Below, piece after piece: positions 1 to 64,000 of a stretch of DNA of 64,000 bases. The number at the start of each line of letters is the position of its first letter. The stretch's first letter is position 1. The notes beneath the pieces were generated by a model. That model was not told the DNA's origin and did not search any database. It saw only the letters and a list, made by a program, of their open reading frames with translations. Both the position numbers and the translations under genes were made by a program. Origin of the DNA: Actinomycetales bacterium (GTDB lineage Bacteria > Actinomycetota > Actinomycetes > Actinomycetales > Microbacteriaceae); contig JAFKEN010000006.1 in the NCBI GenBank assembly GCA_017308515.1, forward strand, positions 354,479-418,478, read 5' to 3'.

Positions 1-276
1 CGCCGCGATGCGGTCGGCGAACGGCCGGTGGTGATCCACTGCCCCGTGGATCGCCCACCCGCCGACCCCGCCGATCGCGAGCGCCGCGACCGCGGTGGCG
101 GCGATCGCGGTGGGGAGCACCCACCCGCGGCGCGCGGCCGGGGCGGGAGCGGTCGTCACGACCGGAGCGGGGTCGGGGGTCGGGGCGGCGGTGGCCGCGG
201 CGGGGGCTGTCGTGGAGCCCGGGGTCGCGGCGCCGGTGCCGGCCTCGGGCTGGGAGTCGCTGGTGTTCTTCGCCAT
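1..276 (-). CDS. Single-pass membrane protein, truncated by window edge
   Basis: The gene starts at ATG 276 and runs off the left edge, so only 92 N-terminal residues are visible. Residues 1-50 are a low-complexity Ala/Pro/Thr tail, presumably cytoplasmic. Residues about 52-78 form one hydrophobic Ala/Gly/Val helix, followed by a His-containing stretch (HGAVDHHRPF). There is no lipobox or clear signal-peptidase site, so a type II membrane anchor is likely. The hexamer CACTCT lies 6 nt before the ATG, consistent with a leaderless transcript. The catalytic or sensory part would lie outside the window, so no function can be given. The reading frame is well supported; identity is unknown. Confidence 0.6.
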   Translation of the reverse strand, partial: MAKNTSDSQPEAGTGAATPGSTTAPAAATAAPTPDPAPVVTTAPAPAARRGWVLPTAIAATAVAALAIGGVGGWAIHGAVDHHRPFADRIAA

Positions 277-600
277 GCCCCGAGAGTGGGCCGGGTGCCC
301 AGGTGCGGTCTATGGCGATGCTGCGAGTTCGCTATGCGCCGTGGACGGGCGATCGAGCGGGCCGTCGGGCTGCGCGTGGTGGGCGGGAGGCCGGCGCCAC
401 GACCCGCACCCGGCGCAGCCCCGGCCGCGGCTCGTACGATGAAGGCGTGAACCCGGTCCGGTCGACGCCCGTGCGGCGTGAGGAGGTCGTCGGCGCTGCG
501 TGCGCCGGCTGCAGGTAGTGCTCTCGGCGCCTCCGCGCCCCCCACCTGCCCCGCCCCGCGCGGGATTCCGACACCGACACCGACACCGAACAGGTCACCC
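277..600. other. Intergenic region between divergent genes
   Basis: No convincing gene of ordinary size. The region carries the leader of the minus-strand membrane gene and of the plus-strand FBP gene. A possible leaderless mini-ORF is present: hexamer TACGAT at 435-440, then GTG at 447 opening 23 codons that end at TAG 516-518. A short GACACC tandem repeat lies at about 570-588, just before the FBP start. None of these has independent support. Confidence 0.4.
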
Positions 601-1086
601 ATGCTTCCCCTCGACGAGGGCGCGATCCGCGCGTCCTTCTGCAATGCCTCGCGCCGTGAGAGCGCCGGCGCCTCCCTGCCCGACCTCGCCTCGTTCCCCT
701 GGAGCGAGCGGGATCACCTCGCCTGGCGCGACGCCAAGCAGCCCCTTCTCGGCTACGTCGTCACCGAACTCGACGGCGCGCCCGTCGGGGTGCTGCTGCG
801 CCAGGCGGAGCGCACCCCGCGCGCCCGAGCCCAGTGCTCGTGGTGCGAAGACGTGCAGCTGCCCAACGACGTCGTCTTCTTCTCCGCGCGCCGAGCCGGT
901 GCCGCGGGGCGCCGTGGCGACACCCTCGGCACGCTCGTCTGCGCCCACTTCGAGTGCGCCGTCAACGTGCGCCGTCGCCCGCCGCTGGCCTACCCCGGCT
1001 TCGACCGGGATGCGGAGGTCGCCCGGCGCATCGAGAGCCTCGCCCAGCGGGTGAGCGACTTCGTGCGCCGGGTCGCGGCGGACTAG
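601..1086 (+). CDS. FBP-domain (EF-G-binding type) zinc-finger protein
   Basis: 161 residues. The C-terminal half has the treble-clef pattern of the FBP_C domain: C79-x2-C82, a basic Gly-rich loop (RRGDTLGTLV), then C114-x4-C119 followed by VNVRRR. Family knowledge: FusB/FBP proteins bind elongation factor G through this zinc domain, and actinobacterial members are usually short like this one. The N-terminal 70 residues carry the small helical part expected in the family. ATG 601 is chosen because homology begins close to it; upstream in-frame sequence is low complexity. The stop overlaps by 4 nt the stop region of the convergent small membrane protein. A ribosome or EF-G link is family inference only. 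Confidence 0.8.
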   Translation: MLPLDEGAIRASFCNASRRESAGASLPDLASFPWSERDHLAWRDAKQPLLGYVVTELDGAPVGVLLRQAERTPRARAQCSWCEDVQLPNDVVFFSARRAGAAGRRGDTLGTLVCAHFECAVNVRRRPPLAYPGFDRDAEVARRIESLAQRVSDFVRRVAAD

Positions 1087-1379
1087 CGGGCGGGGTCGGC
1101 GTCGCCGCGGGGGGCGCCCTCGTCGGGTGCGTCGCCCTCGTCGGCGCCGGCTCCCTCGCCCTCGGGCGCGTCGCCGCTCGGATGGCGAGCGGGAGCCTGG
1201 GCGAACGCAGCCGCGAAGGCGACGCCGATGCCCACTCCGATCGCGATCCCGGCGCCGACGTTGTCCATCGCGACGCCGAGGCTCACGCCGAGCGCCACCC
1301 CGAGGGCGATCCCCGTGCCCCAGGCGTTCGGGTTGCCTCCGAGGCCCCACCTTCCGGTCTTGCGCGTGCGATCCGCCAT
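1083..1379 (-). CDS. Small glycine-zipper membrane protein
   Basis: 98 residues. Residues about 22-62 are two hydrophobic Gly/Ala/Val segments with GxxxG spacing (glycine-zipper type). The C-terminal 35 residues are acidic and Gly/Ala-rich (EGEGAGADEGDAPDEG). The start ATG 1379 is preceded by GGAGGC, and CACGAT lies 6 nt upstream, so either Shine-Dalgarno or leaderless initiation is possible. It converges on the FBP gene with a 4-nt overlap. I cannot name a function. Such proteins are usually annotated as hypothetical membrane proteins. Confidence 0.6.
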   Translation of the reverse strand: MADRTRKTGRWGLGGNPNAWGTGIALGVALGVSLGVAMDNVGAGIAIGVGIGVAFAAAFAQAPARHPSGDAPEGEGAGADEGDAPDEGAPRGDADPAR

Positions 1380-1507
1380 GCCTCCATCGTGACGGCCGGT
1401 GCCGCGGTCACGGGGGCCTTCGGAGGCGCCTCCCAGTGGCGTGCGTGCCCGGCCGCGCTCGCCGACCGGGGTCGGGTGCGGTCGCTCCGTGGGCTACACT
1501 CGTCGGC

Positions 1508-1597
1508 GGTACCGTGTCCGAGCGGCCGAAGGAGCATGTCTCGAAAACATGTGATGGTTCACGCCATCCGTGGGTTCAAATCCCACCGGTACCGCCA
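1508..1597 (+). tRNA. tRNA-Ser (anticodon CGA), CCA encoded
   Basis: The acceptor stem GGTACCG (1508-1514) pairs with CGGTACC, the discriminator G follows, and CCA is encoded at 1595-1597. The anticodon stem CATGT/ACATG encloses the loop CTCGAAA, giving anticodon CGA, which reads UCG. A long variable arm follows (TGATGG...CCATC), as expected for class II tRNA-Ser. The T arm is GTGGG-TTCAAAT-CCCAC. It is directly followed by a strong terminator and by the left edge of the ubiquitin-like operon block, a common place for island insertion. Confidence 0.95.
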
Positions 1598-1599
1598 AG

Positions 1600-1626
1600 A
1601 AAAACCCCTGTTGATCAGGGGTTTTT
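1600..1626. terminator. Bidirectional rho-independent terminator
   Basis: A perfect 10-bp inverted repeat (AAAAACCCCT / AGGGGTTTTT) with a 7-nt loop begins 3 nt after the tRNA CCA. The arms supply a U tract on both strands, so it can end tRNA-Ser transcription on plus and the ubiquitin-like operon on minus. Confidence 0.9.
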
Positions 1627-1873
1627 CCTTTGTTGACGGTAGTCGTTGTGGATGTTGGCAAGCGCGCAGCAGTAGGAGGTGCAGTCTTCGGACCAGTACG
1701 GCTGTGTTTGGTTATTGCCCAAACGTGCCCAGCCTTCTTTGGCCCTTTGCGAGGACGTCGATCCTTCGCGGGGTCTTTGATTTCGAGCGTGGCCGAGCAT
1801 GTGAATTTCGCGCGCCAGCATTCGCGGCCGAGCTCAGCCCCAGGCGACCGACTAGTCGCAGAGCAGGCGTCGG
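1627..1873. other. Lower-GC intergenic block between terminator and operon end
   Basis: The sequence is visibly less GC-rich than the surroundings. A 68-codon minus frame (1615-1821) exists but overlaps the terminator, has no good start signal and matches nothing I recognise. It could be a decayed gene remnant left at the tRNA-side boundary of an inserted segment. No tRNA 3'-end duplication was found. Confidence 0.4.
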
Positions 1874-2425
1874 CTAAGCACGAGTCGCCCAAGAGATGGG
1901 CGCAAGAGGTATATACAGCGCGGCGACGAGGGGCGCCGCGCAGGTTCGTCGGAGCCATGCCTCGATGCGGAGCGCATGGTCGTCGAAGCCGTTGCGGGCT
2001 TCGAGGACGAGGCGGTAAGTGAGTGCGAGGAACCAGAGCAAGAGCGCGACTCCGCCGATGATCATTGCGGCGAGCACCCACCCGCATTCGACCGCGAGCG
2101 CAATCCCGAGTAGCGCCGTGGCGGGCGCTCGGGTCCCTTGCCCCGATCGAGGTTGGTGCCCGGAGAACGTGAGTCCGATGAGCTCGAGCGCGATGCCGGC
2201 GAGGCCGAGGATGCTGTGGTGGGACAGCCATACATGCGAGTCCCGCAGCGCAGCGGCGGCGACCGTGGGTGTTCCGGCCGAGTCGCCGAGGTCAGCGAGA
2301 GCTTGAAGCGCGGAACTGCCGGTCCAGATACCGCCAAGGGTGGCGAGTGCGGCAACGGATGCGCCAAGGCGCCACGGGAGATCCCAGCTTAGTCGGAGGA
2401 CTGATATCAGCTGCCCGAGGTCCAT
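1874..2425 (-). CDS. Multi-pass membrane protein, last gene of the Ubl operon
   Basis: 183 residues with about four hydrophobic segments (near residues 17-42, 68-90, 103-143 and 162-182). Two short loops carry charged residues, including NGFDDHALRIEAWLRR before the last segment. No domain is recognised. It starts at ATG 2425, 21 nt after the stop of the SDH-type protease gene on the same strand, so it is very probably co-transcribed with the E1/E2/ubiquitin-like genes. A membrane effector, an anchor or a protease substrate are all conceivable; nothing in the sequence decides between them. Codon use is less GC-biased than in neighbouring core genes. Confidence 0.6.
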   Translation of the reverse strand: MDLGQLISVLRLSWDLPWRLGASVAALATLGGIWTGSSALQALADLGDSAGTPTVAAAALRDSHVWLSHHSILGLAGIALELIGLTFSGHQPRSGQGTRAPATALLGIALAVECGWVLAAMIIGGVALLLWFLALTYRLVLEARNGFDDHALRIEAWLRRTCAAPLVAALYIPLAPISWATRA

Positions 2426-2446
2426 GCGCCGCGTCGACTCTGCTAC

Positions 2447-3400
2447 TTAGGTGATTGGAAGGGAGGCCCAGGAGCTTTCGAACAGCTTCGCGTTGCCCTC
2501 GGTCGCCCACAGCTGGAGGCAGTAAAGACGCCAATACTTCTCCCAAAGGGGAGCGTCGGGTTCGAGGTAGGTGACGTTGAGGCCGAGGCCGGTGGCGGCC
2601 TGGAAGGAGATCATCTGACCGTGGGAGTGCCACCGTTGCGTGTTGCTGAGTTCGTCGGCCACCTCTTTGGCGTCGTCGTGGTCCTTGATCATCGCCTGGT
2701 TCAGCAGCGCAGCCGCGATGGAACGGGACCGTTTGGTGATCCGCTCGAGTTTGCGGACGGTGGCCGGTTCCATCTTCGCCAGCATGAGCTGGGCGACCGG
2801 ATCGCCGGGATCCTTGCGCAGGTTGTCTGCGTGGAGGTGGAACGCGTCGAGGTAGCTTTGCGCGGAGAGGGTCTGGACGTTGCCGTTGGTGTCGGGCAGC
2901 TCGACCTGGGGGTCGATGACGCCGAGCTCCGACGAGTCGGACATGACGATGGCATTAGCACCGAGGGCGATGAGGGTCGCGGCGCTCTTCGCGTAGTCCG
3001 GGACAATTACCCGGACGGTGGCAGTGCCGGCGCGGTTGCGGATGAGCGTGATGAGCTTCTCGGACGCATCGATGTCACCTCCAGGCGAGTGCAGCAGGAG
3101 ATCGATCGGCGTGGCCGGGGCGACGTTGTGGAGAAGGTCAACCATCGCGACGGTGTCTGTGCGGTCAATCTGCCGGTGAGCTGACACGTAGCAGAGCAGC
3201 GTCGCGCCAGATGTGTCTTCGATCTCCTTGATCAGACTTTGCCTTGCGTATCTCGCGGCGTGCATCGCCTCGTACAGGGGCGTCTTCCTGGGTTGCCGCG
3301 GCTGGGCTGGCGTCGTCGTCGGGGGAGTGGTAGGTGAGGGGGACGATGGGACGGCCGACTCGGAGTCCTCGTCGGGGGTCGCCTCGGGGGTGGCGGTCAT
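2447..3400 (-). CDS. SDH/ClpP-fold serine protease (serine dehydrogenase proteinase family)
   Basis: 317 residues from ATG 3400; a GTG one codon upstream (3403) is also possible. After a 40-residue Pro/Thr/Ser-rich N-terminal stretch comes a crotonase/ClpP-like fold. LLLHSPGGDID (about 102-111) is the oxyanion-type loop. VPDYAKSAATLIALGA (about 133-148) carries the probable nucleophile Ser139. MSDSSELGVIDPQ follows, as in the SDH_sah family. There is no signal peptide, so the enzyme is probably cytosolic. Its ATG overlaps the TGA of the DUF6527-like gene by one base (TGATG), implying translational coupling. In an operon with E1, E2 and a ubiquitin-like protein it may mature the modifier, remove it, or degrade tagged protein. 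The family call is firm; the role is inferred. Confidence 0.8.
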   Translation of the reverse strand: MTATPEATPDEDSESAVPSSPSPTTPPTTTPAQPRQPRKTPLYEAMHAARYARQSLIKEIEDTSGATLLCYVSAHRQIDRTDTVAMVDLLHNVAPATPIDLLLHSPGGDIDASEKLITLIRNRAGTATVRVIVPDYAKSAATLIALGANAIVMSDSSELGVIDPQVELPDTNGNVQTLSAQSYLDAFHLHADNLRKDPGDPVAQLMLAKMEPATVRKLERITKRSRSIAAALLNQAMIKDHDDAKEVADELSNTQRWHSHGQMISFQAATGLGLNVTYLEPDAPLWEKYWRLYCLQLWATEGNAKLFESSWASLPIT

Positions 3401-3732
3401 CACTTGTTGGTCCGTTCGATCCAGCGCACACGTCCTTTGCGCACAAAGTAGTGGCAGCGTCCGACCGAGCTTTCCTCGTCGACGCTGGGCTGAATTGTAA
3501 GCGGGATCGCGGAGGCGATGCGCCAGCTAGGCCAGCGGCCTAGATCGAGGTTGAGGACCACACGGTGGCCGCGGCGGCAGGGGCATTCGAAGACGAGCCA
3601 CTTGTCGAAGTCAATTCCGCCGACGAGGATCGCATGGCGCTGCGGGAGCCGTTCGGGGACGTCGGCGACGGAACGGAGGCGGGAGGTGATCTTCCATCGG
3701 CCCCAGGCGCGCAGGCGGGTCAGGATGCCCAA
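3400..3732 (-). CDS. DUF6527-like small metal-site protein
   Basis: 110 residues. The conserved core is FECPCRRGHRVVLNLDL (C50, C52, H56) and, 35 residues on, GRCHYFVRKGRVRW (C93, H94). The pattern Cys-x-Cys...Cys-His with a basic aromatic C terminus matches my recollection of DUF6527 and suggests a bound metal. The start is TTG 3732, which overlaps the 3' end of the JAB-E1 gene by 13 nt; no in-frame ATG or GTG precedes the conserved part. The end couples to the protease start. I recall the family occurring beside ThiF/E1-type genes, but its biochemical role is unknown to me. It could be an adaptor or target-recognition factor of the conjugation system. Confidence 0.65.
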   Translation of the reverse strand: MGILTRLRAWGRWKITSRLRSVADVPERLPQRHAILVGGIDFDKWLVFECPCRRGHRVVLNLDLGRWPSWRIASAIPLTIQPSVDEESSVGRCHYFVRKGRVRWIERTNK

Positions 3733-5087
3733 TTCAGCCCCAGAAACATGTCGCGGTCGGTCCCGACCGGTGAGCGAGTCGGGTCGCAGTAGTGCCCGAG
3801 CCGCGGGGTCTCGATGTTTGTGCGGACGGCGCGGTCGTGCACGAGCAAGAGCAGCTCGGTGGGGGTGGGGGCTTCTCCGTAGCCGACGAGGCGCTCGATG
3901 AGCTCGCTGACGGCGGTGGCCGCAACCAGAGTCGTGAAGGCGACGACGGCCGGCTCGGCGCCGGGAAGGGCGGGTGCATAGCCCTCCGTCTCAAGGCGTT
4001 GTTGGTCGTCGATGCTGCGGACCTCGGCGTCCGCGAGGGCGAGATCGACGCGGTCACGGCAGATGAGACAGGCGGCACCCGGGTAGACGGTGGTGGCTCG
4101 GCCGAAGATGCCGGAGATGGTGTCGGAACTGTCGGCATCGAGCCGGACGCCGCAGTCGATCACGGGGATCAGGTGGTAATACGGCAGGCGGGACAGGCGC
4201 ACCCTACCCGCGTTGTCGTCGGTGCAGCCGAACACGATGTCGGCCTCGAGGAGGCGCCGGGCGACTGTCTCGTTGACGATGGCCCCAGGGATCCGGGTGG
4301 CGGTGACCCCGTCCGCGATCCGCTCGAGATGGTCGCCGAGCACGTCGACCTTCGCACGGCCGACGTCGCGAGGGGTGGAGCCGTAAACGCGGGTGGTGTT
4401 GGCCAGGCTCAGCGTGTCCGGGTCGATGAGGATGAGCTTGCGTACGCCTAGTCGAGTGAGCTGTTCGGCAACCGCGGAGCCGGTCCCGCCGACGCCGACG
4501 ACCGCGATGGTGAGCCCCGCGAGGGTTGTCTGGATCTGCTCGCCGAGCGCACGGATGTTGCGGTCGAACAGGTCGAAGTCGATCGGGGTGGTGACGTCGG
4601 AGGCGGGCCTGAAGGACCAGTGCTCGCCGATGGTCGCGAGGGTCGTGATGGGTTCTTCCGTGGCTCCGGTGATGGAGCCCGTGAAGGTAAGTGCGCCGTG
4701 GTCGTGGGCGACGATCAGGTAGCCGTAATGGCCCGTCTCGGTGCGTTCGGCGAACAGCTCGCGCAGTTGAACGTTGACCTTGGCGTCGAAGTGGCTGGCG
4801 CGCGGGTCGGCGGAGTCGCCGGGGTGGCTGTGCACCCAGATGGCGAGGTGATGGCGGTCGCGGGCCGACTTGAGCGCGTGGACGTATCCGTCGGAGCTGA
4901 TCTCGAGCGCGCGGTCGGTGCGGGAGACGTAAGCGTCGTCGGGGACTGGGATCAACGCGGTACCGATGAGAGCGCCGGTGCCGTCCTCCGGCGATGCCAG
5001 AAGGACGGCACCCGTCTCGACGCGGTCGCGGGCCATCTCGAGTAACTCATCGTGGATTGCCTGGGGAAGGCGCAGGGTGACGGTCAC
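3720..5087 (-). CDS. JAB deubiquitinase - ThiF/E1 fusion enzyme
   Basis: 455 residues from GTG 5087, which overlaps the E2 stop as GTGA; a longer in-frame extension is antisense noise. Domain 1 (about 10-150) is a JAB/MPN isopeptidase: Glu25, then HSHP (H86, H88) and S98-x2-D101, the zinc-metalloprotease set with a loop two residues longer than usual. Domain 2 (about 170-455) is a ThiF/E1 adenylation fold: GVGGTGS at 198-204, LIDPDTLSLANTTR (D222, D224, R233), Lys246, and FGCTDDNAGR. A CLIC pair (C340, C343) and C434 may bind zinc. One chain could thus activate the modifier and also cleave its conjugates or mature it. I see no ATP-site residue obviously missing. Which Cys, if any, carries the modifier cannot be told by eye. 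Confidence 0.88.
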   Translation of the reverse strand: MTVTLRLPQAIHDELLEMARDRVETGAVLLASPEDGTGALIGTALIPVPDDAYVSRTDRALEISSDGYVHALKSARDRHHLAIWVHSHPGDSADPRASHFDAKVNVQLRELFAERTETGHYGYLIVAHDHGALTFTGSITGATEEPITTLATIGEHWSFRPASDVTTPIDFDLFDRNIRALGEQIQTTLAGLTIAVVGVGGTGSAVAEQLTRLGVRKLILIDPDTLSLANTTRVYGSTPRDVGRAKVDVLGDHLERIADGVTATRIPGAIVNETVARRLLEADIVFGCTDDNAGRVRLSRLPYYHLIPVIDCGVRLDADSSDTISGIFGRATTVYPGAACLICRDRVDLALADAEVRSIDDQQRLETEGYAPALPGAEPAVVAFTTLVAATAVSELIERLVGYGEAPTPTELLLLVHDRAVRTNIETPRLGHYCDPTRSPVGTDRDMFLGLNWAS

Positions 5088-5461
5088 GCAGCGGCCGTCA
5101 GTTCCGTCTTGAGGAGGCGGATGTAGCTCTCGAGCCCGTCGATCCCGGAGCGCCAGGCGCTGGGGTCGAGGTGACGTGACCAGCGCTGCCAGCTGCGCCC
5201 GTCGTGGGTCTCGATCTGCTGGGTGGCTTCGATTACACCGCGGCCCAGCGAGGTGAGGTGGGGGATGATCCACCACATGTCGGGCGGGGTGTCAGGGTAG
5301 CTGGCGGACAGTCGGAACAATATGTTCGCGGTCGGCGCGTTCAGCCCTGCGGGCAGCGGGAACTCGAGCAGCTCGACGCAGAGCATGCCACCGTCCTCGA
5401 ACACGCGGTGCGGGATGCCAGCGCGCTCGAGGTACTCCTCGTCGGCAGTCGGGAGTTTCAC
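5084..5461 (-). CDS. Prokaryotic E2/UBC-fold protein, no Cys at usual active site
   Basis: 125 residues from GTG 5461 (GTGA overlap with the ubiquitin-like gene). It matches the prokaryotic E2 family-E pattern: an N-terminal DEEYLERAGIPHRVFEDGG, FPLPAGLN, a SASYPDTPPDMWWIIPHL strand-loop resembling the YP...P segment of UBC folds, then HDGRSWQRWSRHL. The only cysteine is C28, in an early strand far from where E2 enzymes carry their thioester Cys. Candidate residues in the later conserved block are S90, S95, R96 and H97. The protein may use another nucleophile, or act as a scaffold or adaptor E2 variant. Fold assignment rests on motif order. Confidence 0.75.
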   Translation of the reverse strand: MKLPTADEEYLERAGIPHRVFEDGGMLCVELLEFPLPAGLNAPTANILFRLSASYPDTPPDMWWIIPHLTSLGRGVIEATQQIETHDGRSWQRWSRHLDPSAWRSGIDGLESYIRLLKTELTAAA

Positions 5462-5913
5462 TTACGGCTACCGGGGTTGATCCGGCCGGGCGCGGTGAAG
5501 AAGCGGGTGCCGTCATGCAGGCGCACGACGTCCTCGTCCTGAACCTTCACGTCACGGTGATCCGGCACGTCGCGCCAGAGGTCGCGGTCGGCAGGGACGT
5601 CAGGGCTCGGCAGGGTGCGGAGCTCCGCGCCGGTCATCCTGCGCTTGTAGACCTCGTACTCGACGCGGTCAATGCGGATGGTGATCGCGTCAATCTCGGT
5701 GAAGAAGCGCATGCCGTCGGTGATGTCGAGCGAGCCGGCGTCGTCGAGCAGCTCGTCCTGCTCGTCGAGGATGTCGAGCCAGATCTCCTTGCCGCGGGGA
5801 ACCGGCGGGTTGCGCAGCTCGCGCAGCTTCGCGACGGGTGTGACGCCCGGCTTTATCTCGTACGGGGCACCATCGATGTAGACGGTGACCTTGTTCTTCT
5901 TGGCCTCGGCCAT
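5458..5913 (-). CDS. Tandem ubiquitin-like (multiubiquitin) modifier protein
   Basis: 151 residues, start ATG 5913 with AAGGAG seven nt upstream; an upstream in-frame ATG at 5976 lies inside the promoter and operator and is rejected. Two beta-grasp repeats of about 65 residues occupy 8-72 and 76-140. Each ends in the same signature (DGMRFFTE and DGTRFFTA) and contains a DLWRDVP/EIWLDIL helix-turn. This fits the Multiubiquitin domain family. The C terminus is PGRINPGSRK, so the likely conjugated glycine (G148) is masked by three residues and would need proteolytic exposure, for which the JAB-E1 and SDH proteins are candidates. It is the first gene of the operon. Confidence 0.82.
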   Translation of the reverse strand: MAEAKKNKVTVYIDGAPYEIKPGVTPVAKLRELRNPPVPRGKEIWLDILDEQDELLDDAGSLDITDGMRFFTEIDAITIRIDRVEYEVYKRRMTGAELRTLPSPDVPADRDLWRDVPDHRDVKVQDEDVVRLHDGTRFFTAPGRINPGSRK

Positions 5914-5938
5914 GGTGTGCTCCTTCCAGCACCAGACG

Positions 5939-5969
5939 GTGATACCGTGATACCACCATACCACGGTAT
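5939..5969. promoter_or_regulatory. Tandem 8-bp operator repeats
   Basis: Three units in exact 8-bp register: GTGATACC at 5939-5946, GTGATACC at 5947-5954, ACCATACC at 5955-5962, followed by the inverted half GGTAT at 5965-5969. An 8-bp arm pair ATACCGTG/CACGGTAT is also present. Ribbon-helix-helix repressors commonly bind such short-period repeats. The block lies between the -35 and -10 of the minus promoter and next to the divergent RHH gene, so autoregulation plus repression of the Ubl operon is the natural model. Confidence 0.7.
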
Positions 5970-5977
5970 TTGACAAG
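5952..5977 (-). promoter_or_regulatory. Putative promoter of the ubiquitin-like operon
   Basis: On the minus strand TTGTCA (5976-5971) is followed after 18 nt by TATCAC (5952-5947). The -35 overlaps the divergent -35. The modifier start codon lies 34 nt downstream of this -10. The match to consensus is moderate; the spacing and the overlap with the operator repeats support it. Confidence 0.5.
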
Positions 5978-5999
5978 CGACGCAGCGCGGTGGCACAAT
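5970..5999 (+). promoter_or_regulatory. Promoter of the RHH regulator gene
   Basis: A perfect TTGACA at 5970-5975, an 18-nt spacer and CACAAT at 5994-5999. ATG 6007 begins 7 nt after the -10, which predicts a leaderless mRNA. The -35 shares five bases with the opposing -35 of the Ubl operon. Confidence 0.65.
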
Positions 6000-6006
6000 G
6001 ACTACC

Positions 6007-6213
6007 ATGTCGGGGCAGAAAGCAATGACTATTCGCCTATCCGCCGAGCAGGCGGACCAGCTCGAGACCGTCGCTAGTGTCGAGAATCAGCCGGTCTCCG
6101 AGGTGATTCGAGCCGCTATCGCCAACCACATCGAATCCGTCAGCCAGGACGAGAGCTTCCAGGCGGGTCTGCGAGAGCGCATCGAGCGTGCACAGGGCAT
6201 GCTCCGCAAGTAG
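6007..6213 (+). CDS. Ribbon-helix-helix (CopG/Arc type) regulator
   Basis: 68 residues. AMTIRLSAEQADQLETVASVENQPVSEVIRAAIANHIESV is a typical RHH module: one beta strand (MTIRLS) that would contact DNA, then two helices split by NQPVSE. The C-terminal tail is helical and charged. ATG 6007 is favoured over ATG 5998 because the -10 hexamer ends 7 nt before it. No toxin gene follows (a hairpin and about 200 bp without a gene do), so it is more likely a dedicated repressor of the divergent ubiquitin-like operon than an antitoxin, although RHH antitoxins look alike. Confidence 0.78.
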   Translation: MSGQKAMTIRLSAEQADQLETVASVENQPVSEVIRAAIANHIESVSQDESFQAGLRERIERAQGMLRK

Positions 6214-6222
6214 CTGATGCCC

Positions 6223-6245
6223 CCGATGCCCTATGGGGCAATCGG
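6223..6245 (+). terminator. Hairpin after the RHH gene
   Basis: CCGAT-GCCC and GGGC-(A)-ATCGG pair around a TAT loop, 10 nt after the RHH stop. There is no T tract. The following stretch to 6452 holds no gene I can support and is the probable right edge of the lower-GC block. Confidence 0.45.
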
Positions 6246-6452
6246 TGGGTTCGCCAGGGTCGCCAACTCGGCGGCGGTGCTAGTGCCGGCGCTCAACCGC
6301 GCCACGAGCCAGCTTCCCTTCGAGGCCAGTGTTCGCGTCCTAGCGCCATTGGGCGCCTGCATTCGTTCGAACATCGGAGAGACGCCAGCGGGTGTCAAGG
6401 CCATTGCGCGCTGCACGGCCACGGCTACAAGGACTTCGTTCGCGTCGAGCTG

Positions 6453-7505
6453 CTACTCCGTCACGTGCAACACGGCCTTCCCCCGAACCCGCCCCGCCAC
6501 GAGGTCGTCGATCGTGCGACGCACATCAGCCAGCGGGTAGACGTCGCCCGCGGTCGGCCGCACGGCGCCCGACGCCACGAGCTCCGCGAGCTCGGGCAGC
6601 CACTGACCCGAGTCCGAGGAAATGAAGAAGCCGAGGGTGCGGCGGGTGAAGGCGGAGCGGAGGCGGGCGGCGAACTGCCGCTCGATCCCGCCGGTCAGCC
6701 GGTTGCCGCCCTCGCCGCCGACAATCACGAGTCGGCCCCTCGGGGTCAGCAGGCGTGAGAGTCGGCCGAGCGGGAGCCGCCCGTTGATGTCGATGATCGC
6801 GTCGTAGCGCTCGGGCAGGGTGGTGACGTCGGTGGTCGCGTAGTCGATCACGCGGGTCGCGCCCCACGAGCGCACCAGCTCGGCCTTCGCCGCGCTCGCG
6901 ACGCCCGTGACCTCGGCGCCGGCCGCCGCGGCGATCTGCACGGCGTAGCCGCCGACCCCGCCCGAGGCGCCGAGCACGAGCACGCGGTGCCCCGCCCGCA
7001 CGCCGGCGCGCACCCGCACCGCCTCGAGGGCCGTGACGCCGGAGACCGCGAGCGACGCGGCGGCCTCGGTGTCGACGCCCTCGGGGATGCGCGCGAGCCT
7101 GGCCGCGTCGGTCACGGCGTACTCGGCGAACGCTCCGGGCGCGGTGCCGAAGACGCGGTCGCCGACCGCGAGGGTGTCGACGCCGGCGCCGACGGCCTCG
7201 ACGGTTCCGGCGACGTCGAGGCCGGGGATCGGCTGCTTCGGGGTCGACATGCCGAACATCGGGCGCACGACATAGGGCAGCCCGGCCATGAGGTGCCAGA
7301 CGCCGCGGTCGAGCCCGGCGGCCTGCACGCGCACGAGCACCTGGCCCTCGGCGGGCTCGGGGCGCGCGACCCGCTCGAGGTGGAGCACGTCGGTGGTGCC
7401 GTATCCGCGCTGCACGACCGCCTGCATAGTCGGGGCCGCGGGGGTGGGGAGTGCGTCGCGCGTCGCGGTCGCGCCGGGCGCGGCGCGGTTCGGGGTGGGG
7501 GTCAT
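6453..7505 (-). CDS. Quinone-oxidoreductase-type MDR dehydrogenase
   Basis: 350 residues. It is a medium-chain dehydrogenase/reductase of the zinc-independent type. The N-terminal GroES-like domain begins at about residue 28 (MQAVVQRGYGTTDVLHLERV). The Rossmann motif LGASGGVGGYAVQ is at about 178-190, with GATRVIDY later. The zinc-binding Cys cluster is absent. The start is ATG 7505 with GGAGG 5 nt upstream; this adds 26 low-complexity residues relative to the usual family start (M27). NAD(P)H-dependent reduction of quinones or activated alkenes is the family role; the substrate is unknown. Two palindromic operator candidates lie upstream, suggesting TetR-type control by a regulator not in this window. 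Confidence 0.8.
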   Translation of the reverse strand: MTPTPNRAAPGATATRDALPTPAAPTMQAVVQRGYGTTDVLHLERVARPEPAEGQVLVRVQAAGLDRGVWHLMAGLPYVVRPMFGMSTPKQPIPGLDVAGTVEAVGAGVDTLAVGDRVFGTAPGAFAEYAVTDAARLARIPEGVDTEAAASLAVSGVTALEAVRVRAGVRAGHRVLVLGASGGVGGYAVQIAAAAGAEVTGVASAAKAELVRSWGATRVIDYATTDVTTLPERYDAIIDINGRLPLGRLSRLLTPRGRLVIVGGEGGNRLTGGIERQFAARLRSAFTRRTLGFFISSDSGQWLPELAELVASGAVRPTAGDVYPLADVRRTIDDLVAGRVRGKAVLHVTE

Positions 7506-7539
7506 CGGATCCTCCGGTGTGTGGTCGAAGTCGGAATGG

Positions 7540-7584
7540 CGTACTAAGTACGACGATACGAGAGAACGTAGCGTACAAAGTACG
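7540..7584. promoter_or_regulatory. Two palindromic operator copies upstream of the dehydrogenase
   Basis: CGTACTAAGTACG at 7540-7552 (6-bp arms around A) and CGTACAAAGTACG at 7572-7584 (arms with one mismatch) are spaced 32 bp start to start, three helical turns. Both are followed by ACG. This is typical of a dimeric repressor, such as a TetR-family protein, covering the promoter of the minus-strand gene. No such regulator gene is adjacent. Confidence 0.6.
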
Positions 7585-7711
7585 ACGACCGCAAGAGCGA
7601 GGCGCCGGGCAGCCCGTTGGTGGGTCCCCGCCCCCGCTGTCGCCCGTCCCTGCCACGATCGCGTCAGGCGGCCGGGCCACGACCCCACGAACGTGATCCC
7701 CGGAGCGGCCC

Positions 7712-8908
7712 ATGCGCGGCGAGGCGACCGTGCTGCACGCCGACCTCGACGCGTTCTACGCCTCGGTCGAGCAGCGCGACAAGCCGTTCCTGCGCGGGCG
7801 GCCCGTGATCGTCGGCGGCGGGGTGGTTCTCGCCGCGAGCTACGAGGCGAAGGCGCGCGGGGTGCGCACCGCCATGGGCGGCCGGGCCTGGCGCGAGGTC
7901 TGCCCCGAGGCGATCGTCGTGCCGCCGCGGTTCGACGCCTACGTCGCCGCGAGCCGGGCGGTGTTCGCCATCTTCCGCGACACCACGCCGCTCGTCGAGG
8001 GGCTCTCCATCGACGAGGCGTTCCTCGAGGTCGGCGGGCTGCGGCGGATCGCCGGACCCCCCGAGCGGATCGCCGCCGGCCTGCGCGAGCAGGTGCGTCG
8101 CGAGGTCGGCCTGCCCATCTCGGTCGGGGTGGCCCGCACGAAGTTCCTCGCGAAGGTCGCGAGCGCGGTGAGCAAGCCCGACGGCCTGCTCGTGGTGCCG
8201 CCCGAGGGCGAGCGGGAGTTCCTGCATCCGCTCCCGGTCGAGCGGCTCTGGGGCGTCGGGCCGGCGACGGCCGAGAGGCTGCACCGGCTCGGCATCCGCA
8301 CGGTCGGGCAGCTCGCCGAGCTCGAGGAGGCCACGGCCGAGCGGATGCTGGGCCGCGCCGCCGGGGCGCACCTGCACGCGCTCGCCCGGCTGCGGGATCC
8401 ACGCCCCGTCGACACCACCCGCCGGCGCGGATCGATCGGCTCGCAGCGCGCGCTCGGCCGCCGCCCGCGCAGCGAGGCGGAGCTCGACCTCCTGCTCACC
8501 CAGATCGTCGACCGCCTCGCGGGCCGGCTGCGCGACGGCGACCGGGTCGCCCGCACGGTGGTGCTGCGCCTGCGGTTCGGCGACTACCAGCGGGCGACCC
8601 GGTCGCGCACGCTCGCCTCGCCCACCGACCGCACCGCGGTGATGCTCGGCGTCGCGCGCGACCTGCTCGCGGCGGCGCGGCCCGAGATCGCCGAGCGCGG
8701 CCTCACCCTTCTCGGGCTCTCGCTCGGGCAGCTGCGGCGGCGATCCGAGCTGCACACCGAGCTGCCGATCGACTGGGGCGACGGCGCGCGCCTCGACGCC
8801 GCGCTGGATGCGGTGCGCGACCGGTTCGGAGCGGCGGCCGTCGCGCGCGCCGCCCAGCTCGGCCGCGATCCCGGCTGGTCGGCTCCCGTGCTGCCCGAGC
8901 ACGAGTGA
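7712..8908 (+). CDS. dinB: DNA polymerase IV (Y-family)
   Basis: 398 residues, ATG 7712 with GGAG 8 nt upstream. Y-family catalytic residues are present: LHADLDAFYASVE (D11, D13 region; aromatic steric gate at Y16) and LSIDEAFLEV (D101, E102). The palm/fingers are followed by ISVGVARTKFLAKVAS, the thumb helix-hairpin-helix LWGVGPATAERLHRLGI, and the little-finger domain from about 235 (RRRGSIGSQRALGRRPRSE). It performs translesion DNA synthesis. The C terminus ends without an obvious beta-clamp pentapeptide. There is no LexA-type box that I recognise upstream. Confidence 0.92.
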   Translation: MRGEATVLHADLDAFYASVEQRDKPFLRGRPVIVGGGVVLAASYEAKARGVRTAMGGRAWREVCPEAIVVPPRFDAYVAASRAVFAIFRDTTPLVEGLSIDEAFLEVGGLRRIAGPPERIAAGLREQVRREVGLPISVGVARTKFLAKVASAVSKPDGLLVVPPEGEREFLHPLPVERLWGVGPATAERLHRLGIRTVGQLAELEEATAERMLGRAAGAHLHALARLRDPRPVDTTRRRGSIGSQRALGRRPRSEAELDLLLTQIVDRLAGRLRDGDRVARTVVLRLRFGDYQRATRSRTLASPTDRTAVMLGVARDLLAAARPEIAERGLTLLGLSLGQLRRRSELHTELPIDWGDGARLDAALDAVRDRFGAAAVARAAQLGRDPGWSAPVLPEHE

Positions 8909-9019
8909 GCCGGAGCACGAGTGAACCGAGCGGTACCGAGCGCGAGCGCGAGCGCGAGCGGGACGGGCGACCGACGCGCGCCGTAGATTGAGCACCGATT
9001 CCCTCCCGAAGGCGGTGTC

Positions 9020-9568
9020 ATGGCTCCCCTGCTGCTGGTGATCGACATCCAGAACGACTACTTCGACGGCGGCGCGCACCCGCTCGTCGGCTCGGCCGCC
9101 GCGGGGGAGGCTGCGGGGCGCGCGATCGCACGGTTCCGGGCGGCGGGGGCGGAGGTGATCCACGTGCGCCACAGCTGGGACGAGCCCGACGCGCCCTACC
9201 TGCGGACCGGCACGCCGGGGGCCGAGATCCACGCGAGCGTGCGGCCCGCCGAGGGCGAGACCGTGATCGTCAAGGAGCACCCGAACGCGTTCCTCGAGAC
9301 CGACCTCGGCGCGCAGCTCGCCGCGCGCGGCACTCGCGAGCTCGTCGTGGCCGGGATGATGACGAGCATGTGCGTCGACGCGACGGTGCGCGCGGCGCTC
9401 GACCTCGGATTCGAGGTGACCCTGCTCGCCGACGCGTGCGCCGCCCCCGACCTCGAGTTCGCGGGCACCCGTGTCGACGGCGCGAGCGTGCACGCGGCCT
9501 TCGTCGCGGCGCTCGGCGATTCCGGCGCGACGGTCGCGCTCAGCGACGACGTGAGCCCCGGGAGTTAG
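9020..9568 (+). CDS. Isochorismatase-family cysteine hydrolase
   Basis: 182 residues. The catalytic triad is present: Asp9 (LLVIDIQNDYF), Lys85 (VIVKEHPNAF) and Cys118 (AGMMTSMCVDAT). The fold order and length match single-domain isochorismatase-like hydrolases, which include nicotinamidase and various amidases. No metal-binding set specific for nicotinamidase is apparent, so the substrate is unassigned. The preceding 110 bp hold a GCGAGC-type repeat. The gene stands alone between dinB and a diguanylate cyclase. Confidence 0.88.
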   Translation: MAPLLLVIDIQNDYFDGGAHPLVGSAAAGEAAGRAIARFRAAGAEVIHVRHSWDEPDAPYLRTGTPGAEIHASVRPAEGETVIVKEHPNAFLETDLGAQLAARGTRELVVAGMMTSMCVDATVRAALDLGFEVTLLADACAAPDLEFAGTRVDGASVHAAFVAALGDSGATVALSDDVSPGS

Positions 9569-9594
9569 GGCGTGATCGCCCCCGCGTCAAGGGT

Positions 9595-9624
9595 TTGACA
9601 GCACCGATCGCGACTGGCGATCAT
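9595..9624 (+). promoter_or_regulatory. Putative promoter of the PAS-GAF-GGDEF gene
   Basis: A perfect TTGACA at 9595-9600, an 18-nt spacer and GATCAT at 9619-9624. An ATG at 9631, 6 nt later, opens a 20-codon ORF that overlaps the start of the downstream cyclase gene. Confidence 0.5.
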
Positions 9625-9680
9625 CCCGATATGCCCTCTGCTGTGCCCCTTTCGACGCGCTCCAGAACGGTCGGCGCGCC

Positions 9681-11009
9681 GTGCTCCGTCTGAGCGACTG
9701 CGGTCTCATCTCGATCGACCGCGACACCGTCATCACCGAGGTCAATCCCACGATCCTCGAGTGGATCGCGACGGAGCCCGACGCCGTGATCGGCCGGCCC
9801 CTCGAGACCTTCCTGACGCTGCGGATGCCGCTCGACGGCCCCGACGCGCTGCGGCCCACCGACGCCACCCTGCACGCCGTCTCCGGGGTCGTGCGCCCCG
9901 TCGTGGTGGGCGCGGTCGACCGTGACGACGACGGCGCCCAGCGGATCGCGGTCTACGACGTCTCGCCCCGCTCCGTCTTCGCCCTCGGCTTCCAGGGCGC
10001 CGAGGCGAAGAGCGAGCGCGGTCGGCAGCGCCTGCAGATCCTGCTCAACGCCGCCGTCGGATTCGGCAACGTGCGCAGCGAGGCCGACGCCGCCGAGCTG
10101 CTCGCCGACGTCGCGCGCCGCGCCTTCGCCGCGAGCGCCGTGAGCGTGCATCTGAAGAACGACGACGGGGTCGCGCTCGCCGCGGGGGTCAACCCGCTGG
10201 CCGCGCACTGGCCCGCGGGCTACCGCCCCACCGGCGCGACCACCCTGAGCGGCGGGCGCGTGCTCGTGGTCCACACCCCCGAGGAGGCGGACGACCACGT
10301 CGACGGCGTCGCGATGAGCGACACCTTCCGCGCCGCCGGCGTCCACGCGGCGCTCGCCTCCCCGATGCGCTCGCACGGCGAGACGCTCGGCGCGATGATC
10401 TGCTACTTCGACCACCCGCGCGAGTTCGACCAGGAGGCCGTCCCGCTGGCCGAGGCGCTGACCAACCAGGCCGCCCAGGCGGTCGCGCGCGTGCGCCTGG
10501 AGGAGACGATCCGCCGGGCCGCGATGCACGACGAGGTCACCGGCCTGCCGAGCCGCCGGCTCGTCGAGGAGGACGTGACGCGCACCCTGCTGGGCCGCGG
10601 CTCGCCGCTCAGCGTCATCTTCATCGACCTCGACGGCTTCAAGAACGTCAACGACCTGCTCGGTCACGCGGCGGGGGATGCGCTGCTGCGCGAGGTGGGG
10701 CAGCGGCTGCGGGGCGCGATCCGCGAGGCCGACGTGCTCGGCCGGTTCGGCGGTGACGAGTTCATCGTCGTCGCCGCGGTGGACGACTCCGACCATGCCG
10801 CCGCGCTCGCCGACCGGGTGCGCCGCGAGGTGTCGCGCCCCTACCCCGAGCTGCCGCTCGGCCTCTCGGTCACGGCGAGCGTCGGCGTCGTCACGGTCGG
10901 CGGCGGCGACGCCCCCGTCATGGACCGCCTGGTGCGCGCCGCCGACCACGCGATGTACGCGGCGAAGATGGCGGGCGGCGACCGGGTCGAGGTGGGGCTG
11001 GCGGTCTGA
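9681..11009 (+). CDS. PAS-GAF diguanylate cyclase
   Basis: 442 residues from GTG 9681. A PAS domain (about 3-100) is followed by a GAF domain (about 115-265) and a GGDEF domain (about 280-440). The active-site motif is FGGDEF (G357-F361), intact. The allosteric I-site RxxD (R348-D351) sits exactly five residues upstream, so product inhibition is expected. It should make c-di-GMP in response to a small-molecule or redox signal. No transmembrane segment, so cytosolic. There is no Shine-Dalgarno at the GTG; a short upstream ORF (9631-9693) overlaps the start and may couple translation. The PAS domain would be slightly short at its N terminus with this start. Confidence 0.85.
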   Translation: MLRLSDCGLISIDRDTVITEVNPTILEWIATEPDAVIGRPLETFLTLRMPLDGPDALRPTDATLHAVSGVVRPVVVGAVDRDDDGAQRIAVYDVSPRSVFALGFQGAEAKSERGRQRLQILLNAAVGFGNVRSEADAAELLADVARRAFAASAVSVHLKNDDGVALAAGVNPLAAHWPAGYRPTGATTLSGGRVLVVHTPEEADDHVDGVAMSDTFRAAGVHAALASPMRSHGETLGAMICYFDHPREFDQEAVPLAEALTNQAAQAVARVRLEETIRRAAMHDEVTGLPSRRLVEEDVTRTLLGRGSPLSVIFIDLDGFKNVNDLLGHAAGDALLREVGQRLRGAIREADVLGRFGGDEFIVVAAVDDSDHAAALADRVRREVSRPYPELPLGLSVTASVGVVTVGGGDAPVMDRLVRAADHAMYAAKMAGGDRVEVGLAV

Positions 11010-11038
11010 GTCGCCGGGCGGGTCGACCCTCTGCCTTC

Positions 11039-12508
11039 TCAGCCCTCCCGCGCGTCGAACAGCGGCCCGAGGTCGTGCTCGTCGTCCACCTGGGCGAGCA
11101 CGATGTCTCCGGCCTGGAGGCGGGTGTCGGCCCGGAGCGCGAGGATGCGTCCGTTGCGGCTCGCGAGGGAGATCCACTCGGTCTCGCCCTGGGTGATCTC
11201 GCGCAGGGTGGCCCCGTCGGCGCGCGACCCGGCCGCGACCTCGAGGCGCTGGAGGCCCTCGGGCTGCTCGGCGAAGCGGATGTCGAGCGCCCACGGGCGC
11301 TGCTCCATCGTGCGCATCGGCACCCGCAGCAGTCGCGCGAGCAGCGGCACGAGGCTGCCCTGCAGCACCACCGAGACGAGCACGACGATGAAGACGATCG
11401 CGTAGAGCTCCTGCGCGCCCTCGCGTTCGGAGCTGAGGATGAGCAGCCCGAGGAGAATCGGCACGGCGCCCTTGAGCCCCGACCAGAGCAGGAACCCGCG
11501 CTCGCCCCAGCCGATCCGGATCGGCAGGCTCACGAGCCCCACGAGCACGGGGCGGATCACGAAGATGAGCAGCCCCGCGATCGCGAGCCCGGTGAGCAGG
11601 ATCCGCGGCTGCACGACGACGTCGAGCTGGATCGTGAGGCCGAGCACGGTGAAGGCGACGATCTCGGCGAGGCTGCCGACCGAGCCGACGAAGCGGGCGA
11701 TGTCGCGCTTGTAGGGCGCCCGCAGGTCGCCCAGCAGGATGCCGGCGATGAACACCGCGAGGAATCCCGACCCCTGCGCGGCGGTCGCGATGCCGTAGAG
11801 GAACACCGCCGCGGCGAGGGCGATGACGGAGGCGAGGTTGTCGTCGGGCAGCACGAGCCTGCGCAGCAGCAGGCGCATCCCCAGCCCGCCCGCGACGCCG
11901 ACGACGGCACCGACGCCGATCTGCAGCGCGAAGGTCCCGAGCCCGCTGCCGACCGCGGCCCAGCCGGTGCCGGTCGCCGAGAGCAGGGCGATCATGATCG
12001 CGATGCCGACCGGGTCGTTGGCGCCCGACTCGCCCTCGAGCATCGTGCCGGCCCGGCCCCCGATCTCCTTGTTGCCGAGCACCGAGAACACGACAGCGGG
12101 GTCGGTCGGCGAGAGGGCCGCGCCGAGCAGCAGCGAGGCGATCGGGTCGAAGCCGAAGACGAAGTGCGCGGCCGCCGCAACGGCCAGTGCCGTGAGCGCG
12201 GTGCCGGCGATTCCGAGGGCGACGATCGCGCCGGCCGAGGAGCGGAACCTGCGCCAGCCGATGTGCATGCCGCCGTCGAACAGGATCACGACGAGCGCGA
12301 TCGAGACGATGTGCTCGTCGAGCACCCGGCCGGCCTCCGAGACCGGCGGTAGGGCGAGCGCCGCGAGGGCCGCGCCGACGAGGAAGAACGCGGGGGCGGG
12401 GATCCGCAGCTTCTCGCTCACCAGGTTGGCGAGCACCGCGAGCACGAGGGCGCCCGCGACGATCGCGACGCCGATGCCGAACGGGGTGAAGTCGGTCACG
12501 GCCTCCAC
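11039..12508 (-). CDS. CPA1-type K+/H+ (or Na+/H+) antiporter with RCK_C domain
   Basis: About 489 residues from GTG 12508; GTG 12499 is an alternative with GGAGG just before it. Twelve or so hydrophobic segments form the cation/proton antiporter core, with SPTDPAVVFSVL and EGESGANDPVGI, the latter holding the Asn-Asp pair of the electroneutral CPA1 type. The last 75 residues are an RCK_C/TrkA_C fold (RADGATLREITQGE...GDIVLAQVDDEHDL), as in NhaP2/CvrA-like K+/H+ antiporters and KhtU relatives. Likely role: proton-driven K+ or Na+ efflux, gated by a ligand at RCK_C. I wonder about a cyclic dinucleotide ligand given the neighbouring c-di-GMP enzymes, but that is speculation. Confidence 0.85.
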   Translation of the reverse strand: MEAVTDFTPFGIGVAIVAGALVLAVLANLVSEKLRIPAPAFFLVGAALAALALPPVSEAGRVLDEHIVSIALVVILFDGGMHIGWRRFRSSAGAIVALGIAGTALTALAVAAAAHFVFGFDPIASLLLGAALSPTDPAVVFSVLGNKEIGGRAGTMLEGESGANDPVGIAIMIALLSATGTGWAAVGSGLGTFALQIGVGAVVGVAGGLGMRLLLRRLVLPDDNLASVIALAAAVFLYGIATAAQGSGFLAVFIAGILLGDLRAPYKRDIARFVGSVGSLAEIVAFTVLGLTIQLDVVVQPRILLTGLAIAGLLIFVIRPVLVGLVSLPIRIGWGERGFLLWSGLKGAVPILLGLLILSSEREGAQELYAIVFIVVLVSVVLQGSLVPLLARLLRVPMRTMEQRPWALDIRFAEQPEGLQRLEVAAGSRADGATLREITQGETEWISLASRNGRILALRADTRLQAGDIVLAQVDDEHDLGPLFDAREG

Positions 12509-12714
12509 GATAGGTCGGGGAACGGTCGCGCGTCGGGCGCGAGCTGGGGCGGCGTATACCCCCGTCGCCGCCGACGCACAAGACCCATCGGACCCATCCG
12601 ATTCCGGCTTAGCGTCGAACCACGACCAGAGGGTGCATCGGGGCACCCGTCCCGAGTCGATGCGCAGAGGGGCATCCGCGAGGGTCATGAGGGGTCACGA
12701 GGGCAGGGGGAGCG

Positions 12715-13173
12715 ATGAGCGCGATCGGAACGCTGACGGGGATGCGCGGATCGATCGTCGCGCCGCGACGCACGGGGCGCGTCGCGGTTCCCGCCCGGCA
12801 CGGTTTCGGGTCCGTGCCGGGCACTCCCCCCGCTCCGGCCCCCCTGGCGGTCGAGCCGACCGTCGCGAGCCCCGTGGCCTGGGCTCCCGCCGACCGCGGC
12901 TTCTGGGTCGCGAGCGACGCCGACGGCTTCGTCGGCACGGTCGAGGAGATCGGCGACCGCTACGTCGCCCTCGACGGCTTCGGCATCGAGATCGGCCGAG
13001 CCGACTCCCTGCTCGACGCGAAGGCGCTCGTCGCCTCGCCGCTCGGTCGCGGCTACCGCAAGCGGCGCCGCGAGAGCCGCGCGAGCTCGCGCCTCGCCCT
13101 GGCGACCGCGATCGTCGCGGGCTCGTCGTCGCTCGCCATCGGCGCGGCGCTCGTCTTCCTGGTCGCGCAATGA
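12715..13173 (+). CDS. Unknown protein with C-terminal membrane anchor
   Basis: 152 residues, ATG 12715 after a GGGGGAG box. Residues 1-58 are basic and Pro/Ala-rich. Residues 60-108 resemble a small beta domain (FWVASDADGFVGTVEEIGDRYVALDGFGIEIGRADSLLDAKAL). A basic RKRRRESR patch precedes one hydrophobic helix at about 128-150, which ends the protein, so it is probably tail-anchored. Its TGA overlaps the ATG of the next gene (ATGA). No family recognised. Confidence 0.6.
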   Translation: MSAIGTLTGMRGSIVAPRRTGRVAVPARHGFGSVPGTPPAPAPLAVEPTVASPVAWAPADRGFWVASDADGFVGTVEEIGDRYVALDGFGIEIGRADSLLDAKALVASPLGRGYRKRRRESRASSRLALATAIVAGSSSLAIGAALVFLVAQ

Positions 13174-13427
13174 GCGTCGCGCCGGATCACCCGAGTCTCG
13201 GCCGGTTCCCCCGCCGCCCCGCTCTGCTCGCCCTGCACACGCTTCCCTCGGGTGACGTCGAGGTGCGCGCCCGCGGGCGCCTGCTCGGCCGCATCGAGCC
13301 GGACGGCGAGACGTACCTCGTCCGCTCCGCCGGCGGGCCGCTCGTCGCGGGCCTGCCGGCCGCGACCCTCACCGAGGCGCTCGATCTGCTGAGCGCCGCA
13401 CCCCCCACCGAGCTCCCGCGCCGCTGA
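13170..13427 (+). CDS. Small hypothetical protein coupled to the tail-anchored protein
   Basis: 85 residues from ATG 13170, which overlaps the preceding stop as ATGA. The sequence LALHTLPSGDVEVRARGRLLGRIEPDGETYLVRSAGGPL suggests a small beta-sheet domain; its GRIEPDGETYLV resembles the GTVEEIGDRYVAL stretch of the gene before it, so the two may share a domain. A C-terminal helix (LTEALDLLSAA) follows. No family recognised. Confidence 0.55.
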   Translation: MSVAPDHPSLGRFPRRPALLALHTLPSGDVEVRARGRLLGRIEPDGETYLVRSAGGPLVAGLPAATLTEALDLLSAAPPTELPRR

Positions 13428-13437
13428 GCGCGGGTCG

Positions 13438-13470
13438 CGGCGGGCCGACCAGGGCAGGGTCGGCCCGCCG
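13438..13470. terminator. GC-rich hairpin between convergent genes
   Basis: Perfect 13-nt arms CGGCGGGCCGACC and GGTCGGCCCGCCG around a 7-nt loop, lying between the small plus-strand gene and the convergent phytochrome gene. It has no T tract but is long and symmetric, so it may terminate in both directions. Confidence 0.6.
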
Positions 13471-13537
13471 CCTTCACGCGCGCACCGAGCGGGCCGCGGG
13501 CGACGCGAGCGCGCGGCCCGCGCGCTCGGCACGGAGG

Positions 13538-15460
13538 TCAGCGCGAGGCGCGGTTGCGGCCGTCGCGCTTGGCGCGGTACATCGCGGCGTCGGCGGCCTC
13601 GAGCAGCTGCCCGCCGGTGAGAGCCGAGCGCACCTCGACGACGCCGCACGAGGCGGTCACGGTGAGCCGCCCGGCGATCGCCGAGCGGATCGGCCGCCCG
13701 ATCGCCGTGATGAGCCGCTCGGCGATCGCGAGCGCCTCGTGCTCGTCGACATCGGCGCAGAGCACGACGAACTCGTCGCCCCCCAGCCGCACCGGCTCGT
13801 CGCCCGCGCGGCAGGTGTCGCGGATCCGCTGCGCCACCGTGAGCAGCACCTCGTCGCCGACCTCGTGGCCGTGCCGGTCGTTGATCGACTTGAAGTCGTC
13901 GAGGTCGAGGAACAGCAGCGCGCCGGTCGCGGGGGTCTCGAGGCGCTCGTCGAGGAAGCGGCGGTTGCGCAGGCCGGTCAGCGGGTCGATGTCGGCGAGC
14001 TCCGCGCGGCGCACCTCCTCGCGGCGGAACAGCACGTCGTCGAGCTCGCGGCCCAGGTCGGCCGCCTCGTCGACCAGCTCGCCCCAGGGCTGCGCCGTGT
14101 CGCTCACGCTCTGCTTCCACTCCGCGAACGAGCGGCGCGGCGAGAGCGCGGTGTCGCGGTTGGCGTCGCCCAGGTCACCCAACCAGCGCACCACCCGGCC
14201 GGCCTCGCGCCGCAGTAGCACGAGCGTGCCGCGGTTGTCGGCGAGCGGCACCGCGAGCAGTCCCGCGAAACCGGGCAGCGCCGCGGCGAGCGCGGGGTGG
14301 GTCGCGGCGAGCGAGTCGGTGGCGAGGGCGGCGCCGGCGATCTCGGCCACGACGTCCGCGGGATCCGTCGCCCCGAGGTCGCCACGCGCGCGGGTGACGC
14401 CGTCGAGCTGCGCGATCGCGGCATCCGCGGGCACGAGGTCGAGGATCGTCGTGCGCCCGGTGAGCAGCGTGTCGAGCACGTCGCCCGAGGCGGCCAGCGG
14501 CGCGAGCAGCGCGGTGCGGGCCTCGCGCACGGCGATCGCCCGGCTCAGCCGCTCGATCGCCTGCAGCGAGACGAGCTGGAGGGTCAGCTGCCCCGCGAGC
14601 ACCTCGAGCGCGCGGCGCAGCAGCACCGGGATGCGGCGCTGCTCCCGGTGCGCGCACGTCACCATCCCGATGAGGCGGCCCTCGGAGATCAGCGAGAGCG
14701 ACACCGTGGAAGCCTGGCCCATGTTGCGCATGTACTGCAGGTGGTGCGGCGAGACCGCGCGCAGCTCGCCGAGGCTGAGGTCGAGGGGCGGCTCGGCCGG
14801 GTCGAGGGTCAGCAGCGGCGTGCCCGCGTCCTCGGTGTCGACGATCGCACGCGAGACCTTCGTCAGGTAGAGCCGTCGCGCCTGCGCGGGGATGTCGGAG
14901 GCGGGGAAGTGCAGCCCGAGGTAGGGGGTCACGTCGTCGGCGCGCGCCTCGGCGACCACCTCGCCGTGCCCGTCGTCGTGGAAGTGGTAGAGCATCACGT
15001 GGTCGAAGCCGGTGACCCGCCGGATCTCCTCCACGGTCTCGGCACGCACCGCGGCGACCTCCGTCAACCGCCCCAGACGCTGGATGGCGCCCACCACGGA
15101 GGTGCGGGCGAACTCCATCGAGGCCACCGCCGGTTCGAGCTCGACGATCGCCCGGTCGGCGACGTGGTGCACGATCGCGTCCCACGCGGAGCCCAGCAGC
15201 TCGACCCGCACCGGGTCGACGTGCGAGCCGGAGGCGACGCACCACTCGAGGGTCGGGCTCCCCAGCTCGGTGAGCGGCCGGCCCAGCCATTCGCGGGCGT
15301 TCGCGCTCGCGACGTTGATGACCGAGCTGATGACGTCGATGCCGAGCAGGATGCCGTGCGACTGGATGCGCCCCGGCAGGTGGATCGGTTCGACGGCGCA
15401 TTCCGCAGCACGCAGCAGCTCGCCGCGGGCATGCTCGGCGACTGCGGAATCGTCGGTCAT
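13538..15460 (-). CDS. Bacteriophytochrome diguanylate cyclase
   Basis: 640 residues. The photosensory core is complete: a PAS domain with Cys21 in AAECAVEPIHLPGRIQSHG, the usual biliverdin attachment Cys of bacteriophytochromes; a GAF domain with PASDIP (186-191) and SPHHLQYMRNMG (conserved His 239/240 and Tyr243); then a PHY region. The C-terminal GGDEF domain has an intact LGGDEF (560-564) and an I-site RxxD (R551-D554). It should therefore make c-di-GMP under red/far-red control, cytosolic. Heme oxygenase for biliverdin is not in this window. The start ATG 15460 follows TACCCT by 6 nt (leaderless). Confidence 0.9.
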   Translation of the reverse strand: MTDDSAVAEHARGELLRAAECAVEPIHLPGRIQSHGILLGIDVISSVINVASANAREWLGRPLTELGSPTLEWCVASGSHVDPVRVELLGSAWDAIVHHVADRAIVELEPAVASMEFARTSVVGAIQRLGRLTEVAAVRAETVEEIRRVTGFDHVMLYHFHDDGHGEVVAEARADDVTPYLGLHFPASDIPAQARRLYLTKVSRAIVDTEDAGTPLLTLDPAEPPLDLSLGELRAVSPHHLQYMRNMGQASTVSLSLISEGRLIGMVTCAHREQRRIPVLLRRALEVLAGQLTLQLVSLQAIERLSRAIAVREARTALLAPLAASGDVLDTLLTGRTTILDLVPADAAIAQLDGVTRARGDLGATDPADVVAEIAGAALATDSLAATHPALAAALPGFAGLLAVPLADNRGTLVLLRREAGRVVRWLGDLGDANRDTALSPRRSFAEWKQSVSDTAQPWGELVDEAADLGRELDDVLFRREEVRRAELADIDPLTGLRNRRFLDERLETPATGALLFLDLDDFKSINDRHGHEVGDEVLLTVAQRIRDTCRAGDEPVRLGGDEFVVLCADVDEHEALAIAERLITAIGRPIRSAIAGRLTVTASCGVVEVRSALTGGQLLEAADAAMYRAKRDGRNRASR

Positions 15461-15530
15461 ATCCGGAGGGTACGGTCGCCGGGAATCCGGCGAAACGGGT
15501 TGATTTCGGCCCTGACGCCAGCTACGCCGG

Positions 15531-15833
15531 TTACGGCGCGGCCGGTTCCGGCACGATCTGCAGACCGCCGGGCGAGTTCGCCGACTTCGTGAGGGCGTCG
15601 ATCCAGCGCGGGTTGATGGCGGGCGGCTTGCTGCCGAAGTAGTCGAAGGTGAGCGGGATGGTGGGTGCGATCCAGATCGAGGTGCGCCCGAATCCGCTGC
15701 GGTCGGAGTCGTGCCAGGTGAAGGAGAACTGCTCGCCGCGCCGCAGCTTGCCCCAGATGACCACCTGGAGGTGGGCGAGCACGCGGTCGTCGAGCGTCGT
15801 GACGAGGCGGGAGTCGTAGGTGAGGGTGCCCAC
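15531..15833 (-). CDS. DUF7882-like small protein, copy 1
   Basis: 100 residues from GTG 15833; TAGGCT ends 7 nt before the start (leaderless). Conserved features shared with the copy at 17117: an N-terminal G-x-L/F-x-Y, TLDDRVLAHLQVVIWGKLRRGEQFSF, an IWI strand, and the end block WIDALTKSANSPGGLQIVPEP. In databases such proteins are often mislabelled ATP-dependent DNA ligase; they are far too short for that. Function unknown. It flanks the EAL gene divergently. Confidence 0.7.
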   Translation of the reverse strand: MGTLTYDSRLVTTLDDRVLAHLQVVIWGKLRRGEQFSFTWHDSDRSGFGRTSIWIAPTIPLTFDYFGSKPPAINPRWIDALTKSANSPGGLQIVPEPAAP

Positions 15834-15954
15834 GGGGAGGAGCCTAACCGGCGCAGGGCGGGTCGACGGAACCGGCCGGGGCGGGCAGTATACGCACGGA
15901 GCCGATCCGCGCAAGGGGGCCGGCCCGCGCGCCTCGGAGGAGTGAAGTAGAGAC

Positions 15955-16743
15955 GTGACCCTCCTGGATGACGACCTGCGACGCGCGGTGCGCGGCGGTG
16001 CGATCACCGCCGCCTACCAGCCGCAGATCGACCTCGCCGAGGGTCGGATGGTGAGCGCGGAGGTGCTCGCCCGGTGGGACGACCCGCAGCGCGGCCCGGT
16101 GCCGCCGCTGGAGTTCATCCCCGTCGCCGAGCGCAGCGAGATCATCCACGACCTCGGTCGCACGATGCTCGACGCGGGCTTCGACGCCGCGCGCGCCTGG
16201 TCGACCGCTCGCCGCCCGATCGAGGTGTCGGTCAACGTCTCGGTCGTGCAGCTCGTCGACCGCGCCTTCGACGACGAGGTGGCCCGCCGGCTCGAGAGCG
16301 CCGCGCTGCCGCCGGGTTCGGTGACCCTCGAGATCACCGAGACCCACTCGATCTTCGAGCTGCCCGGCATCGCTCAGCGGCTCGAGCTGCTGCACGCGCT
16401 CGGCGCCGAGATCTCCATCGACGACGTCGGCACCGGCTTCGCGCCGGTCGAGCGCATCGACGAGCTGCCGGTCTCCGAGCTCAAGATCGACCGCTCGATC
16501 GTGCAGGATCCCACCGCGGCCGCCGAGGCCACGATGGCGCGCATCATCGGCTTCGCCCACGATCGCGGCATCCGCGTCGTCGGCGAGGGGGTGGAGACTC
16601 CCGAGCACCGCGACCGGCTGATCCGGCTCGCGTGCGACCGCGGGCAGGGGTTCCTGTTCGGCTACCCGATGCCGCGCGACGAGATCGACGCGATCATCGC
16701 GGGGCTGGACCCCGTGACCGGCGAGCTGCCGGTCGTCGGCTGA
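15955..16743 (+). CDS. EAL-domain c-di-GMP phosphodiesterase
   Basis: 262 residues from GTG 15955 (GGAGGAG 11-12 nt upstream). It is a stand-alone EAL domain. The motif is EVLAR rather than EALxR but keeps the metal-binding Glu and the Leu. VNVS, LEITET, DDVGTG (for DDFGTG), LKID, GEGVET and GQGFLFGYPMP are all present, so the metal and base residues of an active enzyme are in place. It should hydrolyse c-di-GMP to pGpG, opposing the two GGDEF proteins nearby. No sensor domain or membrane segment, so control must come from expression or a partner. Confidence 0.88.
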   Translation: MTLLDDDLRRAVRGGAITAAYQPQIDLAEGRMVSAEVLARWDDPQRGPVPPLEFIPVAERSEIIHDLGRTMLDAGFDAARAWSTARRPIEVSVNVSVVQLVDRAFDDEVARRLESAALPPGSVTLEITETHSIFELPGIAQRLELLHALGAEISIDDVGTGFAPVERIDELPVSELKIDRSIVQDPTAAAEATMARIIGFAHDRGIRVVGEGVETPEHRDRLIRLACDRGQGFLFGYPMPRDEIDAIIAGLDPVTGELPVVG

Positions 16744-16806
16744 GCCGCCGATCCGCCTGGTCGGCCCGGCCCGCCCGGCGGCTGAGTCGGCACCTCGGAG
16801 GTCGAG

Positions 16807-17061
16807 TCAGAGGTCGAGCACGTCGGGCGTGCCGGCGACGTCGGCCTCGCCCTGCTGGTCGCCGACCTCGATCTGCGACCAGGTCACCGGCATGCCCGGC
16901 GAGAACAGCACCTCGAGGCCCGGGCCGCCGCGCAGCGGCGGGATGGTGACGTAGCCGCCGCCGGCCCGGATCGCCTCCAGGATCTGCTGCTTGAGCTCGA
17001 CGACGGGGTCGGGCAGGAAGTAGTCGCGACCGTCGACGGTGAGGCGGTGGATGAGCGCCAC
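16807..17061 (-). CDS. Small hypothetical protein
   Basis: 84 residues from GTG 17061, with GGGAGG 7 nt upstream; ATG 17067 is possible but too close to that box. MALIHRLTVDGRDYFLP is followed by a helix (VVELKQQILEAIRAGGG), YVTIPPLRGG and LEVLFSPGMPVTWSQIEV, suggesting a small alpha/beta fold. The tail is acidic. It diverges from the DUF7882-like gene at 17117. I recognise similar unnamed actinobacterial proteins but no function. Confidence 0.6.
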   Translation of the reverse strand: MALIHRLTVDGRDYFLPDPVVELKQQILEAIRAGGGYVTIPPLRGGPGLEVLFSPGMPVTWSQIEVGDQQGEADVAGTPDVLDL

Positions 17062-17116
17062 GGGCATCCCTCCCGCGCGGGGGTCTCCCGCGCGCTCACC
17101 TAGTATGACAACCACC

Positions 17117-17410
17117 ATGGGACGGTTCCGGTACGGGCCCCGCGGCGACGGGTTCGCACTCGACGACCGCACGCTCGCCCACCTCGAGATCGTGACCCTC
17201 GCCAAGCTGCGACGGCACGAGCCCTTCGCGCTGTCGCTGCCCGGCGAGGGCGCCGCGCGCACGACCGTCTGGATCAACGACTCGAGCGAACTCGTGTTCG
17301 AGTTCGACGGCGAGCCCGGCGCGCCCAACCGCGCCTGGCTCGACGAGCTCATCGACTCGGCGAACTCGCCGGCGGGGCTGCGATTGAGCCCCGAACCGCG
17401 GGCCGACTAG
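17117..17410 (+). CDS. DUF7882-like small protein, copy 2
   Basis: 97 residues, ATG 17117 (ATG 17105 also in frame). It is clearly paralogous to the 15531-15833 gene: FALDDRTLAHLEIVTLAKLRRHEPFAL, TTVWIN and LIDSANSPAGLRLSPEP align without large gaps. TAGTAT at 17101-17106 is a probable -10. The two copies bracket the EAL gene in opposite orientation. Confidence 0.72.
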   Translation: MGRFRYGPRGDGFALDDRTLAHLEIVTLAKLRRHEPFALSLPGEGAARTTVWINDSSELVFEFDGEPGAPNRAWLDELIDSANSPAGLRLSPEPRAD

Positions 17411-17420
17411 CGCGCTCGGA

Positions 17421-18395
17421 CTACCGGCGGGGGCCCGGTTCCTCGCTCCGCACCCGCTCGGCATGGAACGCCGTCTGCCGCAGGGCCGAACCGAGGTAGA
17501 AGCCGGCGAGCGCCGCGAAGCCCTGGGTCCAGGTGAGGCGCGACGCGATCTCCCAGATCGTCGCCTCGGGATCCCCGGCGAGCACCGCCGCGACCTCGTC
17601 GCTGCGCCGCTGGTGGTGCGCCGCGGTCTCGGCGGCGCGCTCCGCGAGCCCGCGGAAGCGGAAGCCGTGGCCGGGCAGCACCTCGAGGTCGCCGAGCCCC
17701 GCGAGCCGGTCGAGGCTCGCGAGATGCTCCTCGACCGGGCTACCCGCGTGCGGGCCGCCGAGCGCGAGTCCCGCGACGATCGTCGGCAGCAGCTCGTCGC
17801 CGGTCAGCAGCAGTCCGCGCTCCTCGTCGAGCAGGCAGATCGAGCCGGCGGTGTGGCCGGGAGTCGCGAGCACCCGCCAGCGGCCGACGCGGTCTCCCTC
17901 GGCGAGGGTCCGGTCGGCGACGGTCACGGTCGGCGGCCGACGCGGGCCCGCCAGCAGCTCGGCGCGCTGCGACTCGGGCACGCCCCAGTCGGCGAGCAGC
18001 TCCCGCGTCGGCGCCCGGTCGAGCGGCGCCGCCGCGGCCGCCGCGTCGGCGGCGTGCAGCACGATCGGGGCGCCGCTGCGCTCGCGCAGGTCGGCCGCGC
18101 CGCCCAGATGGTCGGGATGCAGGTGCGTCGCCACGATCGACCGCACGTCGTGCACGGCTCGGCCCGCGAGGGTGAGAGCCGCGTCGAGCGCGCGCCGGGC
18201 CGCCTCGCCCGGCAGGCCGGGATCCACGACGTCGACCGCGTCGCCGTCGAGCAGGAGGTAGGCGAACGAGGAGGGCATGCCGGGGGAGTCCATCGGCACC
18301 GCGACGGCGACGACGTCGTCGGCGACCCACTCGGGCTCCGCCGCACGCCCCGCCTCCCACGCGGCGCGCTGGGCGGGGCTCGTCGCGTGGATCAC
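17421..18395 (-). CDS. MBL-fold metallo-hydrolase
   Basis: 324 residues from GTG 18395 (CAGGAT 6 nt upstream, AGGA nearby). The metallo-beta-lactamase fold is complete: THLHPDHLGG (H91, H93, D95, H96), VLATPGHTAGS, LLTGDELLP and LPGHGFRFRG supply the two-metal site. The C terminus, from about 255, is a helical winged-helix-like extension (EVAAVLAGDPEATIWEIASRL), as in LACTB2/glyoxalase-II-like hydrolases. Likely a thioester, lactone or nucleic-acid hydrolase; substrate not determinable. Confidence 0.83.
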   Translation of the reverse strand: MIHATSPAQRAAWEAGRAAEPEWVADDVVAVAVPMDSPGMPSSFAYLLLDGDAVDVVDPGLPGEAARRALDAALTLAGRAVHDVRSIVATHLHPDHLGGAADLRERSGAPIVLHAADAAAAAAPLDRAPTRELLADWGVPESQRAELLAGPRRPPTVTVADRTLAEGDRVGRWRVLATPGHTAGSICLLDEERGLLLTGDELLPTIVAGLALGGPHAGSPVEEHLASLDRLAGLGDLEVLPGHGFRFRGLAERAAETAAHHQRRSDEVAAVLAGDPEATIWEIASRLTWTQGFAALAGFYLGSALRQTAFHAERVRSEEPGPRR

Positions 18396-18562
18396 CCGAC
18401 CATCCTGCCCGGCGCGGTGCGTCGCCGCCGGGCTCGTCGGGCGCGTGCCGCCCACCCGGGACGCCCCCGCACGCCCGGCGGGACCTTCGCCCCTGACCCG
18501 CGCTCGCCGCCCGCGCAGACTGGAACCGTCAGCCCCGGGCACCGCCGGCACAGGAGGTCGCG

Positions 18563-19048
18563 ATGATCAGCACCATCGACCCCGGCACCGTCGTCACGCC
18601 CGAGGGGGTCGTCTCGCCGATCCTCGCGGCGCTCGCGGTCCGCGAGGCCCTCGATCGGTCCCCCGCGCTCGACGCGACCGACCTCGTCGTCACGCCGACC
18701 GGGCCCACCCTGGTGCTCGCCGGCACCGTGCGTCACCACGCCGACCGGCTCGCGGCCCGTCAGCTCGCCCGGCTCGCGGCGACCGGCCTGCCCGTCGACG
18801 AGCGCATCCGCGTCGAGACCCGCATCGGACCGCGCGCGGAAGATCGCGACACGGCCGCCGAGGTCGCGCGTCGGCTGGCGGAGGCGGGCTACCCGCTGCC
18901 GGGCGTCGAGGTGGATCACCGCGTCGCCCACCTGCGCGGCGCCGTGCCCAGTTGGTGCGCGCGCTGCACGGTGCGCCACATCGTGGAGACCACGCCCGGC
19001 GTCGACGTGGTCGACGAGCGGCTGACCGTCACCGGCGGCGCGGTCTGA
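18563..19048 (+). CDS. BON-like hypothetical protein
   Basis: 161 residues, ATG 18563 with a strong AGGAGG box 5 nt upstream. The sequence alternates helices and strands (LAALAVREALDRSPALDATDLVVTPTGPTLVLAGTVRHHADRLAARQLARLA), reminiscent of two BON-like repeats, a fold often found in membrane- or envelope-associated proteins. There is no signal peptide. Two cysteines (CARC) sit near residue 132. The assignment is by pattern only. Confidence 0.5.
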   Translation: MISTIDPGTVVTPEGVVSPILAALAVREALDRSPALDATDLVVTPTGPTLVLAGTVRHHADRLAARQLARLAATGLPVDERIRVETRIGPRAEDRDTAAEVARRLAEAGYPLPGVEVDHRVAHLRGAVPSWCARCTVRHIVETTPGVDVVDERLTVTGGAV

Positions 19049-19112
19049 CCCGCGGGCCGGCGCGCCCGCGCCGCCGGAGCCTCGGTGCGCCGCGGGGTGC
19101 CAGAATGCCGCC

Positions 19113-19760
19113 ATGGCGATCCGACGAGGGCTCGGCGTGCTGCACGCGGTGTTCGGGCTGTTCCTGCTCTACGACATCGGCTGGCAGATCAGCGATCAGA
19201 TCGCGAACGGCGAGTTCGTGCCCGAGCATTACTTCGTCTACTTCACGAACCTGACGACGATCGGCACCGGCATCGTGCTCGTCGTGACGGGCATCTCGAT
19301 GCTGGTGCGGGCGCGCGACTCCGACCTGCTCACCGCGATCGCCTGGGCGGTCGTGCCGTGCTCCGCGGTCACCGGCGTCGTCTACAACTACACGCTGCGC
19401 GGCGACACCCCGATGGGCGTCGACTGGGTCAACGACGTCAACCACGTGATCGCGCCGATCCTCATCGTGCTCGACTGGTTCGTGCTGCGCCTGTTCGATG
19501 TCGGCCGGCCCCGCCTGCCGTGGCGCTCGATCGGGGTCGCGTTCGTGTTCCCCGGGGTGTGGATCCTCTTCACGACGTTCCGCGGGCTCGCCGACGGATT
19601 CTGGCCCTACCCGTTCCTCGACCCGAACACCGGGGGTGGCGTGCCGGAGATCTTCGCGTACGTCGTCGGCATCCTCGTGTTCATCGCGCTCGCCTCGCTC
19701 GCGGGCATCGCGGTCACACGCGCGCGGAACGGGCGGCACGAGGCGGTTCCGGCGCGGTAG
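19113..19760 (+). CDS. Pr6Pr-family six-helix membrane protein
   Basis: 215 residues with six hydrophobic segments. Conserved polar features in the membrane region include YFTNLTTIGT, YNYTLRG, NHVIAPILIVLDW and WPYPFLDPNTGGG, as I remember from Pr6Pr-type membrane proteins of actinobacteria. Function unknown. ATG 19113 lies 6 nt after CAGAAT (leaderless type). Confidence 0.72.
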   Translation: MAIRRGLGVLHAVFGLFLLYDIGWQISDQIANGEFVPEHYFVYFTNLTTIGTGIVLVVTGISMLVRARDSDLLTAIAWAVVPCSAVTGVVYNYTLRGDTPMGVDWVNDVNHVIAPILIVLDWFVLRLFDVGRPRLPWRSIGVAFVFPGVWILFTTFRGLADGFWPYPFLDPNTGGGVPEIFAYVVGILVFIALASLAGIAVTRARNGRHEAVPAR

Positions 19761-19873
19761 CGCCGCGCGCGGAGCCGGCACGGAGGCTCCATTGCCCTGG
19801 CGTTCAGGTTGCGCCAAGGTGAGCACATCGTCCCGCTGTCAACCAGCCTCGGGGGTCGGCGCGTCGAAGAGAT

Positions 19874-20383
19874 GTGAGCGCGGCCGTGAGCGAAGCGACG
19901 GGGGTGGACCTCGACGCCTTCGTCGCGCGCGAGTACCCCAAGGTCGTCGCGGCCGTGGGGCTCATCACCGGCAACCGGCAGGACGCGGCCGATGCCGTGC
20001 AGGACGCTCTCGTGGGCTTCCTGCAGAAGCCGCCGGCGCGTCCGATCGAGAACCTGGCCGCGTGGATCACGGTCGTCGCCTCGAACCGGCTGCGCGACCG
20101 GCAACGCTCCCGCGCGGCCGAGTCGCGAGCTCTCGCGCGGGTCGGACTCGCCGACGAGAGGACCGAGGACGCCCTCGCGGGCCTCGACGTCGACGTCGCG
20201 CGAGCGCTGTCGGAGCTGCCCGAGAAGCAGAAGGAAGTGTGCGTGCTGCACTACCTGCTGGACCAGTCGGTCGAGACGATCGCCGAAGGTCTGGGGGTCA
20301 GCGAGGGCACCGTGAAGACCCAGCTGCACCGCGCCCGCAAGGCGCTCGCGGCGCGACTGGGGAGGGAGGATCACGGTGGCTGA
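19874..20383 (+). CDS. ECF-type RNA polymerase sigma factor
   Basis: 169 residues from GTG 19874. Region 2 is AFVAREYPKVVAAVGLITGNRQDAADAVQDALVGFLQ; region 4 is LSELPEKQKEVCVLHYLLDQSVETIAEGLGVSEGTVKTQLHRARKAL, a full helix-turn-helix. No sigma region 1 or 3, as in ECF factors. Its 3' end overlaps by 8 nt the next gene, which encodes a membrane protein of anti-sigma type, and a large exported protein follows, so the set looks like an envelope-signalling operon. Probably autoregulated; no promoter motif could be fixed by eye. Confidence 0.88.
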   Translation: MSAAVSEATGVDLDAFVAREYPKVVAAVGLITGNRQDAADAVQDALVGFLQKPPARPIENLAAWITVVASNRLRDRQRSRAAESRALARVGLADERTEDALAGLDVDVARALSELPEKQKEVCVLHYLLDQSVETIAEGLGVSEGTVKTQLHRARKALAARLGREDHGG

Positions 20384-21293
20384 GCAGAGCATCGACGACC
20401 TGCTGCGCGACTCGTTCGCGCGCCAGGCGCAGCCGGGTGACTCCGCCGGGGTCGCCGACGTCATCCGTTCGCGGGTGGCGGCGAGCGACCCCGGCATCTC
20501 CGCCGCGTCGTCGACCGCCCCCGGCTGGGGCGGGGCGGGGCTCGGCACCGGGGGTGCGCTGGGCATCCTCATCGGACTGATCGTCGCGGGCGGGGCCCTC
20601 GGCGGGATCCTCGGGGCGAACGGGGTCTTCGGGGCGCCCGTGCACGACGTCTCGCTGCTGCCGCCCTCGAGCGTCGTCGTGGCCACCGCCGACGTCTACG
20701 CCTGCCCCGGCGGCGCGTTCGTCGGGCAGCTGCGCGGCGGCGACCACGTCGTCGCGGTGGCGCGCAGCGACGACTCCGGCATGGTCGGCGTGCGCGACCC
20801 GGGCGAGGTGGGGCGCACCCTCTGGCTGGATGCGGCAGCCCTGCTGCCCGACGCCGGCCAGCCCGCCCTCGCCGCGCTGCCGGTCGCGGGCTGCCCGATC
20901 GCGGTGGACTACGTCGTGCCGGCGCCCGTGGTGCCCGATCAGCCGCAGCCGCAGCAGCCGAACGCGGGGGGTGGTGGCGGCGGCGGGTCGGCGCCGGCGG
21001 CCGACACGACGGCGCCGAGCGTCGGCGGCGGTTCGGTGAATGTGGTCTGCCCGGCCGCCGTCGTGTCTGTCAATGCGTCCGACAACGTCGGGGTCACTCG
21101 AGTGGACATCTCGTACAGCGGCAACGCGCATCCTGGCTCGGGTTCGATGTCGCCGTCCGGCGGTACGTGGACCTTCAGCTACGACTCGTATGCACTGGGC
21201 ACGGGCAACGTCACCTTTGTGATGACTGCGTTCGATGCGGCGGGCAACAAGTCCACGACATCCACGTCGAAGAACATTCAGTGCGTCTTCTGA
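20376..21293 (+). CDS. Putative anti-sigma factor with extracytoplasmic Ig-like domain
   Basis: 305 residues from GTG 20376, preceded by GGAGGGAGGA. A short N-terminal cytoplasmic part (SIDDLLRDSFARQAQPGDSAGVADVIRSRV) may bind the sigma factor; it lacks the zinc HxxxCxxC of ZAS anti-sigmas. One Gly-rich transmembrane helix at about 55-83 leads to an outside region with four Cys, a Pro/Gln/Gly linker (about 188-208), and a C-terminal beta-sandwich ending in FVMTAFDAAGNKS, typical of bacterial Ig-like repeats. The last 260 bp have looser codon use than the rest, suggesting a grafted domain. Assignment rests mainly on position. Confidence 0.6.
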   Translation: MAEQSIDDLLRDSFARQAQPGDSAGVADVIRSRVAASDPGISAASSTAPGWGGAGLGTGGALGILIGLIVAGGALGGILGANGVFGAPVHDVSLLPPSSVVVATADVYACPGGAFVGQLRGGDHVVAVARSDDSGMVGVRDPGEVGRTLWLDAAALLPDAGQPALAALPVAGCPIAVDYVVPAPVVPDQPQPQQPNAGGGGGGGSAPAADTTAPSVGGGSVNVVCPAAVVSVNASDNVGVTRVDISYSGNAHPGSGSMSPSGGTWTFSYDSYALGTGNVTFVMTAFDAAGNKSTTSTSKNIQCVF

Positions 21294-21303
21294 GGCCCCG
21301 ATC

Positions 21304-23745
21304 ATGACCATCCCCAAGTGGCTCCTCCCCGTCCTCGGCCTCGTGGTCGCGGGGGCTGTCGGCGTCGCCGCGGCCGTCCTCGGCTTCGGGTTCGCGACGC
21401 CGCGCACCAACGAGGTGCCGGTCGCGACGGGGACCGAGGAGTCCCCGGTGTACGCCCCCTCGGCGGTCGGCGACGACGCGGATCCCGCCGAGCTCGCCTC
21501 GCTCCCGCTCGGGTCGCTCGGGGGCAGCCCCGAGACGGGCAGCGGCACGGTCGCGACCGAGCTGCCGGGTGATCCGGGCGTGACTCCCCTCGGCGCGGCG
21601 ACCGAGGAGGCCGCGGCGGGCACCGACGCGGGAGCGGGGCTCAGCGTCATCGGCGACGACTCCGCCGACCCGGCCGACGGCGCCGGGGGCGCGGCGGGCG
21701 GCGACGGCGCCGGACCGGCCGAGGATCCCTGCATCGGCGCCGGCGACTGCCCCGAGGGCACGGTCGAGGGCCGCATCTACGCGCTCGTCGCCCCGCCCGC
21801 CTTCGAGATGCGCGCCGTGCCCTTCGTCGCCGGGGTGTGGTGCCCGGCGGGCGCCGCCGGCACGGTCACCGTCGGCGTGATGACGACCCGACCCGCGACG
21901 GTCGACGCGGGCGTGGTGCGCTCCGACGGCACCGGCGCGCCGGGGCGCTACCACGTCGAGACGCCCGCCGACCAGACCGCCGCGTGGGATGCCGCGCTCG
22001 CCGCCGCCGACGAGGGCACCCGGGTGCCGTTCCTCGTGCAGTGCTTCGACGTCGAGATCCTCGACCCCGACGCCGACCTCTTCGCCACCGTCACGGCGCG
22101 CGACCGCGAGGGCGACGTGCTGACCCGCAACTTCGAGTTCCGCGGTTCGGGCCCGACCCACCACCCGACGCTCACCATCACCCCGGTCGGCGACGGCGCC
22201 GCGGTCGTGTCGGGCGAGCACCGCGACGACGAGCAGCTCGCGGTGCGGGCCTGGGTCATCCCCGGCGACGCGGCCGCCGAGCCGAGCTGCTTCTCGAGCC
22301 GCCTGGAGGACTACCCCGAGCTCGACTGGCAGTACCGCTCCTTCGGCGACGTCTCGGAGGAGGAGGCCTCGCGCCTCCGCCTCGACACCGGGACCAGCCG
22401 CCGCACCGCCTTCGGGTTCGCGGTGCCGGAGGGTTCGGACATCCTCTTCTGCGGGGCCTGGTTCAACGGCGAGGGCCACCCCAGCTGGGAGCGGGCCGAC
22501 GCGACCTACACCGACGGGGGCCTGCTGCAGACCACCGACTACGTGCTGCCGCAGGTGAGCCTCGCGCGCGTCGACCTCGCACCCGGCGTCGACGCCGCGG
22601 CGCTGCGGGTCACCGGCGCCACCGCCGAGGGGATGCGCTGCGGCGGTCTCGACCTCGACCCCACCGACCCGACCGCGCTGCCCCGCGACGTCTGCACCCT
22701 CGGGGGCGCCTCCACCGACTTCGACGCGGCCGCGTGGTCATTCCTCGACGTGGGATTCAGCGGCGACGTCGTGATCCGGAGCGCGCTCACGCTCGACGGG
22801 GCGAGCGAGCCCTCGACCGCGATCGGAACCCTCGACCTCGGCCGCTTCTCGTGCCCCGGCGGCTGCCGCACCAACCCGACGATGCGCTTCACCCTGCCGC
22901 TGCCGCGCACGGCCGACGGCCACGAGGCCGGCACCATGACGCTCGTCGTCGGCTGGGAGCAGGGCGCGAGCAACGGTCGCTCGCGCCCGGTGGTGACCTC
23001 CGTCGACGACAGCGTCGAGATCGCGGCCGGCGACCTGCCTGCCTGGGCGCCGCAGATGGACACCGACCAGCGCATCGTGTTCGACGGCGTCGACTCCGGC
23101 TCGCTGAGCGGCACCGCGACGCTGCTGCTCGTGACCGACCGGCCGGTCGACTACACGGTGTCGCTCGAGGGCGTCCGCGGCGACACCTGCCGGGTCGGCG
23201 ACGCGCCCCTCGCGACGAGCGGGCACTCCGACGCCGGCTCGGCCGACGTGCGGGTCACCGGGCTCTGCTTCGGTGCCTACTACTTCGCCACGGTCCACCT
23301 CGTCGACGCCGACGGCCGCGAGTCGACGTTCTCGGCGACCGCGTCGGGCCGCTCGCGGTGGCTCGCGTCGTTCGTGCGGATCCCCACCGTCGACGTGCGC
23401 GTCGACTGGTCGGTGAGCGCGACGGTCGCCTCCGGCGAGGAGGCGATCCTCGCCGCGCACGCGACCCTCGACGGCACCGCGCTGCCGTTCGGCGAGCCCG
23501 GATGCGTCAGCGGCACCTACGGCGACCACGGCTCGACCGTCGTCTCGCTCGGCTCGCACCCCGTGCTCGACGTCTACCTCGCGACGAGTCCCGTCACCGG
23601 GTCGGACTGCACCGCGTCGCGCGACGACGCCGTCGTGCGCGCGAACGACGCGGTCGAGCTGGACCTCAACCGGATGCGCCTCGCGACCGGCGGGACGGTC
23701 ATCGACATCGGCGGCGTGCACGTCGTGCTGGTCGTGCTGGCCTGA
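21304..23745 (+). CDS. Large membrane-anchored exported protein
   Basis: 813 residues from ATG 21304, 10 nt after the previous stop. An N-terminal hydrophobic helix (PKWLLPVLGLVVAGAVGVAAAVLG, about 4-28) is followed by a long Gly/Ala/Asp-rich linker to about 150 and then a beta-rich region with many Thr, Asp and scattered Cys (for example SCFSS, RCGGLDL, CPGGC). No sortase motif and no catalytic signature. The repeated style (LRVTG, VRVTGLCFG, VSLARVDLAP) suggests several unrecognised beta-sandwich domains. It is probably the output or sensor partner of the upstream sigma/anti-sigma pair. Confidence 0.65.
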   Translation: MTIPKWLLPVLGLVVAGAVGVAAAVLGFGFATPRTNEVPVATGTEESPVYAPSAVGDDADPAELASLPLGSLGGSPETGSGTVATELPGDPGVTPLGAATEEAAAGTDAGAGLSVIGDDSADPADGAGGAAGGDGAGPAEDPCIGAGDCPEGTVEGRIYALVAPPAFEMRAVPFVAGVWCPAGAAGTVTVGVMTTRPATVDAGVVRSDGTGAPGRYHVETPADQTAAWDAALAAADEGTRVPFLVQCFDVEILDPDADLFATVTARDREGDVLTRNFEFRGSGPTHHPTLTITPVGDGAAVVSGEHRDDEQLAVRAWVIPGDAAAEPSCFSSRLEDYPELDWQYRSFGDVSEEEASRLRLDTGTSRRTAFGFAVPEGSDILFCGAWFNGEGHPSWERADATYTDGGLLQTTDYVLPQVSLARVDLAPGVDAAALRVTGATAEGMRCGGLDLDPTDPTALPRDVCTLGGASTDFDAAAWSFLDVGFSGDVVIRSALTLDGASEPSTAIGTLDLGRFSCPGGCRTNPTMRFTLPLPRTADGHEAGTMTLVVGWEQGASNGRSRPVVTSVDDSVEIAAGDLPAWAPQMDTDQRIVFDGVDSGSLSGTATLLLVTDRPVDYTVSLEGVRGDTCRVGDAPLATSGHSDAGSADVRVTGLCFGAYYFATVHLVDADGRESTFSATASGRSRWLASFVRIPTVDVRVDWSVSATVASGEEAILAAHATLDGTALPFGEPGCVSGTYGDHGSTVVSLGSHPVLDVYLATSPVTGSDCTASRDDAVVRANDAVELDLNRMRLATGGTVIDIGGVHVVLVVLA

Positions 23746-23803
23746 GCCTGGGGCGGGTCCGACGCGCTAGCGTGCCGGGGGTTGCCGGATCGGGTCGTGT
23801 CGC

Positions 23804-24634
23804 TCAGCTCTGGCAGCGCGGGCACCAGGTGACCACGCGATCCCGGTCGGGCTCGGTGGGCGCCACGGCGGGGCCGAGCTCGCCCGAGCGCAGCGGCGTG
23901 CCGCAGCGGCGGCAGCGGCGCCCGCGACGCCCGTAGACCCAGCTGCGCTCGCCGGGGCGCAGGTCGCCGGTCGTGCTGCGGGTCCATCGGTCGACGTTCG
24001 CGAGCAGCATCCGCCGCGCCAGGTCGACGAGCGCGGGCACGTCGGTCTCGCCGATCGGATGCGTCGGCAGCACCCCGCGCAGGAACGCGAGCTCGTTCGC
24101 GTAGACGTTGCCGACCCCGGCGAGCTTGCGCTGGTCGAGCACCGCGACGAACACCGGCACCTCGGGCTCCGCCTCGAGCCGGCGGATCGCCTCCGCCCGC
24201 AGCCCCTCGCCCCACTCCGGGTCGAGAAGGTCGGGCCCCAGGTGCCCGACGGCCCGTTCCTCGTCGGCGCGCTCGAGTAGCTCGAGGGTGCCCAGCTCGA
24301 AGCCGACGGCCTGGACCGCATCGGTCGTGAGGATCGCGCGGGCCAGGTACCCGGGCCGGCTCCACCGCTCGAAGCCGCCGGCGGCCCCCGCCGAGGGATC
24401 GAGCGCCGCGAAGCTGCGCCACGAGCCCTCCATCTTCAGGTGCGAGTGCAGCGTGTACGGGCCGAGGCGGTGCAGCAGGTGCTTGCCGCGTGCCACGACC
24501 TCGTCGACGCGCAGGCCGGCGAGCTCGGCGGTCGCGAATCGCGGGACGCGCAACTCGGCCGCGGTCAGGGTGCGGCCCGCGAGCGCGGCGTGCTGCAGGC
24601 GCGCGGTGCGGTGGACGGTGTCGCCCTCGGGCAT
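23804..24634 (-). CDS. Fpg/Nei-family DNA glycosylase (Nei2-like)
   Basis: 276 residues. It begins MPEGDTVHRTA, where Pro2 is the catalytic nucleophile and Glu3 the acid, in the form typical of endonuclease VIII-like enzymes. LHSHLKMEGSW matches the beta-strand Lys region, VLDQRKLAGVGNVYANE the helix-two-turn-helix, and CRRCGTPL...TWCPRC a C-terminal four-Cys zinc finger. It removes oxidised bases and nicks the abasic site. The gene lies 13 nt behind the SNase lipoprotein gene on the same strand. Confidence 0.9.
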   Translation of the reverse strand: MPEGDTVHRTARLQHAALAGRTLTAAELRVPRFATAELAGLRVDEVVARGKHLLHRLGPYTLHSHLKMEGSWRSFAALDPSAGAAGGFERWSRPGYLARAILTTDAVQAVGFELGTLELLERADEERAVGHLGPDLLDPEWGEGLRAEAIRRLEAEPEVPVFVAVLDQRKLAGVGNVYANELAFLRGVLPTHPIGETDVPALVDLARRMLLANVDRWTRSTTGDLRPGERSWVYGRRGRRCRRCGTPLRSGELGPAVAPTEPDRDRVVTWCPRCQS

Positions 24635-24647
24635 CCGGACCCCGCGC

Positions 24648-25343
24648 TCAGGCGCCGTTCGGGCGGCCGCACGCGCCCCAGAGCCCGAGCCGGTCGTGGT
24701 AGGCGTCGTCCTGCGCGGCCCGCAGCTCGGGCCAGTACGCGTCGTTGGGCGCCACCTTGATCGCGACCGCGTCGCCCTCGCGCACCAGGGCGAGGTTGAC
24801 GAACTCGCCGCGCTCGTTCCAGAGGTAGAACAGGCGGCGGTCGTAGTCGTCCCAGGTGTCGAGATCGACCGCGACGGTGACGGTCGAGCCGACCGGGGTG
24901 AGCCGCTCGAGCGCCGAGGTGGCTTCGTCGCCCCAGCACTCGTAGACGGGGTAGATCTCCGGGGTGTCGACGCCGATCAGCCGCACGGTGATGGGCTTCG
25001 TCGTTGTCACGATGTCGTTCGTGCGCGCGATGCGCAGCTTCAGGGTGTCGCCGTCGTGGATCGACACGACCGTCATCTCGAACGCGCCGTACGGCGGGGC
25101 CGGCTGCTCGTCGACGGGGGAGCCGGAGATCGGTCCGGGCGTCGCCAGGGGCGGGAGCGTCGCGGTCGGGATGGGCTCGCGCGTCGGGTAGGGCCCGGGC
25201 GGGGCGAAGAGTTCCGGCAGCGTCGCGCAGCCGGCGAGCGCGAGGGCGGCGAGTGCGAGCGCCGCGGCCCGGGTCGCGAGCCGCGTGCCCCGTCGCGCAC
25301 GCACCGCGCGGCGGGCGGCGGGGGCGGAGGCGCGCGGCGTCAT
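24648..25343 (-). CDS. Thermonuclease (SNase)-domain lipoprotein
   Basis: 231 residues. A basic N terminus and hydrophobic stretch end in a lipobox LAGC (Cys39), so it is probably lipid-anchored outside the cell. A Pro/Thr linker follows. The SNase domain, from about 87, has VVSIHDGDTLKL, ITVRLIGVDTPE, GDEATSALERL and DRRLFYLW, giving the Asp/Arg/Glu set of staphylococcal nuclease, with an inserted ECWGDEA region. Likely Ca2+-dependent nuclease. ATG 25343 lies 6 nt after TACCGT. Confidence 0.85.
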   Translation of the reverse strand: MTPRASAPAARRAVRARRGTRLATRAAALALAALALAGCATLPELFAPPGPYPTREPIPTATLPPLATPGPISGSPVDEQPAPPYGAFEMTVVSIHDGDTLKLRIARTNDIVTTTKPITVRLIGVDTPEIYPVYECWGDEATSALERLTPVGSTVTVAVDLDTWDDYDRRLFYLWNERGEFVNLALVREGDAVAIKVAPNDAYWPELRAAQDDAYHDRLGLWGACGRPNGA

Positions 25344-25404
25344 CCGTCCACGGTACCCGCGCTGCCGCCGAACCCTCCGGTATGACCGTCGGTATACTCA
25401 CGGC

Positions 25405-25629
25405 ATGACCACGACCATCAAGGTCGCCGACGACGTGCGTGACGTCCTCAAGCGTCAGGCGGCCGCCGCCGATCGCACCCTCGGCGAGCACCTCCGGCAC
25501 CTCGCCGAGCTCGCCGACCGCGAGCTGCGCTTCGACGCGCTCCGGGCCGCGATGGCCGCCACCTCCGACGACGACTGGTCGTCGTACCGGGAGGAATCGG
25601 AGTTCTGGGATCGTGTCGAGAGTCGATGA
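25405..25629 (+). CDS. RHH-type antitoxin
   Basis: 74 residues. MTTTIKVADDVRDVLKRQAAAADRTLGEHLRHLAELADRE is a ribbon-helix-helix DNA-binding module; the acidic, Trp-containing tail (SDDDWSSYREESEFWDRV) would wrap the toxin. ATG 25405 follows TATACT by 6 nt (leaderless). GGTAT repeats at 25379 and 25391 may be the autoregulatory site. It overlaps the toxin gene by 17 nt. Confidence 0.8.
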   Translation: MTTTIKVADDVRDVLKRQAAAADRTLGEHLRHLAELADRELRFDALRAAMAATSDDDWSSYREESEFWDRVESR

Positions 25630-25969
25630 CCGTGTCGTCGCGCTCGCCCCGGGCGATGTCGTCTGGGCGGAGCTCGGAGAGACCTCCGGTCGCGAGCAGA
25701 GCGGGCGCCGCCCGGCGCTCGTCGTCTCGGGTGCCGACTACCTGGACGTCGTGACGCGGCTCGCGATGGTCGTGCCGATCACCTCGGTCGACCGCGGGTG
25801 GCCCAACCACGTCGCGGTGACCGGCTCGAGCCTCCGGGGCGCATCCTGGGCCATGTCGGAGCAGATGCGCACCATCGCACGCGAGCGGATCGCCCGCACC
25901 GCCGGGCGCGCCGACGCGGCGACTCTCGCGAGCGTGCGCCGCTGGCTGCGCGACTTCCTCGACCTCTGA
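25613..25969 (+). CDS. MazF/PemK-type toxin
   Basis: 118 residues from GTG 25613, inside the antitoxin 3' end. ALAPGDVVWAELGETSGREQSGRRPALVVS is the diagnostic MazF start (GDVVWxxL, G-x-EQxGxRPALVVS), followed by VVPITSVDRGWPNHVAV and a C-terminal helix. Family knowledge: sequence-specific mRNA interferase neutralised by the upstream partner. The intact pair suggests a functional module. Confidence 0.88.
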   Translation: MSRVDDRVVALAPGDVVWAELGETSGREQSGRRPALVVSGADYLDVVTRLAMVVPITSVDRGWPNHVAVTGSSLRGASWAMSEQMRTIARERIARTAGRADAATLASVRRWLRDFLDL

Positions 25970-26006
25970 GACCGGCTCCGCGCTCAGCCGCGCCCTCGCC
26001 TCGCGC

Positions 26007-29000
26007 TCAGCCGCGCAGGCGCAGCCCCTGCGGGGTCGGGGTGAAGCCGGCGGCGACGAGGGTCTCGCCGAGCGGGGTGCCCAGCGGGAAGGCGCCGTCG
26101 GCCTTGTCGAGGCGCACCCGCATCCCGGCGGCGCGGATGGTCGCGGCGAGGGCGGCCGCCGCGGACGCGCGCCCCTCGGAGTCGTCGGGGTGCAGGAAGT
26201 CGAGCAGCGTCTTGCCGCCCTTCTCGAGGTAGAACGCGAGCCGGCCCTCGACGAGGGTGACGAGGGCGCCCGCCTTGCGCCCCGGTCGGTGGCCGCCGTG
26301 CCGCGCGGTCGCGTCGGCCTCGCCCTCCGGGGCGGGCCAGCCGAGCGCCGCGCCGAACGGGTTCGCCGGGTCGGTCGCCGCGAGCGTCACGGCGAGCGGC
26401 GGGTTCTCCTGCTCGCCGGGGCGCTCGGATCGCTCGGGCGCGAACGACCGCAGCCGGTCGATCGTCGCCGGGGTCGCGAACTGCGCCGCCCCGAGCCCCT
26501 CGACGAAGTAGCCGCGCCGGGTGCGCCCCGTCTCCTCGAGGGAGCTCAGCACGCGGTACGCGGTCGCGAAGCCGCCCGCGACGTCCTCCGCCTGCACCGC
26601 GCCGCGGGTGACGACGCCGTGCCGCTCGAGCAGCTGCTCGGCGAGCGCCGTCGCGCGCAGGGTGCCGACGGATTCGGGGGCGGGCAGCAGGCTCCACCGG
26701 CCGGCGAGAGTGGGCGGCGCCGTCTCGGCGAGGCGCGCCGCAACGCGGCCACGCGCCCACCGGGCCGCCGCCGCCCGCCCGGTGCCGCGCGAGCCGGGGG
26801 AGGCGGCGCGCGCCCGCGTCACCCCGCCGAGCCGCGCGCGCAACGGGGCGAGGGTGTCGTTGCTCACGAGACCGGCCCACACCAGCTCCCAGAGGGCGCG
26901 GCCGAGCTCGGCGTCGTCGAGGGGCGCCGCCGGCGCCGTTGGGTCGAGCGCGAGGGCCTGCTGCAGCTGGCGGGCGAAGAACGCGCCGCCGCCGGCGAGG
27001 GCGTCGACGATGCGGCCGTGCAGCTCGCCGTGTTCCACGAGGCTCGCCTCCGGCAGGGTCACCGCGGCGGTGTCGGCGAGGTGCAGCGCGACCCAGCCGT
27101 CCCCGCCCGAGAGCTCGCCGTGGCCCGACCAGAGCACCTCGCCGGTCGCGGTGAGTTCGTCGAGCATCCCCGGGTGGTAGTCGCGCACCCGCGCGGGCAG
27201 CACGAGCGTCTCCCACGCGGAAGCCGGAAGCGGCACCCCCGCGAGCTGGTCGATCGCGCTCACCAGGCCGTCGACGCCGCGCAGCCCACGACCGGTGACG
27301 TGCTGCCAGTCGGGCAGGAACCGGCCGAGCGCCGCGTGCGGCACCGGCTCGACCTCGCTGCGCAGCGCCGCGAGCGAGCGGGCCCGCAGCCGCCGCAGCA
27401 CCTCGGCGTCGACCCACTCGGATCCCGTCGCGCCGGGGCGGAACTCGCCCTCCTGCACGCGGCGGTCGCTCGCGAGGCGGCGGAGCGCGTCCTGCACGAC
27501 CGCGACGCCGAGCCCCAGCCGCGCGGCGGCCTCCGCCGTCGTGAAGGGCCCGTGGGTGCGGGCGTAGCGGCTCACGAGGTCGCCGACGGGATCCGCCACC
27601 GGCTCGAGGAACGCCGTCGGCACCCCGATCGGCAGCGGCACCCCGAGCGCGTCGCGCAGCCGGGAGGCGTCTTCGACGACCGCCCAGCGCTCGGCGCCGG
27701 CGATCGACGCGCGGATCACCCGGTTGCTCCGCGCGAGTTCGGCCATCTGCGGCGCGACAGCTTCGACACCCGCGGAGGCCCGTGAGGCGTCGGTTTCGGC
27801 CGCTTCGGGGGCCGTGTGAGCGGACGAAAATGACGCCTCACGGGGGGAATGGGTGGGGGGAGGGGTGGGGGTGTCACGCGGGGTGAACCGCGCGGCGAGC
27901 TCCTCGGTCGACTGCGGCCCGAGCAGGCGCAGCAGGTCGACCAGACCCTCCGCGTCGCGCGCGTGCCGCTCGGGGTCGAGCCGCTGCAGCTCGCGCTCCG
28001 TCTGGGCGATCACCTCCGGGTCGAGCAGCTCGCGCAGTTCGGCGCGGCCGAGCAGTTCGGCCAGCAGGGTCGGGTCGAGGGAGAGGGCGGCGGCGCGGCG
28101 CTCCGCGAGCGGGGAGTCCCCTTCGTAGAGGAACGCGGCGACGTAGCCGAACAGGAGCGTGCGGGCGAAGGGCGAGGGCGAGGCGGACTCGACCTCGAGC
28201 ACGCGCACCCGGCGGGCGGCGATCCGCTCGGTGAGTGCGTCGAGGGCGGGCAGGTCGTAGACGTCCTGCAGCACCTCGCGCAGCGTCTCGAGCAGGATCG
28301 GGAACTGCGGGTACTTGCGCGCCACCTCGAGCAGCTGCGCGCTGCGCTGGCGCTGCTGCCACAGCGGTGTGCGCCGACCGGGGTTGTAGCGCGGCATGAG
28401 CAGCGCGCGCGCCGCCGCCTCGCGGAAGCGGCTCGCGAACAGCGCCGAACCGCCCGCCTCCTCGGTGACGAGCTGCGTCAGCTCGTCCCTCTCGAAGAGG
28501 AACAGGTCCGCGCCCGGCGGCTCGGCATCGGTCTCGGGCAGGCGCACGACGATGCCGTCGTCGCCCGCCATCGCCGAGCCGTCGACGCCGAGGCGCTCGC
28601 GGATCCGCGCCTGCACCGCGAGCGCCCACGGCGCGTGCACCGGCAGGCCATAGGGCGAGTGCAGCACGAGCCGCCAATCGCCGAGCTCGTCGCGGAACCG
28701 CTCGACGAGCAGCGTCTGATCGGTCGGCACGACGCCCGTCGCGGCCTTCTGCTCGTGCACGAAGCGCACCAGGTTCTCGACGGCGAAGGCGTCGAGCCCC
28801 GCGGCCTCGAGACGGGCGCGGATGCCGCGGTCGTCGGCCGCCGCACTCGCGATCTCCGCCGTGAAGGCCCCGATCGCCTCGCCGAGCTCCGCGGGACGCC
28901 CGAGCCCATCACCCTTCCAGAACGGCACCCGGCCGGGCTGCCCGAAGGCGGGGGTCACGAGCACCCGGTCGGAGGTGATCTCCTCGATGCGCCAGCTCGT

Positions 29001-30989
29001 CGCGCCGAGCGCGAAGACGTCGCCCACGCGCGACTCGTAGACCATCTCCTCGTCGAGCTCGCCCACCCGGCGCGCGCCGTCCGCGGCGCCGACGAGGTAC
29101 ACCCCGAACATCCCGCGGTCGGGGATCGTCCCACCGCTCGTGACCGCGAGCCGCTGCGCGCCGGGCCGGCCCTCGATCGTGCCGGCGACGCGATCCCAGA
29201 CCAACCGCGGGCGCAGCTCGGCGAACTCGTCGGAGGGGTAGCGCCCCGCGAGCAGGTCGAGGGTCGCCTCGAAGGCGGAGCGCGGCAGGGTCGCGAACGG
29301 GGCGCTGCGCCGCACCGTCTCGAACCAGTCGTCGACCTCGAGCCGGTCGAGGGCGACCGCCGCGACAGTCTGCTGGGCGAGGATGTCGAGCGGGTTGGTC
29401 GGAACCCGCAGTTCCTCGATCAGGCCGGCGCGCATCCGCTCGGTGGCGACCGCGACGTGCAGCAGGTCGGCGCGGTGCTTCGGGAACAGCACGCCCTGGC
29501 TGGTCTCGCCGACCTGGTGGCCGGCGCGCCCGACCCGTTGCAGCGCGCTCGCGACGCTCGGCGGGGCCTCGACCTGGATCACGAGGTCGACCGCGCCCAT
29601 GTCGATGCCGAGCTCGAGCGAGCTCGTCGCGACGACGCAGCGGAGGCGTCCCGACTTGAGGTCGTCCTCGATCTGGGCGCGCTGCTCCTTGCTGACGCTG
29701 CCGTGATGCGCGCGAGCCAGCACGAGCGCCCGCTCGTCCGCGCCGGCGCTCGCGCCACGGGCCCCGGCGAGCGGCGAGTTCGTGCGCTCATCGGCGTCGG
29801 ATGAGAACGCCTTCTCGCCGTTCGCGCGGTCGGCGGACGCCTCGAGCGTGCGCCGGCCCGTGATGCCCGAACCCCCCACGGCGAGCGCGGGGAACCGCAC
29901 CGGCTCTTCGCCGGTGATCATCTCCTCGTAGATGTCGTTCATCGAGGCCGTCAGCCGCTCGGCGAGCCGCCGCGAGTTCGCGAACACGATCGTCGACCGG
30001 TGCGCGAGCACCTCCTCGACGATCGCGCGGTCGACGTGCGGCCAGATGGATCCCGCCGACTGCAGCCCCGTCTCCTCGGGTTCGCCGGGGGCGGCGCGTA
30101 GGGCGTCCCAGTCGGCCGTGGCATCCTCGGAGCCCGCCGGCGCGAACCCGTCGCCCGTGGCGCGACGAGGCAGCGCGCCGAGCTCGGTCATGTCCTCCAC
30201 CGGCACGACGACGCGCAGGTCCCAGGTCTTCGTCGACGGCGGCTGCACGATCTCGACCGGCGCCTGCCCGCCGAGGAAGCGGGCGACCTCCTCGATCGGC
30301 CGCACGGTCGCCGACAGCCCGACGCGCTGCGCGGGCCTCTCGAGCAGGGCGTCGAGCCGCTCGAGCGAGAGCGCGAGGTGCGCCCCGCGCTTCGTCGCCG
30401 CGACGGCGTGGATCTCGTCGACGATGACCGTCTCGACGCCGGTGAGGGTCTCGCGCGCCGCGCTCGTCAGCATGAGGTAGAGCGACTCGGGGGTCGTGAT
30501 GAGGATGTCGGGGGGATCCCGCTGCAGCGCCCGACGATCGGCGCTGGGCGTGTCGCCCGACCGCACCCCGACGGTCACCGCGGGCGGGGCGACCCCGAGG
30601 CGCTTGGCGGTCTGCGTGATGCCGACGAGCGGCGAGCGGAGGTTGCGCTCCACGTCGACGCCGAGGGCCTTGAGCGGCGAGATGTACAGCACCCGGGTGC
30701 CGCGCCGCGTCCGGCCCGTCCCCTCCCGTGAGGCGTCGGCTTCGGCCGCTCCGACCCCCGCCAGGCCGGCAGAAACCGACGCCTCATGGAGAGGATCGGC
30801 GAGCAGCCGGTCGAGCGACCAGAGGAACGCCGACAGCGTCTTGCCGGATCCGGTGGGCGCGACGACGAGAGCGTGGCGCCCCGACGAGATCGCCTCCCAC
30901 GCGCCGGCCTGTGCCGGCGTCGGCTCGGGGAACGCGCCCGCGAACCACTCCCGCGTGGCGGGGGAGAAGCGCTCGAGGGCCGGGTGCAT
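26007..30989 (-). CDS. lhr: Lhr-type ATP-dependent helicase
   Basis: 1660 residues from ATG 30989 (GATGAT 6 nt upstream). The N-terminal half is the Lhr core: Walker A APTGSGKT (44-51), DEIH (191-194), GLSATVRP, HHGSVSKEQR, ATSSLELGIDMG and LQRVGRAGHQ, then a winged helix and the Lhr-specific domain. The C-terminal half, from about 900, is the Lhr-CTD, as in full-length bacterial Lhr. It is an SF2 helicase of nucleic-acid repair. Two inserted stretches, at about residues 70-90 (SVSAGLAGVGAAEADASREG) and 1050-1070, are encoded by related palindromic DNA elements in frame. Confidence 0.92.
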   Translation of the reverse strand: MHPALERFSPATREWFAGAFPEPTPAQAGAWEAISSGRHALVVAPTGSGKTLSAFLWSLDRLLADPLHEASVSAGLAGVGAAEADASREGTGRTRRGTRVLYISPLKALGVDVERNLRSPLVGITQTAKRLGVAPPAVTVGVRSGDTPSADRRALQRDPPDILITTPESLYLMLTSAARETLTGVETVIVDEIHAVAATKRGAHLALSLERLDALLERPAQRVGLSATVRPIEEVARFLGGQAPVEIVQPPSTKTWDLRVVVPVEDMTELGALPRRATGDGFAPAGSEDATADWDALRAAPGEPEETGLQSAGSIWPHVDRAIVEEVLAHRSTIVFANSRRLAERLTASMNDIYEEMITGEEPVRFPALAVGGSGITGRRTLEASADRANGEKAFSSDADERTNSPLAGARGASAGADERALVLARAHHGSVSKEQRAQIEDDLKSGRLRCVVATSSLELGIDMGAVDLVIQVEAPPSVASALQRVGRAGHQVGETSQGVLFPKHRADLLHVAVATERMRAGLIEELRVPTNPLDILAQQTVAAVALDRLEVDDWFETVRRSAPFATLPRSAFEATLDLLAGRYPSDEFAELRPRLVWDRVAGTIEGRPGAQRLAVTSGGTIPDRGMFGVYLVGAADGARRVGELDEEMVYESRVGDVFALGATSWRIEEITSDRVLVTPAFGQPGRVPFWKGDGLGRPAELGEAIGAFTAEIASAAADDRGIRARLEAAGLDAFAVENLVRFVHEQKAATGVVPTDQTLLVERFRDELGDWRLVLHSPYGLPVHAPWALAVQARIRERLGVDGSAMAGDDGIVVRLPETDAEPPGADLFLFERDELTQLVTEEAGGSALFASRFREAAARALLMPRYNPGRRTPLWQQRQRSAQLLEVARKYPQFPILLETLREVLQDVYDLPALDALTERIAARRVRVLEVESASPSPFARTLLFGYVAAFLYEGDSPLAERRAAALSLDPTLLAELLGRAELRELLDPEVIAQTERELQRLDPERHARDAEGLVDLLRLLGPQSTEELAARFTPRDTPTPPPTHSPREASFSSAHTAPEAAETDASRASAGVEAVAPQMAELARSNRVIRASIAGAERWAVVEDASRLRDALGVPLPIGVPTAFLEPVADPVGDLVSRYARTHGPFTTAEAAARLGLGVAVVQDALRRLASDRRVQEGEFRPGATGSEWVDAEVLRRLRARSLAALRSEVEPVPHAALGRFLPDWQHVTGRGLRGVDGLVSAIDQLAGVPLPASAWETLVLPARVRDYHPGMLDELTATGEVLWSGHGELSGGDGWVALHLADTAAVTLPEASLVEHGELHGRIVDALAGGGAFFARQLQQALALDPTAPAAPLDDAELGRALWELVWAGLVSNDTLAPLRARLGGVTRARAASPGSRGTGRAAAARWARGRVAARLAETAPPTLAGRWSLLPAPESVGTLRATALAEQLLERHGVVTRGAVQAEDVAGGFATAYRVLSSLEETGRTRRGYFVEGLGAAQFATPATIDRLRSFAPERSERPGEQENPPLAVTLAATDPANPFGAALGWPAPEGEADATARHGGHRPGRKAGALVTLVEGRLAFYLEKGGKTLLDFLHPDDSEGRASAAAALAATIRAAGMRVRLDKADGAFPLGTPLGETLVAAGFTPTPQGLRLRG
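27781..27842. repeat. Palindromic element copy 1 inside lhr
   Basis: Perfect 11-bp terminal inverted repeats CGTGAGGCGTC (27781-27791) and GACGCCTCACG (27832-27842) enclose a 40-bp centre that begins GGTTTCGGCCGCTTC. It shares its ends and left half with the copy at 30729-30786. It sits in the coding region of lhr without breaking the frame. Confidence 0.75.
30729..30786. repeat. Palindromic element copy 2 inside lhr
   Basis: Terminal inverted repeats TGAGGCGTCGG (30729-30739) and CCGACGCCTCA (30776-30786), with CTTCGGCCGCT next to the left end as in copy 1. It encodes about residues 68-87 of Lhr, between helicase motif I and the next conserved block, where other Lhr proteins would normally have a short loop. 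Confidence 0.75.
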
Positions 30990-31067
30990 CCGTCCATCAT
31001 CGTCCGCGCCGCCGACGGGCGCCCGAGCAGGCGGGCCGCGCCGGGTTCGGCCCCTACCCTCGGTCGC

Positions 31068-31742
31068 ATGGGCTTCGGCGACGCGCGCGACCACTACCCG
31101 GTGCCGTGGGGCCGCGTGCCCGTGCCCGAGATCCCGGTGCCGCCGTTCGCCGCGCCCGGCGCCGCACGCGAGTTCACGCGGCTGCTCGCGCTCTACGTAG
31201 CCGACCTCGCCGGCGACGGGCTCGATGCCGGGCACCTGGCGCTGTTCGGTCTGCTCGAGGCGGAGGCGCGCGAGCTCGGCGACGACGCCCGTCTGCCCGG
31301 CACGACCGCGCTGCGCGTCGCCATCGCGACCGCGTTCCCCGTCGCGTGGACGCCGCACGGTCTCGACGCGGTGCTGCACCGTCGGGAGCGCGCCGAGCAT
31401 CCCGACGTTCCGATCCGTTGGGGCGAGGACCCCGACTTCACCGCCACGCGGACCCCGGCCGGCCTCTGGGACGTGGAACGTCACGAGCGCGGATCCCGCG
31501 AGGGCTACGTCGCGGGGCTCTCCGACGACGACCTCGTGCTGCTCCGGCTGGCGATGATGGCCCCGCACCACCCCTACCCGCTCGCGTGGTCGCTCGAGGG
31601 GGTGCCGCATCCGCCGATCGCCCGGGCCGCGCGCGCCGCCCGCGGCGCGTGGCGCCCGTGGAGCGGCATGCCCTACCTCCGCAACTGGCAGGCGGAGCGC
31701 GCCGCCGCGGAGCGCGTGGAAGAATCGCCCGAGGCGGGCTGA
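31068..31742 (+). CDS. Hypothetical protein
   Basis: 224 residues from ATG 31068; TACCCT ends 7 nt upstream (leaderless). It is rich in Pro, Trp and His in the C-terminal half (MMAPHHPYPLAWSLEGVPHPP, GAWRPWSGMPYLRNW) with a helical N-terminal half. No signal peptide, no membrane segment, and no family I recognise. It lies between divergent lhr and the mmsA gene. Confidence 0.65.
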   Translation: MGFGDARDHYPVPWGRVPVPEIPVPPFAAPGAAREFTRLLALYVADLAGDGLDAGHLALFGLLEAEARELGDDARLPGTTALRVAIATAFPVAWTPHGLDAVLHRRERAEHPDVPIRWGEDPDFTATRTPAGLWDVERHERGSREGYVAGLSDDDLVLLRLAMMAPHHPYPLAWSLEGVPHPPIARAARAARGAWRPWSGMPYLRNWQAERAAAERVEESPEAG

Positions 31743-31773
31743 GCCGCCTCCGCGCGCACCTCGAGGAGTCCCC

Positions 31774-33273
31774 ATGAGCACCGATCTCCCGGTCGTCCCG
31801 CACTGGATCGACGGCGCCGAGCGCCCCTCGACGAGCGGCCGCACGAGCCCCGTCTACGACCCCGCGCTCGGCGTCGTCACGAAGAACGTCGCGCTCGCCG
31901 ACCAGGCCGAGATCGACGCCGCCGTCGCCTCCGCCGCGGCCGCGTTCCCCGGCTGGCGCGACACGTCGATCAGCAAGCGGCAGTCGATCCTGTTCGCGTT
32001 CCGCGAGCTGCTCGTCGCGCGCAAGCAGGAGCTCGCCGAGATCCTCACCTCCGAGCACGGCAAGGTCATCTCCGACGCGCTCGGCGAGATCGCGCGCGGC
32101 ATCGAGATCGTCGACCTCGCGTGCGGGTTCCCGCAGCTCATGAAGGGCGAGTACAGCGAGAACGTGTCGACCGGCGTCGACGTGTACTCGCTGCGTCAGC
32201 CGCTCGGCGTCGTCGGCATCATCAGCCCCTTCAACTTCCCCGCGATGGTGCCGATGTGGTTCTACCCGCTCGCGATCGCGGCGGGCAACACGGTCGTGCT
32301 CAAGCCGAGCGAGAAGGACCCCTCGGCCTCCAACTGGATCGGCGCGCTGTGGAAGGAGGCCGGGCTCCCCGACGGCGTCTACACGGTGCTGCACGGCGAC
32401 AAGGTCGCGGTCGACGGCCTGCTCGAGCACCCGGACGTGCGCTCGATCTCGTTCGTGGGTTCCACCCCCATCGCGCGCTACATCTACGAGAACGCGGCGA
32501 AGGCCGGCAAGCGCGTGCAGGCGCTCGGCGGGGCGAAGAACCACATGCTCGTGCTGCCCGACGCCGACCTGGATCTCGTGGCCGACTCCGCCGTCAACGC
32601 GGGCTTCGGCTCGGCCGGCGAGCGCTGCATGGCGATCTCGGTCGTCGTCGCCGTCGAGCCGGTCGCCGACGCGCTCATCGCCAAGGTGTCGGAGCGCATG
32701 GCGGGCCTGCGCACCGGCGACGGCCGTCGCGGCTGCGACATGGGGCCGCTCATCACGCGCGAGCACCGCGACAAGGTCGCCTCCTACATCGAGCTCGCGG
32801 AGGGCGACGGCGCGAGCGTCGTCGTCGACGGCCGCGGCGTCGAGCCGGACGGCGAGGCCGACGGCTTCTGGCTCGGCCCGACCCTGATCGACCGGGTGCC
32901 GACCACGAGCCGGGTCTACACGGAGGAGATCTTCGGGCCCGTGCTCTCGGTCGTGCGCGTGCACTCCTACGAGGAGGGGCTCGCGCTCATCAACTCGGGC
33001 GCCTTCGGCAACGGCACCGCGATCTTCACCAACGACGGCGGGGCTGCGCGGCGGTTCCAGAACGAGGTGCAGGTCGGCATGATCGGCATCAACGTGCCGA
33101 TCCCGGTGCCGGTGGGCTACCACTCGTTCGGTGGATGGAAGCAGTCGCTCTTCGGCGACAGCAAGGCCTACGGCGTGCACGGCTTCGACTTCTTCACGCA
33201 GGAGAAGGCGGTCACCAGCCGCTGGCTCGACCCGAGCCACGGCGGCATCAACCTCGGCTTCCCGCAGAACTGA
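31774..33273 (+). CDS. mmsA: CoA-acylating methylmalonate-semialdehyde dehydrogenase
   Basis: 499 residues, ATG 31774 with GAGGAG upstream. It is an aldehyde dehydrogenase of the MmsA/IolA type: SPFNFPAMVPMWFYPLAIA (from 151), SFVGSTPIARYIYE, LGGAKNHMLVLPDAD where Asn256 replaces the usual general-base Glu, and GERCMAISV with Cys285. Lack of that Glu favours CoA over water for deacylation. It converts (methyl)malonate semialdehyde and CoA to propionyl-CoA or acetyl-CoA with NAD+. No valine- or inositol-pathway genes are beside it. Confidence 0.92.
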   Translation: MSTDLPVVPHWIDGAERPSTSGRTSPVYDPALGVVTKNVALADQAEIDAAVASAAAAFPGWRDTSISKRQSILFAFRELLVARKQELAEILTSEHGKVISDALGEIARGIEIVDLACGFPQLMKGEYSENVSTGVDVYSLRQPLGVVGIISPFNFPAMVPMWFYPLAIAAGNTVVLKPSEKDPSASNWIGALWKEAGLPDGVYTVLHGDKVAVDGLLEHPDVRSISFVGSTPIARYIYENAAKAGKRVQALGGAKNHMLVLPDADLDLVADSAVNAGFGSAGERCMAISVVVAVEPVADALIAKVSERMAGLRTGDGRRGCDMGPLITREHRDKVASYIELAEGDGASVVVDGRGVEPDGEADGFWLGPTLIDRVPTTSRVYTEEIFGPVLSVVRVHSYEEGLALINSGAFGNGTAIFTNDGGAARRFQNEVQVGMIGINVPIPVPVGYHSFGGWKQSLFGDSKAYGVHGFDFFTQEKAVTSRWLDPSHGGINLGFPQN

Positions 33274-33355
33274 GACGGGGCGGGCGAGCCCGCCGACGGC
33301 CAGCGCGCGACGGCGGCGGCCCGGCGGGCGTCGCGCCCGACCCGCGCGCCGCGCC

Positions 33356-34180
33356 TCAGGCGAGGTCGGTGTAGCGCGCCTTGAGCATCATGAACCCGGC
33401 GTAGGCGACGCAGCCGGCCGCGACGACGACGAGCAGCGCGATGCCGAAGGGCGAGCCGGCGAGGTGCACGAGCGCGCCGCCGAGGCCCGAGGTCGCCGTC
33501 GGGTCGGTCGTGAGCGCTCCGACCGCGATGAGCACGCCGACCACGAGGAACGCGATCCCGCGGCCGATGTAGCCGGTCACGCCGACGATCGCGACGACGC
33601 GGCGAGGCCGACCCGCCGGCGGGTCGAGGTCGCGGTTGAGGAAGGTGCGCCGCACCCCGATTGCGGCGAAGACGAGGCCCGCGATCGCGATCCCCGCGCC
33701 GACGGCGAACAGCAGCGCGATGCCCCACCAGCGCTCGAGCAGCCACGAGGTCGCGCTGCGGGTGCCCGTCGCGCGCGGGTCGAACGCCGCGTTGACCGCC
33801 GCGATGCCGAGGGCCGCGTAGACCAGGGCGAGCCCGCCGCGGCGGGCCCGCAGCCGCCAGCGCGCGCGGGTGCGCGGCGCCGTGCGGTGACCGACCGCGA
33901 TCGCGAGCAGCGCCATCCAGACCGCGAGGCCCAGAAGGCAGATCGCGAGCACCGCGAGCAGCACGACGCCGCCGGGGATCTGCGCCAGCTGCTGCAGCGC
34001 GCCGCCCTGCGAGCCCCGGTCGGTGCCCGCGAGCACGCCGATCACGACGGCGGCGGCGACGAGGTTGAGCACCCCGCTCGCCGCGATCCCGGCGCGCCCG
34101 AGCACGTGCAGCGCCCGCGAGTCCGCCGCCTCGCGCGCCCGCCGGCGGATGCGCCGCGGGAACCAGGAGGGGCCGTCCAC
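33356..34180 (-). CDS. DUF1206 membrane protein
   Basis: 274 residues from GTG 34180 (TAGGCT 6 nt upstream). Three pairs of hydrophobic helices, each starting with an R-x-G-x-A/V motif (VLGRAGIAASGVLNLVAAAV, RRGGLALVYAALGIAAVNAA, YIGRGIAFLVVGVLIAVGAL), form the triplicated DUF1206 pattern. Function unknown; common in actinobacteria. Confidence 0.82.
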   Translation of the reverse strand: MDGPSWFPRRIRRRAREAADSRALHVLGRAGIAASGVLNLVAAAVVIGVLAGTDRGSQGGALQQLAQIPGGVVLLAVLAICLLGLAVWMALLAIAVGHRTAPRTRARWRLRARRGGLALVYAALGIAAVNAAFDPRATGTRSATSWLLERWWGIALLFAVGAGIAIAGLVFAAIGVRRTFLNRDLDPPAGRPRRVVAIVGVTGYIGRGIAFLVVGVLIAVGALTTDPTATSGLGGALVHLAGSPFGIALLVVVAAGCVAYAGFMMLKARYTDLA

Positions 34181-34242
34181 GCGGGCAGCCTAGGCGCTCG
34201 CCGCGGGGCGCGAACCGCCGTCGCGCTCGCGTCGAGCGAGCA

Positions 34243-34312
34243 CTCAGCCCCGCAGGCGCGCTCAGCCCGCAGGCGTGCTCGGTGCCCGGGCGCGCTCAGC
34301 CCGGCAGGCGCG
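34243..34312. repeat. Tandem 17-18-bp repeats spanning a stop codon
   Basis: Four imperfect units of the type CTCAGCCCSGCAGGCGCG at 34243-34260, 34261-34277, 34278-34294 (degenerate) and 34295-34312. The last unit contains the stop and final codons of the esterase gene, so the 3' end of that gene appears to have been locally duplicated. Confidence 0.6.
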
Positions 34313-34943
34313 CGGCGAGGAACGCGGCGACGTCGTGCAGCTCGCGCTCCGAGATCCCGTGCGCGAGACCCGGGTAGGCGTGCACCTCGGCCGCCGCGAG
34401 GGTCGGCAGCTTTGCGGCCGACAGGACGAACATCGCGGCCGGGACGACGGGATCCGCCTCCCCGTAGCCGAGGAACACCGGCGTGCGGCGCGCGGCCAGC
34501 TGACCGTCGCCGGCCTCGTCGCGCGGGAAGAGCCCGCCGGACAGCAGCACCGCGAAGTCGGCGAGCTCGGGGTGGCGGCGCAGGGCGAGCGCCGAGATCA
34601 TCGCCCCCTGCGAGAAGCCGAGCAGGCCCACCGCCGGGTGGCCCGCGCGGTGCGCCGCGACCCAGTTGGCGAGGGCGTCGGCGGCGCGGCCGGCGGGGGC
34701 GACCGACTCCTCGAGCGGCCGCGACCAGTCGGGCTCGAACCAGGCGCGGCCCGGAACCCAGCGGAGCGGGGCCCGCACCGCGGCGAGCACGAACTCGGGC
34801 GGCAGCGCGGGCGCGAGGCCCATCAGGTCGTTCTCGTCGGCGCCGAGACCGTGCAGCAGCACGAGCAGCGGGCGCCCGGCGCGCTCGGCCTCGGGGGCCG
34901 ACCAGCGCACGGCCGTGTCGTCGAGGGCGAGCGGATCGGTCAC
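34296..34943 (-). CDS. Alpha/beta hydrolase (carboxylesterase / phospholipase type)
   Basis: 215 residues from GTG 34943 (CAGACT 6 nt upstream); an ATG at 34967 adds eight residues without homology-like features. LLVLLHGLGADENDLMGLAPALP carries the oxyanion loop, GLLGFSQGAMISAL the nucleophile Ser, and LAHGIS the His; Asp is in GEADPVVP. This is the cytosolic carboxylesterase / acyl-protein-thioesterase-like group. Substrate unknown. Confidence 0.85.
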   Translation of the reverse strand: MTDPLALDDTAVRWSAPEAERAGRPLLVLLHGLGADENDLMGLAPALPPEFVLAAVRAPLRWVPGRAWFEPDWSRPLEESVAPAGRAADALANWVAAHRAGHPAVGLLGFSQGAMISALALRRHPELADFAVLLSGGLFPRDEAGDGQLAARRTPVFLGYGEADPVVPAAMFVLSAAKLPTLAAAEVHAYPGLAHGISERELHDVAAFLAARLPG

Positions 34944-35043
34944 CGCGCCAGTCTGCCCCAGGCGCACCCGCCCCGCCGGTGCGCTCCCGCCGCCGCTCGG
35001 GTCGCAGGCGCGCTCCGGCCGCCGCTCGGGTCACAATGGAGCC

Positions 35044-35691
35044 ATGGCGAGCACCGGGACGGGCGAGGACGGCCCCGAGGTCCCCGACGACGACGGCGCC
35101 TCCGCGGCGGCTGCGTTCCGCGAGTTCATGGCCTCGAGCGGCGCCTCCGACGCCGCCGCCTCGCTCGCCGACCCCAACTCCGCCTGGCTGTCGAGCGAGG
35201 ACCTCGCCGACGTCCGGCGCCGGCTGCCGATCCTCTACGTCGAGGCCGTGCCGGTGCGCCTCGACGGGATGGGCGTGGTCACCCAGGTGGGCATCCTGCT
35301 GCGCGCCAACGAGCGCGGCGCCATCACCCGCACTCTCGTGAGCGGCCGGGTGATGTTCGGCGAGACCCTCCGCGACGCGCTCTTCCGCCACCTCGAGAAG
35401 GACCTCGGCCCGATGGCCTTCCCGCAGCTGCCGCCGAGCCCGGTGCCGTTCTCGGTCGCCGAGTACTTCCCGATCCCGGGGCTCTCGGCCTACCTCGACG
35501 AGCGCCAGCACGCCGTCTCGCTCGCCTACGTCGTGCCGGTCACCGGCACCTGCGACCCGCGGCAGGACGCGCTCGAGCTCACCTGGATGTCGCCCGCCGA
35601 GGCGAGCTCGCCCGCCGTGCACGCCGAGATGGAGGGCGGGCGCGGCACGCTGCTGCGCGCGGCCCTCGCCTCGGTCGGCGTGCTGGGCTGA
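35044..35691 (+). CDS. NUDIX-related DUF4916 protein
   Basis: 215 residues from ATG 35044, 6 nt after CACAAT. After an acidic, Ala/Ser-rich N terminus (about 60 residues) the domain reads LPILYVEAVPVRLDGMGVVTQVGILLRANERGAITRTLVSGRVMFGETLRDALFRHLEKDLGP, which has the NUDIX fold order. The Nudix box is degenerate (GETLRDALFRHLEKDLG lacks the full REx2EE set), so hydrolase activity is doubtful. Confidence 0.75.
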   Translation: MASTGTGEDGPEVPDDDGASAAAAFREFMASSGASDAAASLADPNSAWLSSEDLADVRRRLPILYVEAVPVRLDGMGVVTQVGILLRANERGAITRTLVSGRVMFGETLRDALFRHLEKDLGPMAFPQLPPSPVPFSVAEYFPIPGLSAYLDERQHAVSLAYVVPVTGTCDPRQDALELTWMSPAEASSPAVHAEMEGGRGTLLRAALASVGVLG

Positions 35692-35734
35692 ACCGGCCGG
35701 GTCTCGGGGCGCAGCTCCGGGCTACGGTGGCGCC

Positions 35735-35938
35735 ATGAACTCCTCGCTCGTCCGCAGCATCCTGACCACCCTCGGCGTCGCCGCGATCGTGATCGGCGGC
35801 GTCTTCACCGGACAGGGCGCGGGTCTCATCCCGGGCAGCTTCATGACCGGCGACCCGACCTGGCTCGTGATCGGGCTCATCCTGGTGGCGGTCGGCGTCG
35901 TGCTGCTCGTGCTCGGCCTGCGCCGGCCGCGCCGGTAG
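35735..35938 (+). CDS. Small two-helix membrane protein
   Basis: 67 residues. Two hydrophobic segments (about 8-30 and 42-62) flank GLIPGSFMTGDPT, and the protein ends in RRPRR, giving a hairpin with both ends probably inside. ATG 35735 is 6 nt after TACGGT. Function unknown. Confidence 0.65.
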   Translation: MNSSLVRSILTTLGVAAIVIGGVFTGQGAGLIPGSFMTGDPTWLVIGLILVAVGVVLLVLGLRRPRR

Positions 35939-35939
35939 C

Positions 35940-36875
35940 TCAGCCCTCGGGGAACCGCGCCCCGGTCAGCTCGAGCGCGAGCTCCCACAGCCGGGCCGCG
36001 TCCGGGGCGCTGCGCAGCGGCCGATAGAGCTCCTGCTCGGCCGGCGCCCCGCCGACCCGCCCCGGGCCGCGCGGACCGTAGAGCCGGCCCGGCTCGCCCG
36101 AGGTGGCGGCGAGCAGCGCGGGCAGCGCCGCGGACTCCGGGGTGCCTACGAGGATCCCCCGCCGCGACATCGCGCGGATCACCCGTACCGCCGTGGTGTC
36201 GCGTTCGCGCCCGAGCTCGGGCCGCGCGGCGAGCAGGGTCGTCGGGGCGACGCCGGGATGCGCGAGGTTGCTCGTGATCCCCCAGCCGTGCGCCGCGCTG
36301 CGACGCTCCAGTTCGAGGCCGAACAGCCCGAGCGCGATCTTCGACTGCCGGTAGGCGGCGTCGCCGTCGTAGCTGCGGCGCCAGTTCGGGTCGTCCCAGC
36401 GGATCCCGCCGCGGGCGGCCGCGACGCTCACCTGCGACGTCACGCGCGCGCCCCCCGCGCGCAGCAGCGGCAGCAGCCCGGCGACGAGCGCCACGTGCCC
36501 GAGCGCGTTGGTGCCGAACTGCAGCTCGAAGCCGTCCGCCGTCTCGCCGCGCGCGGGCGGCGTCATGAGCCCCGCATTCGCGACGAGCAGGTGGATCGGC
36601 TCCCCGCCCGCGCGCAGCGTCTCGGCGAGCGTCGCGACCGACGCGAGCGCGGCGAGATCCAGCTCGAGCAGCTCGAGCCGCGCCTCGGGCGCCGCCTGGC
36701 GGATCGCGACGACGGCGGCCTCGCCCTTGGCGGGGTTACGTACCGGCAGCAGCACCTGGGCGCCCGCGGTCGCGAGGCCGCGCGCGATGCGCAGGCCGAT
36801 GCCGTCGCTCGCGCCGGTGACGAGCGCGCGGCGGCCGGTGAGGTCGGGCAGGGGGACGTCGATCGGGCGGGGCAT
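35940..36875 (-). CDS. Short-chain dehydrogenase/reductase
   Basis: 311 residues, ATG 36875 with GAGGAG 5 nt upstream. Classical/extended SDR features: VTGASDGIG (19-27), LELDLAAL, VANAG (98-102), and Y175-x3-K179 with Ser150 or Ser147 before it. The C terminus is longer than in minimal SDRs, as in retinol-dehydrogenase-like members. NADP(H) use is likely from the Arg after the second strand (PVRNPAKG). It diverges from an XRE/MLTR regulator gene that probably controls it. Confidence 0.85.
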   Translation of the reverse strand: MPRPIDVPLPDLTGRRALVTGASDGIGLRIARGLATAGAQVLLPVRNPAKGEAAVVAIRQAAPEARLELLELDLAALASVATLAETLRAGGEPIHLLVANAGLMTPPARGETADGFELQFGTNALGHVALVAGLLPLLRAGGARVTSQVSVAAARGGIRWDDPNWRRSYDGDAAYRQSKIALGLFGLELERRSAAHGWGITSNLAHPGVAPTTLLAARPELGRERDTTAVRVIRAMSRRGILVGTPESAALPALLAATSGEPGRLYGPRGPGRVGGAPAEQELYRPLRSAPDAARLWELALELTGARFPEG

Positions 36876-36995
36876 GGGTCTCCTCGGTTCGGATGAGCCC
36901 TCAGCATGTGTCGGGCCGCGTCGCGCAACCAGGGCCTGGCGATCCCTGGCTGCGCGTCCGGGGCCGGGGGAGAATCGACGCGACCGGGAGGGACC

Positions 36996-37835
36996 ATGCA
37001 CGATCGCGCCGCGCTCGCCGCCTTCCTGCGCGCGCGCCGCGAGGCGCTGAGTCCCGCGGACGTCGGTCTGCCGCCAGGCGTGCGCCGCCGCGCCGCGGGC
37101 CTGCGCCGCGAGGAGGTCGCGGCGCTCAGCCACATGTCGAGCGACTACTACGCGCGGCTGGAGCAGGGGCGCGGACCGAAGCCCTCGGCCTCGATGCTCG
37201 CGGCGCTCGCCCTCGCGCTGCGGCTCACCGCCGCCGAGCGCGACCACCTGCTGCGACTCGGCGGCCAGGAGACCCCGAGCCGGCTCTCGACGCCCGAGCA
37301 CCTGTCGCCGGGGCTCCTGCGCATCCTCGACCGGCTCGACGACACCCCGGCGGAGATCATCACCGAGCTGGGCGAGACCCTCCGCCAGACGCGCCTCGGG
37401 GTGGCGCTCACCGGCGACACGACCCGCTTCACCGGGCCCGAGCGCAGCATCGGCTACCGCTGGTTCGCCGATCCGGCGAGCCGCGAGCTCTACGCCCGCG
37501 AGGATCACGCGTTCCTCTCCCGGCTCTGGGCGTCCGGCCTGCGCGAGGCGGTCGGCCGGCACGGCCCGGGCTCGCGCGCCGACGAGCTCGCGCGGAGGCT
37601 GCTCGAGCGCAGCCCGGAGTTCCGGGAGGTGTGGGATCGGCAGGAGGTCGGCCTCCGGCCGCGCGAGCTCAAGCGCTTCGCGCACCCCGAGGTCGGGCGG
37701 CTCGAGCTCGGCTGTCAGAGCCTCGTCGACCCCGACACCGGGCACGCGCTGCTCGTCTACACCGCCGCGCCGGGCAGCGAGAGCGCCGAGAAGCTGCGCC
37801 TGCTCGCCGTCGTCGGCGACCAGCAGCTCGTCTGA
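36996..37835 (+). CDS. XRE-family regulator with MmyB-like ligand-binding domain
   Basis: 279 residues, ATG 36996 after GGGAGGG. An N-terminal helix-turn-helix (FLRARREALSPADVGL...RRAAGLRREEVAALSHMSSDYYARLEQGRG) is followed by a C-terminal MLTR-type ligand domain (LSPGLLRILDRLDDTPAEIITELGETLRQT...RWFADP...GCQSLVDPDTGHALLVYTA). Such regulators typically sit divergent to an SDR gene, as here, and repress it until a small hydrophobic ligand binds. The ligand is unknown. Confidence 0.88.
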   Translation: MHDRAALAAFLRARREALSPADVGLPPGVRRRAAGLRREEVAALSHMSSDYYARLEQGRGPKPSASMLAALALALRLTAAERDHLLRLGGQETPSRLSTPEHLSPGLLRILDRLDDTPAEIITELGETLRQTRLGVALTGDTTRFTGPERSIGYRWFADPASRELYAREDHAFLSRLWASGLREAVGRHGPGSRADELARRLLERSPEFREVWDRQEVGLRPRELKRFAHPEVGRLELGCQSLVDPDTGHALLVYTAAPGSESAEKLRLLAVVGDQQLV

Positions 37836-37851
37836 TCGCCGCGCCGATAGC

Positions 37852-39459
37852 TCAGCTTCCGGCGGGCCGTCCGGCGCGCCGTCCGCCGCGACGGGGGGTG
37901 CCCTGCCCAGCGCCCGCGCCGCCGGCGTAGCCGGAGCCGGATCCGCCCGAGCGGTAGACGGGCACGCTGCCGCCGCGCGTCGAGCTCGACCGGGTCGCCG
38001 ACCCGGCGGAACCCGCGGCGGCGCCCGAGCGGCGGCGACGTCGACCGCCGCCGGTCGAGCCGGAGCCGCTCGCGCCGGAACCCGTCGCGCCCGAACCCGT
38101 CGCACCGGAGCGGGTCGCACCGGAGCGGGTCGATCCGGCGGTGCCGGATCCGCGCCCGCCGGCGGCCCCGCCGCCCTGGCGCGCCTCGCGCGCCGCGCGC
38201 TTGCGCTGCGCGTTCGCGCCCTGCGAGCGACCGCCCTGGCCCTGCCCGCGCGCGGGCGCGGCCGCCTTCGGGGCGGGGGCGACGTACGCGGCGACCTCGC
38301 CGACGAGGGCCAGCACGGCCTCGGAGTCGGCGGTCACACGCTCGAGCGGCGCCCCGATCTTCGCGGCGCGCAGCATCGCCGCGACGTCGCGCTCCTCGGC
38401 GGGCAGCACGAGCGTGACGACGTCGCCTTCGGCGCCCGCGCGCGCGGTGCGACCCGAGCGGTGCAGGTAGGCCTTGTGCTCGGTCGGCGGGTCGACGTGC
38501 ACCACGAGGGCGACGTCGTCGACGTGCACGCCGCGCGCCGCGACATCCGTCGCCACCAGCACCCGCGCCGTGCCGGCCGAGAAGGCGGCGAGGTTGCGCT
38601 CGCGCTGCGGCTGGCTGAGGTTGCCCTGCAGGTCGACCGCGGGGATCCCCGACTCGGTCAGCTCGCGGGCGAGCCGCTTCGCGCGGTGCTTGGTGCGCAC
38701 GAACAGGATGCGCCGGCCGGTCCCGGAGGCGAGGGTGCGCACGAGCTCGGTCTTCGCGGTCGGGTCGGTGACGCCGAGCACGTGGTGGGTCATCGCGGCG
38801 ACCGGGCTGTTCGCCTCGTCGACCGAGTGGGTCGCGGGGTTCTGCAGGAAGCGGCGCACGAGCTTGTCGACGCCGTTGTCGAGCGTCGCGCTGAACAGCA
38901 TCCGCTGCCCGACCGCCGGGGTGGCGGCCATGATGCGCGTGACGCCGGGCAGGAAGCCGAGGTCGGCCATGTGGTCGGCCTCGTCGAGCACGGTGATCTC
39001 GACCGCGTCGAGGTGCACCTGACCCTGCTGCATGAGGTCCTCGAGGCGCCCCGGGCAGGCGACGACGATGTCGACGCCGCGCTTGAGGGTCGCGATCTGC
39101 GGGTTCTGCGAGACCCCGCCGAAGATCGTCATCGTGGTGAGGCCGTAGGCCTTCGCGAGCGGCGCGAGCACGGCGTCGATCTGGGTCGCGAGCTCCCGGG
39201 TGGGGGCGAGCACGAGACCGAGCGGCCGGCCGCCGCGGCGCGGTCCGCCGGCGAGGCGGGTGCCGAGACGGGCGACCATCGGGAGGCTGAAGGCGAGGGT
39301 CTTGCCGGATCCGGTGCGACCCCGGCCGAGCACGTCGCGGCCCGCGAGGGTGTCGGGGAGGGTGTCCTCCTGGATCGGGAAGGCCTCGGTCTTGCCGGAG
39401 GCCTGGAGCACCTCGAGCAGCGGGTAGGGCACGCCGAGCGTGCGGAAGTCGGTGGGCAT
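37852..39459 (-). CDS. DEAD-box RNA helicase with low-complexity tail
   Basis: 535 residues from ATG 39459, GGAGAG about 9 nt upstream. All core motifs are present: Q-motif FPIQEDTLP, GRTGSGKT, PTRELATQ, GRLEDL, DEAD, SAT, and in domain 2 ARGVHVDDV and HRSGRTARAG. Residues from about 400 to the end are disordered, Gly/Ser/Arg-rich, with a five-residue repeat (SGATG/SGATR) and a basic end, as in RNA-annealing tails of cold-shock helicases. Likely role: RNA remodelling or ribosome assembly. Confidence 0.9.
   Translation of the reverse strand: MPTDFRTLGVPYPLLEVLQASGKTEAFPIQEDTLPDTLAGRDVLGRGRTGSGKTLAFSLPMVARLGTRLAGGPRRGGRPLGLVLAPTRELATQIDAVLAPLAKAYGLTTMTIFGGVSQNPQIATLKRGVDIVVACPGRLEDLMQQGQVHLDAVEITVLDEADHMADLGFLPGVTRIMAATPAVGQRMLFSATLDNGVDKLVRRFLQNPATHSVDEANSPVAAMTHHVLGVTDPTAKTELVRTLASGTGRRILFVRTKHRAKRLARELTESGIPAVDLQGNLSQPQRERNLAAFSAGTARVLVATDVAARGVHVDDVALVVHVDPPTEHKAYLHRSGRTARAGAEGDVVTLVLPAEERDVAAMLRAAKIGAPLERVTADSEAVLALVGEVAAYVAPAPKAAAPARGQGQGGRSQGANAQRKRAAREARQGGGAAGGRGSGTAGSTRSGATRSGATGSGATGSGASGSGSTGGGRRRRRSGAAAGSAGSATRSSSTRGGSVPVYRSGGSGSGYAGGAGAGQGTPRRGGRRAGRPAGS
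38056..38135. repeat. 15-bp tandem repeats in the helicase tail
   Basis: About five imperfect 15-bp units encode S-G-A-T-R/G pentapeptides on the minus strand. The number of units is likely to vary between strains. Confidence 0.6.
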
Positions 39460-39702
39460 GAGTGGTTTCTCTCCGGGCCCGCTGGCGCGGGCCGGTCGTG
39501 GCCGCGCGGAGGCGGCTGCGGTGGCCTCCGGGCGGGATGCCGGGAGGTTCGCCGTACGAAAGATGTCAGCCGGCATCCGACGCGATCCGCTCGGGGAGCG
39601 GGTCGCCGCGGGCGGCGAGGGAAGCGTTCTACGACGCGAGAAGCGCTGCTTTCCGTGAGGAGCGGGCGCTGCCAGTGGACCCAGACTACCAGGCCGGGCG
39701 GA

Positions 39703-40364
39703 TCACGCCGCCGCGGGGTCCGTCGCGACGGTCTCGCCCACCGGGATCGGCACCTCGGTCGTGTCGCCCGGGGGGCGAGCGGGCAGGCCCACGCGGGGTC
39801 GTAGGCGCACGAGGGGTTGTAGGCGAAGTTGAGGTCGATCACGATCGCTCCGGTCTCCGCGTCGCTGCCGAGATCGGCGCCCTTGATCGTGTCGAGCAGG
39901 TAGCGCCCGCCCCCGTAGGTGCCGCCCGGGCGGCCGGCGAGCCCGTCCTTGATCGGCAGGAACAGCCCGCCGCCGTACCCGGTGTGCCGCCACACGTCGA
40001 GGCGGCCGACCCCCGGCACGTCGACGACGCCCTCGCGGGCGTAGTGCACCGTGCCGTCGGTGCCGGTCTCGAAGCCGAACGCGGCCGGCCCCTCGTCGAG
40101 GGCTCGGTCGGGGCCGAGCAGCGGCAGCTCGAAGCGCCAGGCGGGGTCGTAGTCCGCCACCGGCAGCCCCGCGAACCCGGCGCGCTGCTCGGGCAGCAGG
40201 GGAGACGCGGGATGCGTCGCGAACAGCGCGTCGCGCCCGGCCCGCCAGTGAGCGTGGGCCGCCGCGGGATCCCTGGGCCGGCCCGGCGCGCCCGCGAGCT
40301 CGCGCACCTCGGCGTAGAGCGCGAACACCCGCCGCCGCCAGTCGACCACCTCGAGGTGGCTCAC
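39703..40364 (-). pseudogene. DUF1684 protein gene with a frameshift near its 3' end
   Basis: It starts at GTG 40364 (GTGA overlap with the SRPBCC gene). The frame reads VVDWRRRVFALYAEVRELAGA, ADYDPAWRFELPLL, GGTYGGGRYLLDTIKGAD and IVIDLNFAYNPSCAYDPAWACPLAP, the conserved DUF1684 order. At a G6 run (39770-39775) the frame is lost; the expected ending PPGDTTEVPIPVGETVATDPAAA with its stop at 39703 is present in another frame. One extra base in the run would restore a protein of about 220 residues. Either a recent mutation, phase-variable slippage or a sequencing error. The zinc-like Cys pair C-x8-C is upstream of the break. Confidence 0.7.
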
Positions 40365-40843
40365 GCCGTGGTCGGCTTCCAGGTGCTCGCCAGCTGCCGG
40401 ATGCGCGCCCCGCGCCCCTGCCACGCCGACCAGAGCACGGGCCACGCCGCCGCGCTCAGCACGCCGGCCGAGAAGTCCAGCCGGTCGCGGTAGAGGGTTC
40501 CGCCGCCGGGTGCGGGGGAGACCGCCATGCGATGGCGCCAGGTGCGCACCAGGCCGAGCGCGCCGCTCGTGGGGCCGCCGTGATCCTCGAGGATGCGGGC
40601 GTCGCCCCGGTCGTAGATCGAGATGGCGACGGTCTGCTCGCCGAGCGGGATCGTGCCCCACAGCGCGCTCACCCGGCACGGCAGCTCGTCGCCGTCGCGC
40701 CAGAACTCGGGGAAGCCCTCGTCGGCGAGCGGTTCGAGCGCGAGTGCCGGGGCGTACAGCTCGCGCAGCACGCGCGGCGAGCGGATCGCGTCCCACGCCG
40801 CCTCCGGCTCGCAGTCGAGCACCTGCTTGAGTCCCACGCGCAT
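40361..40843 (-). CDS. SRPBCC / START-like domain protein
   Basis: 160 residues from ATG 40843 (CAGACT 6 nt upstream); an ATG at 40861 is less likely. VLDCEPEAAWDAIRSPRVLRELYAPALALEPL is a typical start of the helix-grip fold, followed by strands and a long C-terminal helix (AWPVLWSAWQGRGARIRQLA). Binds hydrophobic ligands in the family. Coupled by GTGA overlap to the DUF1684 gene. Confidence 0.72.
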   Translation of the reverse strand: MRVGLKQVLDCEPEAAWDAIRSPRVLRELYAPALALEPLADEGFPEFWRDGDELPCRVSALWGTIPLGEQTVAISIYDRGDARILEDHGGPTSGALGLVRTWRHRMAVSPAPGGGTLYRDRLDFSAGVLSAAAWPVLWSAWQGRGARIRQLASTWKPTTA

Positions 40844-40984
40844 GCGCCCAGTCTGCGGCATCGCGCAGCGACACGCCCCCCCTTCGGGTCGCGCCCGAGG
40901 GGGGACATGTGCCGTCTTCCCAGCCGCTTCTAAGGTCGAGGAGGCGGCCGACGCGTCAACACCCGCAGCGTCGGCTCAGCGTCA

Positions 40985-41005
40985 CCCGGGCTTTCGGGAG
41001 CCCGG
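40985..41005. other. Hairpin in the adhesin leader
   Basis: CCGGGCT and AGCCCGG pair around TTTCGGG (perfect 7-bp stem) within the roughly 200-bp leader before the adhesin start. A second C/G-rich hairpin lies at 40876-40904. They may be leader structures or part of a terminator; no named riboswitch is recognised. Confidence 0.35.
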
Positions 41006-41060
41006 AACCCGACGGTCCCGTGCGCCCCCGTGCGCGGAACCGAGTGAGGATCACCTGAAC

Positions 41061-44000
41061 GTGCCCAGCCCCCGTGCCCGCGCGCGCGCCGAGCGACGAC
41101 GCCCCGCGCTGTTCGTCGCCCTTCTCGGCGTGATCTCGGCGCTCGTCGCGCCGCTCGTCGCCGTGACGCCCGCCGCCGCCGACGACGTGCTCGCGCCCGT
41201 GCTGGTGCAGTTCGCCAAGGACGCCTCGCCCGCCGCCCCCGACGCCGCCTCGGCCGGCGAGACGGTCACCTTCACGTTCACCATCAACTGCTCCTCGCTC
41301 GACACCGACTGCGTCGGCGCCACGATCGTCGACGACGTGCCCGCGCCCCTCGTGCTGCAGAGCGTCTCCGGCGCCGGCGCGACGGTGCCCACGTCGCTGA
41401 CCACCTCCGGCAACCACTTCGAGCTGGCCTTCCAGGAGGACCTCGACTCGGGCGGCGTCGGCCTGCAGGCCGGCCGCATCGTCTCGGTCAGCGCGACCAC
41501 GACCGTGCCCGCCGACCTCTCGGCCGACTGGGACGGCGTCACGATCACCAACACCGGCTACGTGCACGTCGACAACCTCGACAGCGACCAGCAGGACGAC
41601 GCGCAGGTCGTCTTCTCGGTGCCGCTCGTACGGCAGGCCGGCGTCACCGCCGCGGTCACGCCCGACGCGCTGAGCGCCGTCGTCGGCCGCACCGCGCAGC
41701 TCGCGGTCTCGGCCCGCAACCTCTCCAACGGCAGCGTCGACGAGCTCGCCGTGCAGGTCCCGCAGAATCCCGGCGTCGACGTCTTCGACGCGGCCGCGAT
41801 CACCTCGCTCGACGCGGTGCTACCCGCGGGCGCCGACGCGGTGCGCGTCGACTGGTTCGACGGCAGCTGGCACACCGGCACCGCGGCGGCCACCGCCGCG
41901 CTCCCGAGCGGCGTCGACCCGAGCCTCATCCAGGGGCTGCGGCTCGTCTTCACCGGCTCCGGCGCCGGGGTCGCGCGCGGCGCCGAGGCACAGGTGCACG
42001 TCGGGCTCGCCCTGCGCGGATCCGTCGCCGCCCTCACCGACCCGACCGTGTACCACGAGGTCGCCGCGGCGTGGGTCAGCGAGGGTGGAGTCCAGAGCTC
42101 CACTGCGACCTCCGACGCGACCCTCACGGTCTCGCCCGCGGCGGTCTCGCCGCTGGCCCAGTACCGCATCGCGCCGAGCGACCTCGTCGGCGGCGACGAC
42201 GTCACCGTCACGCTCACCGCGCGCAACGCGGGCGACTTCGACCTCGCGCGGATGACCCTCGAGACCCCCGGCGCGACCGGCGCCGACCTGAGCGCGCTGG
42301 GCCTCGAGTTCGTCGACTGGGTCGCCGCCGACGTCGAGTGGCCCGTCGACGCGGAGCGCCTCGAGGTCGCCTACCGCTACGCCGACGGCACCGGCTTCGA
42401 GGCCGCCGTCGCGACCACCACGCGCGACACCGTGCCCGCCCCCGAGACGGGGCGGGTCGTCGTGGGCATCCGCGCCGAGTTCACCGACACCTCCGGCGCC
42501 CCGATCGGCTCCGACCAGTACGCCGTGCTGCCCTTCACCGCGCACACCGCCGCCGTCGCCGCCGACACCGTCACGACCGGCACCCTCGACCTCGAGGTCG
42601 AGACCGACGACGGCATCGTCGCCACCACGAGCGCGAGCGACGACCTGGTGCGCCGCACCGCGCGCGTCGGCGCCCGCGCCGGCAAGATCTTCAGCCCCAC
42701 CTCGGTCTACGGCGTGCCCGGCGCGACCGCGCTCGTGTCGCTGCCCTCCGGGGTGCTCGCCGCGCCCAGCGGGCCGCTCGACACCGGCGGATCGACCGTC
42801 GGGGCCACCCGCCTCGAGGTGAGCGACCCCGCCGCGCCGGGAGCCGCGCCGAGCGCGTTCTGGAACATGTTCGACGCGTCGGCGATCAGCGCGACCGAGA
42901 TCCCCGCGAGCGCCGTCGTCGACATCGAGTACTGGGACGGCACCCAGTGGCAGGGCCTCGCCGGCGCAACCGGTCTGACCGGTCCCCGCTTCTTCAGCCT
43001 CAGCCTGAGCCCCGCGCAGAGCGCCGCGGTGCAGGGCCTGCGCTTCGTCTACACCCCGCGCACCCCCTCGGTCGAGCTGCCGCCCGCCTTCAGCGCCCAG
43101 CCGAACGTCAAGGTCACCCTGCGCTCGCAGCTGCGGGACGGCACCGGCAGCGTCACCGACGCGATCGGGGCGAGCGACCTCAGCCTCGACAACACCGTCG
43201 CCGCGATCGTCGACAACCCCTCGGCCACGCCCGCGAGCTCGCGCGACGAGCTCACCCGATCGCTCACCGTCATCTCCCTGGGCGGCGGGGGCAGCGGCGG
43301 CAGCGGCGGCGGGTCGATCCCGATGGCCGACAAGGCCTGGCAGCAGGTGCCGGCCAACAGCGCGGTCGCCGTCAAGGCGCGCTCGGGCGAGCAGGCGACC
43401 GCGACGCTCTCCTGGGGAACCGGCGGCATCGGCTTCGACTCAGTCGTCGTCGCCGACCCCGCCGAGGATCCGGCGATCACCGACCCGGCCGACACCGTCT
43501 TCGAGGCCTTCGACCTGGTGCGGATCGCGCCGATCAGCTCGAGCGACGACCCGCTGCTGCGCTACGACGCGATCTCCGCCGTCGAGCTCTACCTGCCCGG
43601 CAGCGGCTGGGTCGCCGCGAGCGGCAACCCCTGTGCGGGCTCGGCGTGCGACGGCGCGTTCCCCGGGTACACCCTGAGCGCCTCCGAGAGCGCGCAGGCC
43701 ACCGGCGTGCGCCTCGTCGTCGTCGAGAGCCCCACCCGGGCCTCGCGCCTGGGCAGCGACCCCAACGCCCCCTCGGTCGGCAGCGGCGTGGCGGCGATCT
43801 CGGCGATCGGCCGCGACCTCGACCTCGTCTTCCAGGTGCGCGACACCCGCCGCTCCGACGGCTCGGCCGTGCTCGGGGCGACGCGCGGCGCGACCTACAA
43901 CCAGGGCTCGGCCGGCGTCGTGAGCAACAGCTCGCGCGTCGAGGGGCGCGACGCGAGCGACACGGTGCTCGTGAGCGACGAGGCCGCCTCCGACATCCTC

Positions 44001-47000
44001 GTGATCGACACCCCGCTCAACGTGAGCGGCAGCAAGCAGTGGCTCGACGGCCCGCTGGGTACCCCTCCGGCCGGCACCCCGCAGGATCTCTACCCGACCG
44101 CGCGCGTGCGCCTCACGGCGCAGAACAGCTCCGCCACCCGGGTCGACAGCCTCGCGATCGTGGACCCGGTGGACGGTACGACGCCCTTCGATGCGGTCGA
44201 CCTGACCGCCATCCGCACGATCACGGTCCCCTCCGGCGCGACCTCGACGACGGTCACGATCGACTGGGCAGCCGGCGGCTCGACCGACTACACCCGCGCG
44301 CAGGCGCTCGCCCTCACCGCGACCGATCTCGCCGACGCGGTCGGCATCACCGTCACCCACACCGGCCGGATCGCGAGCGGCGCGACCGCTCGCGTCGACC
44401 TCGACACCCGACTGCGCGAGAACCTGCGCGGCACCACCACCCGCGTCGACGGAGCGGTCAGCCCGGTGCTCAACACCGCCGACGCGGTCGTGCGCGATCC
44501 GGGCGGCACCGTGGCGCCCACCGGGGGAGCGACCGACAACGTCATCGTCGACGCCTCCTCGGCCTCGATGACGGTCGAGACCCTCGACTACGGCGTGACC
44601 GCCGGCAAGCGGATCGTCGCCGCCACGAGCTCGACCGACACCGACCCCGCCGTGCAGTACGACGGCGACTCGCGTCAGGCGACCGTGACGCTCACCGCGC
44701 AGCCCGATGGCAACGTGCGCACCAACCGACTCGTCGTCGTCGACGACAGTGCCAGCTTCTGGAACGCCTACGACTTCAGCGGCTTCGCCGGCTCGAGCCT
44801 CGCCGCGCCGATCGACCGCGTGCAGGTCGACGCGCTCGTCGGCATCGACTACGTGATCGACTCCGGCACCGGGGCCATCAGCGCCGAGTGCTCAGGCGAC
44901 GCCGACCTCACCGCCTGCTGGGTCGCCGGCACCCCGAGCAGCTCCTTCGCGCTGCCGACCCTCCCGCCGGGCACGCTGATCTCCGACGTGCGCGGCCTGC
45001 GCTTCACCTTCACCACCGCGAGCGGCGGGGTGTGGGAGCGGCCGTACAACCCGCTGCAGTCGATCGCCTTCCACGTCGACCGGCGCACCACGCTCATCGC
45101 CCCCGCCGGCGACCCCGTGCCCTCGACGCTGTACGTCTACCCCGACCCCGCACCGGGTGAGACCGAGCGCGGCGTCTACACCGACGACGTGCAGGTGACC
45201 GCGAGCGGCGGCGAGCCCGATGCGGCGCCGCTGTGGACCGCGACCGACGGTGCGAGCGCGCAGATTCTCTTCCAGCACCGCCCGGCGCGCGTGAAGGTCG
45301 TGAAGAGCCCGTTCGGGGCGCTCACGCTCGGCGCGCCGATCCCGTACACGATCACGGTCACCAACACCGGCAGCGGGCAGGACCGCGCGCTCGCCGAGGT
45401 CGTCGTCACCGACACCCTGCCGGTCGACGGCTCGGGCCCGATCCTGACGCTCCCGAAGGACCCCGACACCGGTGCCCCGGCCGACCCGTCGACCGTCTTC
45501 AGCTACCACCTCTACAACGCCTCGGGCACCGAGCAGGCCACGCCGACGGTCACCGCGACCCTCGCGCCCGCCGGTCCGAGCGGCCAGGAGCTCACCTTCG
45601 AGCTCGCGGGCACGCTGCCGCTGGGCTGGCGTCTCGAGATCGACGCGCCGCTCGTGTTCCGCGACCTCCTGGTCGCCGGCACCACGGCCCTCAACTCGGT
45701 CACCGTCACGAGCGACCAGCCCTTCGACACCTGCGACTCGACCACCGACGTGACGACCGACAACGCCACGCAGACCGAGGTCGCCTCCTGCTCGAGCTCG
45801 ACCCGCGTGTGGCCGCTGCCGAGCGCGCCGATGACGATCGTCAAGGGGGTGCGCGGCGACGCGGCGGGCCCGCTCGACACCGACGGCACGCCGCTCATCG
45901 ACCCCGACACGGGCGAGGTCTACGACGACCTCGGGATCCTGAAGACCGTCACGAGCAACCCCACCGACTGCTCGACCCCGTGGCTCACCGTGGCCGGCGA
46001 GGACTACTACCGCTACCCCTGCGTGCCGATCACCCGCCCCGGTGGGCAGGAGGAGTGGATCGCGCAGTTCACCAACAGCGGCAACATCCCGGTCGCGCAG
46101 GTGGTCGCGATCGACGTGCTGCCGACCGCCAACGACCAGGGCGTCATCATCGCCTCGTCGCGCGGCTCCAAGTGGACACCGACGCTCACGAGCTACCCGG
46201 TCGTCGACGGCCTGCCGGCGGGCTCCAGCTATCGGGTCTACTACGTCGACCAGGCGGGCATCGCGACCCCGCGCTGCAACGGCGCCGACATCCAGAACGA
46301 GATGGGCATGACGCCCACCTCCGACCCGCCGATGGTCGCCTCGTACCAGGACTGCCTCACCGACACCTCCGCGCCCGACGACCTGCCCAGCCGCGCGGCC
46401 GCCTGGACGCTGCTCGACCCCTCGGCCGACGCGGCGACCCTCGCGAGCGCCGTCGCGCTCAAGTTCGTGATCGAGTCGCCCGACGGGCTCGCCCCCGGTG
46501 CCGGCATCGCGGTGCGCTACACCTCGCGCACCGCCGCCGTGCCCGAGCTGCCCGAGACCGACGCGAACCTCGCGCGCGACTCGGTGGCCTACAACTCGAT
46601 CGCCGGCGCCGCGGTCGGCGTCGACGGCAGCGAGGACCTGCCCTACCGCTTCGTCGCCGAACCGCGGAAGGTCGGCGTCGCGCTCGCGACCGGCTCCCTC
46701 GAGCTCGCGAAGACCGTCACCGGCGCCGGGTCGAGCTTCGCCGGGTCGAGCTTCCAGCTCGCGCTCGACTGCACCTCGGCCGGAGAACCGATCGCCCTGA
46801 AGCACGCCGACGGCAGCGCTCGCTCGCCGTTCACCGTGAGCGGCGACGGCACCGTGCTCACCGTGACCGGGATCCCGCTGTACGCGCAATGCGCCGTGAG
46901 CGAGGCCCGCGACTACGGGCAGACCGACTCGACGGCGAGCTCGTCGACGCTCACCGCGCGCGCGCCCGACTCCAGCCCGAGCACCGTCTACGCGCCGCAC

Positions 47001-50000
47001 CCCGCGTTCGACGCGCGTCCCGCGCTCGAGCGCGACACGATCAGCAACCGCTACGGTCTCGCCGGCTTCACGGTGGGCAAGACCGTCGACAACGGCGGTG
47101 CGGTCGACCAGGACGGCACCCCGATCGTCTACCAGAGCCCGCAGTTCCGCGCGGTGTGCACCTTCGACAACGGAGCCGGCGCGACGACGGTGCTCGACAG
47201 CGGTACGTTCACGCTCGCGGACGGCGCGACCCGCGACTTCACCGGGCTCCCGGCCGGCGCGGACTGCACCGTGACCGAGACCAACCGACGCGGCGCCCCG
47301 ACCACGACGAGCGTCGCCACGCTCGGCGGCGTCGCGCAGACCGCGGGCGGGTCGGCCTCGACCTTCACCCTGCTCGAGAACGGCGCGGGCGACGCGATCC
47401 GCAACCGGGTCGACTTCACCAACGTCTACGCCGTCGGCTCGCTCACCGTCACCAAGGCGGTCACCGGCGCGGGCGCCGCCTACGGCGACGGCGTCTTCAC
47501 GGTGCACGTGACCTGCACGCGCTCCACCGCGACGCCGACCACCGTCTGGTCGGATGACCTCGTCTTCAGCACGGGCACGACGCTCACGGCGACGATCGAC
47601 GACATCGCCGCCGGAGCCTCCTGCGCGATCACCGAATCGACCGCGAACGCGGCCGGCGCGACGGCGATCACGCTGCCGACGAACGCGACGATCCCCACCG
47701 CCGGGAATATCGCGCGCACGGTCACCAACCGCTTCGACCTCGCGACGCTCGTCGTGAGCAAGCAGGTGGCGACGAACGCGGTCGACGCCGACGGCGACCC
47801 GGTGTACCCGGCGGGCGACTTCGCAGCCGCCGTCTCCTGCACCTTCCAGGGCGACGCCGTCTACGCGACGGGCTACGGCCCGGGCACCCCGATGGCCTTC
47901 GCGCTGCGTCACGGCGACAGCGTCGCGCTCGCCGGGCTGCCCGCCGGCGCGATCTGCACCGTCGAGGAGACCGAGGACCAGGGCGCCGACTCGACCGACA
48001 TCCGGGTCGCGATCGCCGGAACGACCGTCTCGACCGCGGGCACGAGCGCCACGACGGGCGCGCTCGCCGCCGACGGATCCGGCGCCGCCGCGCGCAACAG
48101 CGCGACGATCGTCAACCGCTACGGCGTCTCGAGCTTCACGATCGCCAAGAGCGAGATCGGCGGGGCCGCCGCCCAGTTCGGCGCGCCGACCGTCACCGCG
48201 CACCTCACCTGCGTGACCGGCGACGGCGTGACCGCCTACGACGGCGACGTCAGCGTCCCGGCCAACGGCTCGACCACGGTCGACAACCTCGCCGACGGCT
48301 CGACCTGCGACGTGGCCGAGGTCGACCCGGCGGGCACCGGCGCGGACGCGTGGCGCATCCTCGACGCGGCCTCGAACCCGATCGACGGCACCGGGATCGC
48401 CATCACGGCGAGCGCGCCCGGTCGCGTCACGCTCGAGAACAGCTACCTCACGGGCGCCGTCACGGTCACGAAGACCCTCGTCGGCGCGGCGGCCGCGCAG
48501 TACGGCGTCGGGCCGTTCCTCGTGAGCCTGCTGTGCGAGCGCGACGGGCAGACCATCGTGCTGCCCGGCGGCCCCTCGCGCTCGCTCACACCCGCCGCCC
48601 CTACCGTGACCTTCACGGGCATCGCCTCGGGCGCCGCGTGCCGCCTGGTCGAGGTGGACGGTGCGGGCGCGAGCTCGAGCCGCATCCTCGACGAGGGCGG
48701 AGCCGAGCTCGTCGACGACGCGGGCACCGGCGTGACCTTCACGGTCACCGTGGACCCCACGAGCGGCGACGACCAGACCCAGCCGGGCTACACGATCGAG
48801 AACCGATTCGAGCCGGCCGGCCTCACGGTGACGAAGGCCGTGCAGTCCTCGGCGCTCGACGCGGCCGGGCGTCCGCTCGACTACGGCGTCTTCCCGGTCT
48901 CGGTGGTGTGCACCTTCGAGGGCGCGGAGGTCTTCGCCACCGGGTTCGACCTCGCGCACCCGATGGGCGCGTCGCTCGGCGACGGCGACGCGCTCGCGCT
49001 CGGCGGCCTGCCCGCGGGTGCCGAGTGCGCGGTGACCGAGACGACCCCGCGCGGCGCGCAGGTCTCGACCGTCGCGACGGTCGGCGGCGTCGCCACCTCG
49101 GCGACCGGGGCGAGCCGCACCGTCGTGCTGTCCGACGCGGTCTCGGGCGACACCGTCGCGCTCACCAACCGCTACGACGAGGGCGCGCTGCAGCTGACCA
49201 AGGCGGTCACCGGATCCGGCGCGAGCGCGTGGGGCGACCAGCCCTTCACGATCGACGTGGTCTGCACCGACACCCTCGCGGGCCTGGGCACCGTCTACGA
49301 GCGGGAGTTCACGCTGCACCGCGGCGACGCGCCGGTGACCCTCGAGCACCTCGCGGCGAGCGCCTCCTGCGCGGTCACCGAGACCGCGACCGGCGGAGCG
49401 ACCTCGACCTCGATCGATGTCGGCGGCACCGTGACGGCGGGCACCTCGGCGACCGCCGCGGTGCCGGCGGCCGACACGGTCGACGTGACCGTCGACAACG
49501 TGTTCGACACGACCCAGGTCGCCGTCGAGAAGACCCTCACGGGCGACGGCGTCGCGCTCTACGGCGCGGGCCCCTTCGAGGTCACCCTCGACTGCACGCG
49601 CGACGTCGACGGCGCGACCCTGCCGGTCGCGATCCCCGGCGGCGCCACCCGCACCCTCGAGGGCGCGAGCGGCTTCCGTGCGAGCTTCGACGGGCTGCCG
49701 CGCGGCGCCGAGTGCACCGTCGACGAGACCCGCACGGGCGGGGCCAACGGCACGACCCTGTCGGCCGACTCCCTCACGCTCGCGAGCGCCGTCGAGCCGG
49801 TGACGATCGAGAACGAGTTCGTCACGACCGGCCTCGTCGTGACGGGCGAGGTCGAGGGCCCCGGCGCCCCGCTCTACGGCAACGGGCCCTTCCAGGTCAC
49901 GCTCACCTGCACGCGCGACGTCGACGGCGTCGACGTGCCGATCGACGTGCCGGGCGGCGCCGAGCGCGAGCTCAGCGGCGGGGCCGGCATGACGACGACC

Positions 50001-50657
50001 TACGACGACCTGCCGGTGGGCGCCGAGTGCTGGGTGACGGAGACGCGCATGGCCGGCGCGAACGCCGTCGGCTGGGAGGGGTCGATGACCCCGGTCGGCC
50101 GCGGGGCGACGCCGCTGAGCTCCGCGACCCCGTGGGTCAGCGACACCTTCTCGCTGACCCCGAGCACGGTCACGCTGCGCACCGTCACCAACCAGTTCGG
50201 CCTGGGCGCCGTCACGGTCGCGAAGTCGATCGGCGGCTCGCTCGCCGACGCCCACCGCGCCGACGTCTTCTCCTCGAGCCTCGCCTGCACGCGTCAGGTC
50301 GACGGCGCGACCGAGGTCGTCGCGGTGCCCGGCGGTGCGACGCGCGACTTCGGCGTCGGCGACACGATCGAGTACCCGGACCTGCCCCAGGGCGCGGACT
50401 GCTCCTTCGCCGAGACGCGGGACGGCGGCGCGAGCCTGCGGGTGCTGACGAGCGGGATCCTGCCCGCCTCCTGGCAGATGACCGTCGCCGACGGCGCGAC
50501 CGACTACCAGCTCGCGAACATGTACCTCTCGCTCGCCGAGACGGGCGTCTCGGCCGGGCTCGTGGCGATGCTCGCGGGTCTGCTGCTGACGGTCGGCGCT
50601 GCTGCCGCCGGCCGCGGGCGCCGCGGAGCGGGCGGGCGCCACGTGATGGGTCGCTGA
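41061..50657 (+). CDS. Giant cell-wall-anchored adhesin (DUF11/DUF5979 repeats, LAETG)
   Basis: 3198 residues from GTG 41061 (AGGA 10 nt upstream). It has a signal peptide at 1-40 (RRRPALFVALLGVISALVAPLVAVTPAAADD). Residues 41-1870 hold long DUF11/SdrD-like beta-sandwich segments such as YTITVTNTGSGQDRALAEVVV and a Gly/Ser linker at about 742-753. Eleven DUF5979-type repeats of about 105-130 residues occupy 1878-3150, each opening like G-S-L-T-V-T-K-A-V-T-G and holding a Cys pair. The C terminus is LAETG (3158-3162), a hydrophobic helix and GRGRRG, a substrate pattern for class E sortase. Role: surface attachment. No sortase gene is in the window. The frame is continuous throughout. Confidence 0.9.
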   Translation: MPSPRARARAERRRPALFVALLGVISALVAPLVAVTPAAADDVLAPVLVQFAKDASPAAPDAASAGETVTFTFTINCSSLDTDCVGATIVDDVPAPLVLQSVSGAGATVPTSLTTSGNHFELAFQEDLDSGGVGLQAGRIVSVSATTTVPADLSADWDGVTITNTGYVHVDNLDSDQQDDAQVVFSVPLVRQAGVTAAVTPDALSAVVGRTAQLAVSARNLSNGSVDELAVQVPQNPGVDVFDAAAITSLDAVLPAGADAVRVDWFDGSWHTGTAAATAALPSGVDPSLIQGLRLVFTGSGAGVARGAEAQVHVGLALRGSVAALTDPTVYHEVAAAWVSEGGVQSSTATSDATLTVSPAAVSPLAQYRIAPSDLVGGDDVTVTLTARNAGDFDLARMTLETPGATGADLSALGLEFVDWVAADVEWPVDAERLEVAYRYADGTGFEAAVATTTRDTVPAPETGRVVVGIRAEFTDTSGAPIGSDQYAVLPFTAHTAAVAADTVTTGTLDLEVETDDGIVATTSASDDLVRRTARVGARAGKIFSPTSVYGVPGATALVSLPSGVLAAPSGPLDTGGSTVGATRLEVSDPAAPGAAPSAFWNMFDASAISATEIPASAVVDIEYWDGTQWQGLAGATGLTGPRFFSLSLSPAQSAAVQGLRFVYTPRTPSVELPPAFSAQPNVKVTLRSQLRDGTGSVTDAIGASDLSLDNTVAAIVDNPSATPASSRDELTRSLTVISLGGGGSGGSGGGSIPMADKAWQQVPANSAVAVKARSGEQATATLSWGTGGIGFDSVVVADPAEDPAITDPADTVFEAFDLVRIAPISSSDDPLLRYDAISAVELYLPGSGWVAASGNPCAGSACDGAFPGYTLSASESAQATGVRLVVVESPTRASRLGSDPNAPSVGSGVAAISAIGRDLDLVFQVRDTRRSDGSAVLGATRGATYNQGSAGVVSNSSRVEGRDASDTVLVSDEAASDILVIDTPLNVSGSKQWLDGPLGTPPAGTPQDLYPTARVRLTAQNSSATRVDSLAIVDPVDGTTPFDAVDLTAIRTITVPSGATSTTVTIDWAAGGSTDYTRAQALALTATDLADAVGITVTHTGRIASGATARVDLDTRLRENLRGTTTRVDGAVSPVLNTADAVVRDPGGTVAPTGGATDNVIVDASSASMTVETLDYGVTAGKRIVAATSSTDTDPAVQYDGDSRQATVTLTAQPDGNVRTNRLVVVDDSASFWNAYDFSGFAGSSLAAPIDRVQVDALVGIDYVIDSGTGAISAECSGDADLTACWVAGTPSSSFALPTLPPGTLISDVRGLRFTFTTASGGVWERPYNPLQSIAFHVDRRTTLIAPAGDPVPSTLYVYPDPAPGETERGVYTDDVQVTASGGEPDAAPLWTATDGASAQILFQHRPARVKVVKSPFGALTLGAPIPYTITVTNTGSGQDRALAEVVVTDTLPVDGSGPILTLPKDPDTGAPADPSTVFSYHLYNASGTEQATPTVTATLAPAGPSGQELTFELAGTLPLGWRLEIDAPLVFRDLLVAGTTALNSVTVTSDQPFDTCDSTTDVTTDNATQTEVASCSSSTRVWPLPSAPMTIVKGVRGDAAGPLDTDGTPLIDPDTGEVYDDLGILKTVTSNPTDCSTPWLTVAGEDYYRYPCVPITRPGGQEEWIAQFTNSGNIPVAQVVAIDVLPTANDQGVIIASSRGSKWTPTLTSYPVVDGLPAGSSYRVYYVDQAGIATPRCNGADIQNEMGMTPTSDPPMVASYQDCLTDTSAPDDLPSRAAAWTLLDPSADAATLASAVALKFVIESPDGLAPGAGIAVRYTSRTAAVPELPETDANLARDSVAYNSIAGAAVGVDGSEDLPYRFVAEPRKVGVALATGSLELAKTVTGAGSSFAGSSFQLALDCTSAGEPIALKHADGSARSPFTVSGDGTVLTVTGIPLYAQCAVSEARDYGQTDSTASSSTLTARAPDSSPSTVYAPHPAFDARPALERDTISNRYGLAGFTVGKTVDNGGAVDQDGTPIVYQSPQFRAVCTFDNGAGATTVLDSGTFTLADGATRDFTGLPAGADCTVTETNRRGAPTTTSVATLGGVAQTAGGSASTFTLLENGAGDAIRNRVDFTNVYAVGSLTVTKAVTGAGAAYGDGVFTVHVTCTRSTATPTTVWSDDLVFSTGTTLTATIDDIAAGASCAITESTANAAGATAITLPTNATIPTAGNIARTVTNRFDLATLVVSKQVATNAVDADGDPVYPAGDFAAAVSCTFQGDAVYATGYGPGTPMAFALRHGDSVALAGLPAGAICTVEETEDQGADSTDIRVAIAGTTVSTAGTSATTGALAADGSGAAARNSATIVNRYGVSSFTIAKSEIGGAAAQFGAPTVTAHLTCVTGDGVTAYDGDVSVPANGSTTVDNLADGSTCDVAEVDPAGTGADAWRILDAASNPIDGTGIAITASAPGRVTLENSYLTGAVTVTKTLVGAAAAQYGVGPFLVSLLCERDGQTIVLPGGPSRSLTPAAPTVTFTGIASGAACRLVEVDGAGASSSRILDEGGAELVDDAGTGVTFTVTVDPTSGDDQTQPGYTIENRFEPAGLTVTKAVQSSALDAAGRPLDYGVFPVSVVCTFEGAEVFATGFDLAHPMGASLGDGDALALGGLPAGAECAVTETTPRGAQVSTVATVGGVATSATGASRTVVLSDAVSGDTVALTNRYDEGALQLTKAVTGSGASAWGDQPFTIDVVCTDTLAGLGTVYEREFTLHRGDAPVTLEHLAASASCAVTETATGGATSTSIDVGGTVTAGTSATAAVPAADTVDVTVDNVFDTTQVAVEKTLTGDGVALYGAGPFEVTLDCTRDVDGATLPVAIPGGATRTLEGASGFRASFDGLPRGAECTVDETRTGGANGTTLSADSLTLASAVEPVTIENEFVTTGLVVTGEVEGPGAPLYGNGPFQVTLTCTRDVDGVDVPIDVPGGAERELSGGAGMTTTYDDLPVGAECWVTETRMAGANAVGWEGSMTPVGRGATPLSSATPWVSDTFSLTPSTVTLRTVTNQFGLGAVTVAKSIGGSLADAHRADVFSSSLACTRQVDGATEVVAVPGGATRDFGVGDTIEYPDLPQGADCSFAETRDGGASLRVLTSGILPASWQMTVADGATDYQLANMYLSLAETGVSAGLVAMLAGLLLTVGAAAAGRGRRGAGGRHVMGR
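46692..50530 (+). repeat. Array of eleven DUF5979-like repeat units in the adhesin
   Basis: Units begin at about 46692, 47061, 47436, 47742, 48129, 48453, 48816, 49183, 49512, 49827 and 50205. Each opens with a strand of the type x-L-T-V-T-K and many continue G-A-x-x-Y-G-x-G-P-F. Longer units carry the D-A-D-G-x-P insert. Units differ enough in sequence that recombination between them is probably infrequent. Confidence 0.75.
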
Positions 50658-50661
50658 GCGT

Positions 50662-50693
50662 CGGCGGGGCGCGGGAATGCCCGCGCCCCGCCG
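50662..50693 (+). terminator. Terminator hairpin after the adhesin gene
   Basis: Perfect 14-bp arms CGGCGGGGCGCGGG / CCCGCGCCCCGCCG around AATG, starting 5 nt after the TGA. No long T tract (GGTGTTGG follows). Confidence 0.75.
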
Positions 50694-50766
50694 GTGTTGG
50701 ACTCGGCAAGCGGGGCGACCGAGCAGCCGCCCGCGCCTCCGCATCCCGCGGATCGAAGGAGGAGTC

Positions 50767-51075
50767 ATGCCCCAGGCCGTGCTCAACGGGACCGTCATCG
50801 CCGAGGCCCCCGAATCCGACGTTCTCCACATCGAGGGCAACGTCTACTTCCCGCCCTCGAGCGTGAAGAGCGAGTACCTCGCCGAGAGCCCCACGCCGTA
50901 CACCTGCCCGTGGAAGGGCGAGTGCCAGTACTTCACGGTGCTCGACCCCTCGACCAGCCAGTCGTATCAGGACCGCGCGTGGAGCTACCCGCACCCGTAC
51001 CCGACCGCGTTCGACCGCGTCGGCGCGGACTTCTCCGACTACGTCGCCTTCTGGAAAGAGGTGCAGGTCAGCTGA
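50767..51075 (+). CDS. DUF427 domain protein
   Basis: 102 residues, ATG 50767 with GGAGGAG 3 nt upstream. AVLNGTVIAEAPESDVLHIEGNVYFPPSSVKSEYL, TPYTCPWKGECQYFTV and AWSYPHPYPTAFDRVGADFSDYVAFW match the DUF427 beta-tent pattern, including the CPWKG motif. Biochemical role unknown. Confidence 0.85.
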   Translation: MPQAVLNGTVIAEAPESDVLHIEGNVYFPPSSVKSEYLAESPTPYTCPWKGECQYFTVLDPSTSQSYQDRAWSYPHPYPTAFDRVGADFSDYVAFWKEVQVS

Positions 51076-51111
51076 CCTGCGGGCGGGTTCGTCCGGAAGC
51101 GGGCGGGCCCG

Positions 51112-51720
51112 TCACACCGCGCCGGTGCGCACCCGCTCGGCGTGGATGCGCTCGCGATGCGCGCGCACCTTCGCCCGGTTGCCGCAGCGCTGCATCGAGC
51201 ACCAGCGGCGCGAGTCGGTGCGGGATTCGTCGCGGTAGACGAGCCGGCAGTCCTCGGCGCCGCAGCGGCGGATCCGCCCCTCGCCGCGGGCCGCGAGTGC
51301 GCCGACCGCCTCGCGGGCGAGGCTCGACAGCGCGGCGGAGACCCGCACCCGCGCCGCCCCGGCGCGGCGTTCGCCGCCCTCGAGCGCGGGGGGCACGTCG
51401 GGCAGGGCCGCGAAGAGGTTGAGGGTGTCGACGTCGTCGGGCGCGAACGGCGCGCCGTCGGCGGCGGTCGCGTAGAGCCGCGCGAGGGCCCCGCGCAGTT
51501 CGAGCGCGTCGACGAGGTCGCGCTCGGTCGCATCCGAGGCGTCCAGGCCGGGGATGCGCTCCGCGAGCCAGTGCCCGAGCTGCGCCGCAGTGGCCAGCAG
51601 CTCGCCCCCGCCGGCCTCGCCCGCGAGCGGGCCGGTGTAGGCGAAGTCGAGGCTCTCGGCGCCCGCGTCGAGGAACCAGCGCGGACCCTCGCGCGGGCTC
51701 AACCATTGCCCGGTGCTCAT
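51112..51720 (-). CDS. CGNR zinc-finger protein
   Basis: 202 residues. The N-terminal helical half (DUF1470/ABATE-like, AAQLGHWLAERIPGLDASDATERDLVDALELRGAL) is followed by the CGNR finger RRCGAEDCRLVYRDESRTDSRRWCSMQRCGNRAKVRAHRER with four Cys. Family members are thought to be transcription regulators. Start ATG 51720. Confidence 0.87.
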   Translation of the reverse strand: MSTGQWLSPREGPRWFLDAGAESLDFAYTGPLAGEAGGGELLATAAQLGHWLAERIPGLDASDATERDLVDALELRGALARLYATAADGAPFAPDDVDTLNLFAALPDVPPALEGGERRAGAARVRVSAALSSLAREAVGALAARGEGRIRRCGAEDCRLVYRDESRTDSRRWCSMQRCGNRAKVRAHRERIHAERVRTGAV

Positions 51721-51802
51721 GTGACCAGCCTCGGAGGTTACCGGAGCCTCCCCGCCGAGGCGCGGCGCGTGTTCAGCGGATGTTCAGGTTCGACGCTCGA
51801 GG

Positions 51803-52264
51803 TCACGCGCTCTGGGCGCGGCGCTGCCAGGTGATCCCGAAGCGGGGGTCGAATCGCCGCGAGCAGCGCGCGCAGGACAGCGCCCGCTGCGGGCGGCGGT
51901 ACCGATAGTGCACGTGGCCGTTCGGGCAGATGCCGACCCAGGGCGCGAGATCCTCGGCGATCGGCCCATCGTGCAGGCGCGAGCCGACGTAGCCGAGCTC
52001 GCGCGCCGCGCGCTTCCACGCCGCGCCGTGCCCGGCCCGCGGCCCCGCGATCGCGTGCGCCACCTCGTGCAGCAGCACCTGGTGGATGTCGTCGTCGTCG
52101 AAGCGCTCCGCGAGGTGGCGGGAGACGGTGATGCGCTGCCGGCCGTAGTCGCACTGCCCGGCGCGGGTGCGGGCGCGGTCGAAACCGAAGCTCCAGCGCT
52201 CCGGGTCGAGGTGCATCCGGATCAGCGCGTCCGCCCAGACCCGCACCCGGTCGAGGTCGGCCAT
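51803..52264 (-). CDS. SprT-like zinc metalloprotease-fold protein
   Basis: 153 residues. HEVAH (66-70) is the zinc site, and a C-terminal zinc ribbon (GICPNGHVHYRYRR...LSCARCSRRF) follows, the SprT-like/Spartan arrangement. The eukaryotic relative Spartan cleaves DNA-protein crosslinks; the bacterial role is not settled. ATG 52264 lies 13 nt behind the sugar-dehydrogenase gene, so the genes probably form a unit. Confidence 0.85.
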   Translation of the reverse strand: MADLDRVRVWADALIRMHLDPERWSFGFDRARTRAGQCDYGRQRITVSRHLAERFDDDDIHQVLLHEVAHAIAGPRAGHGAAWKRAARELGYVGSRLHDGPIAEDLAPWVGICPNGHVHYRYRRPQRALSCARCSRRFDPRFGITWQRRAQSA

Positions 52265-52277
52265 CAGAGCCCCGCCA

Positions 52278-53432
52278 TCAGTCCGAGCCGTCCGCCGTGC
52301 CGACGCCGGCCGCCGGGGCCAGACGGATCTCGACGATCCGGTCGTCGCCCGGCCGGGGGGATCCGCGCCCGTCGGTGTTGTTGGTGAGCGCCCAGAGGGT
52401 GCCGTCGGGCCCCGGCACGACGTCGCGCAGCCGGCCGAGCTCGCCGACGAAGCTCGCCGACGCGGCGGCCGCGCCGGTCTCCGGGTCGACGTCGATCGCC
52501 CAGAGCCGCTGCCCGCCGAGCCCGGCGAGGAAGAAGGTGCCGCCCACCCGCGCGAGCCCGCTCGGGCTCGCCTCGTCGGTCGGCCACTGCACGAGCGGAT
52601 CGACGAAGCCCTGCTCCTCGCCGCCCCGCCCCTCGACGATCGGCCAGCCGTAGTTGGCGCCGGGCTCGATGCTGTTGAACTCGTCCCAGGTGTCCTGCCC
52701 GAACTCGGCCGCGTAGAGCTGCCCGTCGTCGTTCCAGGCGAGACCCTGCGGATTGCGGTGCCCGAGCGAGTACACGTACGAGCCGCGCGTCGGGTTGTCG
52801 GCGGGCACGACGCCCTCCGGGCTCATCCGCAGGATCTTGCCGTTCAGGGAGGCGGGATCCTGCGCGCGCTCCGGCACCCCCGCGTCGCCGACCGTCACGT
52901 AGAGCATGTCGTCGGGGCCGAAGGCGATCCGCCCGCCGTCGTGGTTGCGCGCCTTCGCCAGGCCCGACAGCAGCACCTCGGGCGCGCCCAGCGCGAGCGC
53001 GCCGTCGACCGACTCGAGCGGCATCCGCACCACGCGGTTGTCGGCGGAGGTCGTGAGATAGGCGTAGAGCCAGCGGCCGTCGGGCGTGTTCCAGACCGCG
53101 AGCCCGAGCAGGCCGCCCTCGCCCTCGTGCACGACCCCAGGCACCGTGCCCACCAGCGTCGTCGCGCCGCCCTCGACCCGCAGCACCCGGCCCGAGTCGC
53201 GCTCGCTCACGAGCGTCGAGCCGTCGTTGAGCCGCACCATCGACCACGGCGCCGCGAGGCCGGTCACGACATCGATCGGATCGCCCAGCGGCGCGAGCGC
53301 GTCGGGCGGCGGGGCGAGACTCGGGCTCGCGCTCGGCGCGGGACCCGGCGGCTCGGCGCCCGTCGTGCAGGCCGCGAGCGCCCCAACCAGAAGCGCCGCG
53401 AGGGCGGCCGAGGCGAGGCGGGCGGAGGTCAC
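52278..53432 (-). CDS. PQQ-dependent sugar-dehydrogenase-like lipoprotein
   Basis: 384 residues from GTG 53432 (TAGCCT 6 nt upstream). Lipobox LAAC at about residue 21, then a Pro/Ser linker. The beta-propeller carries glucose/sorbosone-dehydrogenase motifs: GLAAPWSMVRLNDGSTLVSERDSGRV, HEGEGGLLGLAVW, NHDGGRIAFGPDDMLYVTVGD, SLGHRNPQGLAW and EFGQDTWDEFNSIEPGANYGWP. Extracellular aldose dehydrogenase is the family role; cofactor synthesis genes are not seen here. Confidence 0.88.
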   Translation of the reverse strand: MTSARLASAALAALLVGALAACTTGAEPPGPAPSASPSLAPPPDALAPLGDPIDVVTGLAAPWSMVRLNDGSTLVSERDSGRVLRVEGGATTLVGTVPGVVHEGEGGLLGLAVWNTPDGRWLYAYLTTSADNRVVRMPLESVDGALALGAPEVLLSGLAKARNHDGGRIAFGPDDMLYVTVGDAGVPERAQDPASLNGKILRMSPEGVVPADNPTRGSYVYSLGHRNPQGLAWNDDGQLYAAEFGQDTWDEFNSIEPGANYGWPIVEGRGGEEQGFVDPLVQWPTDEASPSGLARVGGTFFLAGLGGQRLWAIDVDPETGAAAASASFVGELGRLRDVVPGPDGTLWALTNNTDGRGSPRPGDDRIVEIRLAPAAGVGTADGSD

Positions 53433-53441
53433 CCTCGCAGG

Positions 53442-54359
53442 CTAACCCGGTGATCCGTCGTCGGAGCGCGCGCGATCCCGGTCGGCCGCGAGCGCCTCCG
53501 CGGCGCCCCGGCTCAGCTGGAAGATCGAGCGGTTGGGCGAGGGGGAGGGCACCGCGGTCGCGTCGGTCACGATCGGCGCGGACCCGATCCAGGCCGCGAG
53601 CTCGGCGCCGTGCACGAGCGCGGCCGGATGGGGGCCCCCGGCGAGCATCCGCCGCAGCCAGCTCTCGGGCAGGGTCTCGTGCGCGCCCAGCAGCACGAAG
53701 TTGCCGAAGCGGCGGCCCTTGAGCACCTGCTGCTCGGAGACGACCGCGACGTCGTGCAGCACGTGCCGGAGGGTCGCCGCCTGCGCACGCGCGAAGGCGG
53801 CCCCCGCGCCGTCGGCCGCGTTCACCAGCAGCAGGCCGCCGGGCGCGAGGAAGGCGGCGAGCTCGCGGTAGAACTCGAGGCTCGTCACGTGGGCGGGCAC
53901 GCGCGCGCCGCCGAAGACGTCGACGATCACCAGGTCGCACGCGCCGTGCAGTGCCGCCGGCAGCCGCCCGAGCAGCTCGCGCGCGTCGCCGTACCGCACC
54001 CGGATGGCGGCGCCGCGCGGCAGCGGCACCGCCGCGCGCACGAGGTCGACGAGCGCCCGCTCGAGCTCGAGCACCTGCTGGCGCGATCCCGGCCGGGTCG
54101 CGTGCACGTACCGCGGCAGGGTCAGCGCGCCGGCGCCGAGGTGCAGCGCGGTGATCGGCTGCCCCGGCAGGCCGAGCAGGTCGATCGCGGTGCCCATGCG
54201 CTGCACGTACTCGTAGAACAGGTGCGTCGGATCGTCGGGGTCGACGTGCGACTGCGGGGTGCCGTCGACGACGAGCTCGAGGCCGTGGTCGCTGAAGCGA
54301 TCGGGGCGGATCTCGGCGTGCAGACCGCTCGAGAGGGTCGCACCGGGGCGCTCGGTCAC
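53442..54359 (-). CDS. Spermidine-synthase-like methyltransferase-fold protein
   Basis: 305 residues from GTG 54359 (GATGAT 6 nt upstream). It has a polyamine-synthase/Rossmann methyltransferase fold: DGTPQSHVDPDDPTHLFYEYVQRMG, ITALHLGAGALTLPRYVHATRPGSRQQVLELE, VRYGDARELL, DLVIVDVFGGARVPAHVTS and LNVNAADG-like LLLVNAADG. The catalytic Asp-containing gate of true spermidine synthases (GGxDGG) reads LGAGAL here, so real spermidine synthesis is doubtful. Start and operon spacing (9 nt) link it to the sugar-dehydrogenase gene. Confidence 0.8.
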   Translation of the reverse strand: MTERPGATLSSGLHAEIRPDRFSDHGLELVVDGTPQSHVDPDDPTHLFYEYVQRMGTAIDLLGLPGQPITALHLGAGALTLPRYVHATRPGSRQQVLELERALVDLVRAAVPLPRGAAIRVRYGDARELLGRLPAALHGACDLVIVDVFGGARVPAHVTSLEFYRELAAFLAPGGLLLVNAADGAGAAFARAQAATLRHVLHDVAVVSEQQVLKGRRFGNFVLLGAHETLPESWLRRMLAGGPHPAALVHGAELAAWIGSAPIVTDATAVPSPSPNRSIFQLSRGAAEALAADRDRARSDDGSPG

Positions 54360-54474
54360 CCGACGATCATCGCGGATCGGGCCGCGCGCGGCACGGGGAC
54401 GGTCGCTCGACGGCGCGTGAGAGGGAGCAGAGGGCCGCTTATAGACCCGATCGCGAAATCAGTCAAGGAATTCC

Positions 54475-54504
54475 TGGACATGTCGCCGCGTTCCGTCGTA
54501 TGAT
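54475..54504 (+). promoter_or_regulatory. rpoB promoter
   Basis: TGGACA at 54475-54480, an 18-nt spacer and TATGAT at 54499-54504, a near-consensus housekeeping promoter. Transcription from about 54511 would give a leader of about 145 nt before rpoB. The region from 54360 has no gene. Confidence 0.7.
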
Positions 54505-54654
54505 CGAAGTTCGCGCCCCCACCCTCCCCTGTCGTCATATGGCGGACGACCGGCGCGCCCCGAAGATAGCGGCGGGGCCGGGATGGCATCCGGGTGGCGA
54601 TTCTCACTGCCGAACCCATGACCGAGGCCTCGTGCCTTTCGGAGGTTGTTCCTT

Positions 54655-58146
<3,492 letters not shown>

Positions 58147-58198
58147 CCCGGGCCCGCATCGGATTTTCACGAGATTCTTCGAGAGAGATAACGCACAC

Positions 58199-62077
<3,879 letters not shown>

Positions 62078-62086
62078 GTGCCGAAC

Positions 62087-62124
62087 CCGGAGGCCCCCGT
62101 CGCGATCGCGGCGGGGGCCTCCGG
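62087..62124 (+). terminator. rpoBC terminator
   Basis: A 17-bp inverted repeat, beginning CCGGAGGCCCCCG and closing CGGGGGCCTCCGG, around GATC, 9 nt after the rpoC stop, followed by CGTTTCCCC. It is one of the longest stems in the window. Confidence 0.85.
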
Positions 62125-62247
62125 CGTTTCCCCGTGCGGTCGTCGTCGGGTGCCATCCCCCGCGGGGGAGAGCCCGGATCGACCGGAACGCCCCTCGGAT
62201 AGACTCGGGCGCATGCCCGCGATCGCCGCCGCCGCGGGGTAGACGCG

Positions 62248-63171
62248 GTGTTCGCCTCCCGCCCGGCCGCCCCGGGCACCCTCGCCGGGTTCGCGGTCGT
62301 GACCGACCGGTTCGTGGGCCTGCTCGGCTCCGACAGCGACGCGGGCGTCGCGGTCGAGCTCTACCGGCTCCTCGAGGAGCCGACGACGCGCCTGTCCGAC
62401 GTGCTCGACGTGTTCGCCTCGGTCGGGGCGATGCGGGCCTTCGCGCTCGTCGAGGTGCGCGATCCGGCACGGCGCGTGCTGCACGTCGCGGTCTGCGGCG
62501 ATGTCGCGGTGGAGCTGCCCGGCGTCGACACGCCGTCCGCCGCCGAGCCGGGAGCGATCTGGTTCGACGGCGAGGTCCGCGGAGTGGAGAGCCTGCTGCT
62601 GCGGGTGGGGGTGCCCGACCCGCGCTCGAGCGTCGCGCTGCCGATCCGCCGCGGCGTCGTCGCGGCCGCGGAGGTGCGCTTCGACGAGGAGCACGACGCC
62701 CCGTCGACGCTGCGCGCCGAGGACGGCGTCCGCCTGAGCACGCAGTCGATCGAGCTGCCGCGCGCGGCCGAGGCGGATGCCGTGGGCACCGCGGCGCCGG
62801 ACCCGGCCGCGTCCGGCGCGGGGGCGCCCTCGCCCTCGTGGCTGCTGCGGCTGCCCGACGGCGGGGAGCTCGAGCCGCGCTCCCGGCTCGTCTTCGGGCG
62901 GCGGCCGTGGCGCACGGATCCGGAGGAGACCGCGACCGGCTACGTGCTCGCCCCCTCGCCGCGCCGGGAGATCTCGTCGGTGCACCTCGAGGTCGCGCCG
63001 AACGGCGCCGAGCTGCACGCGCGCGACCTCGGATCCACCAACGGCACCCTCGTCGAGAGCCCCGGCCGGGCGCCCCGCCTGTTGCGCGACGGCCGCTCCA
63101 CGATGCTGGCCGAGGGTGACGTGCTCGACCTCGGCGAGGGATTCCGGGTGCACGTCGGCCGGGGCGGGTGA
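62248..63171 (+). CDS. FHA-domain protein
   Basis: 307 residues from GTG 62248. The N-terminal 190 residues are of unknown fold (TDRFVGLLGSDSDAGVAVELYRLLEEPTTRLSDVLDVFASVGAMRAFALVEV). The C-terminal FHA domain has LVFGRRPWR, REISSVHLEVAPNG and ARDLGSTNGTLVESPG, the phosphothreonine-binding loops. The kinase gene begins 2 nt after its stop, so they act together: the FHA protein probably binds kinase-phosphorylated targets, as in mycobacterial/type VII-style signalling. A nine-codon upstream ORF (62213-62242) precedes it. Confidence 0.8.
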   Translation: MFASRPAAPGTLAGFAVVTDRFVGLLGSDSDAGVAVELYRLLEEPTTRLSDVLDVFASVGAMRAFALVEVRDPARRVLHVAVCGDVAVELPGVDTPSAAEPGAIWFDGEVRGVESLLLRVGVPDPRSSVALPIRRGVVAAAEVRFDEEHDAPSTLRAEDGVRLSTQSIELPRAAEADAVGTAAPDPAASGAGAPSPSWLLRLPDGGELEPRSRLVFGRRPWRTDPEETATGYVLAPSPRREISSVHLEVAPNGAELHARDLGSTNGTLVESPGRAPRLLRDGRSTMLAEGDVLDLGEGFRVHVGRGG

Positions 63172-63173
63172 GC

Positions 63174-64000
63174 ATGCCCTCCCGTCGCCCCGCCCGCCCG
63201 CCGGTGCTCGCCGGGTACAGCTACGTGCGCCCGCTCGGCTCGGGCGGCTTCGCCGACGTCTACCAGTACCAGCAGGACATGCCGCGCCGGGTGGTCGCGG
63301 TCAAGGTGCTCGTCGACGACGCGATCGACCCCGAGGTGATCCGGGTCTTCAACGCGGAGGCCGACGTCATGGCCCGGCTCTCCGCGCATCCCTCGATCGT
63401 GAACATCCACGAGGCGAGCATCTCGAGCGACGGCCGGCCCTACTTCGTCATGGAGTACTGCCCCGATTCGATGAGCGCGCGCTACAAGCGCGGACCGCTC
63501 CCGGTGGCCGAGGTGCTCGACGTCGGCGTGCGGATGGCGGGCGCGCTCGAGACGGCGCACCGGGCGGGGGTGCTGCACCGCGACATCAAGCCCTCGAACA
63601 TCCTCCTCACCGGGCTCGGCGCGCCCGTGCTCGCGGACTTCGGCGTCGCCACCGCGCTCGCCGGCGAGCACGACGAGGAGCAGGTCTTCGCGATGTCGGT
63701 ACCGTGGAGCGCGCCCGAGGTGCTCGAGGAGGTCGACACCGGATCGGTCGCGACCGAGGTCTGGAGCCTCGGCGCGACGCTCTACACGCTGCTCGCCGGC
63801 CGGGCCCCCTTCGAGGCCCCCGAGCGGGAGCGCAACCGGCCCGAGCAGATGACGCCGCGCGTCGTGAAGGCGCGCTACACGCCGCTCGGCCGCGACGGCC
63901 TGCCGCCCCGGGTGGAGGCGATCCTGCAGCGCACGATGGCGAAGGATCCGAGCCGCCGCCACGAGTCGATGCAGGCGCTCGGCGAGGAGCTGCGCTGGGC
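63174..64000 (+). CDS. Ser/Thr protein kinase (PknB-like), truncated by window edge
   Basis: 275 codons visible from ATG 63174. Kinase motifs are in order: GSGGFADVYQY (P-loop), VAVKVL (Lys), EADVMARLSAHPSIV, HRDIKPSNIL (catalytic loop), DFG, and the activation segment leading to SAPEV with EVWSLGATLYTLLAGRAPFE. It is an active eukaryotic-like kinase of the Hanks type. The 3' end, including any membrane or PASTA part, is outside the window. Coupled to the FHA gene. Confidence 0.92.
   Translation, partial: MPSRRPARPPVLAGYSYVRPLGSGGFADVYQYQQDMPRRVVAVKVLVDDAIDPEVIRVFNAEADVMARLSAHPSIVNIHEASISSDGRPYFVMEYCPDSMSARYKRGPLPVAEVLDVGVRMAGALETAHRAGVLHRDIKPSNILLTGLGAPVLADFGVATALAGEHDEEQVFAMSVPWSAPEVLEEVDTGSVATEVWSLGATLYTLLAGRAPFEAPERERNRPEQMTPRVVKARYTPLGRDGLPPRVEAILQRTMAKDPSRRHESMQALGEELRW

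Follow-up and report, generated by a model that had tools for sequence, protein, structure and literature searches.

Iyer et al. 2006 described a bacterial operon type, 6e, that combines a polyUbl, an E2/RWD-like protein, a JAB-E1 fusion and a metal-binding protein, and noted that its E2-like domains lack a cysteine and are likely inactive (PMC1779556). The Bub (bacterial ubiquitination-like) system of Citrobacter, which comprises BubA, BubB and BubCD (PDB 9ea4, 9ea5, 9ea8, 9eae, 9eav and 9d59), follows the order Ubl-E2-JAB/E1-DUF6527, and a mechanistic paper on the Bub pathway (Ye et al. 2026) is cited in PMC13373217 and PMC12687455. The Bil (BilABCD) and Cap2 (CBASS) systems share the Ubl/E1/E2/JAB logic and a ThiF-fold E1 (Cap2, 7to3), and their E2s act through a catalytic Cys (Cys138 in BilB, PMC11354881). 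The locus analysed here lies in a window of 64,000 nt from an Actinomycetales bacterium (Microbacteriaceae; GCA_017308515.1, contig JAFKEN010000006.1, positions 354,479-418,478 of the forward strand).

On the minus strand of the window, running down from position 5913, we found adjacent genes for a multi-Ubl protein, an E2-like protein, a JAB+E1 fusion and a DUF6527 protein, the same order as in Citrobacter, followed by a ClpP-fold protease homologue and accompanied by a divergent ribbon-helix-helix (RHH) gene (Table 1). All four components of Iyer type 6e have a counterpart, including the E2-like domain without the catalytic Cys, and the E2-like protein is a component of a known Bub-type (Iyer type 6e) ubiquitin-like tagging operon. 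PADLOC and NCBIfam searches with it gave no specific system call. The locus differs from the Citrobacter system in several respects: its Ubl has two beta-grasp domains and an INPG end where the Citrobacter Ubl has three domains, its E2 is a separate gene whereas Ubl and E2 are fused in some Citrobacter and alphaproteobacterial loci, its E1 retains a CxxC, and it carries the fifth gene and the divergent RHH gene in place of regulators of the CapK/CapS type.

Table 1. Features of the Bub-type operon and its surroundings, in window positions.
Feature	Position	Strand	Evidence
tRNA-Ser (CGA) gene, beside the low-G+C block	1508-1597	+	
ClpP-fold (SDH/SppA-like) serine protease homologue, fifth operon gene	2447-3403	-	PF01972 (2.4e-17)
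DUF6527 protein, possibly zinc-binding; metal-binding 'Y' gene of Iyer type 6e	3400-3732	-	PF20137 (1.2e-16), conservation
JAB/JAMM + E1 (ThiF) fusion, BubCD homologue, 455 aa, GTG start at 5087	3720-5087	-	PF00899, PDB BubCD, conservation
E2/UBC-like protein (BubB homologue, Prok-E2_E), 125 aa	5084-5461	-	ORF, PF14462, PDB BubB, conservation
Ubiquitin-like modifier, two beta-grasp domains (Multi_ubiq, BubA-like)	5458-5913	-	PF14452, conserved tails, PDB BubA constructs
Palindrome ATACCGTG-N12-CACGGTAT, candidate operator between the RHH and Ubl genes	5942-5969	.	sequence
Ribbon-helix-helix (DUF6290/CopG) gene, probable regulator	5998-6213	+	PF19807, PF01402

The E2 gene begins with a GTG that overlaps the stop codon of the preceding Ubl gene, and the start codon of the E1 gene overlaps the E2 stop codon in turn. 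The E2 product matches Pfam Prok-E2_E with 107 bits against a curated cut-off of 25 (E=7e-31), and this match, together with 184 relatives among genome contigs, leads us to take the reading frame as a real gene. A sequence search also recovered Citrobacter BubB from the PDB (9eae_C, E=7e-9). The predicted structure (mean pLDDT 91.6) follows the order helix, beta-meander, hairpin, helix, and its top PDB match is this same BubB chain (TM 0.91, rmsd 1.3, 27% identity), with a QRWSRH motif in both proteins; eukaryotic E2s (UBE2L6, Ubc3 and 1zuo) and one UEV domain follow as much weaker matches, so the E2-like fold proposed in an earlier note on this DNA holds. The same note had described a single cysteine in an early strand and none at the conjugating position, and both points are borne out: the only Cys, C28 (codon 5378-5380), lies in strand 26-35 of the model of the E2 alone.

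The E2 shares with eukaryotic E2, UEV and RWD proteins the UBC-like helix and beta-meander, and differs from eukaryotic E2s in having neither a catalytic Cys nor an HPN and in carrying an additional hairpin. Residues 86-98 form the block HDGRSWQRWSRHL, in which the codons of Ser95 and His97 occupy positions 5177-5179 and 5171-5173, and this Ser-x-His follows the hairpin insertion and closes the final strand ahead of the C-terminal helix. An hhalign comparison with the canonical E2 UBE2D2 placed the YPxxPP motifs in register and spanned only residues 40-64, so the canonical Cys position cannot be fixed by sequence. We noted that the eight-residue spacing from Ser95 to Trp103 equals that from Cys85 to Trp93 in UBE2D2, and gave it no weight, since about one third of the relatives carry a 3-residue deletion that breaks the equality.

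Conservation was counted over 93 of the E2 relatives. Since the genome-contig search used the pattern YPxxxDM, the conservation of Y55-P56, D61 and M62 is partly a product of selection, whereas Ser95 and His97 lie outside the pattern, and members found by profile are free of its bias. Both Ser95 and His97 are present in all 93 relatives and in all 52 of a set below 70% identity; Trp103 is likewise found in 93/93, as are Tyr55 and Asp61, which fall within the search pattern. In divergent PF14462 members found with the Pfam profile, the neighbouring Trp and Arg are lost in places, but S-x-H is kept (WFSWH, RFSIH, LVSFH and FLSFH), and several of these proteins are Cys-free. The column of C28 holds Cys in 39 of the 93, with Gly in 29, Ala in 9 and Asn in 9, and 18 of the 93 E2s (8 of the 52) contain no Cys at all. 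No conserved Cys column exists in the 93 relatives where a canonical E2 would have its catalytic Cys after the central sheet, and no HPN-type motif is conserved before a nucleophile, the conserved block being (G)RxWQRWSRH. Judging from the C28 column and the Cys-free members, we conclude that the lack of a catalytic Cys characterises the whole E2 family and is no peculiarity of the window copy, which sets the family apart from the Cys-dependent E2s of Bil and Cap2.

The partner E1 matches ThiF (PF00899) at 3.5e-31 and BubCD in the PDB at 4e-27, and its fold search returned 9eav, 9eae and 9ea4 as well as Cap2 (7to3). It shares its architecture, the JAMM Asp and the cross-over Tyr with Citrobacter BubCD. 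Its JAMM residues (E24, H86, H88, S98 and D101) and its adenylation motif (G198-S204, N230, R233 and K246) are intact, and both the adenylation motifs and the full set of JAMM ligands show little or no variation across 93 relatives. A cross-over-loop Cys is absent from every one of the 93 E1 sequences compared; the column is Tyr in 91 and a gap in 2, and in the window it is Y370 (codon 3978-3980), which by chain numbering is Tyr370 of Citrobacter BubCD. Divergent loci also have Tyr at this position, except for one truncated hit. In an hhalign alignment the window segment EGYAPAL faces EGVCAAS of UBA5, in a fragment checked against the PDB, and places Tyr370 one residue before Cys250. Another candidate thioester carrier, the nearly invariant E1 cysteine C288 in GCTDD, was discarded, as it aligns with the SCVDN motif of UBA5 and not with Cys250. 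The title of PDB entry 9eav, BubCD(D104A/Y370F)-BubB-BubA(155-229), indicates that Tyr370 has been mutated experimentally together with the JAMM Asp; the Y370F mutation says that Tyr370 matters for the reaction, and by itself it is no proof of a covalent carrier.

The Ubl gene starts with an ATG at 5913 that is preceded by AAGGAG, and its product matches PF14452 in two stretches (E=1.9e-12). The predicted mature C terminus is INPG, with its Gly encoded at 5470-5472, and three further residues, SRK, form a tail behind it. Most stand-alone Ubls of the relatives end in FFTAPxxINPG plus a short tail, a second clade joins a TTEG Ubl and the E2 in one polypeptide, and the BubA constructs in the PDB stop at the Gly homologous to that of INPG. 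These tails are consistent with processing by the JAMM domain, a cut that would additionally set the E2 free in the fused clade.

Family membership, the loss of Cys from both E1 and E2, the invariance of Ser95/His97 and of Tyr370, and the intact motifs are observed. Oxyester transfer to Ser95 is the simplest reading of an adenylating E1, Cys-free chemistry sites in E1 and E2 and an invariant Ser-x-His, and we consider it probable, on this comparative evidence, that the Bub E2 here carries the modifier on Ser95, within an oxyester cascade that dispenses with cysteine. In the E1 fusion, the JAMM domain would cut the Ubl tail after its Gly, between INPG and SRK, and the ThiF domain would adenylate that Gly. 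The acyl group would then move onto Ser95 in oxyester linkage, helped by His97 acting as a base. It could arrive by way of an oxyester on Tyr370 of the E1 cross-over loop or come straight from the adenylate, in which case Tyr370 would act catalytically. A target amine would aminolyse the E2~Ubl oxyester, and the JAMM domain could later take the tag off. We infer this chemistry, the order of transfer and the target of the cascade.

The main rival, which we regard as unlikely, is a non-catalytic scaffold of RWD/UEV type, in which the E1 adenylate or a Tyr370 oxyester would react with the target directly while BubB binds E1 and substrate; direct transfer of this kind was one of the alternatives in the earlier note. 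Iyer et al. 2006 took the E2-like family as catalytically inactive and proposed an E2/RWD domain that binds the Ub moiety (PMC1779556), which counts against Ser95 as carrier, and the scaffold is also favoured by the near-invariant Tyr of the E1 loop, by a stable BubB-BubCD complex that contains no covalent Ubl (9eae) and by the weak RWD/UEV matches. The invariance of Ser95 could moreover be structural, and its motif follows the hairpin insertion and cannot be placed precisely on the canonical E2 active site by sequence. A scaffold, however, would not require an exposed, invariant Ser-x-His near the active-site end of the E2, kept even in very divergent members; an inactive RWD/UEV domain would be expected to have no conserved nucleophile, and the invariant Ser95 and His97 argue instead for an active domain.

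Other acceptors within the E2 are far less credible. If C28 or another Cys were the true acceptor in a rearranged active site, the protein would be an ordinary thioester E2, and Cys is indeed the commonest residue of the C28 column, also in the non-redundant set (30/52). Yet the Cys-free E2s have their operons intact, the column elsewhere holds Gly, Ala or Asn even in close actinobacterial relatives (Asn in L006, 77% identical), C28 sits in an early strand and the cross-over loop of the partner E1 contains no Cys. At the level of the family this option is refuted, and we give it very little credence. Ser90 (codon 5192-5194), which the earlier note had offered beside Ser95 as a nucleophile and which shares its strand, is the least credible of all, being Ser in only 20 of the 93 relatives, with Thr in 19, Val in 19 and Gln in 10. 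Conservation therefore effectively excludes C28 and Ser90, and of the pair originally proposed only Ser95 survives.

The Cys loss itself is not the novelty that the earlier note implied: it has been known since Iyer et al. 2006 (PMC1779556), related structures including BubB-E1 complexes have been solved and deposited in the PDB, and the pathway mechanism is published, where the question that note raised is most likely answered. Likewise, the point that thioesters are dispensable for ubiquitin-like conjugation, to which this E2 family speaks and which bears on what ancestral E1 and E2 enzymes needed, is already in print. The locus adds a broad conservation test, which favours Ser95/His97 in the E2 and Tyr370 in the E1.

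A fresher and possibly less known observation may be the operon subtype with an RHH regulator and a trailing ClpP-fold protease, found in roughly half of the loci; ClpP goes unmentioned in Iyer et al. 2006 (PMC1779556), and neither ClpP nor an RHH regulator comes up in PMC13373217. The RHH and protease genes occur together in 45 of 93 loci (RHH alone in 1, protease alone in 2) and in none of the 26 loci with fused Ubl-E2. Roughly half of the 93 loci have the RHH gene at this position, and the protease gene lies directly behind DUF6527 in 43. ATACC/GGTAT palindromes similar to that of the window are also present in three other loci (L019, L020 and L026). The protease homologue matches NF047768 at 2.3e-24, which is under the cut-off of that model, and Lys139-Ser140 is invariant in 47/47 sequences, making Ser140 the candidate nucleophile; an alignment with the 1510-N protease (E=0.0096) places Ser140 in a matching AxSAxT segment. 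In the neighbouring DUF6527 protein, C50, C93 and H94 are conserved. Iyer et al. 2006 called the link between the bacterial ubiquitin-like tag and proteolysis unclear (PMC1779556), and the actinobacterial subtype seen here, whose operon includes a ClpP-fold protease gene, could tie the two directly. One could imagine a distinct, self-contained tag-and-degrade module, in which a Cys-free Tyr-to-Ser oxyester relay tags proteins, the operon protease acts on tagged proteins or on the modifier, and an RHH repressor exerts control, a combination that we rate as decidedly improbable. Directly behind the protease gene lies a frame for a 183-aa probable membrane protein (1874-2425, minus strand) that matches nothing in Pfam or NCBIfam and lacks relatives in the 93 loci.

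The block from about 1.6 to 6.5 kb has a G+C content of 0.61-0.69 against 0.71-0.79 in the flanks, and since it also starts beside the tRNA-Ser gene, its composition and position suggest that it is probably a horizontally acquired genomic island; attachment-site repeats were looked for at the tRNA-Ser gene and none were found. Relatives of the E2 occur in 97 plasmid records and are rare on chromosomes, where 4 of the 396 genomes from the phylum have one. Viral contigs and phage records yielded zero relatives, and we therefore abandoned the idea of a phage origin. One Microbacterium plasmid copy (L006, 5353-8485) encodes an E2 77-78% identical to that of the window, together with an E1 frame that covers only the 3′ half and a short protease frame, and this operon copy is probably decayed. 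A Rhodoferax genome (G399, loci L049 and L095) carries two E2 copies, of which one stands alone and the other is joined to the Ubl.
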